Origin: Cenococcum geophilum 1.58
Taxonomy: Eukaryota; Ascomycota; Dothideomycetes; Gloniales; Gloniaceae
DNA: 64,000 nucleotides
Direction: 5' to 3'
Assembly (NCBI GenBank): GCA_001692895.1
Contig: KV748189.1
Location: 256,432-320,431, forward strand
The notes beneath the pieces were generated by a model. That model saw only the letters and a program-made list of their open reading frames with translations, was not told the origin of the DNA and did no database searches. The number at the start of each line of letters is the position of its first letter. Within the stretch, counting starts at the first letter, position 1. A program made the position numbers and the translations under genes. Positions 1 through 64,000 of the stretch are shown piece by piece.

Positions 1-606
1 GGAAGGATAGGAATAACATCATTCTCGGTATATGGTTCGTTACACTGTAAATAGTCCCAATTAGCAGACACGTCCACCAGACAGAAACCTCTATCCCTGA
101 AAAAGGTACAAACTCACCTGCAAGCACGTTTCCCCTAGAACCTCCTTGACCACACTTCCTACAAACGCATGCCCGCACGGCACCAAATACACCGCCTTAG
201 CCCCAGGCCCCAACTCGCGCCTCGTAATCGGACACACCCATCTCTCCGTCCGCTCAACCCCTCCATTCATACTCTCCTCGCCACCAGCCTCCACTTCAAA
301 CTTCACCTCCACCACATCCTTCAGACTCCGCACTCGCCCCTCCAGCACCTTCTCGTCCTCCACTTTCTTCACGCCGCCGTCGTCCGCTAGGAGTAGATAC
401 TCGAGAATCGCGTCCTTGTTGTATAGCTTCCCCGCAGCATCGGAGACGACAGGCCGCGCGAGCGGCTTGCGCGTTAAAGGGTCGGTGCTCCAAGCGTATG
501 ACTGCTGCTCGTGCTGGGTTTCTTTGAGCTGAGTCGTTGTGAGGGCGCGCGCGGCTTCTTTGACGAGTTCACGTCGCGTGGGGATGCTGCCACCGTCGTT
601 TCCCAT
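1..606 (-). CDS. rtf2: Rtf2-family RING-like protein, 5' part (3' end beyond window)
   Basis: Exons 606..118 and 44..1 on the minus strand; the gene runs off the left edge. The N-terminus (MGNDGGSIPTRRELV) and the pattern 'SYAWSTDPLT..PLARPVVSD..GKLYNKDAILEYLL' match Rtf2, a nuclear protein that acts at replication forks (replication termination in fission yeast, fork restart and proteasome shuttling in animals). A RING-like zinc site begins at WVCPITRREL and VPCGHAF. The intron (45-117) runs from gtgagt to tttacag with a ctaat branch-like site; after it the frame continues CNEPYTENDVIPIL, which is the conserved second half of the family's zinc site. The ATG at 606 is the first in frame and begins the conserved start. 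The C-terminal part is not in the window. Family assignment is secure; the function in this fungus is inferred. Confidence 0.9.
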
Positions 607-925
607 GGTTGTATAGTTTGCCCCGGGGGAGGGGGTTTGGGAAGGGTGTGTGGAGGCGCGATGGCGGGAATGTGCGAAGCTAGTTCGAGATGCTTGGCGC
701 GGCTTGGCGGTCGCATGTTATCTGGGGAACTTCCAACGTCAGGTCTTCATCCGATGGTAGAGAGCGTGTACCGGCCCATTTCTTAACTTACCCCCTTGGA
801 AGTTATATATTCGATTATATTCCTTTGATTCATGCAGATATACTGAAGAACTGGTTGTAACCTATGAAAGCCGGGGCTGGCAGGGTAGGTTGAACTTTCC
901 ATGTCAGCCTTGCTGTAGTATCTAT
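607..925. other. Intergenic, upstream of rtf2
   Basis: No conserved coding signal. It holds the presumed rtf2 promoter, including a G-rich stretch near 622-640, and ends at the left terminal inverted repeat of the next element. Open frames here are short and antisense to rtf2. Confidence 0.4.
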
Positions 926-927
926 TA

Positions 928-1083
928 TCCGTGGCCTTCGTAGCTGCGCCTCGACCACCCACCCGAAGGGTGGGTGGTGGACATCCAAATCGCCAGGACA
1001 GCTCAATCGCCACTATTAAACCCACCAAAAATTAGAAAATTTATACCTTAATATCTTAACAACCACTAAATAATAAATTCTAA
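928..1083 (+). repeat. Left terminal inverted repeat
   Basis: Inverted copy of 3581-3736, running from TCCGTGGCC at the outer end to a taaattctaa inner end. The hairpin at about 954-978 has an 11-bp GC stem with a 3-nt loop. A frame starting VGLIVAIE can be read in both copies only because they are repeats. Confidence 0.85.
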
Positions 1084-1296
1084 TAATTTAGATTTAGGCT
1101 TTTATATACACTCTATAACTTTTTATTAAAGTTATAAAATAAATTATTTAGTAGTTTTAAAGATATAGTATTTTGGCCTTATTTTGACCTTATTTTAGCC
1201 CCCAAATTTTACTATCTTAAAAACTACTAAGTAATTTATTTTATAACTTTAATAAAAAGCTATAGAGTATATATAAAAGCCTAAATCTAAATTATT
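1082..1296. repeat. Fold-back (MITE-like) inverted repeat
   Basis: Arms of about 88 bp (1082-1170 and 1209-1296) are near-perfect reverse complements around a spacer of about 38 bp. The outer ends read AATAATTTAGATTTAGG and its complement. The element is very AT-rich and abuts the inner end of the left TIR, so it is either a separate nested MITE or part of the larger element's end. It has no coding content. Confidence 0.8.
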
Positions 1297-1439
1297 GACC
1301 CGAGGTACGAGTGGTCTATATTTTCGGGTCCCAGATTTCAAACCCTTGCCAAGCCAGCTTTTGATTGGTCCAAAAAAAAGTTGCGGGCGGTATCTACCTG
1401 CAAAATACACGTGACGAACTTCAAAACATTGAGTTTAAC

Positions 1440-3440
1440 TAAAGCTCTGCAAATGCTCTGCACCGAGCTCTACCAAAGCCCTGCAAATGCTCTGCACGAA
1501 GCTCCGTATGAAGCTCTGCAAAAGCTCTACCAAAGGCTTTGCAGCATCTCTGCCCACTCAGTGTACTGGCCACGTAGTGAATGGAGCACGCAGTGCGCTG
1601 GGGGGTCTAAGAGGGTCTCCCCCTTGAAGCTCTGCTCGAAGCTCTGCTCGAAGCTTTACTCGAAGCCCTATACGGAGCTCCAAAGCTCTACTAACGCGCA
1701 GCACTAATATACTAGGAAGTCTCGACGAACGTCTCTACAAACACCTCTACGACGGCTCTATAATTGCCTGTACAATCGTCCGTACAAACGGCTCTGCAAA
1801 CGTCTACACGATCGCCCGTACGAACACCCGTACGATCGATCAATCAAATGTCCATACGATCAATCAATCAGACGCCTATACAATTAATTAAACGCCCGTA
1901 TAAACGTCTCTACAAGTGTCTATAAACGTCTCTACGAACGTCTGTATGAACGCCTACACGAACGTCTACACGAACGCCTGCACGAACGCCTGCACGAACG
2001 CCTATACGAAGCTCTGCTCAAAGCTCTATACAAAGTCGTTTATAAGGCCTTCAAAAACAAGCCTAAATACAAGCTCTATCAAAGCTCTACATAAGGCTCT
2101 ATCAAAGCTCTGCATGGAGCTCTACTAAAGCTCTACAAAGGCTCTGCACGAACCTCCGTACGAAGCTCTACAAAAGCTCTGCACAAACCTCCGTACGAAG
2201 CTCTGCAAAAGCTCTACTAAGAGCTCTACTAAAGCCTCTACTAAAGCCTCTGCAAGAGCTCTGCCCACGCAGTAAATGGAGCACGCAGTGCGCAGGGGGG
2301 TCCAAGGGGGTCTCCCCCTTGAGCTCAAAGTTCTACTCGGAGCTCTACTTAAAGCTTAATACGGAGCTCTAAAGCTCTGCTAACACGCAGTACTAATATA
2401 CTAGGAAGGTTCTACAATTGGCCGTACAAACGTCTATACGATTAATCGCCGTACGATCGTCTCTACGAACGGCTCTACGAACGGCTCTATAAACGTCTAC
2501 ACAATCGCCCGTACGAACGCCCGTACGAACGCCTATACGAACAATCAATTAAACGTCTATATGATCAATCAATCAAACGTCTATACAATTGCCTATACGA
2601 TCGTCTCTATAAACGTCTCTACGATTAATCGCCCGTAAGAACGTCTGCACGCTTACATGTAGCTCTATAGAAGCTCTATACGAAGCTTTACACAAAGCTC
2701 TACACGAAGCTCTACACGAAGCTCTGCAAAAGCTCTACCAAACGCTCTACTAAAGCCTCTGCAAGAGCTCTGCCTACGCAGTAAATAGAGTACACAGTAC
2801 GTAGGGGGGGTCCAAGGGGGTCTCCCCCTTGAGCTTAAAACTCTACTTGAAGCTCTACTTGAAGCTCTACTCAAAGCTTAATATGGAGCTCTAAAGCTCT
2901 ACTAACACGCAGCATTGATATACTAGGAAGGCTCTATAATCGTCTACACGAACGGCTCTATAAACGGCTCTGCAAAAGTCTGCACGATCGCCCGTACGAA
3001 CGCCTATATAAACGCCTATACGATTAATCAATTAATCAACTAAACGCCTGTACGAACGTCTCTATAAACGGCTCTACAAATGGCTCTATGTACGGCTTTA
3101 CGTACGGCTCTACAAACGTCTATACAATTAATTAATTAATTAACTGCCCACACGAACGCCCGTACAAACGATCAATTAAATGCCTATACAATTATATATA
3201 CAGCCATCTCTACAAATGTCTCTGCAATTAATCGCCGGAACAAATGGCTGCACGTCTACACGTCTGCACGTCTGAACGTCTGCACGTGGCTCTGCGCAAG
3301 GCTCTGCACGAAGCTCCGCACGAGGCTCTGCCAAAGCTCTGCACAAGGCTCTACTAAAGCTCTGCACGAGGCTCTACCAAAGCTCTACATAAGGCTCTAT
3401 TAAAGCTCTACATAAGGCTCTGCCCAAAGCTTACCCCCTA
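1440..3440 (+). repeat. Degenerate 12-bp satellite array
   Basis: About 2 kb built from variants of a 12-bp unit. The main forms are GCTCTGCACGAA and CGTCTACACGAA / CGCCTGTACGAT-like units, with mixed blocks. Because 12 is a multiple of three, stretches stay open and would read as four-residue repeats such as TNAY or KLCS; I treat these as artefacts. The same unit occurs inside the element at 4441-7736. Three longer higher-order units are superimposed. Confidence 0.85.
1557..2935 (+). repeat. Three higher-order units with a G/C hairpin core
   Basis: Each unit has a conserved block (about 1557-1640, 2263-2330 and 2772-2840) with 'GCAGTAAATGGAGCACGCAG', then a GGGGGGTCCAA run and a perfect hairpin AAGGGGG-TCT-CCCCCTT. 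About 70-90 bp later comes the motif TATACTAGGAAG (near 1709, 2398 and 2920). The spacing between units is about 700 and 510 bp. The hairpin core is better conserved than the 12-bp units around it; the first unit is the most divergent. Confidence 0.75.
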
Positions 3441-3580
3441 CTGCGAAGCACGACGGAGGTATATGTTAATTAAGCTCTATACAATACGGCTCTAAATTAA
3501 AGCTTTGGGTTAATTAATCGGCTTATTAATTATAAACTCGGGTCAAAATTTTCGTTGGGGGGTACCAACGATCCGCATGT

Positions 3581-3736
3581 TTAGAATTTATTATTTAGTG
3601 GTTGTTAAGATATTAAGGTGTAAATTTTCTAATTTTTGGTGGGTTTAATAGTGGCGATTGAGATGTCCTGGCGATTTGGATGTCCACCACCCACCCTTCG
3701 GGTGGGTGGTCGAGGCGCAGCTACGAAGGCCACGGA
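3581..3736 (-). repeat. Right terminal inverted repeat
   Basis: Reverse complement of 928-1083, including the GC hairpin at about 3686-3711, and followed by TA at 3737-3738. Confidence 0.85.
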
Positions 3737-3738
3737 TA

Positions 3739-4432
3739 GCTTGTATAGGAACACCCATCTACCTCGCCCTGCGACTGAGAGTACAGATTTTGACCTGCGC
3801 CCAACTAAAAGAGCCATTAATAGAAACTGGCAGAAGTAGCTGTACAATAAAGGACAGAACTGTTTAATTCTAATCAAGTTGTGCAGATTACTAGATATCA
3901 TCCAACGTTGTAAGGAGAAGTCCGATTCTTTATAAAGTGAGGGATCCAAATTATAGAATTCAATGGGGCCTAGAAAGGTAATAGTAAAAATTTCAACCAT
4001 AAAACTATGTCTACAATAATAACTTCGTTTGATTTACAAAGTTAGATGATTGTGTAACGGCATAGAGACTCCAGCTTTACCCCGCGCCACCAACAGGCCC
4101 AAAAGGCATATCGTTCAATTGAGAGGATGATCTAACAGTTAGATGCATACGACTCGTGCCTGTTAGACAAGTGAGAAACTTTATTTGGAGTGAAACATGA
4201 CTCAATCCTTCTCCAGAAAACATAAAAGGTAGGACATTTTTTACGCAACCAGATGCCGAGGAGTGAAGATGAAGATGAAATATTTGCCATATCACTGATC
4301 ATGTAATCGTCTTCGATACTCATCTTGGTGTACAAAACCATTACCGTGAGTCCAGTTCCAATCACGGACGCTAATTGACTTATCTGCTGCTTTAGCCTGA
4401 TTCGAGACCACGACACCTCAAGTCAGGGCTGG
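3739..4432. other. Unassigned single-copy stretch
   Basis: No recognised gene. A 94-codon minus-strand open frame (4132-4416) has no family resemblance I can name, and neighbouring frames overlap it. This stretch and 7745 onward were contiguous before the element at 4441-7736 inserted. Confidence 0.3.
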
Positions 4433-4440
4433 GTTGGGGC
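4433..4440. repeat. Target site duplication, left copy
   Basis: GTTGGGGC, identical to 7737-7744; it fixes the insertion point of the hAT-like element. Confidence 0.88.
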
Positions 4441-4629
4441 CAGCGTGGGTTTCAATAAGCGAATATTCAGCCAATAAAATATCGGCATTTGCCAATATTT
4501 GCAGCGCCAATATTAAATATTCGCAATAGTTTAGACCAAATTATTATAATAAAAGTATACTTATTCTAAAAAGAAAGATTATATAAATTATTGGCATATA
4601 TTGGCAGTTTTTATAATAGTATTTTAATT

Positions 4630-5405
4630 TCTTGCCTGCACAAAGCTCTGCGCAAAGCTCTGTGTACAAAGGCTCTGCGCGAAGCTCTACAGAGGCTCTG
4701 CACGAAGCTCTGCGCGGGGCTCTGCACGAAGCTCTGCGCGGGGCTCTGCACGAAGCTCGCACGAAGCTCTGTATGGGCTCTGCACGAAGGCTCTGCATAA
4801 AGCTTTGCACGAAGCTCTGCTTACGGAGGCTCTGCACGACGGCTTTGCACGAAGCTCTGCTTACGGAGGCTCTGCAGGACGGCTTTGCGTACGACAGTTC
4901 TGCGTACAACACGGTTCTGCGTATGACGGCTCTACTACAGAGACTCTTATATAAAGCTTTGTGTAGATTTTCGTTGTAGAGCTTCGTGGCAGGGCTTCGT
5001 GCAGAGCTTTTGTGCAGAGCCTCCGCAGAGAGCTTCCCGCGCGGAGCCTCCGTATGTAGCGCTTCGTGTGTAGAGCTTTGTAACAGAGCTTCGTGTAGAG
5101 CTTTAATATAATCGTGCAGAGCTTCGTGCAGAGCTTCGTGCAGAGCTTCCGTGCAGAGCTTCTGTGCAGAGAGCGCTCTGGCGTATAGCTCCGTATAGAG
5201 ATGTTATTTGTATAGAAGCTTTTATATAGAGCTTCGTATAGAGCTTCGTGCAGAGCTTTGTGTAGAGCTTTGTGTGTAGAGCTTTGTATAGAGCTTTGTA
5301 TAGAGCTTTTGTATAGAGCTTTGTATAGAGCTTTATATAGAGCTTTATATAGAGTCTCCGTACATAGGGCTTCGCGATTATAGGGTTTTATATATAGAGC
5401 CTCTA
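4630..5405. repeat. Head-to-head inverted 12-bp satellite array
   Basis: From about 4635 to 4970 the units run as GCTCTGCACGAA. From about 4975 to 5400 they run in the opposite direction as TTCGTGCAGAGC. The turning point is near 4970, giving a large degenerate palindrome. The unit is the one in the array at 1440-3440. Both arms decay towards TATA-rich variants at the outer right end. Confidence 0.85.
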
Positions 5406-7130
5406 TATAGTATAATAGCGTTTAATTAAAAAATATATAACTACTTAGCTAATAAATATAAATTTTAAGTATTAAATTTACCTTATTATACTTTTAAATA
5501 GAGGTTTATCTAGCTTTAGATAGCTATATAGTTTCCCTCTTATATATATACCTATATAGGCCACTATATAGACCTAATAGGAGCTATAATAGCGTAATTA
5601 AATATCTTATCTTATCTTATACTTCTAAATAATATTTTATTTATTTATTATATAAAAGCTTATTAATATTTAGATATAAATATTTATTTATTTAACAATA
5701 GTATATTATTATTATTATTTATTACTTAATATCTAATTTAGATCCTATTAGGCCAATATAGACTACTCCTTATATATATATAGGGAGAAAACTCTATTTA
5801 AAGAAAACCCTAATAATCCGTCTCTTTGCCTTTTAAGACTCGCCTATAAGTGGTCTATAAGTTACTTATAGTACACTACTACCTTACTTTTTTAATCTCC
5901 TTGGAACTACTACTGCCGTAATAAGCCTATAGATACGTTAGTATTATTTACTTTTTAAGTTAATTAATTAAATTATATAGTAAACTTATAAAGTAGTATA
6001 TAAACCTAATTTATATTACGCCGCTAGTAGAAACTAGTAGATTATAGCTAGTAGATATTAGTAGATTATGGCGGATAATTATAGATAGTTTATAGTTTTT
6101 ATATAGTTGCGTTATATAACTATAGGATTATAATATAACGTTTAAGCGCGCGCCACCTTTATCTATCCTTTTTTTTCTTAGCTTTAGTCCTCGTTTATTT
6201 AGACTACTAATCATATAGGCTTACGCCGTCCCTCTTAACCGTACTCGTGCCTTAATTAACTAAGGTCGCTAATAATTTAGCTACTACTACCTTTACTTAA
6301 TTACCTATACCTACGCTATAAAGCTTATTTTTATATATAGTATGCATAATTACTTATTAGTTTTTTAGTAGAAAATTAATATTATATAGGCCTACCTTTA
6401 ATAAACTTATAGATATTATTAAAAGTAAGGCTTATATAGTTATATAGCTTTAATAGAGGTAGATTAAAAGCTATAGTAGATATAGGGAAAATAGAGTAAA
6501 TATAAGGTATATAAATAGTTACTTGCGGATATATATAATATTTTAATATAAAGAGAAAGGATCTAAGTTTATTTAGGTGGTAGTATATATATATTATTTA
6601 GAGGGTATATATTATTATTATTAATTATTATTTTATGTCTAATGCGGTTCTCTTATAAGTCTATATAAACTACTACCGTAATATAGATATAAAAAACTCC
6701 ATAGGGAGATATAAGGGGTAAGTACTTATATAGTATCCGTACTATATTAACGGGAGAAAAAGTACCTTTTAGGTCGCTAATCTAAGACTCCCGTACACAT
6801 ACGCGTATAGGAGTATTCTAATTACCTATCTTGCCCTATTTACCGCTCGTACTATACTTCCTAATAAAGTTAAATTGCCGTATAGTTTTATATGCCTACT
6901 CCTTACTCCCCTAATTACCCTATATATATATATACGCCTAGGTCCTTCTACTTATAGTATAATTTCTACCGTAAAGAAGCTAGCGGGATAAATATAAAAC
7001 TAGGTATCTTATCCTAGGGCCCTAACCTAGGTCCCCTATATATATCTATAGCTAAAGATATAGAGGAAGACGAAATACTATATAGGTAAGTCTAGGCTAT
7101 TAGGTAAGGTAGGGAATAAGAGGTTTATTA
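5406..7130. other. Very AT-rich gene-less core of the hAT-like element
   Basis: Dominated by TATA, TTAATTA and CTATATAG-type words, with stop codons dense in all frames. I see no domain signature. The composition is like the RIP-altered retroelements at the other end of the window, so a decayed transposase is possible but not shown. Confidence 0.5.
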
Positions 7131-7149
7131 TAGACTTCCTAAGGCGTAT

Positions 7150-7350
7150 ATATATGTGTTTAGCCGCCATGCCGTATACGTTCGGTTACACCGTATACGT
7201 CTAATCCGTACGCGTTCGGTTATATACCGTTACGCTTAGTTATAGCTGTATACGTTTAGTCTGTATGTGTTTAGTTACGCCGTATATGTTTAGTCGCAGC
7301 GCCGTGCCGTATAGGTTTTGCCGTATATATAGTTATATACCGTACGGAAG
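7150..7350 (+). repeat. Degenerate 15-20-bp repeat (CCGTATACGTTTAGT-like)
   Basis: About seven imperfect copies of a CCGTATACGTTYGGTTA-like unit follow one another, with spacing drifting between 15 and 21 bp. They lie inside the hAT-like element, between its AT-rich core and its GC island. Confidence 0.6.
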
Positions 7351-7424
7351 GGAGAAAGGGGTAACGCTGGTTTAGATGCCGTAGTTTAAGTATACTAGAC
7401 TTATACGAAAAGACGTAGTAGTGC

Positions 7425-7560
7425 TCGTAGGCCTCCGCTAGGGCTCACCCTCCCAGCAAAGACTTCTTCACACCACCACGTCGCAGCGCCGGCGCTGCGC
7501 AGCCGTACGCACGTCTCTGCGTTTGCTCTAGTAGCCTATTAGCACGATCTAGATAGAACG
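7425..7560. other. GC island with a perfect 16-bp palindrome
   Basis: A GC-rich patch within an otherwise AT-rich element. It holds the palindrome GCAGCGCCGGCGCTGC at 7483-7498. The satellite-associated motif TATACTAGGAAG recurs just after it (about 7570-7582). Confidence 0.6.
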
Positions 7561-7736
7561 CCAAAAGCTATATACTAGGAAGAGGGTATATAACTAGCAG
7601 GGCCAAAATTTGATGGGGTGCCAAGAAGATCTGCAAATATTATAAATATCGCCAATACTCGCCAATACTCGCCAATATTGATTAGTAACAATATTGATCA
7701 ATATTATTGGCAGTATTGATATCGAAAACCACGCTG

Positions 7737-7744
7737 GTTGGGGC
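7737..7744. repeat. Target site duplication, right copy
   Basis: GTTGGGGC, identical to 4433-4440. Confidence 0.88.
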
Positions 7745-8178
7745 TGGATCGGGCTGAGCAAGCATGGATAAGTTCCAACCTTTTCCTGAGCACACTATAA
7801 GTGCACACGGATGGCTTTATTCTTGAGGCCCGCTTGCCTTCACTTATATTCTCCGATCGCATATATCACTAGCCGCTAATATTACTAATAAGGGACTTTT
7901 TACATCCATATCTTCACAAAAGCCTTGAATTTCGGCTTCTTTCTAGGGCGCATCTATTTTGTGGCCCACCCTGGAGAAAACCGCGTGATTTGGATCATTC
8001 CCTTGACGAATTCTTCGTTCCGCTAGCGGGGGTCTTTGTTTCTCGATCGACGTCCTCGAATCTTCAATGCATTTCGTCGAGTCGTTCCAGTTGGATCCTT
8101 AACACATGCTGCGCTAAAATATCGCCACCGGAGCCAAATTTCTGTTCATAACCAGTTCAATCCCTAGGTTCTAATACG
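7745..8178. other. Unassigned stretch between the hAT-like element and an open frame
   Basis: No gene recognised. Balanced composition with short open frames only. It joins 3739-4432 if the element is removed. Confidence 0.3.
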
Positions 8179-8472
8179 ATGGAGTATATGGACGATACAG
8201 ATGCCAGCGATCACAGCTCCGTTTCCGACCTTTCCATAGACTCATCCAGGTCGAAGTGAAACCAGAAAAGGCTCAGCGAAAACTGTCAAACCATCACTCT
8301 AAGAAAACCTACTGAAAGAAAAGACCTCTCAAGCAATGACTGCCTCTATTCTCAACAATACCACCCTAATCTGGACTCGCTGGATTTGGGCACAATTGGC
8401 CGCGACTCACTCGGTTCGCCTCAATACCAGCTGCATTTGAACGAAGCAGCTTCTGAAACGCACTATTCATAG
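8179..8472 (+). pseudogene. Possible gene relic, unidentified
   Basis: An ATG at 8179 opens a frame starting MEYMDDTDASDHSSVSDLSI, rich in D and S. It meets a TGA at 8257-8259 and then stays open for 70 codons to a TAG at 8470-8472. The two halves are alike in hydrophilic, low-complexity composition, which suggests one former coding region. I recognise no family. It could equally be a chance frame. Confidence 0.25.
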
Positions 8473-9104
8473 TTTATCAAAACATTGCCGGATAAGTGTG
8501 GGGAAAGCAAAGTACTACGCAGAGCAGCAACTGATAGTAGAAACGAGGCGCCATCGTGACTCCCCAACTTTGATAGTGATGTAGACGATGTGCGCCGCAT
8601 GGAGTCTTGGCATGATGCCGAGGCTGGGACGGTGAATCAGCTTTGTGCTACAGCAGGAGCTTCAAAGGGCATTGTAACAGAGAAAGGATGTACTACAGTA
8701 GATTTGTTCTTCAATTCACCCTACAAAAATTATTTTGGCAAAATCTAATTGTGGGAGATAAACCGGGGATTCGAACGCAGGGCTCGGAGGAAACGTAGCC
8801 GAAATTTCAAGTGGAAATTTTTTGCCCGCTCAAGCAGAACGTTAGCTTGGCAAAATAGCCGAGATCAATCTTGACTCAACTTTGCAATCACAGGGCTCGC
8901 GCATTCCTTCATGCATTACCTCTCCATACTCACGATAACTACAGCAATGCATTGATGGAATACCATGAATTATACTGAGCCAATCTGGGCTGGTGCACGT
9001 AGCAGAAGCCTCACGCTTATTCCTTGACGCTTCTTCACCTTCCAAATCCCACTTCAGGTTGCCGAGCTTAAATCCAATAACCTTTGCTATAAAGAACTAC
9101 CACC
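8473..9104. other. Intergenic, upstream of BRF1
   Basis: No conserved coding signal. The last 60-100 bp before the ATG at 9105 are the likely BRF1 promoter and leader; CCACC immediately precedes the ATG. A minus-strand open frame at 8842-9045 looks like chance. Confidence 0.4.
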
Positions 9105-11520
9105 ATGTCCACAGCTCATATTGTTCGAGCTCCAAGAGAGCGCCTCTCCTCACTTAAGAACCCTGAACCCTCGAAGATCTTCTCGCCAGCCCACCGAAAG
9201 CCTCAAGCACCTAAATCATGCTGCGCTACGCCGGATATTCAAGAGCACGATGGCAATCGGGTCTGTTTGAGCTGCGGTACTATGCTCAGTGATTCCAACA
9301 TTGTTTCCGAGGTCACTTTTGGGGAAACTTCAGCTGGAGCTGCTGTGGTGCAGGGTGCCTTCGTTGGGGAAGGCCAAAGACATGCCAAGACTATGGGATC
9401 AGCCTTTCGTAGAGCTGGAGGAGGGATGGAAAGTAGAGAACAGACGGAGTATAATGGTAAATTTTAGTTCTTTTGATACAAACGATTATATTTTCAGTTT
9501 TGGATAGCTCATTAATGATACGTCTATAGGCAGAGATGAGATTAGAAAACTAGCTAGTGCTCTTCACCTTCCTACAAGCACCGAAGAACAAGCGTTTGGG
9601 ATATACAAGCTTGCAGCTACGAACAATTTTATTCAAGGACGTCGCACTCGTACGGTTGCAGCTGTTTGTCTCTATGTGGCCTGCAGAAGGGTCTCTGGGA
9701 ATACAGTCTTATTGATGGATCTAGCGGAGAAGATTCAAGTATGCTATTTCCGTATATCTGTTCTCCCGACTTTCGTTCTGACTTCTTTTTAGGTGAACGT
9801 ATTCAAATTAGGAGAAGTCTACAAGGATCTTGTGAAGGATTTATGGTTAGGCGATACTGGAGCATCCGGTGTGAATGCGGTGTTAGAAGTTGAACCACTC
9901 ATCCTCAAGTTTGCCCGAAAGTTAGAATTTGGAGATTTAACAATGCAGGTCGCGACCGATGCTGCAAAGATCGTCAAGCGCATGAAGAGAGATTGGATGG
10001 TCGAAGGTCGACAGCCTGCGGGTCTATGCGGTGCTTGCATAATTTTAGCGGCCCGCATGAATAACTTCCGTCGAACGATCCGCGAGGTTGTCTATGTGGT
10101 CAAGGTTGCAGATGTGACTATCTTCAGTCGTCTTGCCGAATTCAAGCGTACTCAGAGTGGTGGTTTGACTGTGGAGCAATTTCGCAACTTTGGCGAGAGG
10201 CTAAAGGTGCAGACGCTACCACCCGCAATATACAAGCGGTTAGAGCGCGAGGAGAGGAAGAAGCGGAAGTTAGCGCAATTGATCCACGGAGAGCCTATGA
10301 TGACTGCTGACGACGAGACGCAAGCGGGGTTAAGCCAGATATCTTCAACAATAGCAGGGCCGAGCCAAGTATCCCCATCTACTGCAGAAGCTCGAACATC
10401 TCAGGAACCTCGCCGTGACGCCGACGGATTTGTCATTCCCGATCTCCCTATCGACCGGAACCTCCTGGAAGCATCTAATATTGCGCATTCGGAACTTCAA
10501 GCAAACGAACAAACAGAATCGTCGTCCTCATCTTCTCCCACCAAAAAGCTTCCGGCTAAGAAAAGAAAGAAAAAAAAAGCTGAACCTATTGTCATATCGG
10601 AAGAGGACCTTGAGATTGAAAACGAACTTGAGGAAGAGATTGAGCGGATCCTTACGGACCCAGATACACTCGGGAACCTGGATGATTCCACCTACCAAGC
10701 CTCCCAGGCCCGTGCAAAGGCACTCGCAGACCAAGTTCGCGGCCCATCGGCTGTTTCCGAAGAGGCAGAAGTCGGCGAGGAGGAATTTGCAGACGACCCC
10801 GAGGTTATGAACTGTAAACTGAGCCCGGAAGAGATTGCTATTAAAGAGCGGATCTGGGTCACACATAATGAAGATTGGCTACGTCAACAGCAAGCAAAGT
10901 TGCTTAAAAAGTCCTTGGAAGAAGCTAACGGTGGGCCAAAAAAGAAGCAGCAGCGCAAGAGGAAGCATTTGCGCATGGGCGACGGCAGTGTACTAGAAGG
11001 TAGCCCTGCGTCGAGCCCAGCTGAAGCAACTCAACGGATGCTGCAAAAAAGAAGCAAAGGTTTCAGTAAACATATCAACTACGAGAGGCTCAATGAGATC
11101 TATCGAAGCATCACCGATAAGAATAAGGAGAAAGGGGCTTCTAGCGAAGGCTCTCCACAGGGAAATGAGCCGGGCGAGGTTCAAAGCCCCCTGTTTTCTC
11201 AAGTTTCACGGGAAGCAGAGAGTCCTCAGTCCACTGCGCTAACCATTAGGAGAACTGGAGCGAGCCGGGGTCCGGCTGTTCTCCCTATACCACCTGCAAC
11301 ACAAGCTACCCTAGAATCTCAAGCTGCAATAGCACCAATTACACGCACACCTCCCACTGTTATTGAAGAAGATAACGATGGAGAGGAGGAAGATGAGGAG
11401 GAAGAGGAAGAGGAAGAAACAGAAAACAATGCGCTACGTGAATTTGGCATTGATGATGGGCAAGAGTTCGAAGATGACGACGTCGGCTTCGATGAAGACT
11501 ATGGTGATGGTTACGAATAA
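9105..11520 (+). CDS. brf1: Transcription factor IIIB subunit Brf1
   Basis: Exons 9105..9456, 9530..9738 and 9793..11520 give 762 residues, near the family's usual length. Brf1 bridges TFIIIC and TBP to recruit RNA polymerase III at tRNA and 5S genes in the nucleus. Visible in order: a TFIIB-type zinc ribbon (about 39-75, with Cys39/40 and CLSCG at 54-58, then SEVTFGE), and two cyclin folds. Fold one (about 118-205) has GIYKLAATNNFIQGRR and VAAVCLYVACRR; fold two (about 215-315) has QPAGLCGACIILAARMN. A Brf1-type TBP-binding segment starts near 526 (LSPEEIAIKERIWVTHNEDW), and the tail is very acidic. Lysine-rich, NLS-like runs lie near residue 445 and near 570. Introns of 73 and 54 bp have clean GT-AG ends and are required by phase: the first interrupts a Gly codon and the second is at phase 0. 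Confidence 0.93.
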
Positions 11521-12248
11521 GACGCTTGATTCACTATACTTTAGAGTTTTGGCACATCTAAAACCTCCAAAACTTTATTGGGAGGTATTTTGCTTGCAGG
11601 CCGCCCCCAGGCTTCGGCTCACGCCTACTTTACTTATTCTCAAATACCCACCAACTTAGATATGGCTTAATGAATGGGAGGCAAAGACATTTGATTTTCT
11701 GCATCAGCAAGGGCGTTATTTCGCCATGGAAGGGTTTCCAAAGGTATTATTGGATTTCAACACTGAGGTATCAGGTATCCATCGTTGCATTTGGTGACGT
11801 TGGCCATTATTTGTCTCTGCATCGATACATTTTTCGGAGTTTTTATATACGCACGAAGGACTTTACCTGGTTGCAAAAATTTGAAGGATTTAACATTATC
11901 TCTCGGAGAGCGATCTGTAGTTAATACTTGCTGCAAAGCAAGCTCATACAAAAAAGCACAAATAAAAAAGCAAGTGTACCTAGATATGGTTCAAGCAAGC
12001 TAAGCTAATTAGCAAGCTTGAACCTTATCTAGTCCGCCGTTACACATTCTGGAAATCCCCCAAATCGCAAATTCATCTTAGTAAGAATTTAGCTTCTCGC
12101 AACATGCTCTCAAGAATACAGTCGCTACACAACCACCCAACGTATATGATGACTTCAACGAGGGTCTTGCTCTATACATGCAATCCTCAAACCTCCACAC
12201 ACGCTCTTATACACTCAATGCATATAAAGCTTGAACTTCATACGCATG
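11521..12248. other. Intergenic, 3' of BRF1
   Basis: Presumed 3' UTR and terminator region of BRF1, which converges on the F-box pseudogene on the other strand. It contains a strong hairpin at 11980-12032. No credible gene. Confidence 0.4.
11980..12032. repeat. 17-bp stem hairpin
   Basis: CTAGATATGGTTCAAGC (11980-11996) pairs with GCTTGAACCTTATCTAG (12016-12032) with one mismatch, around a 19-nt loop. It follows A-rich sequence. It may be a 3'-end structure or the scar of a small palindromic element. Confidence 0.6.
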
Positions 12249-13773
12249 TCAGTCGGCTCCATAACCCAGCATCTCTATCTTCACTCCCAAGTCCCGGAGG
12301 ATACCAAACAACGCGGCGTATTCCATAAAGGCAAATAGACGTTCCCACTCATCCTCATCGCACTCTCCACCGTGCCAATCTAGACGAATGTTCCGCAGAT
12401 TAGGCACTGCGAACGATACATCGTTCTCTCGCCGTGGCTTAGACTTATGGTCAGCGAGGAATCACAGATCCATCCAGATATCATTGTTCACGTGAACCAG
12501 GGGTAGGGTTTCAAACGAGCGTGACAGAAGGTCAACGAGCGTCTGCATGTAGTGGCTCGTGCTGCGAAGAAAAGCACGTTGTGGTATTGTGAATTCTCTC
12601 AAGTCGCAAGAAAGGGCGGAGAGAGCCTATGAGCTGGTATGTCAGGTTCGGCCGATCCTTTAGCAGGGTGATCTCAAGGCACTCAAGCGAGGCGTATGAC
12701 CTGTGCAAGAGTAGAACGATGTTAGAGAAATCCACGATGGTATTATTTGAAATTAGTACATCGTGGCCACAGTATGCGAAAGACTGGAGCGGCTTGAAAC
12801 GACCTAGGAATTGCTCCATATTTGGGACGTTGACCCCTCCGATCCTTAGGTCAGTGACGTGGGATATCCCGACGCAGTTTATGAACCGGGTCCGTTGGAG
12901 CGCTGCCAGCCGGTGAAGGCTGGCAAGGTGCAACATCGTCAGGCAGGGGAGCCCTAGCAACGGTACTTCCTTATAAGGGCCGAACCAGGGGAAATCGGCC
13001 CTGCAGTGAGAAATGTGGCAGACCTTCATCTTGGCGAAGCCGGCAACCCGGGCAAGTGGGAATCCGCCGTCTAGTTTGCTCCCAAAAAGCATCTTGAATA
13101 ATCGTGGCATGCTCCGAGCTGTTTCGATTCTCAGCTTGGACGGACACGGGGGCATGGCGAGGAGAACATCCGCGAGCGCGCCGTCACAGCCCGGGAGAAT
13201 ATCGGGGACCCGGGTATCGGGGACCCAGGGCTGCTGGGATGGTACCTTCAACCGGAGCACGATCCTGAAGAGCATTTGGGTATGAAGTTCGGAGGGAATC
13301 CCCTCCGTCGGATGATGGCCTTCACAGACATTAAAGGCGTTGCTTGTTCCGTGCACATCCTCCCAAGGCTGCCGGCAATTTCTGATGTACACGTTGAAGG
13401 ACTTTACCCGACTTATGAGGCCCGAACGTTCGATAAGGGTACGCAGGAGCAGACGCAAACTATAAGTAGCTGGTCCAGACGCGAGTTTTCCATTAGGCAC
13501 AAAATCGATATTTTGATAGAGCCTTTCTTGGGCCATTCGGGCCGGAGACCTGGACACGAGGCAGGTGTTTTGCGGGTCGTTTTGTGAATATAGATATGGC
13601 TCGATCTGAATGAGCAACTCATCCGGAAGACCCAGGAGGTTTGGTGAGGACGGCTTTGGGTTACATGCCATTTTGACAGAGCCCTTACGGCCAAACTTCG
13701 TCTTGATCTTGTCCTTCAGTTTGCGGGAAAGTGCCTTGCTGGAGCTCGTTAGTGACGACATTGAGATGGTCAC
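12249..13773 (-). pseudogene. F-box-like protein, disrupted near its C-terminus
   Basis: The first 413 codons (13773 down to 12532) begin with a basic, Ser-rich leader and then an F-box-like segment (about residues 44-92: LLGLPDELLIQIEPYL, then CLVSRS and RLYQNIDF). Hydrophobic, Leu-rich strands typical of fungal F-box proteins follow; such proteins recruit substrates to SCF ubiquitin ligases. Near 12610 the conserved reading passes into another frame (DLREFTIPQRAFLRS, then TLVDLLSRSFETLPL). That frame has a TGA at 12462-12464 and then continues (VPNLRNIRLDWHGGEC, ending GYGAD) to a stop at 12249-12251. No splice pair explains both changes, so I call it a pseudogene; a truncated but expressed 413-residue protein is the alternative. 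Confidence 0.65.
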
Positions 13774-14331
13774 TAGAACCTCCTTGATGATAGATCACAG
13801 TGACCGAGGGCGCGGTTTGGAATTTGTTAATCTGAGTAGAATGTCATTCCGAAAGTTTGAAGGTAAGGGAACAATATGGATAAACGAATAAGAGAGAGTA
13901 ACTCCAGGGTAGAAATAGACAAACCAGTCGATGAATCGAGTGATTTCTTCTGATTTGAGTATGAATACAAAGTTTTGAAGATCCTTAATATTGTGCAGAG
14001 AGATTCGACGACATGGAATATAAATCTGCAGAAATGCACAAATTTGGTAATACTGAAAAGTACATGTTCACAAACAACGCAAGTGAAGTGAATTAGTCTG
14101 AAGAAGAGAACCGCAAAGGGGTACATAGATGATATCGCCTTCATACGTAAAATCCATGGTCCAGGAAGCTCGAGTTAGCGGAACAGTGGTAGGAATGCAA
14201 CAAATGGAGTCACCGATATCAACCTTCCCAAACGCCTTTTCCCGCGGAGGTATACCGCAATTTGAGCCTCATGAGAGCCTGTCTAATCCCATCCTTGCGC
14301 CATGAAAATAAATCGGAGCCCTAGTTTCCAA
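13774..14331. other. Intergenic
   Basis: Lies between the start of the F-box-like locus and the end of the PHD gene, both on the minus strand. I see no conserved coding signal; it is AT-leaning with short chance frames. It presumably holds the F-box gene's promoter and the PHD gene's 3' UTR. Confidence 0.4.
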
Positions 14332-16098
14332 TTAAGATCCAGTATTTGATACTCCTGTTGCGACTCCCAGGCCCATTGTCGTGTCAGTGCTGTCGAAGCC
14401 ATTCAGTCCTTGCCCTACCCCAGTGGATCCCACCGTCTCTCCATCTCCTTTCCAGTTGTGGCTAAAGACCTCAAAATTGTCATCAACTAGCCATTGAAGA
14501 TCTTCACTCTCTGGACGCATCGTCCTAGCTAGACCGTTACCGGCTTTAGGATAATGTGCTGGCGGATCTGTGTCGTAGCCATCATAGGGATCTGTCTCTG
14601 GTTCCGGAACAGGCACGGTAGTTGTGTCAAGTGTGTGATGAGAGCTCTCTGCATGTAGCTGGGCTTCGGCAGGATCCATACCCGAGTTTTCATTAGCCGT
14701 GGAAAGACTTTGCGGCCTATTAGGTTGAGCTTGAGGAATCCCAGTGCCGATTTGGGTTCCGTTGTTGCTGATAGCCGGAATCCTTATTGCTTCTTTTCCC
14801 CGAGTAGTTACTTGAGGTGGAAGTGGGTTAGGTAACGACGATGGCAATTTTGAGTTAACAACATCCAGCACAACGGATCGAGCAGCCGGCGAAAATATAG
14901 GAAGAGTAGGATAGATAATGCTTGCATGTAAGAGTAGAGAGATGAGAGTCGATAATGGTAATGTCGATAGATATGTACGCTTCTATATTAGATATTCTAT
15001 ATTAGAACCTTTATCTCAGGAATGGGGTAATTTAAGCATACCTCTTCTACAGACAAATCATCCCCCGCAACGAGTCCTTCCATCCCCTCAATTGCGCTTT
15101 CCCTTGATCGCGTGCATGAATTGCAAAACCATTCCTTCTCTGCTATCTGCACCACGTCTTTTTCAATAGGTGGATCGTGGCAAAACTGATGATAAGCCAT
15201 GTTGCACCCATCACAAAAGACGATCATGTTATTAGCAGGGCTCGCACCCCTATGGCAAACTTTACATAAGGCAGCTTCGGCACTTCTCTTGTTCGAGCGC
15301 CGCCTTTTGGAAACTGTTGGGGGTGATGGCAAGGCAGGAACAAACTGAGCCGGTTTGTTCACATTTCTCCCTGATTTTGTCTTGGTGGGTAGTGGTGTGT
15401 ATGATGAGGAAATGTCAGAATCATTCTTCGTTCGTTACCGTGTTAGCCGGGGGTTACCCAAACAGAATAGTAGCTATTGATATCCTCCTCACCTCGCTTT
15501 CCACACTGTCTACCCTCTTCCGTTTACCACTTCTACCACCTCCTCTCCCTCTCCCCCTTCCACTGCCCCTTCCTCTCCCAGAAGTGGGAGTTGAGGTAGA
15601 TGCGGGGGTGGTACCACTAGTCGGCACTTCGCCCTTCAAACCGCTAGGAGTCCCCACCTTCCCACCTCCCCTGCCTCTCCTACTAGAACCAGATGTTGGC
15701 GGAGGAGTAGGAATCTTATCGCTAGTGACCATGCTCTTTAAAACTTGTTCTCTCGCCGCTTCCCAGCCAGGCGAGCCCGCATGCGCAGAAGCATTCGCGC
15801 TCACACGCTTTAGAATTTCCTCAGTAGATGCCGAAAACTGGTGAAACGATGGCCCACTGCCATTATGGGAAGGAAATGTCGAAGCAGGTGGCCATGGTTT
15901 TACGGCAACGGTTGTGTTGGCCTGTATAGAAAGTTGTTGCGGAGCTGTGGCGGAGGTGGGAGTAGCGGTCATGGAGATCGCGGGGGGATTGGGAGCGTCT
16001 GCAACGGCGGAGGAATGCGAAATTGGCATGGTTGAATCCAACACTCGTTTGCGACCATATGTACTAGAATTGAAGGGGTTCTGGGCAGGAAAGGGCAA
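14332..16098 (-). CDS. PHD-finger protein (likely chromatin reader)
   Basis: Exons 16098..15493, 15380..15042 and 14982..14332 give 531 residues. The N-terminal half is disordered: Pro/Ser/Thr-rich, then Gly-Arg repeats (RGRGSGRGRGRGGG) and a KRKR basic patch. A canonical C4HC3 PHD finger follows at about 241-291: LCKVCHRG, VFCDGCN, YHQFCHD, EWFCNSC. Right after it, KRTYLSTLP and LISLLLHAS form a helical segment, followed by LPIFSP; this block is typical of a conserved fungal PHD family. The tail is Pro/Thr/acidic. PHD fingers of this class usually read histone H3 tails in HDAC or methyltransferase complexes; the specific complex is not determined. Intron 1 (112 bp) has a gctaac branch-like site; intron 2 is 59 bp. 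All junctions are phase 0. Confidence 0.85.
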
Positions 16099-16281
16099 CC
16101 GGAGTTGGATTTGGGAGCTCTTTTCCCGTCGTCACAGTCTTCGCCTTCCTGATCGGATGACTAAGCACCAACACCGAAAACAGGTATACGACGAATATAG
16201 AATCTATATCTATACATTATTACATGCATGATGGTCGGCGGGATTCTCCTTCAGTTGATTAAAAGTGAATATATTATGTTA

Positions 16282-18027
16282 TCATGCCACGACTCCTTCG
16301 CCTCGTAGACTTGCTATATCGTCCTCACTCATGCCCAACATATCCTTCAGAACTTCATCAGTATGTTGACCGAGGGTAGGCGGGGGTGTCCTGATGCCCG
16401 GTTTCGAAACCGAATATTTAACCGGGGTATTGACGAGCTTCATCGGTCCACATGTAGGGTGATCTACTTCCTTCACCATGTCGCGAGCCAGTACTGTAAT
16501 CAAGTCAGTGTTATAAGATGCAATAATGAAAGGTATTGTTAACATACCATGCTCATGATTCAACGTCCTTTGAATATCACTGATAGCAGCGTAAGGCATC
16601 CCGCAACCGTCTAATATTTCCAGCCATTCTTGGGTGCTCTTCTTCATTGTCTCTGTTTCTATGAGATTTTCCAAAACATCCCTATTCTTCACACGAACAA
16701 CATTTGTCACAAATCGCTCATCTTTTACCCATTCTGGTTTGCCAATTCTATTACACAACACGCCATAGAGCCGGTCATTTCCTCCTCCAAGCAAAATATC
16801 CCCATCTGCCGTTTTGAATGCTTTGTATGGAACAATGGATGCTATGGAATATTAGGCGAGGTTTCTCAGAATCAGCTATACATCTTAACTTACGATGTGC
16901 GGTACCCCAACGGCCCGAGTCTTTCTTTCCACTAATGAGGGCTGAACTTGCAATGTTCGCAAGCGTGGCCACTTGACAGTCACTTAGTGCTACATCAATC
17001 TGCTGCCCCTTTCCAGTCTTTGATCTCCCTAATAAGGCAGCCATGATCGAGTTTGACGTGTACAGACCCGTAGTAAGGTCTGTAACTGCGACGCCAACCT
17101 TGACAGGTGGCCCGTCTCTTGTTCCGGTGATATGCATTAAACCCATTTCTCTAGGTAGATATCAGAAGAGTTCTCAGAGCTTTGTTCGGCTTGGCTTACG
17201 CCTCAACCATGACATCGTATCCGGCACGGTTGCTATAGGGGCCGGTTTGGCCATAACCAGTGATACTTGCATATACCAAAGCCGGGTTTATTTTAGATAC
17301 CGCCTCAAAGTCCATTCCGTATTTCTTCAACGCCCCTGGCAGATAATTTTCAACAAGAACATCGCAATCTTTCACTAATCTATGAAGTATTTCAACGCCT
17401 GACGGATGAGCAAATGACAGTCCCAATGACTTCTTGTTGCGATTTACCTGTATAAGATCAGTATGACTGTGACCAAAACGGATGGAGAACCGCACAGAAA
17501 GAAAATAAGCGCTTTCCCCTGGCCCTTCCATATTCTCCCCTTTGACATGCTTAGCATAAGGCGGTCCCCATGCTCTCGTGTCATCTCCCCTTATAGGATG
17601 TTCTATTTTGATGATTTCCGCTCTATATTATACGTCAATTGGGTTGGTCTTTGGATCTGCCAACCTCAGAGGAGGTGGTTCATACTGGGTTCACCGTCGC
17701 ATACCCAAGGTCTCCTAGTATCTGCGTACAATATGGCTAATAACCCTCATCAGTAATAGCTTTTTGTTACAATAGTGAGCTCGGACTAACCCCGGCCAGG
17801 ACTCTTGTCATGTCCAAAATTCTGATACCTGCCAGAGGGAGAGTTGCGGCATCACCGGCACTCCTGGCATTAGTTACCGCTGTTAGACCTCTCTTTGAGG
17901 CTCTACACGAGGAATTGATAATTGTCTTCGTCCATTGAGTCCTTGTGAGCCCCGCTGATAACTTAGTTATAGAGAGCAGCATGGCCATAACGTTGTGTAG
18001 GGGAGAGCGGAGGAATGATGGGGGCAC
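16282..18027 (-). CDS. Class III CoA-transferase (CaiB/BaiF), SUGCT-like, mitochondrial
   Basis: Seven exons: 18027..17791, 17736..17705, 17622..17496, 17447..17200, 17150..16894, 16841..16548 and 16493..16282, giving 468 residues. The family moves CoA between carboxylic acids; the closest type is succinyl-CoA:glutarate CoA-transferase of lysine/tryptophan breakdown. The leader of about 45 residues lacks acid residues and is rich in R/K/S/T, as in mitochondrial targeting peptides. Family signatures: LAGIRILDMTRVLAG, PYCTQILGDLGAEIIKIEHP, SVNRNKKSLGL, YDVMVEAEMG, VAVTDLTTG with Asp239 as the expected nucleophile, and GGGNDRLYGVL. Exon 2 is only 32 nt. The intron at 17448-17495 is 48 nt with no in-frame stop, so retention would add 16 residues; conservation shows it is an intron. 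The exact substrate is inferred. Confidence 0.9.
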
Positions 18028-18125
18028 TCCCGCTAAATCCCCCCACTAGATTTATGACGATCCCACCGAGGCTCTCGTCCCATCTCCTTCGCATTTTTCC
18101 TGCCGAACATCATCGATTCCCAACC
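18028..18125. promoter_or_regulatory. Short divergent promoter region
   Basis: The 98 bp between the divergent start codons of the CoA-transferase and riboflavin synthase genes must hold both leaders and probably a shared promoter. I see a pyrimidine-rich tract upstream of the synthase ATG (tctcgtcccatctccttcgc) but no certain TATA or CCAAT box. Confidence 0.5.
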
Positions 18126-18943
18126 ATGTTTACCGGCATCGTTGAAATTGTGGGAAGTAAGTCTTCGTTATTGAACGGTTGTTGTCGGCGCTCGGCTAAG
18201 CTGACTTCAGCCAGCTGTTGCGGCCCTCGAACAGCTGGATGAAACGGCGAGCGGAGGAGGCGGAACGTCCTTGACAATATCTGACGCCCAAGAAATTCTC
18301 GGAGATGCGAATCTAGGTGACAGCATAAGCGTCAATGGTTTGTTAGCTACTCGTCAGTTTCAATTAGAATTCTAATAGTCTGCCAGGCACCTGTCTCACG
18401 ATCACAGAGTTTGATAAGTCTACGTTTAAGGTCGGCGTTGCTCCCGAAACTCTTCGCCGTACCAACCTAGGCTCTCTCATACAAGGCTCACGCGTTAATC
18501 TTGAAAGAGCTGTATCAGCCACCACAAGGATGGGCGGGCATTTCGTACAAGGCCATGTCGACACAATTGCGACAATTCTCTCTGTTACACCCGACGGAAA
18601 CGCCCTGACCTTCCGGTTCCGGCCGCGGGACCCGTCGGTACTCCGGTACATCGTGGAGAAGGGATATGTTACCTTGGATGGTGCTAGTTTAACCGTGACT
18701 CAAGTGCAGGACGGCCTGGATGGCTGGATGGAGGTCATGCTGATTGCATATACACAGGAGCGAGTGGTCACAGCAGCTAAAAAACCTGGCGAAGATGTCA
18801 ATGTCGAGGTGGATATGGTTGGGAAGTATGTGGAGAAGAGTGTAGCAGGCTATTTTGAGGGCAAGACAGGCGGTGATTTTGCTATTCTCGAGAAGATGGT
18901 GTCGAGAATCGTAGACGAGAAGCTTATGAGCCTAGGCAAATAG
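18126..18943 (+). CDS. rib5: Riboflavin synthase (alpha chain)
   Basis: Exons 18126..18156, 18215..18337 and 18387..18943 give 236 residues, normal for the family. It catalyses dismutation of two 6,7-dimethyl-8-ribityllumazine molecules to riboflavin, the last step of vitamin B2 synthesis; fungal enzymes are homotrimers. Two lumazine-binding repeats are visible. The first starts MFTGIVEIVGTVAALE and has GDSISVNGTCLTITEFD; the second starts MGGHFVQGHVDT and has GYVTLDGASLTVTQV. The trimerising C-terminal helix region follows. The 31-nt first exon ends in phase 1. The intron-1 acceptor is the second of two nearby AGs (agccag at 18214), chosen because it alone keeps the frame and restores TVAALEQLD. 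Intron 2 uses gtttgt...tgccag. Confidence 0.94.
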
Positions 18944-20557
18944 AAGGATATCGAATCCGAGTCTCGACCAAGCCTCCAGCGTCACGCACTTGGGCCCGGT
19001 GGTCATTAGGAGTGACTATGGTAACAATGACGCCTCTCTGGCAAGACATTTGGTCAGCTTTGCATATCTTCGCGCCCCCCAGCTGCTGAAACGGGGTTTG
19101 AGAGCACAGTCATGAAATGAATGTTTCGGTTCCATACCAACTATCTAATGTATAAAAACCCAATTAACATGTTAACGAACCTTCTTGTTCATCTCTTTCC
19201 TTTCTTCATTCGGCTTTAAACACACTTTTCTCCCGAGCAGTATAACCAGATTAGTCGCGTAAAGTTCCCTTACAGCGACATGGTCCCGCTTTGGTTTCAG
19301 ATTATAAACAACCAAAGACATCGCCTCGGGGGTTTAGTAGTGTCGGCCTTTTACCTGTTGTCGCAGGCATCCGTGTAAGGCGACAAGACAAGGCGAGAAT
19401 TGCACAGGGCTGTTGGCTGGAAATACGTGGCGCAGCTCCTGTCAACAGTGAGGCGGAGCATTATTGGGGTCTATGTCTCAGGTCAACCACATTAACATAT
19501 ATATCTCATATCTGCCGTAGCTTCTGATCCTATCCGTGACTCCAAAAAGTGCACACCGAACCGTTCATCGAAAATCAAATGTCTTTAAACATACGACCGT
19601 TGGTATGAATGTCTCTAGCCTAGCTAAGTGCATCTATTCAAAAATACCTTTGTTAGTCGACATCTTGTTGTAGAGTTACAAGATGTACTTCTCCTGCGAA
19701 AAAGAAACATTCTTGAAGCCAACTCCTGAACTTTAAAATTTGGTCGTAAACTAAATGGTTGAGATACGGACTTTCCTTTCCATGCATAAGGACAGCGTTT
19801 GTGCGTCTCGAATTTTCGGAGCAACACCAACACCAATTGCTAATAAAACGAATATACCATGGAACAGTGCGACTTGCTTTTAATTTCTTAGATTCGCGAT
19901 ATTTCTAGCTCATGCGTACAGTTCTTAACAACAGTATTCCGTCACAGCCTATTCGTCATAACCTCAAAAAGAATATTTTTAATTCCCCTATTTTTGTAAA
20001 ACTGAAAATTGTGTCCAGAGAGATATTCAGGCTCGATCAGCAAGATGTGTCGCTCACGCATCATTTAGGCCACCTGGTCCATAAAAGATTGCGCCCGTCG
20101 CGCTGCAAGCCGTCATTTCGCGAGACCCTGCCAGCGTCATGTGACACCCTTCTCCCGAATGCGGATACGAGCTACGACTTTCTGGTAAAACACCGAAGGA
20201 TGCCTCTCCGCAGAGAGTGTCGGGATTTGGGGCCAAAAAGTGCAGAAAAACCTGCAGTCTCTTGCGTTAGGAAAATTGGTCACGGCTTTCCGTATGCGCT
20301 AGGGAGTTTTTGTTCCTTTCGCATATGCACCAAGCACGATGGCTTAGCATTCATTGGTCTTTCCCTGTCGCCGCCTGCTGAACACGTCAATCCTTCACGA
20401 CGAAGGGCCACAAGGCATGCCATCCAGCCAAATGACTGTTGTCGACCTCACACTTTGAATACACGCGCGCCTCGCCGACCTTCTTTTCCTCCGTCAGAGA
20501 ATGTTCGTGTTACTGCTGCTCCGGGTCTGCTGAACATCCGAAGTCACGCGACTCACG
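18944..20557. other. 1.6-kb intergenic region
   Basis: No conserved coding signal on either strand. A 253-codon plus-strand frame (19912-20673) overlaps the true start of the next gene in another frame and is basic, Ser/Arg/Pro/His-rich and featureless, so I treat it as chance. The region should include the riboflavin synthase 3' UTR (first ~200 bp) and the promoter of the downstream gene. Confidence 0.4.
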
Positions 20558-22561
20558 ATGGACTTGAGGTTGCTGGAATACGCCAAAGATGCCGAAGACG
20601 TCGCTGCTGCTCTTCAGGTCTTCTTGGACGAGATCCCGCAGTATGCCAAAGACATTACGGGCGATATGGCTGAACTGTTCGCTATAAGTTCTGCCCTACA
20701 TGTCTTGGACGAAGCCTTGGATCTCTCCAGCTACGGGAGGTACTCAGGACGCATCATGGGCGACCTCGACTTGGCGCTCCCAAGCCTGGGCCATACTTTG
20801 GACGATATCCGGTCTATGTTTGGAAAGTCAAAGCGGAACAGTCGCCAACATCCCGGAGCGTTCCCCGGAACTCCACAATACAGCATCATCTGGGATGATC
20901 TATGCATGGATTTCAAAGAGCAAGGTGCAGGGTTATCCTACCGTCTGGAACTGTATCGTACCTATTTGCAGGGACTGTTTGATATACTGAAAGGGTAAAC
21001 ATACACTCAAGATCTAGCAACCAGAGGACGCTGATAACCGATAGTGTGGATCCTGGGGATACGGACACGGACTATATCAAGACTCGCCTAACTCGACTCC
21101 TGAGAAAGCAAGAGCCTCTCGACACTTATTTTGACAGGCTATCAATCGATCCGCAAGGTAAGTCTAAAGCAAAGGGTCAATTGAAGCATAAAATCGTCAT
21201 TGGTTGTCACCCAAGAAATCACCCGCGACCGCCTAGCTTAAATCGCTAATTATCTCAGAATCCCGAACTCCAAGACCCCGGACGCCTTCCACATCTAGAC
21301 CTCCAATGGGGCGATTTTCGACATATCCGCAGTTCCCAGCGCATCCCCACTCTCCAGTCTACGACGATAGGGTGCCCTATGTACCGCCTCCAGTGCCCGA
21401 ACTACCGCATTCTCCGACCTACTCTACGACTTCGTCACAGACCTATTCAACGTATTCCAATGATTCTAGTAACGGTCTGACGCACTGGGCCAGTAAAATA
21501 TTTGACGGCCGCCATTCATCCACGCCATTTCGAATCCTAGGACAATCGTACGTGAAGATCTTGAGTTGGTCACCAGTTGTTAGCCAGACTAACAGCTATA
21601 CTAGAACCAAATGTCTCGGGAGAGATGAGCCAATCGCAGTTGAAATGCTCGAGAACGACGGTTTCATCAAAGTTCTAGAGCTGTGAGTTGAATGATAGCG
21701 TTTGTTGCAGTTGATTCTAATTTTTCCTAGTCCTTTCGAAGCGACCGATGTCTGGGTGAGACTCTATTGGAGACCATCCGACCAGCGTGCCAGGATCCTG
21801 TTCTTGACCCTGGATAGCAGTGGAAGGAAGATGCGCTACTGCATACCACTTACAGCTTTAAAGGTGCTGCGTACAGAGTCTTGCCTGCAACTCTGCCGAG
21901 TCAACCGTGCAGATGGCAAGCTGGACTTGTGGGCAAATCTCAGGTTCACTCTATACGAGCGTAAGTACAGCAACGGTCTACGAACCCTCCACATACTTAT
22001 CCTTCCATAGGGATGGTCTTATTTTATTGTACGGTCGTTGCCATGAAACGCCAGGATTCAGTTCCTACCCCTCAAGGTCTCGAGGACTTCTTTCAACCTG
22101 GCGAAAAAGAGGAGTTTGGCGGGTGTGTTGTAGTAGCCGCGCTGCTTGGGATTCATAGGCTAACTCCATATAGGGAGATTCGGGATGACGATTACCTTCA
22201 CGCTTTCCGTATCTTCAGAGACCGAGACTCCGGTGGTGTTAGGTTCGAAGCGACAGCTAGGCGTGGTGCGATGAAGACCATCCCTATTTGGACCGCTTTC
22301 GTTACCCAATATATTGGCTCGAAAGGCTGGATTCGACGGGTTAGTTCGACTACAGTTCAACTCCAAAAGCTTCATCCATATGTCTTTTGCGATAATTATA
22401 CTCCTCCAAAGGCACCAAACGGAAAATATGAGTTGACGTTCACAAGCGCAGAAGGTGAGTCTAGCAAGGTTCCCCTAGCTCGTTGAAGTTGTTTCCAAGC
22501 TTACTTGCGTCTAGATGCCCGGGCATTCATGGAGACGTTCCATCAGATCAAGATCAGGTAA
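20558..22561 (+). CDS. Seven-exon protein of unknown function
   Basis: Exons 20558..20994, 21045..21157, 21259..21547, 21605..21682, 21731..21960, 22011..22454 and 22515..22561 give 545 residues. I do not recognise a named family, though the fold-like conservation through all junctions argues for a real gene. The N-terminal part (about 1-145) is helical and acidic (DLRLLEYAKDAEDVAAALQVF). A linker rich in Pro/Ser/Tyr/Thr (about 185-260) follows. A C-terminal half (about 280-545) has alternating beta-like strands (VWVRLYWRPSD, RILFLTLDSSG, FRVNRADGK-type turn, MVLFYCTVVAMKRQD), suggestive of two PH-like or beta-sandwich modules. The intron at 21548-21604 is 57 nt without a stop, so retention would keep the frame. 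All introns have GT-AG ends; the stop follows HQIKIR. Confidence 0.8.
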
Positions 22562-23061
22562 CGGCCAGAGTAATGACGATTACGAAGTACGACGTTTACG
22601 ACAACGATCTAACGACATTGCATGATATTGGTTTATCTTTTACGGAGGGCACAGAGTCTTTTTAAAGATACCCCTCGACCAGTTTGACAAAGGAAACGCG
22701 TGCAGTGCTTTGATTGCGAATTTGCTTCATTTGATGGGAGGATATTTGTTGTTTATTCAAAGCTTTGACTTTTATTAACACCGGTTTTGGCGTTGATTTA
22801 GACTGCTTCATCCCTTGCTAGGGCCAACCCTTCTCTTAGTAGCTATCCTTATACCGAAAGTGCTGTGCGCATCATACTGCGTGTTAGTTATCGTAGATCG
22901 TGTGCATCATTCGTGTATCGTGCCCTGAGCACACAAAAGCTTAGCGAGTGACAGGGATATCCACCGGTCTGTGCCCAAAAAATTCCAGACTTCAAACACA
23001 GATCAAGCAGTCCTCGACCTCAACCCAACCCTCATATCCCCACTCCTTCCTGCCTGTTAAC
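22562..23061. other. Intergenic
   Basis: The 500 bp between the unknown gene and the arginine methyltransferase show no coding signal. Pyrimidine-rich sequence and a CAAC-type leader precede the ATG at 23062, as is common in fungal promoters. Confidence 0.4.
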
Positions 23062-24402
<1,341 letters not shown>

Positions 24403-24654
24403 TTCCGCTCAACACTTGATAAACCAACTGATGCTAACGATGTTCAGGTGCTGATGTCCCGAGCCGTTTCATGAACTGTGCTCACCATTAGAGACATGGG
24501 TTAGGTTGGCGTTTCATGGCTTGGTTTATAGCTACGGTCGACGAGACGACAAATACGTGTGGATATGCATGTAACTTTTAGATAGCTCAATACATCTACG
24601 AAAGGTTTTTACTTCTGAAGTGTCACAGGTACTTATGTAATCTCTAATAACAAC
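24403..24654. other. 3' flank of the methyltransferase gene
   Basis: Presumed 3' UTR and terminator. No gene. Confidence 0.4.
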
Positions 24655-24676
24655 TTAGGGCTTGTTTGGTTGCAAG
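24655..24676 (+). repeat. Possible single end of a PIF/Harbinger-like element
   Basis: TTA followed by GGGCTTGTTTGGTTGC resembles the terminal inverted repeat and TTA/TAA target of PIF/Harbinger transposons. I find no matching inverted end nearby, so this may be a truncated copy or chance. Confidence 0.35.
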
Positions 24677-24677
24677 T

Positions 24678-25012
24678 TCAGATCAAAATGAGGGCTCCAG
24701 AATATAGTTGATCCGGAGTTCTGCTGGGCGCCCGCCATTCCCGCCCATTCCATGCCAGCATCCTGACTTCCTCGGGGCCCCAGACGTATCCCTTCGCGTT
24801 CCACTCACAGCGGCTGTCTGGGCCGCCTTCTTCGAGGTAGTCCTGAAGCTTATCAAACACAGTGGCCCAGATCTGGGTTCGCGCCTCGTCATCAAGCATG
24901 TAATCGATCTGAATGTGGGCACAAGACACGAAAGCCTCATCAAATGACCTAATACGGTTAGTCTTTAGAAAAAATGATACCTCTAGAAGTAGTCCAGCGC
25001 CTTGAGAAAACT
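24678..25012 (-). pseudogene. Relic of a fungal AAA+ ATPase (C-terminal AAA part)
   Basis: Reading the minus strand from about 25012, pieces of the second half of an AAA module appear: RALDYF, then in a shifted frame TNRI-RSFDEAF (sensor-1/arginine-finger region). A continuous 83-codon stretch follows (24929-24678) with DEARTQIWATVFDKL and, further on, GPEEVRMLAWNGRE, corresponding to the lid helices that normally read as ELA-x-x-NGREIRN. The order and spacing fit the large fungal AAA proteins with an N-terminal DUF7025-type region. No Walker A or B part is present, and the upstream part is out of frame, so this is a fragment of a host gene. Confidence 0.6.
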
Positions 25013-25140
25013 ACCTAGGAAGCCAGATAAATTCTTCTACCTATAAGTAACGAAGTTGAATGTAGCTTATACTATTTCTCAACTATGCGGGGCATTTCAC
25101 GGAAAGCTACAATCCGTGCCGAAATCCTAAATACTGTTGG

Positions 25141-25176
25141 AAAGTTCAAGAAAGTTCAAGAAGGTTCAAGAAGGTT
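25141..25176 (+). repeat. 10-bp tandem repeat
   Basis: Three and a half copies of AARGTTCAAG in direct tandem. Confidence 0.8.
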
Positions 25177-25376
25177 AGTAGTAGAGAGGAGCAAACCGTC
25201 TGCTCAAAGGCCATGTTGCGATTATTGTTTTGTCTAGAAGGTGCACACAAGACTAATAATTCGCCTTTCTGCTTCTCCACTGATATCACTAATAGTAATC
25301 GTATGAGATAATGAGAAAATGTCTAACCGATGTAGACTCCGAATTTCTCGCCTTTCTTGGATACGTGCTGACCTGG

Positions 25377-25422
25377 CTTATTCAGCCAAGAGTGGCGCGC
25401 TTATTCAGTCAAGAGTGGTGCG
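25377..25422 (+). repeat. 23-bp tandem duplication
   Basis: CTTATTCAGCCAAGAGTGG-type unit repeated twice (25377-25399 and 25400-25422) with two C/T differences. A third copy starts (CTTATTCGATG) and diverges. Confidence 0.8.
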
Positions 25423-27195
25423 CTTATTCGATGACAATATCAAGAAGAAGTTCGGAGTGTCTAGCAGAGCGATGCAAAGCTGAATTGATGAGATGTGGAA
25501 AGGAAGTGGCAAAAGCCAGATGGCCATGACGTGGGATATCCAGGACAATGTCCAAGAGCCCAGAAAGGAGGGTAGATACCCGACTTCTGCAATAGGGGCT
25601 GAATCGAGAGACATCAAGAATAGACTGTTTCGCCAGCGACAGGAGCTCAAATTCGGTGACCATGGCCTTGGAATCTTAATGCTTCAGGTTCTTTTGTCAC
25701 AGCATCAGGAGGTTGTGTTCGAATACACCTTACATAGATGCGCCTGCTAGGGTCTCTAAGCACAAATAATAATCAGAAGACAAGCCGTTTGCACGATTGA
25801 GAGCGAGCCAAGTATCTCAAGATCGAGTATGACAATAAGTCTCGAGAGATTGCCCAAAACTCTGTACCACGGGAATATGCGCCCTGCATTGCTCAGGTCT
25901 GACGACGGTAATGGGTTTCGGTGAGATGACTTTTTGCTCAAGACCATAGTAGCGGTACCCAATCAGACTGACGGTGGGTTTTTATTCCCGAGCCTAAGCA
26001 TTTCCTTTCAATTTCCGCTCAATTTCCGCTCGAGAGGACTAGCCGCTACCACGCTTATTCTACAACATCCTCTCTCCATTCTTCACTACGCAAACTATGA
26101 TGACTACATGCGGTCCTTACTACCTTATTTTACATAAATGGTGCTCCAACAGCAACTGCACAGTGAACCAAGCCATCACACTAACCTACGCTTCATAGAA
26201 ACTCCCATAATTGGCACAAAACCGTCCGGACTAGAATTTAGTTCTCTGAAAGCCTTCGGGACTGCTCGAGCTTGTCTATGAAGCCCTTACCCAAACCTAG
26301 AAATACCGGCCTTGCCAGATCGTGTATCTAAAAGGGCCTCCTCAGCTTCAAAAGGGTTGTCGCAGGCATCACATGGAACCGTTTTGAAGAAGTCACTGGC
26401 TATGCAGCCTCTTTATAGTGGTCCACTTGACCGAGTCGCTATTGGAGAGCTCCGAGTCCGTAGGCCATTTAGAGAGTTTTAGAGAAGTTTGTGGTTCAAT
26501 ATGCGCCTCAGCTCTAAACGTCCATGATCGTAGGGAAAACGAGTCTGGGGTTATTAGAGAGAGTACGGCTAGAAATAGTTCGATCAATGCCTCGGGGAGG
26601 GCCTCTACTTCTTGAACGGCTAGTGAAGATCAATTTTATAAGATCGGGCGGCTTTTGCAGTACATAATCACCGCAGATTGTGTATCGGCGTTATGTGGAG
26701 ATCCATCCCCAAGAAATGAGCATTATCATCGTATTAAGGAGTTCTTGTCTAGGAAGTAAACTCGTGTTTTGACTTAAGGTTTGAATGAGCTGGAGATACG
26801 GAGCAAAGAGGTGGATTCAAAAGGCCGACATTGGGCAAAGCCCACGGTTCCACTACATCCGCTATTGGTTCACTGTCAAAATTTCGCCCAAACGAATCTC
26901 TGGGATCGCTGAAATGACGTGGCAATGTCCATGATTTCCCAGAATCTGGACATATTTTGTAGGACTTGATTAAGTGTCAGACTCAGCCACCCATCTGATG
27001 ATGTATATCCATGCCTGTTTTCCGAAAATTATTTGGAATTGGGCCATTTCGGTTATAATGTGCCGTGCGGAACGATAAAGCCGCGTTTGTGGAGAGCATT
27101 TGGTAGGCGCAGCAGCGGCGAGTTTGTGCCCCTGATAGGTTATGACTTGTCGGTAGAAGATCGCATTTCAAGAATGAAATACGTAAGCAAGTTAC

Positions 27196-27411
27196 ATGAG
27201 CAACAACACGAAATATAAAGAAGCACAGAGAGACCTACCTTCATAAATCATGAGCAACAACACGAAATATAAAGAAGCACAGAGAGACCTACCTTCATAA
27301 ATCATGAGCAACAACACGAAATATAAAGAAGCACAGAGAGACCTACCTTCATAAATCATGAGCAACAACACGAAATATAAAGAAGCACAGAGAGACCTAC
27401 CTTCATAAATA
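27196..27411 (+). repeat. Four tandem copies of a 54-bp unit
   Basis: Units start at 27196, 27250, 27304 and 27358 with ATGAGCAACAACACG and end with CTTCATAAATC or equivalent; the copies look identical apart from the last few bases. On the minus strand each unit carries GAAG/GTAGGT, a perfect-looking splice donor, next to the end of a minus-strand open frame. The expansion may therefore have multiplied an exon-intron junction. Near-identity suggests it is recent. Confidence 0.9.
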
Positions 27412-27604
27412 GTCGCCCAATGTCCGCCATAAAGCAGTCCGGTGAGCCCTTTACAAAGTCACTAATTGTAGGATATCTTACTCCGATACAGATTAAAGCA
27501 TTGCCCAAGGATTCGGATGCGGAAATACACAAAGGCGGAAAGAAGTAATCGACGAGCACAGACGAAGCTGGCGCTGGCTTTTGGGCTTCTGCTAACCTAT
27601 TCAA
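27412..27604 (-). other. Unidentified coding-like segment
   Basis: A minus-strand frame (PASSVLVDYFFPPLCISASE, then ALICIGVRYPTISDFVKG, then FMADIGRLF) has coding-like composition. It runs directly into the donor-like site of the 54-bp repeat. Upstream and downstream continuations are broken or not identifiable. Probably the remains of a gene, family unknown. Confidence 0.3.
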
Positions 27605-27773
27605 GGCATTGATAACTGGCCATTAAGGTTAGTCTGAACTGCTAAGCTTTTGTCTGATAAAATCCTACTCAAGACCTATAACCCCCTTTGGCATTTCATA
27701 CTTACCCACTGTGTTTCTTCATGTCTTGGCCGTCTACACTTCCGTGGATTTGGTTATACTGCAGTGTTTCAGC

Positions 27774-29695
27774 ATGGAGCCCGGCCATGAGCATAATGCC
27801 TCTCCTGGTGGGGAAGCTTCTGGACCTAAGCCGGGAGATCAGCAAAACTTCCTATTCATCAATTCGTCAAATGGCGTTCAGAGGTCCATAAAGCCCAACC
27901 GGGCCATACGATCGTTTATAATGCATCAAGCTCGAAAACAAAGGCAGTGGTCTACCCGAAAAGTGCCCACAAACAAGGGTGCGAGGCGGGGGACGAAGTA
28001 CGTCCCAAACTGCGAGTGGCCTGAGGTTGCAGATTCGCTATCCTGGTTTCATTATTCTCCGAAAGAAGATATCCGTAGGATCAACAAATTGCTCAAGCCG
28101 CGGCGTAGTCTTAACGGTCGTCAATCGAGCGAGCCCAGAACAGTGTGCAGTTGTGAGGACGGTTTCTGCAGCCATAAGCAACTAAATTCACTTGCTGCAT
28201 CACCTGCTGGCGGGCTTGACAGGGATTTCTTTGCCATTGGTGTTCTTGATCCGTTTGATTCGCTTCCGATTCGGACAGATCCGCGAACAAGTGCCCTTAT
28301 AGATCACTGTAAGCCGCACTCATGAACCTTCCATAAACATTGTGAAAGGTAACAAATAAGCGCAACAGTCACGGGCATTGTATCTCCACGCATTATACCG
28401 CTTGATATTCGCCATCAATCTAAAATTGCGACAACTGAATGGCTGGCCAGGGCTCTGCAGGACAGCAGCAGGAGTGCGTTTGCGCAGGCCGTACTCTGTT
28501 CTGCTGCGCTACATCTTTATGTGACAGGGGCAGGGACTATGGATAATGTACTGTACCACAAGACGCGAGCTATTTCCGAGATAAACAGCAACCTTTGCGA
28601 TCCCCAATCGAGTATAGGCGACAATAACATTGCCGCTGTCTTCACGCTACTGACCATCGAAGAGACCATGCTTGTCCCAGATGCGGGGCACGGGCGTGAG
28701 GGTGTGCCTGCTGGCTCGAGACAGAGGATGATTCATCTGAATGGCCTAAAGGCGATGATAGAGCAGAGGGGAGGGTTAGCGGCGCTTGGTACAAACAAAT
28801 GCCTGCAATCCTTCATATTATGGTTGGCCACCTGTCAATGTTACACTCTACTTGCAAAACCTGGCTAACTACCCCCAACAGGCACAGCATCGCACACTCG
28901 ATTGTATCTTTTGACCGGCCATACGCCGCTCTCGTTGATTCTCGTGGCATGCCATACAAATATGACATGTCACCCTCCCGTGCCCGTTCCTCCTCAACCC
29001 GGATGATCCGGCTCTGCAAAGACCTCAAGATCGATGCCGACTTACTAGAAATCACCGCTGATGTGATTGCTTATTCGTCAGACGTGACATTCTGGTTCGA
29101 TGACCCACGGTGTCCCCTGGATCCACTGGAGCTGCAAAAGCACGTGAGCCTGCTCCACTACCGCCTCTTTGACTGGTACGACCGTTCAGCCGAGGTTCGC
29201 AACACGCTAGACCAATGCATCTGCCTCTCACTTCTCGTCTTCACCGTCCGCGTCTCGCAGCCTGCCGGCCAGACGTACCGGTCCGTGACGGTCACCACAG
29301 TTCAGCGATTACGGGAGGCACTTAAGAAGACTAATATTTTTAAGTGGGCTAAGGCCCCTGACTTACTCTTGTGGACGCTGACGATTGGCGCGCTGGGCGC
29401 GCAGGGATCCCCCGAAATGGATTTCTTTGCGCAGTACTGCTCCGTGGCATTCGCGGACGCGGGCTTCGACAATGACACAACGTGTGACGAACTGCTCTCG
29501 CGCATGAGGAAGCTGTTGTGGATATGCACCTTACTGGATAAAGATGTTGAAAGGTTGTGGGCACGGATTGGTGTAGCGAAGCCGAGGGAGGAGGATGTTA
29601 CTGAAGCTGAGGACGATTTTGAAGAGCCCTTGAAGAGCCCTAAGATTAAAGACGAAGCGGTGGGATTACTAACCTCCAAACGTTTCTTCACTTAA
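27774..29695 (+). CDS. Fungal_trans_2 ('tachykinin family') protein, putative transcriptional regulator
   Basis: Exons 27774..28308, 28369..28822 and 28882..29695 give 600 residues. The start MEPGHEHN was chosen from several in-frame Mets because the family begins near here; an upstream Met at 27711 would add 21 hydrophobic residues. Near the N-terminus is NFLFINSSNGVQ, then a basic stretch (AIRSFIMHQARKQRQWSTRK), which is the hallmark of this ascomycete family. A long helical region (about 205-590) corresponds to Fungal_trans_2 (DUF3468-like), with MIHLNGLKAMIEQRGGLAAL. No Zn2Cys6 cluster is present, which is normal for this subgroup. Introns of 60 and 59 bp are phase 1 and phase 2. Targets and DNA binding are unknown. 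Confidence 0.85.
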
Positions 29696-30100
29696 TGAAA
29701 TAAGGAGTTGATAGTAGACTATGGGAGTTTCATGGGCGGCTGCATCACAAACGACCCGCACTATGCTTCAAAGCTGAGTTAGTAGGCACACTAGCACTAT
29801 ACCTTAGAAATAGAGGATTTAACTGTATCAATAGATTCGGATATCACGGTTCCCGAAATTATCCTTCCAAATCCTTATTAGTTCATGGATATAGCCTGAG
29901 TAGAGGGTCATCATCAAGAATAGACAAGAGGGAACGGCTCTATATACCAAGTTGTCAACGCATAGGCCTCTAATTTTGAGCGTCTCACACCAAAGACGTC
30001 CAAATACCCCCAAGCAAAGCACTTCCTCATCGGGGGGCGTTAATTCCCATATCAAACCTGCCGCTCCGGCGGGAAACCTACCTCCTAACCTCTCTACCCA
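29696..30100. other. Intergenic
   Basis: No coding signal. It separates the Fungal_trans_2 gene from the C-terminal end of the NRPS relic on the other strand. Confidence 0.4.
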
Positions 30101-31174
30101 CTACCCACACTCTCGCCAACCCCACTCCCAATTCGCCTCCTCCCCCAACCACCCCACTAGCCTCACCAGCTCCCCCACCGCCTCCTCCACCTCCTTAGCC
30201 CTCGACTGCGCGTCATCGATACTCGCCGTCACCTGCACCGTCACCGGATCCCGCATCCTGCAATTCCACAACACTCCGACGTCGCCCCGGCTCTGCATCT
30301 ACACGCGCCACACAGGCCTGCTCCAGTCCGGCGGGCCCAGCCTCCCCGACAACCAGTTGAAGATATGGCGCCGCAGCGTCGGGACCAGAGCGACCGCGTC
30401 GGCGTGTGTGCGTGCGCCGAGAGGGCCTCTTGGTCGGCGTGCACGCGCTAGGAACGCGAGCCTGAGAGATCCAGAGGATCGGGGAGGTCCTGGTTCCTTG
30501 GGTGGCTGTAGTCGGCGACGAAGGGCCAGGTGTGTGCAGCATCGTAGTGGGCGAAGATGGCTTCCGGGGAGCGGATTTGCGAAGCGTTAAAGAGTGCCTG
30601 GGCGGCTTTGAGGAGCGTGAGGGCGGGGATGTTGTACGTTGCTTTGAGGGAGGGGAGGTGGGCCAAGCGTGTGATGCCGTCAACGCCGGGTTTTGCGGCG
30701 CCGTCCAGAGGGATGCATTCATTTGGGTTTCCTGGTCGGCCGCCCGAGTGATGGAAGTTGGTGGCGTTTCCTTTGAACTATCGCGGTGAAGGTAATATGC
30801 GTCTGCAAAGCCCTTATAGTTTACGTGTTCTTTGAGTGAACTTGGGCCTTGGGCTAGCACCTGGTGAGATTGTCAACCTAGAAGGTGCTTGAAGCGTTGA
30901 ATGCGGAGTGGTTTCCTTGGAAAATCAATCCTGCTGTCTCAGTGCTACGTATCTTCGCGATGGTAACCCGTACCAAAGGATCTGGGTAGGCACCAAAATC
31001 TAAGACCGGATCGTTGAGTGCGAGTGTGACCAGCTCTTCTGGTGTCTCAACTTCCAAGCCTTCCGTGATGGATAGATCGGACCAACGTTTAGTGGAACGA
31101 ATAATGACATGAATTGTAATGCCACTCGTTAATAGATCCTCGCACCGCGATGGGGTGATACTCGTATCATTCAA
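30101..31174 (-). pseudogene. Relic of a non-ribosomal peptide synthetase condensation domain
   Basis: Read on the minus strand in several frames, the order of blocks is that of one condensation (C) domain. These are VTLALNDPVLDFGAYPDPLV and GLIFQGNHSAFNAS (the place of the HHxxxDG motif), then HVNYKGFADAYYLHRDS, then IPALTLLKAAQALFNASQI, then WPFVADY and the DVGVLWNCRM and VEEAVGELVRLVGWLG blocks near the end. Frame is lost several times, and no adenylation or carrier domain adjoins, so it is a fossil of one domain. Secondary-metabolite function cannot be inferred from it. Confidence 0.65.
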
Positions 31175-32358
31175 TCAGTGATCTTATTGGACTGGAGTGG
31201 AGCTCCAGGACTCCAATATGACTCCAGATCAAATATATACTATAAATAGTAAGTCTTAGTAGAAGGTGAGGAAAAGGGTAAAGAAGGAAGAACGTACTAA
31301 ATTAACCCTAAATTATAAAGCCTCTATATAAGAGGCTTCGTAATCTTCTACCTTAACCACCTCCTTAAAGGCAGCATATGCGCCCTTATCGTGGCTCTTA
31401 CCCTCGTTATTATCTACCTCTATAACTACTAGCTCGCCCGAACAAGGAGGAGAGGAACCAACCACAGCGGATGGGACCAATAGCGAAATGCTGCTGAGAA
31501 AGTTTGACCTTGGGCCTGAGTGCTGCAATGCGAACTCGAATTCGGTGTATAGACGAAGTCTTGGCTTTCCTTCCCTTTATACGGTCGATGAAGACTCAAA
31601 AACCGGTGGAGTAAACCACGCGTAAAATTACCATACCCCGCATCTTGCGGCACGCACTCCTCTAAAGCTGAAGTCTCGCAATAAAGAACTAGATACGGAG
31701 ACTCCTGTATGAATCACCGAGTCGTATCAGGTGCCATGTTCGATTTCCACGCTGGTATTAGTAGGGCATGTTGTGTGGCGCATGCTGTCCTCCCAACTGC
31801 AATATTATCCAATGATCCAGATTCGAGATCCCATATTTTGATGGGTTGAGGTTTTACAGCCTTGATCACGGGCAAAGATCCCCATACTCTAAGAAGGTTG
31901 ACGCTAGTGTGGACTACGGCTCATACCCTGCCAAGGTTTATGTGTTCGTTGGCGGGTGGTTCTACAGTTGCGACTGCGCCTAAGGACGAGCAGTGAGATT
32001 TTCGTATCTTCTTGATTGAGACAATAGAGAACGTCGTAGAGCCGCAACATCCATCCAGAAAGAGCGTCGAGAGGTTGCGATGGAGAAATATGCCTTGTTT
32101 CCGACTGCTTGGTTAAGAGGAGCAATGTCGGATTATCGTAGAGTGGGGATGCGATGACGAGATCGGAGCGCAAGTTCAGAAAGCCCTGACCGAATCGAAA
32201 TAATTCCCGGGGGGGGGAGGAGTTTGTGGCTTGGATTTCGTCGACATGAGTAAAGCCGAACATAGTGAGAAGACGAAAAGCTTAAGCGCTGTGGATGCCG
32301 AGTCACCCAGCCTGGCGCATACGAGCTGGTGTGTTGCGTCCATTCAACTTCTCCTGTC
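31175..32358. other. 1.2-kb stretch with unidentified minus-strand frames
   Basis: Two minus-strand frames look coding-like but unassigned. One (31313-31528) ends SHDKGAYAAFKEVVKVEDYE; the other (31904-32263, 119 codons) begins MFGFTHVDEIQ and contains LVIASPLYDNPTLLLLTKQ. The second starts 96 bp beyond the stop of the STAND gene, on the same strand. Neither has a motif I can name, and both may be fragments. A short palindromic patch CTGGAG-TGGAG-CTCCAG lies near 31191-31207. Confidence 0.35.
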
Positions 32359-35273
32359 CTACCCCCTCTTGAACATGTCCTTCATAGTCTTGCGAAACTT
32401 CGACTTCTTCGCGTTCTCCTGCAAATCAGCTTGCCTCTGCCTTGCATTCAAAACGTTCTGCACGAGTGCGTTCACGTTGCCATGGCCCAACTTTCCAAAC
32501 TTTTGCATTAGAAAGTCAGCCAAGGGTTGGTGGGTGGGTATTTTCCAAGGGTCTGCGCCATAGTCCAAGAAACGGTTGACAAGATCGTAGGCCTCCTCTA
32601 TGGTGTTAAGATGCCCGATCATAGCAAAAAGCTCCTGCCAGGGGCTTCCGAAATCTTCGCGGCTAATAGCATTTGGATCGGCACCATAATCCAGCAAAAG
32701 AAATGCCAAACTGGTATTAACGCTTCTCACCGCAGAAAGCAGGAGCATGTTTGCTGTGGCCAGACCGGCGTACTCCGAATTTTTATCTTGAATCTTTGCC
32801 ATGATGTAGGAGTTGAACTCGTTGCCGAAACAGTAGCTAAAGAAGGAGTCGTAGAGCACCTGGGTTTCGAGCGTTCTCCCGGGAACGTCTGCCACAAGCC
32901 AGCTCGTGTTGGCCCAATGGGGCACTGTCTCACCGGCTTGTCTTTCGCCTACAATCTGATCCCAAATGCGATTCTCTGGTATGTATGGCACGATAGTGTA
33001 GATGACCTCTTGTAACAAACTCTCATCTGAGTCTGATTCCGAATTCTCAGATAGGGCACCCCAATAAACATTCCCTGCAATTTCCAACTCGTCGAAAAGC
33101 TCCATCGGAGTATCGTTCTTGGACCGCTCCCATTCTTTGGCGTACAGGGTACAGAGCCCAAAGGACTCCCAGAAGTCTCCAACGATGCTGGGGTCGACGG
33201 GATACCGACTGGCTGTCTTCACCTGCTTGAGGTACGATCCACATAGGCAAGCGACGGCTTCAAAAACCGGTGCCCCTGAGACTATATATTCCCAAATGGT
33301 GCGATTTCGAATAAAGTCTCGGACAGTCCTGTGCAGATATTGTACTGTAGCTTTGTGCTTACGCAGCCTGGGTAGCGGGGATTCGAGAAGTCCCTTGCAA
33401 CGACTTTGTATCCGACGGCGCATAGTCTCAGCTCTGTAGGTGCGTTCCGCTTCTTTGACAGTAGCTACGGGAGCTTTCATCGATTCCTCATAGCCTTCAA
33501 TGGCGTAGGAGACATCCAGAAGCATGAGCGGCTTAACGGCGGACTCAACTAGCTGGAAAAGCTCACTCGCTTGCACAAAATATTCCGGGTTCAATTGATC
33601 TAAAATCTTGCGGAAAAGGTCTTCTAACTGCGTTGGCAATTGGCCAAGCCGGTCGAAGAGGTCGTTCATCGTGTCGCCGTCGCGTAGGCCGTCGAGTAGA
33701 GAGCTCACGACAAGGACTACCCAGAGGAAGACGCCGGAAGCTTTGTCCACGATTTCTGTCATCAGCCCAGTGGCAGCGTCGGCCTGGAACGTTATCAGGT
33801 CTTCCCACCGGGAGCTTACCTCCAACTTTTCTTCAACGTAGATCCGAATGTCATCTCGTGTAAGGTTTTCGACTCGTAACGACGGGGATCGCCTGAAGGT
33901 TTCTTCGAATATGAGCCAAGGGCGACTTGCTAAACATAGTTTAAGATTATGACAAGCAATTTCTCCGAGCTTAACGATGAACGCGGCGAGTTCGGAAGGG
34001 TCTTTGTCGAATTCATCCAAGCCGTCTATGAAAATCATGAAGCGGAACTCTTTCATAGCGACGAGTGTCTTGAGAGCATTACTGAGTTCGAGCGCCGACC
34101 AGGGGTGCAGATCTCGACCGTACAACAGGCAGTTTTGCCATCGGGTAGGGAAAATGCGTGGGATGATTTCCGGGTGCGTACTGACACACTGATAAAGCAG
34201 GCTTTGTAAAAGGCCGAGGAATGACATCTGCATTACCGTACCTGAATTCCAGAAAAAGAATCCTGCTGAGATAAGTGGGCGGTCCAGGCTCCAGTGTTTA
34301 ATATGGGCAAGTGTCCGCTCCTCATGATAGAGGTACTTCATCAACGTGCTCTTACCGCTTCCAGGTTTGCCGGTGATCCAATAGGGTGTGTTCCGATCTC
34401 CGCGAAGCCAACCGGTGAAGCTATCCCACTGAGGTGGTGCTGAGTCCGGAGCTACATCATCCGGACATGATGTTCGGCTGGTACCGTGGAATATCCATTC
34501 AAAAGTCCTCTTATGTGCTTCAGCGATTCTTTCACGTCGTTCTTCAATCTCTGGGAAGAGTAACGAATGATGGATTTGTTTAATGTACAGTTCTCGGCGA
34601 TCGGCTTCTGCACCATCGTGCAACATTGTGGCGAGCAGGTGCATATCATGTTCCTTGTTTGAATTCCGATCGCACTGACGGAGGGACTGGATGAATCCAA
34701 CTTGCCACTTTTGGGTTGAGTCTATAAAGTGTTGAAGCCGCTGATCCAGGTTCCGAGCAGAGGCGTTCCTCCTGTATTCGTAGTCTTGAAGTTGTTCTCT
34801 AAACTTATGATCAGCCGCACCTCCAATTGACGTGGGTTGCAGTACCTTAGCGAGACCAATAGCGCGGTATGAATCTGCCTCTGGTATCTTTCCAGCCTTG
34901 CCGACAATTGCTCAATATTCTCGGCGCTTAAAACTGAATTGAGGGCTTGTCGAAAGCTCTTCCATGCCCGAGGTCTGCTATTGGAAACCTTCAGCTTCTG
35001 CAAAGCTGCCAAAAGCGCTCCAGCCAACTCCCTCGATCCTTCGCAGAGCCTCAGCAACTCACACTCTGAAACCGATGGCTCAGCGCCTGGTAAGGAAATC
35101 AAGTTGGCGCTCATTTCAAGCAGACTGTCTGTGACAGCTTCTAGCTCGAGGTTCTCGACAAGCGCGCCGTCAGCATTGCGTGAAATTTCCTTCCCTTTGG
35201 AAATAAGCTCTCCGGCGAAACCAACAAACTGGATAACATTGGACGCGAGACTCACTGCAGTGAGTGGGTCCAT
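32359..35273 (-). CDS. STAND NTPase (NLR-like) with NACHT domain
   Basis: Exons 35273..34846 and 34798..32359 give 955 residues; the 47-bp intron (34799-34845) is phase 2. The N-terminal domain (about 1-145, MDPLTAVSLASNVIQFVGFAGE) is the helical fungal STAND N-terminal type (Helo-like/'fungal N'). The NACHT module has Walker A GKPGSGKST (286-294) and Walker B FMIFIDGLDEFD (about 397-408), followed by NLKLCLASRPW (sensor 1). A helical region about 480-620 includes the HRTVRDFI motif common in this group. The C-terminus shows two ankyrin-like pieces (LLLDYGADPNA and FLDYGADPW), so the sensor part is short. Such proteins act in fungal self/non-self recognition and cell death in the cytosol; the ligand here is unknown. 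I start at MDPLTAV rather than the Met six codons upstream because family members start there. It looks intact and sits next to AT-rich repeat DNA. Confidence 0.87.
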
Positions 35274-36090
35274 TGCGAGTTGTAGAATCACGTCGCAGGG
35301 TCGTGCGTGGTGGAGAAGAGTTGACTACCACCCAAGGAAACTGAGGTGTGCGAATGGACCTTGCCTGACAGCTGGAGAATAGAAATAATGCTGGCGGTGG
35401 CACTAAGCGGGTCCATGCAGAAGGTAGAGATGAGTTATAGAAGACGAATAGAGGTACAATACAGGGAGATAAGGATAGGGTGAAAGGCTGAGGATTTGCA
35501 CGAGCGACCTGGCTGAAGAAAGCCAGCAACGCTGCGGTTGCTAACAGACGCGCTGCTGCAAGCGCACTGCCTTGGGCTGCGCCGTGTATGCTTCCGCATC
35601 ACAAGAAGCTTCCGCACCGCACGCTGAAGCATCTATAATACAGGGAAGATTGCGATAGCGACCAATTACTGCCTCTGCGACAAGAGACAAGCAGACTTTG
35701 GCTTTATATTAAAGTACAACTGCAGCAATGTCATCGCGCGGCTTCAAAATGCTAAGCTAGTGCAAATACGGCGATTAGTCTGTGTCAGCATGCTTACCAA
35801 TCAATTTCTTACCGTTACGGATGTGTTCTAATATCGAGTACCGCCACGACAGGCAGGGAGCGTGGCCGACCCGCTCCGGCCATAGGGTTGTGAGAAGGCG
35901 AATTCTGTATATACAGTACCAGGCGGCGTTACACTAAATACATTAAAGATAAAGAAAGGAGATCGCCGACTCTTAGAGGTTAAGGTATTGGAGGTCCGGG
36001 TTAGGCTTGGCATAACTTTAGGTTACGTACGACTCCCCCTTTAGTGGTAGCCCCTACTTTTTGGACGCGTTTTTAAGGCCTAGGTTAGTA
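35274..36090. other. Intergenic transition to repeat-rich DNA
   Basis: The first ~400 bp are likely the STAND promoter and leader. Beyond about 35830 the sequence takes on repeat-like character (GC-rich then AT-rich patches). No gene recognised. Confidence 0.4.
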
Positions 36091-36429
36091 CGGAGGCAGC
36101 GTTCAAAAGTTTCGATCACCCCTATCACGCTAGCCCTTAGTGGCTTGGTGTGGCGCGAGCGAGGCTTGGCGCGCACGGCGGCTAAGCCATTAAAGAAGCC
36201 ATAGCGACGAGGTGGTAGGCGGAAGAAGTAGCTATATATATCCTATATATCTACACTACACTAGGTATCAATTATGATGTCATCTATCTACACTCTCTCG
36301 TCGCAGAGAGCAAAAATCCATCTGCTACTCTAGCTTCCTTTCCAGTTAGGACGCCAAGGCATAGTGACGTGGCGTTTTTTGTGGCGTTTTTGTGGCGTAG
36401 GGGCGATCGAAACTTTACAGAGGTCCTTA
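36091..36429. mobile_element. Small Tc1/mariner-like MITE
   Basis: Inverted ends contain AGTTTCGATCACCCCTA on the left (36109-36125) and TAGGGGCGATCGAAACT on the right (about 36398-36414), with weaker pairing outwards to a TA near 36089 and near 36430. The GGCG...TTCAAAAGTTTCG-type end resembles fungal Tc1/mariner and pogo ends. It is about 340 bp with no coding content. The outer boundaries are approximate. Confidence 0.55.
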
Positions 36430-37055
36430 TTACACGCCTTTGACCTTATCATCGCCTTAATAATCTATTTTTTAACCCTCTTTCTATTCTTATACCTATA
36501 CTAGCTCCTAGCTTACGCGGGGCTTCTAATTTTATATAGAATGGCTTACTATAATTCTAATTCTATAATATAGAGCTCTCTTCTTCTTCTCCTCCTTTAA
36601 TATTTACGCGTTTAGTGGCTTTATTTACCTATACCCATACCGCGCTTATATATCTTCCCCCTAACCTCTTATAGAGATTAAGTCTTTTAAAAATCTTCTT
36701 ACCCTATAGTCTACTTTGCAGTTAAAGAAAGCCCCCCTAGCCTCCTCCTCCTTTTCCTTCTATAGCCTCTAGAACGAATTTAAGGCCTAAATAGCGCGGC
36801 TATAAAATATTTATAAGAGGGCGTATAAGCTAAAGTAAAAAGAGTGGGAAGACTAGTATATAGGACTAGAAGGTAATATAAACGGCGTCTAGGTAATAAA
36901 AGATAACCTTTACCTATTTTTAGAGTAGTAAGTTATTAACTAAAAATTATAGGCTGCTAGCTATTAAAACCGGAAATTAAAACGGAAAGAGATATAGAAA
37001 AATAGTAAGTAGGTAAAAAAGAGGTAAAAAACGATTAAGTAGGTAGGGTAGCTAG
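36430..37055. other. AT-rich decayed repeat, unidentified
   Basis: Strongly AT-shifted sequence. A Lys-rich run toward the right side (about 36950-37040) recalls the basic tail of pogo-like transposases, but the signal is too weak to call. It ends at the LTR of copy A. Confidence 0.35.
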
Positions 37056-38513
37056 TGTTATAAACGCTTTAAGTACGATATTATAACTACTTAGAGAAGA
37101 GTTAGAGGAAGCTAGTTAGTTAATTTAGGTACGGTCTAAGATAGAGCTAATAGAGCTATGTAATAAGGAATAGTAGGCCGTCGAAATCGGACTCTGCACC
37201 TGTACGTGGTGACGGCTACGAACCTGGTCTTCGAAGTTCAGATCCAGAGCCAACGCAGAGACGTCGCATAGCGTGCGGACAGGACCTGTGGTGGTTGTAG
37301 GCGTTAAGGGCGGTGGTGAAAAATTTTCAGATGGTGAGATCTTGAAAACCACTACTGTTGGCTCTCTANAGTACGACNACTACTACATTCTCCTATCCAG
37401 GGCACCTGTACGATCCAACATGGATGCATAGTATTCAATATCATCCCCCGTCCCCTAGTAGAAAGCATTAATAACCTTATATTAATAAATAAGCAAACGC
37501 AAATGAACGAACGAATGAGCAAATATACGGCCCCTCCTAACCCCTAGGGCGATCGCCCGCGGAGCATACGGTCACTCGCCGTACTGNTATAATACTACTA
37601 AAAGCGGCAGCTAGATAACCCCGTACGGTTTTCCTTGTCTCCTCTTAATAGAGTAGTGCCCTTAGAGAGGGCCTAGTAACTAGGGCCTAGGCATAAAAGA
37701 TACCCAAATACATATATACACATCCCGCTTTTATCTTTTAGTTTTAGAATAGTAGAACGGATAAATCCCCCTTACGCCTTTAATAGGCCTTAGGGGGGGG
37801 GAGGCATGGTGTATATAGTAATAGTTAACAAAAGACAGTATATAGGGGGTAGTTAAAATACGGGGCATAACTATAAGCGTATAGTAATTGATTGGCAAGG
37901 CCTAGCTAGGACGTAGTGAACCCTAGCTTTAGATAAGCTAGAGAAGGAAGCAGTGGTTCCTAAGGAGTTTGAAATATCTAAGGAGGAGGACGAGCTATAG
38001 GCCTGTAGGGCCGCTGCTCGTGCAGGCATGGCAATTCGGGGTTTTTCATCCTACTGAGGTGGCTTATAGAGTTTTTCCTCCCCTAACATATTAGGGGTTT
38101 TCTTCTTGTAAATTTATAAGTTTCCCCTATATACGGAGTAGTCTGCGTGGGCCATATAGGATCTGTATTAGACGTTAAGCAATAAACAAATTAATTAATA
38201 AGGAATAGTAACTAAAGTTATATAATGTTATACGCAGTATATACAGTATATAAAGGGAACGTATATATAATATGTATAACACGTATATTATATATAAGAA
38301 GGATTTTATAGGAGTACGGTTATATATTTAAAGGACCACAGTCCCTACCTAGATAGTTCCTTCCTTATAGTAATTCTTAGAATATAATTAAAGTTAATCT
38401 ATTAGGTAACTACTCCGCCAGTTATTATTATATTATTAACTTTAATTTATATTACCTATATACCTAACCTAATAATAAGCCTATTATAGTACTTACTATA
38501 AAGATCCGTTATA
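37056..38513 (+). repeat. 5' LTR of Gypsy copy A, split by insertion E
   Basis: Reverse complement of the copy B LTRs. Subtracting the 1,020-bp insertion and its 15-bp duplication leaves exactly 423 bp, the length of both B LTRs. Starts TGTTATAAACGC. Confidence 0.85.
37176..38195. mobile_element. Insertion E in the LTR of copy A, 15-bp target duplication
   Basis: Flanked by identical 15-bp copies TAATAAGGAATAGTA (37161-37175 and 38196-38210); the intact LTRs of copy B have this site once. A long target duplication and an A-rich right end (CAATAAACAAATTAAT) fit target-primed insertion of a LINE or SINE. No reverse transcriptase is visible, and the family is unknown. A patch at about 37190-37370 is less AT-rich than its surroundings. 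Three ambiguous bases (N) occur. Confidence 0.7.
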
Positions 38514-38953
38514 TAATTACTACCTAATTATAGTATTAAATATAGAGAGTTAAATAACATGCTACTAAAAGCAGCTATTATAACGCTATTAACGGCGGCA
38601 ACTACTTTAAGGTTAGGAGGTAATACTAGTATAATAGATACTAACTTATAACAACCTATGACGGTTAGATAACTATAAAAGATAGTTAACTAGTTAATAA
38701 CAAATAATGCGGCGCTAGAAGAAAGGGTTAATAGGATAAAAGCGGTAAAGATTAAGCTATTATTAATTAAGAGGTATTTAGGAGAAAGATTAAAGCTTAA
38801 AGGATTTTTTATATAAATGTACTTTAAGGTTATATAAGAAGGAGCGAAGTTACTAATACCTATAGATTGAATAGCATATGCAGGACTGTTCCTATTAGGA
38901 AGAGTACTTAAGTAGTTTAAACCTTACCTTACGGAAATATAGGTAAATGGAAT

Positions 38954-39121
38954 TGTTCGGGTCACGGTGGGGGGGGGTTTTGGTTTCAATCGATTTCTTC
39001 TTTCTCTTTCTACTTCTATAGGTGGAATTTGATGGATCTCCTGAGCTCGCTTAGCTCACGTGGTTAACCCAATTAGTTATAAGTAACCGTGTCTACTATA
39101 TTACAGAACCTTATTCAGACA
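38954..39121 (-). repeat. LTR of element F, left
   Basis: 168 bp, TGTTCGGGTCACGG to TTCAGACA; nearly identical to 40809-40976. Confidence 0.88.
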
Positions 39122-40808
39122 CTGGTAATAACTAGGAAATAAGAGAAAGGGGTACTAGTAAATAAGTCCGTAGTCTCTATCCCTCTCCCTTTTTAAATTC
39201 GGTCCAAAACACCTCCGCCTTAGGGTCGCCGTAATAACTAGAATAGGGTTCTATGTTAAGGTAGAAGTTAGAAGCTCTAAACCTTGCTGTAAAGGTATCC
39301 CCTTGGTTATTGTTGTTGTTATTGGTATTACTATTACTGCCCTCAAAATCGGAGATATATTGACGTATTTTTTAGTCCCTTTCGTCCTTTGTATGGTTCG
39401 TAGACTAATATCTAGATTTACTGCATATAAAGCACTTTTTACCCTTATTACGGTATTGACGGTTAGGGGGGTGATATTATTGGTCGGTATAGAATGATTT
39501 AATCTCTGGTTCTTGTTTACTGTACGTCGCGATTAAGGATTTAATGTCGCTAATAAGGCCAGTAAGGGTAGTAGCGGGTTGGAAATAGGCTGGTTTGCAA
39601 GCTAATACATCTTAGTATATAGTAAGAAGCTTATTATAGAATATCGTGTTATTCTAAAGGTCCTTTGCTAACCCGCGTTGTAGCTGCCACATCTTATTAA
39701 TTAATACCTGAAATGCTTAGCCTGTATTAAGTCCTTTTTAAGCAGTGACTTGTTTAAGTATAATCGCATTCTACTTTGATAGGATGTCGCGTTTATATTC
39801 GTCGCCCTTAAAGTATAATTTTAGGCCTATATATACATTCTTAAGAAGGTTAAGGTCTTTAAGGTAGGTAAAGTAGTATTTAAGAGTAAGGCCGCGGAGC
39901 ATAGTAGGAATAGCAATAATATACGCTTGCTTAGGGACGCCAGCTTAAAGGCAGTAGTTTTGGAAGATCTTAAACTTAAAATTAAAGTTATCTTGTTTGC
40001 TGGAGTATTTAACTTCGTCCGTGTAGAGCTTAGCTAAGTTGGTAATCTCTCTTCCGAAGCTTCCTTGTACGGCGAGCTGGTCTATAGCTTAGGTCGCAGT
40101 TGGTAGTAATGGTAGAGCTAGGGTAGGGTCGTCGGTAGGGTCATCAGTAGGGCCATCGGTAGGGTCATCGGTAGGGTTGTTGGTAGGGTCGTCGGTAGGG
40201 CCATCGGTAGGCCATTTTGAGGGAGTTGGTTTGTGAATAGTTCCTAAGAGGCCGTCTGCAATTAACTTCCTTGCCTCCTTCCGTACGTATACTCTATTTT
40301 TACGGAGGTAATCCCTGATCTTCTTCAATCGATCCTTGCTAAGGTCATTAAGTATATCCCTTATAAATGACTCAAAGTCGTCGACAAAGCTCTCCTATAA
40401 GTTAAATCCCTTCTATCTATTCTCTTTATATATCGATAAACGCCAATTGACAAATGCCTTAATTTCCTTAATGTCGGTTGCGGTCGCATCGATTCCAGTC
40501 TCCCATTTTTTAGTCTCCCATTTTTCAGTATTTGACGCGGAGGTAGCCATTACGTTAGTATTTGTTGCGGAGGTAGCCGTCTTTTGGTTCCGCAGTTGAT
40601 TCGACAGTTAGACTAGAAGCGTGGAAACACCCATAAACTAGTTGCTCTGAAGGCGTGATGGACGCAGGTCAGAAGCGCGAGTAACCTCACAAACTGGCCT
40701 TTAGGCTTAGCAAGCAATACCTTGATTCTTAGCCTTTGACAAGAGGTCTAGAGAATCAGACAATGCCTTTCTTCGTTATTCCTTGCTAATCTGTGCGGCA
40801 CTGATCAG

Positions 40809-40976
40809 TGTTCGGGTCACGGTGGGGGGGGGTTTTGGTTTCAATCGATTTCTTCTTTCTCTTTCTACTTCTACAGGTGGAATTTGATAGATCTCCTGAG
40901 CTCGCTTAGCTCATGTGGTTAACCCAATTGGTTACAAGCAACCGTGTCTACTATATTACAGAACCTTATTTAGATA
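40809..40976 (-). repeat. LTR of element F, right
   Basis: 168 bp, same length as the left copy; the differences from it are mostly transitions. Confidence 0.88.
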
Positions 40977-42958
40977 GGAATAATAACTACTAATTAAGAA
41001 GTGTAGTTTATATTCTTAAGTTAAGAAGGGTTTACGGAGCGACTTATATAAATGTTTAGAGACTTAGAGGCAGTTACTATAGCGGAAAGAAAAATCTAAG
41101 ATATTATATAATAAACCTTAGTAATTAAGTATATAATATAGTTCCAGACGTTAGCGATATAAGTTAAGTAAAATAATAGAGCGCTTATAGTACAGTATAA
41201 ATAAGAACTTAAGGCTAAAGTCTAGGATATAATTATTCTAATAGAAGATATAGATACCTTAAGGGATTTAATAGATTAAGCGATTAAGATTAACAATTAG
41301 ATTTACTAAAGGGAATAGGCTAAAAGAGGCTAAGATAGAGTTTTATAGTTATATAAGGCGTAGAGTACATAACAACCAAAGCTAAGTTAAAAATTATGGT
41401 ATAGCGTAAAGCTAATAGACCTAAGCGGTACTAAAGAAGTCTATAAGAGATAAAGTAAGAAACTATAGAAACCTAGAGGTTAAGGATTTAGTAATTATAG
41501 GACTAAAGAGTAGAGGCTAAACTAGGGATCTTAGTAGCAGAAGATGGTTAGGCGGACTCTGTAGTAAAGTTAATAGTTTAAAGACGGAGTATATATAAAT
41601 TATAGAAAATAAGGTTACTTCGCGAGGGATTATAAAGATAGTTAGAGTTATTATATAATAAAGGGAACTAGACTAGTAGAAGATATATATATATAAAGGG
41701 ACGATAGTATATTATAAGGAACAAAAAAATGTTTAATTAAAAGTTTTGCGTTCTATTATAATAACGTATACCAAATTTATAAAGACGCTAAGTATAGCGT
41801 AAGCTATTAGCTATAGGAGCCAAAATCCTTAAAATATAGGGGAACTAATAAACCAGCTCGTAAATTAGATATTAAAGATAATAAATTTAATATAGGCGAA
41901 ACATTCTATAATAATAAGGTAATAAAGGTAGCTTACTAGAAGTATATAGACCTTAGAGATATTATAATAGAGGTAGAGGATAATTCTACTATAGAATAGG
42001 GAATATTAGTAGGGATCGAGACCCTACTAGATACAATATCTATCGCTTTATAAGACGTAAAAGAAGTAGAGTAGCGAGCTACTTCGGCACTTAATAAAGG
42101 TAAAAGGCTAAAGGCTTAAGATTTTTAAAATAAAATAAGGTAGACCTAAGGACCTATAACGGACAAGAACCAATAAAGTAGGGTAGTAGCTTAGTTTAAA
42201 GATATACAAATAAGCTTAGAATAGAGTTTCCTATAGGCATAAGATTCTTAAGATAAGAAGAGTAAGATTTAAGACTCTTAAGATAAGATAAGGACACCTA
42301 AGCCTAGTTAGACTAAGGTAGGAGTAAAGCTTAAGATAAAAGCTAGCTTAAAACTAAGAATCCTATAAAACTAAGACTTTAAGATATAAATAAGGACTAC
42401 TAATAAGATTAAGAAGTAAGAAGACTTTAAGGATCTACTTATAAGACGCGAAAAGAAAGAAACTATAGAGGAATTTAGAGCAAGAATTACCTTATGGCAA
42501 GAATAGAAACTAAATAAGAGATTTAGTATATTAGGTCGTATAAAGAATAGAGCACCTATATAAAGAATTACTAATAGGCCTAGGGTAGGTATACTAAGAG
42601 CTAAGTGGCTTACTAAATTAAAATAAGAAGAGGATTTAGGGATTTTAACTAGGTTTAAGGAACGATATATAAAGGGCTATTATAATATAGTAATAAGAAG
42701 ATACTTCTTTACGGATAAGCCGTATATACTTAAAGGGTTATACTAAAAGTGGTATAGATAACGACATAATAATAAGTAGGAANATTTCTATATATAGCTA
42801 GATAAAAAAGTTGTTTAAGACCACCTAATTATAGAAAAGGCTATAAGTTATATTAAAGGAGCCTTAATTATAATATTAAAGGATCTAAAGGAGCAATTAG
42901 AGGACTAGAGAAGTAAGAGGTAAATCTTAATACCTATAAATAAAGTTATAACGCTTAG

Positions 42959-43381
42959 TGTAACGGAACCTTATAGCAAGAACTATAATAGGCTCGTTAA
43001 TAGGCTAGGTGTATAGGTAATGTAAATTAAAGTTAATAACGTAATAACAACTGGTGGAGTGGTTGCCTAATAGATTAATTCTAATTATATTCTAAGAATT
43101 ACTATAAGGGAGGAACTATCTAGGTAGGGACTAAGGTCCTTTAAATATATAACTATACTCCTAAGAAATCCTTCTTATACGTAATGTACGCCTTATATAT
43201 AAGGTACGTAAGTTCTTCTTATTCCTCTTATTTAATATATAGCACGTTATATAACCTTGGTTACTATTCCTCGTTATATAATTCTACTAGCTCTATTTTA
43301 AACTATGCTTAAATTAACTAACTAGCTTCTTCTAACTCTTTCCTAAGTAGTTATAATATTGTACTTAAAGCGTCCGTAATA
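42959..43381 (-). repeat. LTR of copy B, left
   Basis: 423 bp, starting TGTAACGGAACC; it aligns along its full length with 56537-56959. Confidence 0.9.
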
Positions 43382-44505
43382 CTATCTCCCTCCTTTTTAT
43401 CTTTATCCTTAAAGATTTTAAATATCTCTAAGTTGTTTACTAGAGGTGTAATATTTGTCTAATTAATTTAGTTAATATTATTACTTATTATACCTAAAGC
43501 AATTTCTTCTTCACACGCCCAACGTCGTGCTCGTACTGTTGCTATAATATTATCTCTTAGTAAGATTATACCGTCTCCGTGTTCTCGCTATTTAAAAGAG
43601 GGGTTAGTTTATATTACGTTAGCGAACCCATCCTCTTAATAACCGTCCTCTTATTCAGAGTGTACTAAAGCGAATATTCGTTCGTTTTACGACGTTCGCT
43701 CTACCTCTAATGCTAAATATACGCGACCTATTACTCTAAATAGTCGTCTAGTTCCCTAATTAATTTATCTTAGGGTCTTATATTTAATCTACTACTACAC
43801 AGCTAGATAGTAAACTGTCTTAGGCTCTTACTAAGCTAGAATATTTTTAGGATACAGAACAGAAGGCCCTAGATGCTTATATTACGGCGTTTACTTATCT
43901 ACTTTGTCTTAAGAAGGTTTATAAGAAGGTTTGTTCTAAGGAGTAGAAACTTATAAAATAGGGTCTATAGGAACTTGGTAATAAAAGAACGGATTCTCTT
44001 TTAATAGAGAAGGAAATAGATCTAAGTAGTTCGGCAACTACTCTTTTTAGGTCCCCCTTAGGTGACTTATTCTTTAACAATCCTTCTTTATTAATACTAC
44101 CTAACCCAATCTCTTCTAATACTCCTATACCTTTCCTATAGCGTTCTTTAAATTTTTTAGTAGCTCCTAGGTAGTCTTAGTATAGCCTATCTACTTTACT
44201 TTGTACTATATTTTATCGTTAATATCCTTATAACTAATGATCTTTAAAACTTACTATTTGTCTTCCTCTTACCCTTTATATATCTCTACCTTATAAACCA
44301 GTGGCTTAATATTCCCGTATACTGGCTCTAGTATTATAATATACTATATAGGGTAGATCTTTATTTTAGCTAGTAAGTTTAACTTAAACGTAACCGGTAA
44401 AATCCTTTTTATAATCTTAAAAGGTCCTAGTCTAATATAGTCTAACTTCTTACTTAGTTATTAACTCTTGAAATTTTTATATAGTAGCTATACTTTATCT
44501 CCCTC

Positions 44506-44671
44506 TGTCGGGAATGAGGCAAGCGGTCGTCACGTGACGCCGCGGCACTAGCGTGGTGAGGAGTCTTAAGCTCCTCGCCCTTCCTTATTCCAATTAATAA
44601 GCTTTATTAACCAACATCACTATAACCTACTTAAGTAGTCGTTATTAGTGAGTCACCCTATATAACTAACA
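44506..44671 (+). repeat. LTR of copy C, left
   Basis: 166 bp; closely matches 50414-50579. It contains a GTCACGTGAC palindrome near 44530 and a CGAGGAGCTT/AAGCTCCTCG-type inverted pair. Confidence 0.88.
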
Positions 44672-47600
44672 CTAATTAGTGGTTAAATACACAGTTAACT
44701 ATAGAGCAGCTAGGTTTTTAAATAGAAGAGATAGTCTTATATAGGGGTGCTATATACGCTTATATGGAATGGATCCCAGCGATACTATACTACCTTAAAC
44801 TTACGGAAAACTAGTAATAGAAGTATTACTAAGTACTAGGAGATACTAAGTTGCGTCTATTATATAGAACAACCGCGTTTACGAAGATTTGGTTAAGTAC
44901 TTTAGGTTAGAAGTGTTACTAAACCTAGGGTCTTAAGTTAACGTCCGAAACGCGTTAAAACGACGTCTAAAACGCGTTAAACAACATCTTAAATTGCCTA
45001 CCTCTTAATAGCAAACCTACGAGATCCTACAAAACCGAAAATCCTACCTACCTTTAATATACGACACCCCGTTAATTTTATACCTATTATAGCGTTAACC
45101 TATCTAAAGAAGTATAAGAAGATATTAACCTAAAAATATAGAATATCGATATAACCAACTTTATAAACGCTAAGTAATAGGACCTAAATGGATTCTTATT
45201 ATACCGTATAGTATACTATAAAGATAACGAATATAACGATACTATGCTATAGTACTATATAAGGGAGGACTTTATTAAATAGATAAAGGAAATATAGACT
45301 CCTATAAAGAAGGATATTATATAAGACTTCCGTAACTTCTTGCGGAAGTATAGAGTATTTATACCTATAGATAGGGGTACTATTAGAGATAATATTTAGG
45401 AGTAGGTTATTAACGCAAAAGAAGAGTATAAATGGACTCTATAAGAGATTAAGCACTAACTACGCACTATAAGGAAGCTTAACTTATAATAAAACCTAAG
45501 TAATATACCTCTAGAGACAAACCTACCTCCGCCTTTAACTCCTTTATATTTAATTTAACCCGAAACCTTAATATTAGATACTATACCCTAATAAGAGCAG
45601 GTATAGGATTCTATTACTTCGCGATCTAACAACCTTTAGACTCTACTAACTAGACCTACGTCCCTACTACAGCCTATAATGCAACCCCTACCTCCTCTAT
45701 CTTAATCTTAAATTAGAGGTAGTTTAAAATTACTTATAGAGCTTGCAAAGCTCTATTTAGATTAGGAGAAGAAGTTTAGCGGGGAATTATATAATATTCT
45801 TAATTCGAAACTACGTATCTTTTATAACTGTTGCTAGAAGGTGGGAATAAAGTCTAATTAATACTATAACGCCTATTCCGTTATGCTTAAGGGCCAAGCT
45901 AGTACCTTTTATTATAATTATTTAGTAGGAAAAGGATATAATTTCGACCGCATAATATATAAGTTAAGATACTATTTTAAAATAAAAGAGAATAAGTAGC
46001 AGTATATATTAGAATANAGAGAGANTACCTTTTTAAGGATTATTACTATAAACCCAGGTATCCCCCGGCTTAATTATCTTTAAAAGCTCTTTAATTAACT
46101 TTAGATAATTTAGCGCAGTTTATCCAAATTATATTAAGAGGATTTTAGCCTATGTAATTAAGTTATTAGCATATATTAAGGTATTAAAGAATGCAACCTT
46201 ACTCTCTTTAATCCTATAAATACTTATAAAGGTATATATACTTAATTAAGATCTTCTATTAGCACCGCTTTACGCTCTTAAGAAGTATAGTAATTTAACG
46301 CCTAGCTCTAACCTACTTTAATTAACCTACCTAACTAATATAATTATAACTAGACTAATTAAATATATAATAGCCGGGGTAAATAATATAGTAGAGGGTA
46401 TAATTAATAACTATAAGGTAAAGATAGAGGCCCTTATAGAGGTTTATTTTAAAGTAATTACTAAAAGAAGTGCTACGTTTATAAGAAACCAAATTACTAG
46501 TTAACTAGGCATTCTCTTAATAAGCGAAAGAAGGCATATAATAAGTTTCGCTAAAGTATAAAAAATATTAGAAATTATAAGGTTACTATAGCCTACTTCT
46601 AAAGCTTCCTAGTTTAATATAAAGGCGTAAAAGATCTTAAGGGTAAGGTTAATAAGGCTGAACAGCTCCTTATAAATATGGAAATTAAGAACTACTTACC
46701 TAACCAATACTTTACTAAGTATAGTGAGGTAGATGGTATATAAACCATTACTATTCTTAATAACTAATCTACGCTCTATTCTATCACAAAGTTAGATATC
46801 TTTAACGAGCTAAAGGAGAGCTCTGCGTTCTCCTTTAACAACAGGTACTTAGTAAATATCTTCTATAGTATTATACTAGATACTAGAGCTATAGAAGTAT
46901 CTATAGTAGAAGAACCTTAAGTTTAAGCCCTTTAGCAGCTTAATAACTCTATTTAGATTAACTATTTAACGGCAGGCCAATATACAATTCATTTTAGTAA
47001 GGGTACTGCAATCTCTCTTAACACAATTAGGGTCCAAACCCCCTTAGGATATATCACTTTCTACATTATTCCCGCGAATACTCTGTTCCTATTCTGCATT
47101 AGGGATATAAATAAATTAGGCGTTAAGCTTAATAACCTTAAGAATATACTTATATAGGGAGATAATCGGGTGCCTATTATACGCAAGTAGAGTTACCCTT
47201 AGCTACTCCTTTAATAACTAGAAAAGAGTATTGCTTAAAGCTATTTAACTAAGTTAGAGTTACACCAACTACACCGTCGTTTTAGCCACCTATCCGTTTA
47301 TTAATTACTTAGGGTTCTTTAGTAAGTAGGCTATAAAGTTAAGGTTAAGGCAATTAAGCATCTTATAAAGTACTACTATTACTACTAAATAAACTAAAAG
47401 TCCCCTAGCCGATTTAAGTTTACCCTTAAAGATAACTACAACTTTAACTTTTATATTATTGTTAACGTTATATATCTTAGTAGTAAGCCAGTACTCTAAG
47501 TTATTAACTTCTTAACCTCCTTCTAAGCCGCATAATTCTTAAAGGATATATTAGCTAAGAACGCATAGGATACCCTTTAATTATACTAGATTAATATTTA

Positions 47601-50413
47601 CCTAGGACCCCTTAACCAAATCGTCTATAATATAGGAAAGAACTTCTTATCTATAAAGTTTTAATAATAGACAAAGGTAATGGCAATTAAGGTTAAGGAA
47701 GTCCCTATTAAGGCATATAATAGTATTAGAAAAGTAGAGCAATATTATACGCTATTACGCCGCGTATATAAGATTATCTCTTTAAAACTAGAGGACGCTA
47801 GTAAAAAACTTACCTTATAAATAGCTGTTAAAGCTATTAATAATTCCACTAGCCTAAATAGACTCGTACCTATATTACTAGTCTTTAGCGCCTACCCTTA
47901 AATAACTAATAATTCTCTACTATCTCCCTCTATTATATAATAAGCTAAGGCTATTTATAAGGCAATAAAGGAGGTATAACGTCTNTANGCTATACGCTAG
48001 GTTAANAACGNACTNNNAATAAGAAATNGCCTAAATACCTTAACTACGCTTAATCTACTACTCTAGTCTAAGGTACGCGTATAGCGTAAAAAGGGAGGAT
48101 AGTTAGGCCTATATTAACTTATTATAATTAATAGTTAAACTTATACTATTTAAATACCTTATAGACCTACTTAATTTTATTTAACTATTATTAAGCCTTA
48201 CTATAAAGATAACAGTTCTAAGCCTTTATAGAATGCTATAGAAGATACCTTAGAGGAGAGCTACGATTAATATGCTCTAGAAGGCGACCACAATTCTAAT
48301 ATAATTATAGTAGATACACCATAACTACGACGCGGTAGAGGTTGCCTAAAGGGATTATAAAATTGCTAACATCTTATTAATTTTAAAGAGTAATTTATTA
48401 CCGCTATTAAGAATAGAGCTAAGCTATTAATAGCCTTTATAATAGCTAAGGAGAAGGCTAACTTTAAACTCGCAAAATAGCTCTAAAAGGAAGGTTATAT
48501 TATAACTTTAGGAGTTCCTTTCTAAGCATCTAATAAGTAGGAGATTAATGGTCTTATTATAAGAGGAGTCTTTAAATTTAATAGAGTTCGTATCTTTAAG
48601 TTAAAAATGGTTAATAAGATTAAGGGCAAAGCTACTAACGCCCTATTTAAGAAATTAAGGCTTATTATCTAAAGCTATAACGATAATAGTAGGGAGGTAA
48701 TTCTTATATAGTCTCCTATAATTTAACGAGCTAGTTAGTAAGTTATTATTGCGCTAGTTCCCTCCTTAATAAAGAATAAAATAGCGGTCTATTTATAAGA
48801 TATTACTTAGGCCTACACCCAATTAAAAACGCACCTTTAGCGCTTAATATTAGCATACCTTCTAGAGTAAATTCGCCACCAGTATCCTAAAGATATAATT
48901 ATAGTTATGCTTAAGCCATTATATAGAATCGCAGAGGTAGGAACTTATTAGTAGGCTACCTACAGCAAGCACTATAAAGAGAAGCTTTTAATAACTAGTT
49001 CTATATTTAATCCCTATTTCCTTATTATAACTATAGGAACTCCGTTCGGAATCATCGGCATATAAACTAATAATATAATTATCTTAGGAGACGACCAATT
49101 CTTAGCTCTTAAAGAAGATAAGCTAATAAAGGCAAATCTTATAGTAAAGCTAAAAGAAAAGCTTAATTTAATAACACTATTACTCTTTAATAGATATATC
49201 CTCTCCCTAAATAAGGATTCTATTGCTTTACGCCAGAAGGGTTAAGGTAAGAAGATTAATATTATTAACGTTAATTCCCTAAAGTAAGAATATGTGGAGT
49301 AACGCGCTTATAAAGCTTATATTACTTCTATCTATTAACCTAAGGCTTTATTTAATCTCTTTATTACTACCTAATACTAGGAACTAACTAAGGATAACAT
49401 TCTTGCCCTAAATAAACGTCTTTTTTAGTAAATAAACCATCTTAACTAGGGACTACTCTATATACCTATTAATCTTCCTACCGCTAAGCTCTTTATATTT
49501 ATTAATAGATTATTTATAAATAATAAAGATTTTAGCTTCTAATTAAGATATAAGATCATTATTATAAACGAATCTACTAGAGAGAATAACTTTACAATTT
49601 ACGGTAATCTTATCTATTAGAGCTTAACTAAAAGTAAACGCGTTACTTAAAGCGTTTTAGCGTTAAAGATATATAAAATAGTTAGCGGAGTTAATATAGT
49701 AATTATAATTAGAACTACCCTAAAGATAATTATAGATTAACTCGAACTTCCTATTATCCCTATAATCGTATATACCAACTTATATTCCCTCTATAAGTGT
49801 TTAGTTAAGCTTAGTACTATAAAGGAAAAGCGCCTTATAATTAATATTATAGCACTTTAGCAATCCTATAAACGTTAAAAACTCTTTAAGATTTAATAGA
49901 TTAATGGCTAAGATAACCTAGTAGATATAATAATAAAGGCGAACCTAAATAAGGCACTAGAGACGTTTATTAATATTAATACTCTACATATATAAGTTAA
50001 AGGTTAGGTTAAAAGGAAGTCCCTAGAAATTTTTTAGTTACGTAAGGTCTTAAAATATCTAGGAACTTTAACCGGCGGTTAAAGTTATCTAATTAGTCAG
50101 ATTCTCTTACTAAGACTTTTCTAAAGGGGGGAGTATAATATTCTGCAGACCCTGATTCCAACCAGCTAATTAGGATTTTCCATCCCCGGGATAGAAAATC
50201 GCTATTAGCTCGCTTACAACTAGCGCCTTGGCGGCCTTAACACAATATCTACCTATAACTTCTAAGCAAGAAAGCACTACGTGCTAAGAGGCAAATTTTA
50301 GGATAGTAAGACTTATATTACAATAGCAATAGTAAATAAAGAGGATTAATATTTATTACGCTAGTTAAGCAGTATTTATATATAGGTAGCAACTATAAAA
50401 GAAGAGTTGCTAG

Positions 50414-50579
50414 TGTCGGGAATAAGGCAAGCGGTCGTCACGTGACGCCGCGGCACTAGCGTGGTGAGAAGTCTTAAGCTCCTCGCCCTTCCTCATTCTA
50501 ATTAATAAGCTTTATTAACCAACATCACTGTAACCTACTCGAGTAGTCGTTATTGGTAAGTCACCCTGTGTGACTAACA
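50414..50579 (+). repeat. LTR of copy C, right
   Basis: 166 bp, same length as the left copy, with a few transitions between the two. Confidence 0.88.
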
Positions 50580-53500
50580 CCCTCCTTAAGATCTGGTCCC
50601 TTAGATCTCTTAGCATTATAGTACCTTTTTATTTTCTCTTATACTTTCTTTATTAATTCTATAAGGTCTATATAAAGATTTATTAACGTCTTTATTCTTT
50701 CTTTAGCTGTACTACTCGTTTTCTTCGCTTATTATAGTAATAATAACGTTCTTAGCTTATATCTATAGTTTGCCTTAAATAGTAATATGCTTATTCCTTC
50801 TTAAGGTGTTATATTATATATAAACTATATAACTAGTAACAACGATACCTAATTATTTTATATGTGGTTAATATAGTGTCTTAGATACTGTTCTAGTATC
50901 TAATTTAATCTTTTTATTTAACTACCTATCTACAGATAATATGCGGTAGAAGTTACTGCTCTAACTCCTTACTCCGCTAAGAATACCTTCTAGAATGCTG
51001 TTATAAATCTTAGATCTCTGTCTAATATAATCTTACTTAGTACTCCGTATCTTATAAACACTTCTTTAATATAGATTCTAGCGATATCCTCCGCTAAGAT
51101 TTCTTTTATATATGCTATAAAGTATCCCCACTTTATAAGCTTGTCTACTATTACTAAAATCGCATTATAATCCTATCCGGTAATAGGGTCTTTTAACTTT
51201 AGTAATTTAATAATAAAGTCCTATAATATAACCTCCTATAGTCTTTCTAGTGTTTTAATAGGTTGTAGCCCTCTATATAGCTTATGCCTTATTAGTTTAT
51301 TTCTTTAGTAATTTAGATATTTCTTTATAACTTTTTATGCTAAGTTTTAGATTCCGTTAATAATATACTCCTCTTAGAGTCCTAACACTAAGCCTCTAGC
51401 TCCATTATGTCCTTAAGTTATTCCCTTATAGAAATCTTCCATGAAATATTTTGCTATGCTTTTTAGGATATACTTAACTTCTTAATTTACGTATATTTCT
51501 ATCTATAGATCTTCTATTTATACTTTTAGGATTCTTTATACCTAAAAGCTCTCTAATAATTCGTAAATCCTTTCTATCTATTTCTAAGTTGCTATAATTT
51601 TCGGATAATTATACCTAATTAATCTGTCTATATCTTTTCGCAATAAAGCCCCTAATAGCTTTTCATTATTTTGCAGTTTAGCTTTTTAACTTAGAGCGTC
51701 TGCTTGTATATTATCTGTGCCCTTAGTATACTAAATTTTGAAATAGTATTCTATAAGCATTTCTACCCATCTAACCTATCTTCGGTTAAGTTCCTTTATC
51801 ATTAAGAATCCTATAAGGTTCTTATAGTCCATCTTAACTATAAATAGTTTCTCTATACCTTATAAGAATACTCTCTATTCCTTTAATACTGTAACTATAC
51901 CTAATAACTCCTTGTTATAGATGTTATAGTTTAACTCTAATAGCGTTATCTTCCAACTATAGTATACTACTGGGTGCCATTAATTTTAATGCCTCTGTAT
52001 AAAGTATACCCCTAGTATATAGTCTAATATATCTATTTCTATAACCGTCTCTAGACCTAGTTAATAGATTTTAAAAACTGGCTCCTGGGTAAATAACTCT
52101 TTAACCTTTTTAAAGAGTTCTCTTTACTCCTCTCCCCATGCCTATAGTTCTTCTTTCTTTGTTAATTGCGTAAATGGTTTAATATCCTTTAACTATTACG
52201 CTATAAACCTTTTGCAGTAATTATAAAACCCTAAAAACAATCTTAACTGTATAATATTCTCTAGTTCCTACTAATTTACTATAGCCTTAATCTTTTTTAG
52301 ATCTATGCTAAGTTAGCCTAGTTTAATAATAAATCTAACAAAATTGGTCTTTTTAGTAAAAAACTCACATTTTTTAATTACTACTAGCATCTGTTCTTCT
52401 TATAGTCTCCTTAAGACCTATTTAATGTATTCCCCATATTCTTCCTCAGTTATTAAGTAGATAATAATATCGTTAAGGTATACTATAATAAATTTATCTA
52501 AGTGTTCTCCTAATATATTATTAATACGCTTCTAGAACGTTACTAGTATATTTATAAGCCTAAATTGCATAACTAATAGTTTGTATAGCCCTTCCTTTAA
52601 CCTAAAGGCTGCCTTCCATTTATTGCCTTCCTTAATTCTAATCTAATAGTACGCCTATTTTAGATCTATCTTTGTAAAGATTTACGCGTTGCCTATCCTA
52701 TCTTAGATTTCGCTAATTAAGGGTAAAAGATACCTATCCTTCCTTATAATACTGTTTAACTGTCTATAATTAATATACAGCCTTAGTTTACCATTTTTCT
52801 TTAGTATAAATAGTACTAGATATCCCACTAATAACTATAATGGTCTAATATATCCCTTTTATAGGTTTTCCTAGACAAACTCTTTTAATGCTCTCCCTTT
52901 TTCTTTAGTAAGCTTATAGATTAGAAAGAACCTTAGACTTATTCCTAGTTCTAATTCTATCTTATAGTCCTATACTATATACTTTAACAGCTTCTTACTT
53001 TTTAGTAACTATAGTTTCTTACCATACTTATGGTATCTCTTTAGTATATAACTTAAGCCTCGCTTAGTCTCTTCATATATTACTCTAACTTAGTACTATA
53101 CTATCTTAACCTATTATCGCATCTTACGTTATTAAGTGTCTCTAATATTAACTTAACCTATAACCTAATTAATCTTTAGATTATATTCCTATAACTAAGG
53201 CATTCCTAGTACTACCTTATTATTCCCTAATAGTAATATATTAAAAGACATCTCAATTTATCTCCCTTTAATAGTTAACTAAATAGGTCCTATTTTAAGG
53301 TTAATAATTCCTCCTCCATAGGTTATTAGATCCCCTAAAATCGTCACTAATAAGTAAAAACACTCCTTTTTCTTATATAGTAAACCCATCCTTTTAACTA
53401 CTACTAGTGAGATATAGTTTCTTATTGCTCCACTATTTATTAATGCTTTAAACTGTTAATCTTACCATTTAACTTATAAATTTAGGTGCTATCCTTAAAT

Positions 53501-56500
53501 TCCTTTAAGGGTCTAAGGCTCTACTACTAGCTCTCTCTAGTCCTATAGGCCTCTACTTTTTCTAACTATTAGCTGCTTAATCCTGTTTATACTTAGTCTA
53601 ACTTAGGCTAATACTTAGTCCGCTTTTTATCTTTAATATGCTATAAACACGTATTTTTTTAGGTATTCCCACTACTATTATCCGTCTAGGCATTCTTCCG
53701 TAAGGAATCTTCCTAGCTAAAGTATTAAGTCTCTTAACTTCTAAACTTCTACTAAATGCCAGCTATGTATATACTTAGCGTTTTAATACTTCTATTCTTC
53801 TACTAGCCAATATATTCTTATAGGGTATTTTTAATGCTTATTCTTTAGTGCTTTATATATGTTATATATATTATCTATATATACGATCTAGGATAGCGTA
53901 TAATATACTTAGTGCTTTAGGTTAACTCTTAGCTTATCTTTATCCTTAAGTTTAAACCTTTATCATATTAATCTAAACGTTATAACTTTATTCGTAGGTA
54001 TTAAGATATATCTCTTGCTTCTCTAGTCCCCTAATTATTCCTCTAGATCTTTTAATGTTATAATTAAGGCTCCCTTAATATAACTTATTACCTTTTCTAT
54101 AATTAGGTAGTCCTAAATAACTTTCTTATCTAACTATATATAGAAATCTTCCCACTCGTTATTATGCCTCTATCTATACCACTTTTAGTATAACTACTGG
54201 AGTGTATACGGTTTATTCATAAGGAAATATCTTCTTATTACTGCGTTATAACAGCCCTTAGTATATCATTCTTTAAACCTAGTTAAAATCCCTAGATCCT
54301 CTTTATTTTCTAGTTTAATAAGCCACTTAGCTTTTAGTATACCTACTCTAGGCCTATTAGTAATTCTTTATATAAGTGCTCTATCCCTTATACGTCTTAA
54401 TATACTAGATCTCTTATCTAGTTTCTACTCTTGCTATAAGGTAATTCTCGCTCTAAACTCCTCTATAGTTTCTTTCCTTTCGCGTCTTATAAGTAGATCC
54501 TTAAAGTCTTCTTACTTTATAATCTTAGTATTAACTTTTTAATCTTTAGGCTAAATACTATATTCCCCTAATAAGTCCTCTGGGTTTATGTATCTATCTC
54601 CTAGTCTAGTTATTATTTATACTATAGATTCTCTAATCTTATTAATAGTCCTTATTTATTGCTTAAAATCTTAGTTCTATAGAATTCTTAATCCTAAGCT
54701 TGCTTTTAACTTAAGCTTTACTCCTACCTTAGTCTAACTAGGCTTGCTTAGTATTCTTATTTCTTCTTAAGAGTCTTAAATTTCACTTATCTTATCTTAA
54801 GAGTCTTGTGCCTGTAAGAAACTCTATCCTAAGCTTATTTATATATCCTTAAACTAAGCTACTACCCTACTCTATTGGTTTCTATCCGTTATAGGTCCTT
54901 AGGTATACCTTATCTCACTTTAAGAATCTTAGTCATCTCTTATCTCGTCTTAAGAATCATAAGCCTTTGGCTTCTTGCCTTTATTAAGTGCCGAAGTAGT
55001 TCGCTATCCTACTTCTCTTACATCTTATAAAGTAATAGACATTATATTTAGCGGGGTCTTATTCCCTACTAATATTCCCTGTTCTATAGTGGAATTATCC
55101 TCTACCTCTATTATAATATCTCTAAGGTCTATATGCTTCTAGTAAGCCGCCTTTATCGCCTTATCGTTATAAAATGTTTCGCCTATATTAAATTTATTGT
55201 CCTTAATATCCAATCTACGAACTAGTTTATTAGTTCCTCTATACTTTATAGATTTTAGCTCCTATAGCTAATAGCTTACACCGTACTTAGCGTCTTTATA
55301 AATTTGGCATGCGTTATTATAATAGAACGTAAAACTTCTAATTAAATATTCCTTTGTTCCTCGTAGTATACTATTATCCCTCTATACGTGTATATCTTCT
55401 ACTAGTTAGGTTCCCTTTATTATATAGTAACTCTAACCATCTTTATAATCCCTTATAAAATAACCTTATTTCCCGCAATTTATATAAGCTCCTTCCTTAA
55501 ACTATTAACTTTACTATAGAGTCTGCCTAAATGTCTTCTGCTGCTAAGATCCCTGGTTTAGCCTCTACTTTTTAGTCCTATAATTACTAGATCCTTAACC
55601 TTTAGGTTTTTATAGTTTCTTGCTCTATCTCTTATAGGCTTCTTTAGTACTACTTAGGTCTATTAGCTCTACGCCATACCATAGCTTCTAACTTAGCTTT
55701 AGTTATTACATACTTTACGTTTTATACAACTATAGAACTCTATTATAGCCTTTCTTAGCCTGTTCCCTTTAATAGATCTAATTATTAATCTTAATCGCTT
55801 AATCTATTAACTCCCTTAGGGTGTCTATATCTTCTATTAGGATAATTACGTTCTAGACTTTAGCCTTAAGTCCTTGCTTATACTATGCTATAAGTACCTT
55901 ATTATTCCACTCTACTTATATTGCTAGCATCTAGAACTACGTCGTATATTTAATTGCTAAGGTTTATTACATAATATCTTAGAGTTTTCTTTCCGCCGTA
56001 GTCACTGCCTCTAGGTCTCTAAACATTTGCGTAAGTCGCTCTATAAACCCTTCCCAACTTAAGAATATAAATTACACCTCTTAATTAGTAGTCGTTATTC
56101 CATTTACCTATATTTCCGTAAGATAAGGCTTAAACTACTTAAGTGCTCTTCCTAACAGGAATAGTCCTACATAGGCTATTTAATCTATAGGTATTGGTAG
56201 CTTTACCCCTTCTTACGTAACTTTAAAGTATATTTACGTAAGGAATCCTTTAAGCTTTAACCTCTTTCCTAAGTATCTTTTAATTAATAGTAGCTTAATC
56301 CTCACCGCTCCTATCCCATTAACCCTTTCTTCTATTACTACATTATTAGCTATTAACTAGTCGACTATCTCTTATAGCTGTCCAACCGTTATAGGTTATT
56401 AAAAGTCAGTGTCCGCTATACTAGTATCCGCTCCTAACCTTAAAGTAATTACCGCCGTCAATAGCATTATAGTGGCTACTTTTAGTAGCATATTGTTTGA

Positions 56501-56536
56501 CTTTCTATATTTAATACCGTAACTAGGTAGTAATTA

Positions 56537-56959
56537 TATAACGGAACCTTATAGCAAGAACTACGATAGGCTCGTTAATAGGCTAGGTGTATAGGTAATA
56601 CAAATTAAAGTTAACAACGTAATAATAACTGGTGGAGTGGTTGCCTAATAGATTAACTCTAATTATATTCTAAGAATTACTATAAGGGAGGAACTATCTA
56701 GGTAGGGACTAAGGTCCTTTAAATACACAACCGTACTCCTAAGAAATCCTTCTTATACGTAATATACGCCTTATACGTAAGATACGTAAGATCTTCTCGT
56801 TCCTCTTATTTAATACGTAGCACGTTATATAACCTTGGTTACTATTCCTCGTTATATAGTTCTACCGGCTCTATCCTAGACCGTGCCTAAATTAACTAAC
56901 TAGCTTCTTCTAACTCTTTCCTAAGTAGTTGTAATATCGTACTTAAAGCGTCTATAACA
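56537..56959 (-). repeat. LTR of copy B, right
   Basis: 423 bp, exactly the length of the left LTR; the differences are mostly transitions. The sequence of copy A resumes right after the duplicated CTTAG. Confidence 0.9.
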
Positions 56960-57383
56960 CTTAGATTAATATAAGAGAGGTTTAAACTTAAGAATAAAGA
57001 CAAGCTAAGAGTTAACCTAAAATACTAAGTATATTATATATTAGCATAGATTATATATATAGATAATGCGTATAATATATATAAAGCACCTAAGGATAAG
57101 CACTAAAGGTACCTAGTAAGGATATATTAGGCACCAGATAAGGTAAAATATAGAAACGCTAAGTATATATATAGTTAGCACCTAGTAAAAGTATAAAGCT
57201 AAGGGGACTTAATACTTTAGCTAGAAAGATTCCTTACGTAAGAATGTATAGACGGATAATAGTAGTAGGAATACCTAAAGAATACGTGTTTATAGTATAT
57301 AGAAGATAAAAAGCGAACTAAGTATTAGCTAAAAGTAAACTAAGTATAAATAGGATTAAGTAGCTAATAATTAGGAAAAGTAG

Positions 57384-57603
57384 TGTAGGTATTATAAGGT
57401 GATATTACGTATCTACAAGTTATAGACAGTATAATAATTGTTATTATATATTTTTAGGAATAAGGGAGGGCGAGGAGCTTAAGGCTCCTCGCTACGCTAG
57501 TGCCGCGGCAATATATAACGGTAACTTACCGCACGTAATAGCAACCTGCCACATATAATGGCAGTTTGCGTCATATAATAACCACTTACCTTTATTCCCA
57601 ATA
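57384..57603 (-). repeat. LTR of copy D, left, with internal 20-bp repeat
   Basis: Homologous to the copy C LTR at both ends (GGAATAAGGGAGGGCGAGGA... and the TTATTCCCA end). Between them are about four copies of an ATATAATGGCAACTTGCCAC-like 20-bp unit (about 57513-57590), where the copy C LTR has a much shorter segment. Confidence 0.8.
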
Positions 57604-58130
57604 CTAGCAACTCTTCTTTTATAGTTGCTATCTATATATATATACCGCTTAACTAGCGTAATAAATATTAATCCTCCTTACTTACTATTGCTATTATAAT
57701 ATAAGTCTCGCTATCCTAAAATTTGCCTCTTAGCACGTAGTGCTTTCTTACTTAGGAGTTATGGGTAGATATCTTATTAGGGCCGCTAAGGCGCTAGCTA
57801 TAAACGAGCTAATAGCAATTTTTCTATCCTAGGGATGGAAAATCCTAATTAGCTAGTTAGAATTAGGGTCCGCAGATTATTATACTTTTACTCCCTTTTA
57901 ACCTAATCTTTAACTTATATATATAAAGTATTTATATTAATAAACGTTTCTAGAGCCTTGTTTAGGTTTACCTTTATTATTATATCTGCTAGGTTATCTT
58001 AACCGTTAATTTATTAAAATTTAAAGAGTTTTTACCGTTTATAGGATTAATAAAGTGCCATAATATTAATTATAAGGCGCTTCTCCTTTATAGTACTAAG
58101 CTTAACTAAACATTTATAGAGGGAATATAA

Positions 58131-58857
58131 GGGGGTGTTCGGTTCCAAATCGCCTCCATATTTATAATCTGTCAATCCGTGCGCCTTTTAGTGTCACCCG
58201 TTTTGTAATTAGTGGCGGCTACTATTTAAATATGTAATTAAGTCGACTGTTCGGTTGGGCTCTAGATAAGGCTCTATATTTGACTTCGCATAATATATAA
58301 TTGACGTTGGTAAGCGATTTAAGTGAGGCCCTCTACTAAGGCCTCTATCGCGACTCTCTACTTTGGTGTAATAATAGAACCTCCTCCTTGGCTAACGCCC
58401 TCTTTATAATTAACGCTTTCTATATCTTTACCTACCTCCTATAAGAGCCGTAGTAGAGCTACAGCAACGCCCCGGAAAGAAGCCTATTACGATTATAAAG
58501 GTTAAGATAATAATATTATATAAGGCTTGCAAATGCGACAGTAGTATCGCGATTAAGGTGTGTGGAGTCGCCATATTACGAGAGGTTGTCACTTTTGCGC
58601 GTATATGGGAGCTCTGTATTAATATGGAATATAGAACGGGAGCTCGAAGCTCCATATTAAAATAGTGCTAAGAACCTTATTTTAACTACTATATATAGTA
58701 TAGCTTGCAAATTTGACGCGCTTACCGATATGGAGGAGCTCTATATTTAAAAGTCGTTATATTTACCAAACACCTACCTTATATTCAGATTTGAGCTCTA
58801 TTTTGGTTATAATATAGAGCCTCTATATTAAATATGGAGGTGCAACCAAACACCCCC
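58131..58857. mobile_element. PIF/Harbinger-like MITE inside copy D
   Basis: 727 bp with ends GGGGGTGTTCGGTT and AACCAAACACCCCC, flanked by TAA (58128-58130 and 58858-58860). End sequence and 3-bp TAA target are typical of PIF/Harbinger. Subterminal CTCCATATTTA words recur in inverted orientation. No transposase. The uninterrupted homologous site exists in copy C near 49755-49800. Confidence 0.85.
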
Positions 58858-60116
58858 TAAGTTAGTATATATAATTATAGGGATAATGAGAAGTTTAAGT
58901 CGATCTATAATTATCTTTAGGGTAGTTCTAATTGCAATTACTATATTAACTCCGCTAACTATTCTATATATCTCTAACGCTAGTACACTTTAAGTAACAC
59001 GCTTACTCTTAGTTAAGCTTTAATAGATAAGATTACCATAGATTATAAAGTTATTCTCTTTAGTAGATTTATTTGCGATAATAATCTTATATCCTAACTA
59101 GGAGCTAAAATCTTTATTATTTATAAACAATTTATTAATAAATATAAAGAGCTTAGTGGTGGGAAGATTAATAGATACGTAGAGTAGTCCTTAATTAAGG
59201 TAGTTTATTTACTAGAAAAGACGTTTATTTAAGATAAAAACGTCGTCCTTAATTAGTTTCTAATATTAGGTAGTAATAAAGAGATTAAATAAAGCCTTAG
59301 GTTAATAGATAGAAGTAATATAAGCTCTATAAGCGTGTTGCTTTATATATCCTTACTTTAGGGAATTAACGTTAATAATATTAATATTCTTACCTTAACC
59401 CTTCTAGCGTAAAGCAATAGAATCCTTATTTAGGGAGAGGATACATTTATTAAAAAGTAATAGTATTATTAAATTAAGCATTTCCTTTAGCTTTGCTATA
59501 AGATTTACCTTTACTAGCTTATCCTCTTTAAGAGCTAAGAATTAGTCGTCTCCTAAGATAATTATATAATTAGTTTATATACTAATAATTCCAAATAGGG
59601 TTCCCGTGGTTATAATAAGGAAGTAGGGATTAAATATAGAAGTAGTTATTAAAAGCTTCTCTTTATAGTGCTTACTATAAGTAGCCTACTAGTAAGTTCC
59701 TACCTCTGTAATTCTATATAATAGCTTAAGCATAACTATAATTATATCTTTAGGATACTGGTAATAAATTTACTCCGGAAGGTATACTAATATTAAACGC
59801 TAAAGGTACATCTTTAATTAGGTATAGGCTTAAGTGATATCTTATAAATAAACCGCTATTTTATTCTTTATTAAGGAGGGAGCTAGTGTAATAATAACTT
59901 ACTAACTAGCTTATTAAATTATAGGAGATTATATAAGAATTATCTCTTTACTATTATTATTATAACCTTAGATAATAAGCCTTAATTTCTTAAATAGGGC
60001 ATTAGTAGCTTTACCCTTAATCTTATTAACTATCCTTAACTTAAAGATATAAACTTTATTAAACTTAATAGGGTTATACTTCTTAAATTTAAAGACTCCT
60101 CTTATAATAAGACCGT

Positions 60117-60182
60117 NNATNTNCTNCTTNTNNNATNCTTANAAAGGANCTCCTAGNGTTATAATANNNNCTTCCTTTNNNA
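60117..60182. other. Patch of ambiguous bases
   Basis: About 20 N bases interspersed with called bases inside copy D, so this is an uncertain consensus over a repeat. Smaller patches lie at 47985-48027 and at a few single positions. Confidence 0.95.
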
Positions 60183-63100
60183 GCTNTTTTNCGAGCTTAA
60201 AGTTAGCCTTCTCTTTAGCTGTTATAAAGGCCATTAATAACTTAACTTTATTCTTAATAGCGGCAATAAATTATTCTTTAAAATTAATAAGATATTAGCG
60301 ATTTTATAATCCCTTTAGGCAACCTCTACCGCGTTATAGTTGTGGTATATCTACTACAATTATATTAGAATTATAGTCGCCTTCTAGAGTATATTAATTA
60401 TAGTTCTCCTCTAAAGTATATTTTAGGGCATCCTATAAAGGCTTAGAATTATTATCTTTATAATAAGGCTTAATAATAGTTAAACGGAATTAAGTAGGTC
60501 TGTAAAGCATCTAAATAGTATAAGTTTAACTATTAATTATAATAAGTTAGTATAGGCCTAACTATTCTCCCTTTTTATGCTATACGCGTACTTTAGACTA
60601 GAGTGGCAAATTAAGCGTAGTTAAGGTATTTAGGCCATTTCTTATTTCTAGTGCGTTATTAACCTAGCGTATAGCGTAGAGATATTACACCTTCTTTATT
60701 GCTTTATAAATAGCCTTAGCTTATTATATAATAAAGGGAGATAGTAGAGAATTATTAGTTATTTAAGGGTAGGCGCTAAAAACTAATAATATAGGTATAA
60801 GTCTATTTAGGCTAGCGGAATTATTAATAGCTTTAACAGCTATTTATAAGGTAAGTTTTTTACTAGCGTCCTTTAGTTCTAAAGAGATAATCTTATATAT
60901 ATGGCGTAATGGCGTATAATATTGCTCTACTTTTTTAATACTATTATATACCTTAACGGGGACTTCCTTAACCTTAATTGCTATTACCTTTATCTATTAT
61001 CGGAACTCTATAAATAAGAAGTTCTTTTCTATATTATAGACAATTTAATTAGGGGGTCCTAAATAGATATTAATTTAGTATAATTAAAGGGTATTCTATG
61101 CGTTTCTGGCTAATATATCTTTTAAAAAACGCGCGGCTTAAAAGGAGGTTAAGAAGTTAATAACTTAGAGTACTGGTTTACCGCTAAAATATATAACGTT
61201 AATAATAATATAGAAGTTAAAGTTATAGTTATCCTTAAGGGTAAACTTAAATCGGCTAGGGGACTTCTAGTTTATTTAGTAGTAATAGTAATACTTTATA
61301 AGATACTTAATTACCTTAACCTTAACTTTATAGCCTACTTATTAAAGAACCCTAAGTAATTAATAAACGGATAGGTGGCCAAAATAATAGTATAGTTGGC
61401 GTAGTTTTAACTTAGTTAAGTAGCTTTAAGCAATACTCTTTTCTAGATAATAAAGGAGCAACTAGGGGTAACCCTACTTACGTATAACAGGCACTTAATT
61501 ATCTCCCTAAATAAGTATATTTTTAAGGTTATTAAGCCTAATACCTAATTTATTTATATCTTTAATATAAAATAGAAATAGAGTGTTTATAGGAATAATA
61601 TAGAAAGTAATATATCCTAAGGGGGTTTGGACCCTAATTATGCTAAGAGAAATTATAGTACCTTTACTAAAGCAAATCGTATATTAGCCTACTATTAATG
61701 AGTCGATCTAAATAGAGCTATTAAGCTGCTAAAGAGCTTAAACTTAAGGTTCTTCTGCTATAAATACTCCTGCGGCTTCTATATCCAGTATAATACTATA
61801 GAAGATATACGCTAAGTATCTATTATTAAAGGAAAACGTAGAACTCTCCTTTAGCTTATTAAAGATATTTAACTTTATAATAGAATAGAGTGTAAATTAG
61901 TTATTAAGAACAGCAATAGTTTATATACCATTTACCTTACTATACTTAGTAAAGTATTAGTCGGAAGAGTAGTTCTTAATTTTTATATCTATAAGGAGCT
62001 GTTTAGTCTTATTAACCTTACTCTTAAGATCTTTTACGCCTTTATATTAAACTAGGAAGCTTTAAAAGTAGGTTATAGTAACCTTATAATTTCTAATATT
62101 TCTTATACTCTAATGGAACTTATTATATACCTCCTTTTACTTATTAAGGGAGTGTCTAGTTAACTAGTAATTTGGCTTCTTATAAATATAGCACTTCTTT
62201 TAGTAATTACTTTAAAATAAACCTCTATAAGGACCTCTATAATTGCCTTATAGTTAACATTAATTATACCCTTTACTATATTCCCTACTACGGCCACTAT
62301 ATATTTAGTCAGTTTAGTTATAATTATATTAGTTAGGAATGCTTAGTTAGGTAGAATTTTCGGTATAAAACTATTAAGATTTTTATATTCGTATTATAGT
62401 ACCTATAGTAGAGCGTAGCTTAGTATATACTCCTTTAAACGTATTTATAGGTTTATATAGCGCTAAATTGCACTTAAGAATGCTATAGTATACTAAGATA
62501 ATTTAGTCCCTTAGGCTGTTCTTATTTTAGTAAGTTTTGGTAAAGCTACATTAGATTTTTTAAAGTTTATTAAAGAGTAATTAAAGGCACTCTAAATAAG
62601 TCTTTATTAGGTTAGAAGTAATAACTCTTTAGAATATAGTTTCCCGCCATTTGGATATATAAAGTTAGCAATTTTTATTAGTTTTAAAGTAAGCTCTAGT
62701 AAGCTAAAGCATTATATTAAAGCTATAGTTTTTACCCGTAATATAGTCGTAATAGAATATTATTACCTGTCCCTTTAATATAATGGAGAAAGTATAGTAG
62801 TACTAGTAGTATTAAATTTTAACCTTATTGCAATAGTTATAGAAGACCTATAGTTTTACTCTAAGTATATTATACAGTTCTCCTTTAAACTTCTTCTCCT
62901 TGTCTAAATATACCTTTATTAGATTTGTAACTTCTTATAGTAGAGGCTTACTAGTTAGCTAGGATAGAGGGGGTAAAGGTAGTAGAGGGGGTGGTAAAAG
63001 AGCACCTAGTAGGAGAGCACCTCCTAGTAGGAGAGTACCTTTAGGTAGGGGATTAGCGTTCTAGGGGTTTTAATATAAATTAAAGTTACCTTTTAAAGAA

Positions 63101-63912
63101 TATAGGTTGGTTTTAGGTTTCCGTAGTTAACGTATAATCTTAGCTTCCGTCTATACTAGTTCTTCTATACCAATAATAACGGCCTAAATATTGCTAGCAA
63201 TTAGGTTACTATTTTTAGTAATATATACCCTATTCCTATAAAGAAAGTTTTGGAAATCCTAAATAATATTAATATTACTAAGTGCCCAAGTATTGGCGGT
63301 CTATCTCACGAAATCCTCCCTAAAATATTCCTATAGTTATAAATTAGTATAGTATCTACTTTAGTAGAATAGGATATAGTATAGGAGAAAGCTATTAACT
63401 TGTTTTGCGGTATAAGTTATTATATTAATAGTAAATTCGTCCTAATTTTTATTAATAATTTTTATATACGTAGCTATCCCTAGTAATAAGGAGTCTTCCT
63501 AGTTGTTTAAAGTAGGCGTAGCCATATTTTTAGAGGGAGGGAAGTATTATTAGTTTAGGGATTATTATTTAGTACGCGTTCGTAATATATATTTATTATT
63601 TAGTACGCGTTTATAATGTGTATTTGCGATTATAGGGCTTAGGATTAGTTCTAGCCTTAAATCGCAAAGACTTGTAAAGCATATTATTCTGCGTAATGGA
63701 CGTAAGAATCTATAATCTTAGAAAGGCTTAGGACTAGTTTTAGCCTTTAGATCCTTAGATTTATAAAAGAGTTTTATTTAAGGTTTAGGACTAGTTCTAA
63801 CCTTAAAAGACAGCTTCCTCTAGCACGAGTAGTACTAGTATAGTAGCTCGTCTCTTCTTAGTGGAATACCTAGCTGTTCTATAGTATAACAGTAAAGTTA
63901 ACCACTAATTAG

Positions 63913-64000
63913 TGTAGGTATTATAAGGTAATATTACATATCTATAAGTTGTAGACAGTATAATAATTATTATAATATATTTTTAGGAATAAGGGAGGGC
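63913..64000 (-). repeat. Second LTR of copy D, partial
   Basis: Aligns with 57384-57471 (TGTAGGTATTATAAGGT start) and continues beyond the window. Confidence 0.88.

Follow-up and report, generated by a model that had tools for sequence, protein, structure and literature searches.

A 12-bp minisatellite block carried by a nested Helitron2/Helentron-type element and by an independent inverted-repeat element in Cenococcum geophilum

The window analysed here, 64,000 nucleotides of the Cenococcum geophilum 1.58 genome, contains two independent elements that carry the same 12-bp minisatellite (Table 1). A palindromic MITE (A), satellite-free in its other copies as far as these were read, has received a 2.29-kb satellite-carrying element of Helitron2/Helentron type, and element B, an independent non-autonomous element adjoining MITE A, is also a satellite carrier. 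The satellite comes as blocks that extend beyond the 12-bp unit, and these blocks lie in several unrelated carriers. Probably, unrelated non-autonomous elements acquired the block as filler on a few occasions and afterwards passed it on to their own copies.

Table 1. Features of the satellite-carrying elements, in window coordinates.
Feature	Position	Strand	Remarks
Host MITE (A), left part: terminal inverted repeat and internal palindrome	926..1296	+	Matches empty copies
Nested non-autonomous Helitron2/Helentron-type element with satellite	1297..3580	+	Boundary T's ambiguous by 1-2 bases
Helitron-type 5' terminus GACCCGAGG...TCGGGTC, hairpin with 7-bp stem	1297..1330	+	
Minisatellite array of 12-bp units (GCTCTGCACGAA and its variants) and spacers	1440..3431	+	Inside nested Helitron-type element
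TATACTAGGAAG, satellite module 1	1708..1719	+	
Inter-module spacer AGGGGGGTCCAAGGGGGTCTCCCCCTTGA, one of several	2294..2322	+	29 bp, 93% against a single site that the 8.1-kb Rep-PIF1 copy has towards its 3' end
TATACTAGGAAG, satellite module 2	2397..2408	+	
TATACTAGGAAG, satellite module 3	2919..2930	+	
Non-satellite 3' border of satellite block	3429..3459	+	Also in B and F5 elements
3' copy of asymmetric (subterminal) inverted repeat, CTCGGGTCAA	3537..3546	+	8.1-kb copy has CTCGGGTTAA at the matching place
3' hairpin CGTTGGGGGGTACCAACG, then ATCCGCATGTT	3553..3570	+	
Host MITE (A), right part	3581..3738	+	Inverted repeat, empty-copy comparison
Left 8-bp target duplication of element B, GTTGGGGC	4433..4440	+	
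Element B: non-autonomous, short inverted ends CAGCGTGG, superfamily unproven	4441..7736	+	
Left arm of element B satellite	4636..4950	+	
Inversion core between element B satellite arms	4913..4969	+	
Right arm of element B satellite, opposite orientation	4978..5405	-	
Isolated TATACTAGGAAG near element B right end, outside module	7569..7580	+	
Right 8-bp target duplication of element B, GTTGGGGC	7737..7744	+	

One satellite in two arrays

Both 12-bp arrays in the window, at ~1440-3431 and 4636-5405, give the consensus unit GCTCTGCACGAA, so an earlier sequence-only reading was right to see one satellite in two elements, with no differing consensus units. When up to 2 mismatches are allowed, 37 of the 42 unit matches in the window fall in 1455-5268; whole-window shuffles yield a mean of 2.62 matches and at most 7. 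The inverted right arm of the element B array has the minus-strand consensus GCTCTACACGAA. In the first array, the motif TATACTAGGAAG is part of a conserved satellite module of ~180 bp.

A Helitron2/Helentron-type element nested in a MITE

The inverted repeats at 926-1083 and 3581-3738 are 158 nt long and 99% complementary. The sequence-only reading had placed the first array in a TA-flanked element with 156-bp TIRs (928-3736); the inverted repeats are real (158 nt, 926-3738), but empty MITE copies rule out 926-3738 as a single element, and the satellite belongs to a second element nested within it. Two such copies align to the left part of the window MITE at 97.6% (C32) and 87.9% (C4), and the joined flanks in the window equal the length of the 527-bp empty copy plus two T's. 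The net insert of 2286 bp separates the two T's at the slash in the empty site AAATTAT/TAGAA, and the empty sites at L016 and L011 place the insertion point at T^T. MITE A has the characters of a TA-duplicating MITE, being short and multicopy with terminal inverted repeats at TA; it ends in TATCCGT.../...ACGGATA, with 13 end matches across 9 loci and a full copy of 527 bp, and its short copies have no coding capacity. The stretches read at 8 other MITE A end loci contain no satellite array.

The nested element has an asymmetric terminal inverted repeat, with GACCCGAG at its 5' end and CTCGGGTC at 3537-3544, and the 3' copy is set back ~36 bases from the 3' end of the element. Each terminal hairpin has a 7-bp stem, with a z score of -1.38 at the 5' end (18 of 200 shuffles fold as well) and -1.80 at the 3' end (14 of 200). 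Genome-wide there are 144 5' ends and 81 3' ends of this type, and none for reversed-pattern controls. Among 30 fetched 5' flanks, the window included, the last base is T in all 30, TT in 28 and TNATT in 27, compared with a TNATT background of 0.8% per position. This pattern is that of TNAT/T insertion without a real target duplication, from which a 2-bp TT duplication is indistinguishable. A canonical Helitron1 (5'-TC, 3'-CTRR, A/T insertion) was considered and rejected, given ends of GACC / GCATGTT and insertion at T^T. For 28 of 100 listed 5' ends (144 total), a partner 3' end lies 1.9-3.5 kb away.

A protein-coding relative is also present. Of the 100 listed 5' ends (144 total), 13 have PF14214 on their own strand, 1.7-2.4 kb downstream, and none has it on the opposite strand, with a shifted null of 0.11; these 13 ends share no member with the 28 end-paired copies. 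One 8.1-kb copy has both Helitron-type ends together with Rep, PIF1 and Pif1_2B matches (PF14214, 5e-18; PIF1, 7e-10; reading frame taken with X at stops), although its 3' end is diverged, at 74% over 122 bp. The nested element has a Rep-helicase partner with common ends. The satellite is absent from the 8.1-kb copy, which has 4 units at a tolerance of 3 mismatches, against a shuffled mean of 4.2. No endonuclease domain is matched in the three Rep-strand frames of one decayed coding copy.

Element B

All three copies of element B examined have 8-bp target duplications (GTTGGGGC, TCAGCAAT and GATTGGTG). Genome-wide searches find 64 right and 72 left ends, with 0 in controls, and 39 end pairs within 30 kb; the subfamilies have ~180 bp on the left and ~120 bp on the right in common and differ in their interiors. 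Of the earlier description of B as a hAT-like element with 8-bp duplications, the duplications stand and would fit hAT, but transposase support is lacking and the assignment is unproven. The window copy has no Pfam match in its six frames. With 150 of 585 candidates scored, PF05699 is found inward of the left end, at up to 8 kb, in 2 of 72 cases and of the right end in 0 of 64, too few neighbours for an assignment from a nearby domain, and a partner may exist elsewhere. A KDZ transposase search gave no match in this genome or in control genomes, so it is uninformative. The 17.4-kb C7 copy, a candidate for a full-length autonomous B, is instead a B of the 3.3-kb type into which 14.2 kb has been inserted; the insert is bounded by a 17-bp repeat and has Gypsy- and Copia-type RT matches. 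The satellite was rejected as a coding repeat, and open frames, including one of 233 aa in the C7 copy, are uninformative, because perfect units are stop-free in every frame.

The motif TATACTAGGAAG had also been described as common to both elements. It holds in that three other copies of the B family contain the TATACTAGGAAG module, but the motif in the window copy is solitary and in another context. Window B and the first array have 8 overlapping 12-mers (4 places) in common; a Markov null gives a mean of 1.38, and because at least one arises in 123 of 200 trials, one common 12-mer says little. The motif was consequently set aside as proof of kinship for window B, not being compelling against this null.

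Blocks and carriers across the genome

The satellite is represented genome-wide by 3654 exact 24-mers and 655 TATACTAGGAAG motifs, and its other locations include one or more additional TIR families as well as other contexts, with homology that extends past the 12-bp unit. The F5 elements have 8-bp target duplications, and for carriers F3 and F4 both ends were sought and no pair was resolved. Besides the repeat, a block may include the TATACTAGGAAG module, a 3' border, or an inversion core with two arms. Matches to the 3' border, some of them partial, occur in 4 stretches from Helitrons, 2 from B and 3 from F5. By BLAST, the 57-bp inversion core with satellite arms is present in the B copies of the window, L082 and L085, and at four loci without a visible B end: L008 (which overlaps L007), L039, L050 and L089. 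The flanks of this core differ at least among B, L007/L008 and L089, and L039 and L089 have a common left flank. At C14:2848028 a Helitron 5' end sits inside the satellite of a B element; together with the MITE and Helitron of the window, this bears out the earlier suggestion that one element had passed through another.

A satellite found throughout the genome and unlinked to these ends would have counted against the earlier reading, and this is half the case. It describes the perfect satellite: for the first 4.9 Mb of C1, 28 perfect-satellite places are listed (27 clusters with two places 543 bp apart joined), of which 25 have no tested end within 3 kb among the ends listed. At least 3 of the 28 do have one, which is no clear association because 3 equals the maximum of the shifted null (mean 0.6). 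It does not describe the modules, for which at least 29 of 73 clusters have a tested end nearby (null mean 0.86, maximum 4) and 44 are near none of the tested end types among the ends listed. These counts are lower bounds, the underlying lists covering 100 of 144 Helitron 5' ends and 100 of 207 F4 ends, and the loci, sampled through the satellite, the module or the ends themselves, form a non-random set.

A tree of the modules clusters by carrier, with 8 changes compared with a shuffled mean of 18.3 and 0 of 200 shuffles as low. Because the modules cluster in this way, frequent conversion between loci, another of the earlier suggestions, is not favoured. The exception is the second B module of C2_1748057, which groups among Helitron modules and suggests some exchange.

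Origin of the shared block

The proposal that unrelated element types acquired the satellite more than once holds, and more broadly than first claimed, with the first carrier now a nested Helitron-type element and the superfamily of the second unproven. Probably the block belonged to a dispersed minisatellite and became internal filler of such elements on a small number of occasions. Uptake may have occurred by template switching, in the repair of transposition breaks for TIR elements and in rolling-circle copying for the Helitron, or alternatively through a nested insertion whose own ends were later lost, and each carrier would then have amplified its own version of the block. The satellite would spread as passenger DNA, with no need for its own transposition signal. 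The direction of transfer between carriers is unrooted, and since most places are near none of the tested ends, the satellite may have its true reservoir in another kind of sequence. The satellite-free 8.1-kb copy has a piece of the inter-module spacer once, close to its 3' end, so the Helitron block was in part made from the element's own DNA rather than captured whole. It is conceivable, if doubtful, that the block is a recurrent passenger module picked up repeatedly by rolling-circle and cut-and-paste elements, perhaps for a benefit. Such a benefit can be imagined as a host-recognised replication, recombination or anti-silencing signal, with unrelated transposons converging on one core.

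A considerably less likely origin is the Helitron itself, with the module-type block assembled there and every such block outside it being the core of a nested Helitron whose ends were lost. The window shows a Helitron nested in a MITE, the 5' end at C14:2848028 lies within B satellite, the 3' border of the Helitron block recurs in B and F5, and the 8.1-kb copy has the array spacer close to its 3' end. However, no Helitron 5' or 3' end (up to 5 substitutions) is found in B stretches L023, L038, L048, L049 and L082-L085, the two-armed block of window B has no strong match in the Helitron stretches read, and the inter-module spacer is absent from the B and F5 stretches examined. Drosophila fold-back elements have inverted arms of short tandem repeats, and the two-armed block of B resembles them, although its arms are internal and not terminal. 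That this block is a fold-back-like mobile element inserting into other elements is improbable: the 57-bp core with its arms does recur in B, L008, L039, L050 and L089 with partly different flanks, but a by-eye search for target duplications at L007 and L089 found none convincing, and L039 and L089, given their common left flank, are not independent insertions. Least credible of all is slippage that separately expanded a short GCTCTGCACGAA-like seed in each element. Copies vary in array length and unit variants, as separate expansion would predict, but slippage of a 12-bp seed cannot account for modules, an inversion core and a non-satellite border that are common to the carriers, and the common border largely refutes this origin. 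Capture as filler remains the preferred reading.

Comparison with known systems

In the available excerpts on Cg_HINE (PMC7492417), non-autonomous Helentrons of the Pacific oyster have satellite-like arrays as their central repeats, T-rich targets and no target duplication, and capture of 'filler' is discussed. Their monomers average 140-180 bp, compared with the 12-bp unit here; 13 of 13 array clusters lie in Helentrons, whereas here blocks also lie in 8-bp-duplicating TIR elements; and no partner could be related to them in those excerpts, whereas here a protein-coding copy has common ends. As partly outlined for DINE-1 / HINE and Helentrons (PMC4067079), the nested element has subterminal inverted repeats, a 3' hairpin, TT targets, central tandem repeats and a Rep-helicase partner, but Helentrons encode an endonuclease and none is matched in the one coding copy here. 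It resembles the FoHeli Helitron2 of Fusarium oxysporum (PMC5148889) in its asymmetric terminal inverted repeats, TNAT/T insertion and ascomycete host, and like FoHeli1 and 2 it has hairpins at both ends; the termini differ in sequence, and satellite cores are not described in the portion of that source available. A minisatellite likewise lies within one novel MITE of Porphyromonas gingivalis, a bacterial case (PMC4596501, in part). Satellite-carrying Helentrons are known in animals; what is new is one block common to Helitron and TIR elements. The best-ranked matches in the open-licence literature include no cross-superfamily satellite and no fungal satellite-carrying Helitron.

Implications

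As a warning for annotation, a satellite common to two elements can reflect nesting, which comparison with empty sites exposes. The fungal Helitron2-type family gains a satellite-carrying non-autonomous form and a satellite-free Rep-helicase relative with ends in common. With animal Helentron cores known before, blocks of one short satellite are now seen in rolling-circle and TIR elements of one genome, and their copy numbers (655 TATACTAGGAAG motifs and 3654 24-mers) suffice to ask about the frequency of filler capture and about any benefit of the block to its carriers.

One satellite in two elements

The assembly that holds the window (G000) comprises 177 Mb in 162 contigs, and the window spans C14:256432–320431. 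Tandem Repeats Finder was applied to the whole window and inverted-repeat analysis to 600–8200, and positions 1–9000 were read directly. The 12-bp unit is dense at ~1440–3431 and ~4636–5405, which hold 37 of the 42 window matches (≤2 mismatches; mean 2.62 in the shuffled whole window). Both arrays have the consensus GCTCTGCACGAA, bearing out the proposal of the sequence-only reading that one satellite occupies both elements; the second array has its right arm on the opposite strand, where the consensus is GCTCTACACGAA. Genome-wide, the exact 24-mer has 3654 matches, overlapping ones counted, versus 67 for the reversed control, and TATACTAGGAAG has 655 versus 19. TATACTAGGAAG sits within a conserved module that includes GCTCTACTAACACGCAGCACTAATATACTAGGAAG and extends beyond it. 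The module consensus (e.g. window 1694–1719) contains TACTAACACGCAG, which may resemble the branch point and 3' splice site of fungal introns.

A Helitron-type element nested in a palindromic MITE

The first array had been assigned to the TA-flanked element at 926–3738, here A, a palindromic MITE. That assignment does not hold: the satellite lies in an insert nested in A, and the stretches read at other A loci lack satellite bins. The end pattern of A has 13 matches (≤1 mismatch) at 9 loci, counting the window. At the other 8, both ends were read at 5, and a single end with ~1.5 kb of interior at 3; no satellite bins occur in the stretches read, which hold at most one 12-bp unit per locus (≤2 mismatches). 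Full palindromic copies on C32 (L016; 527 bp) and C4 (L011) align to window 926–1296 joined directly onto 3581–3738. The empty site is AAATTATTAGAA, and the window has a net 2286 bp extra between its two T's. In the simplest account, A is a bystander.

The inner element starts with GACCCGAGGTACGAGTGGTCTATATTTTCGGGTC and ends with CTCGGGTCAAAATTTTCGTTGGGGGGTACCAACGATCCGCATG-TT. Its 5' end has 144 matches genome-wide (≤3 mismatches) and its 3' end 81, with none for either reversed control. Among 30 fetched 5' ends, all exact matches and including the window's own, the preceding base is T in 30, TT in 28 and TNATT in 27, the last against a rate of 0.8% at any given position of the fetched sequence; TT follows all four 3' ends read, the window's among them. 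Of the 144 5' ends, 100 were listed; 33 of these have a partner 3' end no more than 30 kb away (null 0.54), and in 28 such pairs the spacing is 1.9–3.5 kb. Among the same 100, with 150 of 340 candidate PF14214 (Helitron_like_N) matches scored, 13 have this domain 1.7–2.4 kb downstream on the same strand (mean 0.11 in shifted data) and none on the opposite strand; none of the 13 belongs to the 28 short pairs.

The asymmetric inverted repeats, hairpins and TNAT|T target present in the inner element make it fit the description of fungal Helitron2 (FoHeli) elements, which are already known (PMC5148889). It also agrees, endonuclease excepted, with the Helentron/HINE description (PMC4067079).

One Rep-bearing copy was read, extending ~8.1 kb downward from C21:2129446. 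Its identity to the inner element is 84% across 135 bp of the 5' end and 74% across 122 bp of the 3' end, where the set-back repeat CTCGGGTTAA and a sequence resembling a hairpin are among the shared features. Translated with X at stops, the copy matches Helitron_like_N, PIF1 and Pif1_2B, and no endonuclease match was found. No satellite is present (4 units at ≤3 mismatches versus a shuffled mean of 4.2). The GGGGGGTCC..GGGGGTCTCCCCC spacer, which stands between satellite modules of the window's inner element, occurs once in the C21 copy (29 bp, 93%). The coding relative is thus free of the satellite, and the Helitron itself supplied part of the array's spacer. This hints at a composite array built beside the Helitron's own 3' region.

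Element B

The second carrier, B (window 4441–7736), has 64 right and 72 left ends genome-wide (controls 0). Pairing within 30 kb, counted without a null, gives 39 pairs, 10 at 1.4–2.1 kb, 13 at 3.1–4.2 kb and 16 longer, which may be chance or contain nested inserts. Of the proposed hAT-like nature, the 8-bp duplications hold, in 3/3 copies examined. A search of the window copy yielded no transposase, and just 2/72 left ends have PF05699 on their inward side, so that hAT is at most a candidate superfamily.

The satellite is present in 6/6 copies with interiors read (window, C1:4275153, C2:1749064, C7:220013, C1:323427 and, partly, C14:2846920), a biased set in which three were found via TATACTAGGAAG and one via a Helitron end. 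Copies have ~180 bp on the left and ~120 bp on the right in common, and differ in their interiors: two-armed satellite in the window type, module-type satellite in shorter copies. The core used as query matches the window's B at 89% in its inversion core, two other B copies at 89–91%, and L008, L039, L050 and L089 at 91–98%.

The 17.4-kb copy on C7, considered as a full-length autonomous B, proved to be a window-type B with an insert that has retrotransposon RT matches. In the left 1.5 kb of this copy the array has long open frames with ALHE repeats (233 aa), as expected of a 12-bp unit, divisible by 3, that is stop-free in all frames; the copy's right end is interrupted by a TTACCTCAG-ended sequence.

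Coordinates of individual features
Feature	Location	Description
C7 B copy	L083–L085, C7:219900–237600	14.2-kb insert between copies of the 17-bp repeat AATTAAATTATATAGTA, with Gypsy- and Copia-type RT matches
Spacer copy	L086 with L070 (C21), ~150–90 bases before 3' end of 8.1-kb copy	window counterpart 2294–2322
Second Helitron nest, 5' end	G000 C14:2848028 (L066)	preceded on the left by satellite-module sequence within a B element
F5 duplication, 8 bp	C1:181791	TTTATAAG (by eye)
F5 duplication, 8 bp	C2:1137908	CGGCTCGT (by eye)
F5 duplication, 8 bp	C1:4033669	TTGGTATT/TTAGTATT, one difference (by eye)
Another 12-bp tandem array	window 40122–40211	GGTAGGGTCATC, 7.5 copies (Tandem Repeats Finder)
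54-bp tandem array	window 27195–27410	four perfect copies, 100% matches (Tandem Repeats Finder)

Other carriers and reach of the satellite

Three further families carry the satellite: F5 (~2 kb, ends TTATCTCAG...CTGAGATAA, 59 left ends, controls 0), F4 (a single recognisable end, 207 matches, controls 0) and F3, known from two near-identical copies. L001, L087 and L088 have a common context in which the satellite adjoins two tandem arrays (41-bp and roughly 20-bp), with no element ends found.

The first 100 of 655 TATACTAGGAAG matches, on C1–C5, form 73 clusters. The test drew on 100 of the 144 Helitron 5' ends and on 100 of the 207 for F4, so that counts are lower bounds: at least 29/73 lie within 3 kb of a tested end (null mean 0.86, maximum 4): Helitron at least 11, F4 at least 9, B 5 and F5 4. 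The remaining 44 have no tested end within 3 kb among the ends listed. Perfect 24-mer places listed on C1 are near a tested end in at least 3/28 cases (null mean 0.6, maximum 3). A satellite found everywhere without a tie to these ends, which the sequence-only reading had named as refuting its idea, is half borne out: it disagrees with the module clusters but matches the other 25 perfect places, which have no tested end among those listed. The satellite still reaches well beyond the tested end types.

Origin of the shared block

Of 64 stretches, 9 without module context (chance matches and a bare B motif) were left out, and the other 55 modules, each 180 bp long, were placed in a tree. Carrier labels require 8 changes versus a shuffled mean of 18.3, with 0/200 shuffles as low. 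F5 and F3 each form one group, and Helitron needs 4 changes, F4 3 and B 2. B (3/4 modules) and F5 are weakly supported sisters (86/69) in a tree with 23/51 inner branches open and an unsettled bootstrap. The non-satellite 3' border of the block is present in stretches of Helitron (4), B (2) and F5 (3), partially in one B stretch and in those of F5; the Helitron inter-module spacer is found in Helitron stretches only.

It is possible that the Helitron was the source, with nesting followed by loss of the inner ends. Nests exist in the window and at C14:2848028, where the flank of the 5' end is satellite, and the spacer within the Helitron array is Helitron DNA. Among the B stretches read, Helitron ends (≤5 substitutions) occur only at that C14 locus. 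In the simplest account, the Helitron and B carry the satellite independently of each other. The block may have entered as captured filler, in the course of repair or of rolling-circle copying, in keeping with the exchangeable interiors. For oyster, PMC7492417 already describes both satellite arrays within non-autonomous Helentrons and the idea of filler; in the open-licence literature, no report was found of one satellite block common to Helitron and TIR elements. In the simplest account, several non-autonomous families would have taken up the shared block a few times, and it would then have been copied along with each.
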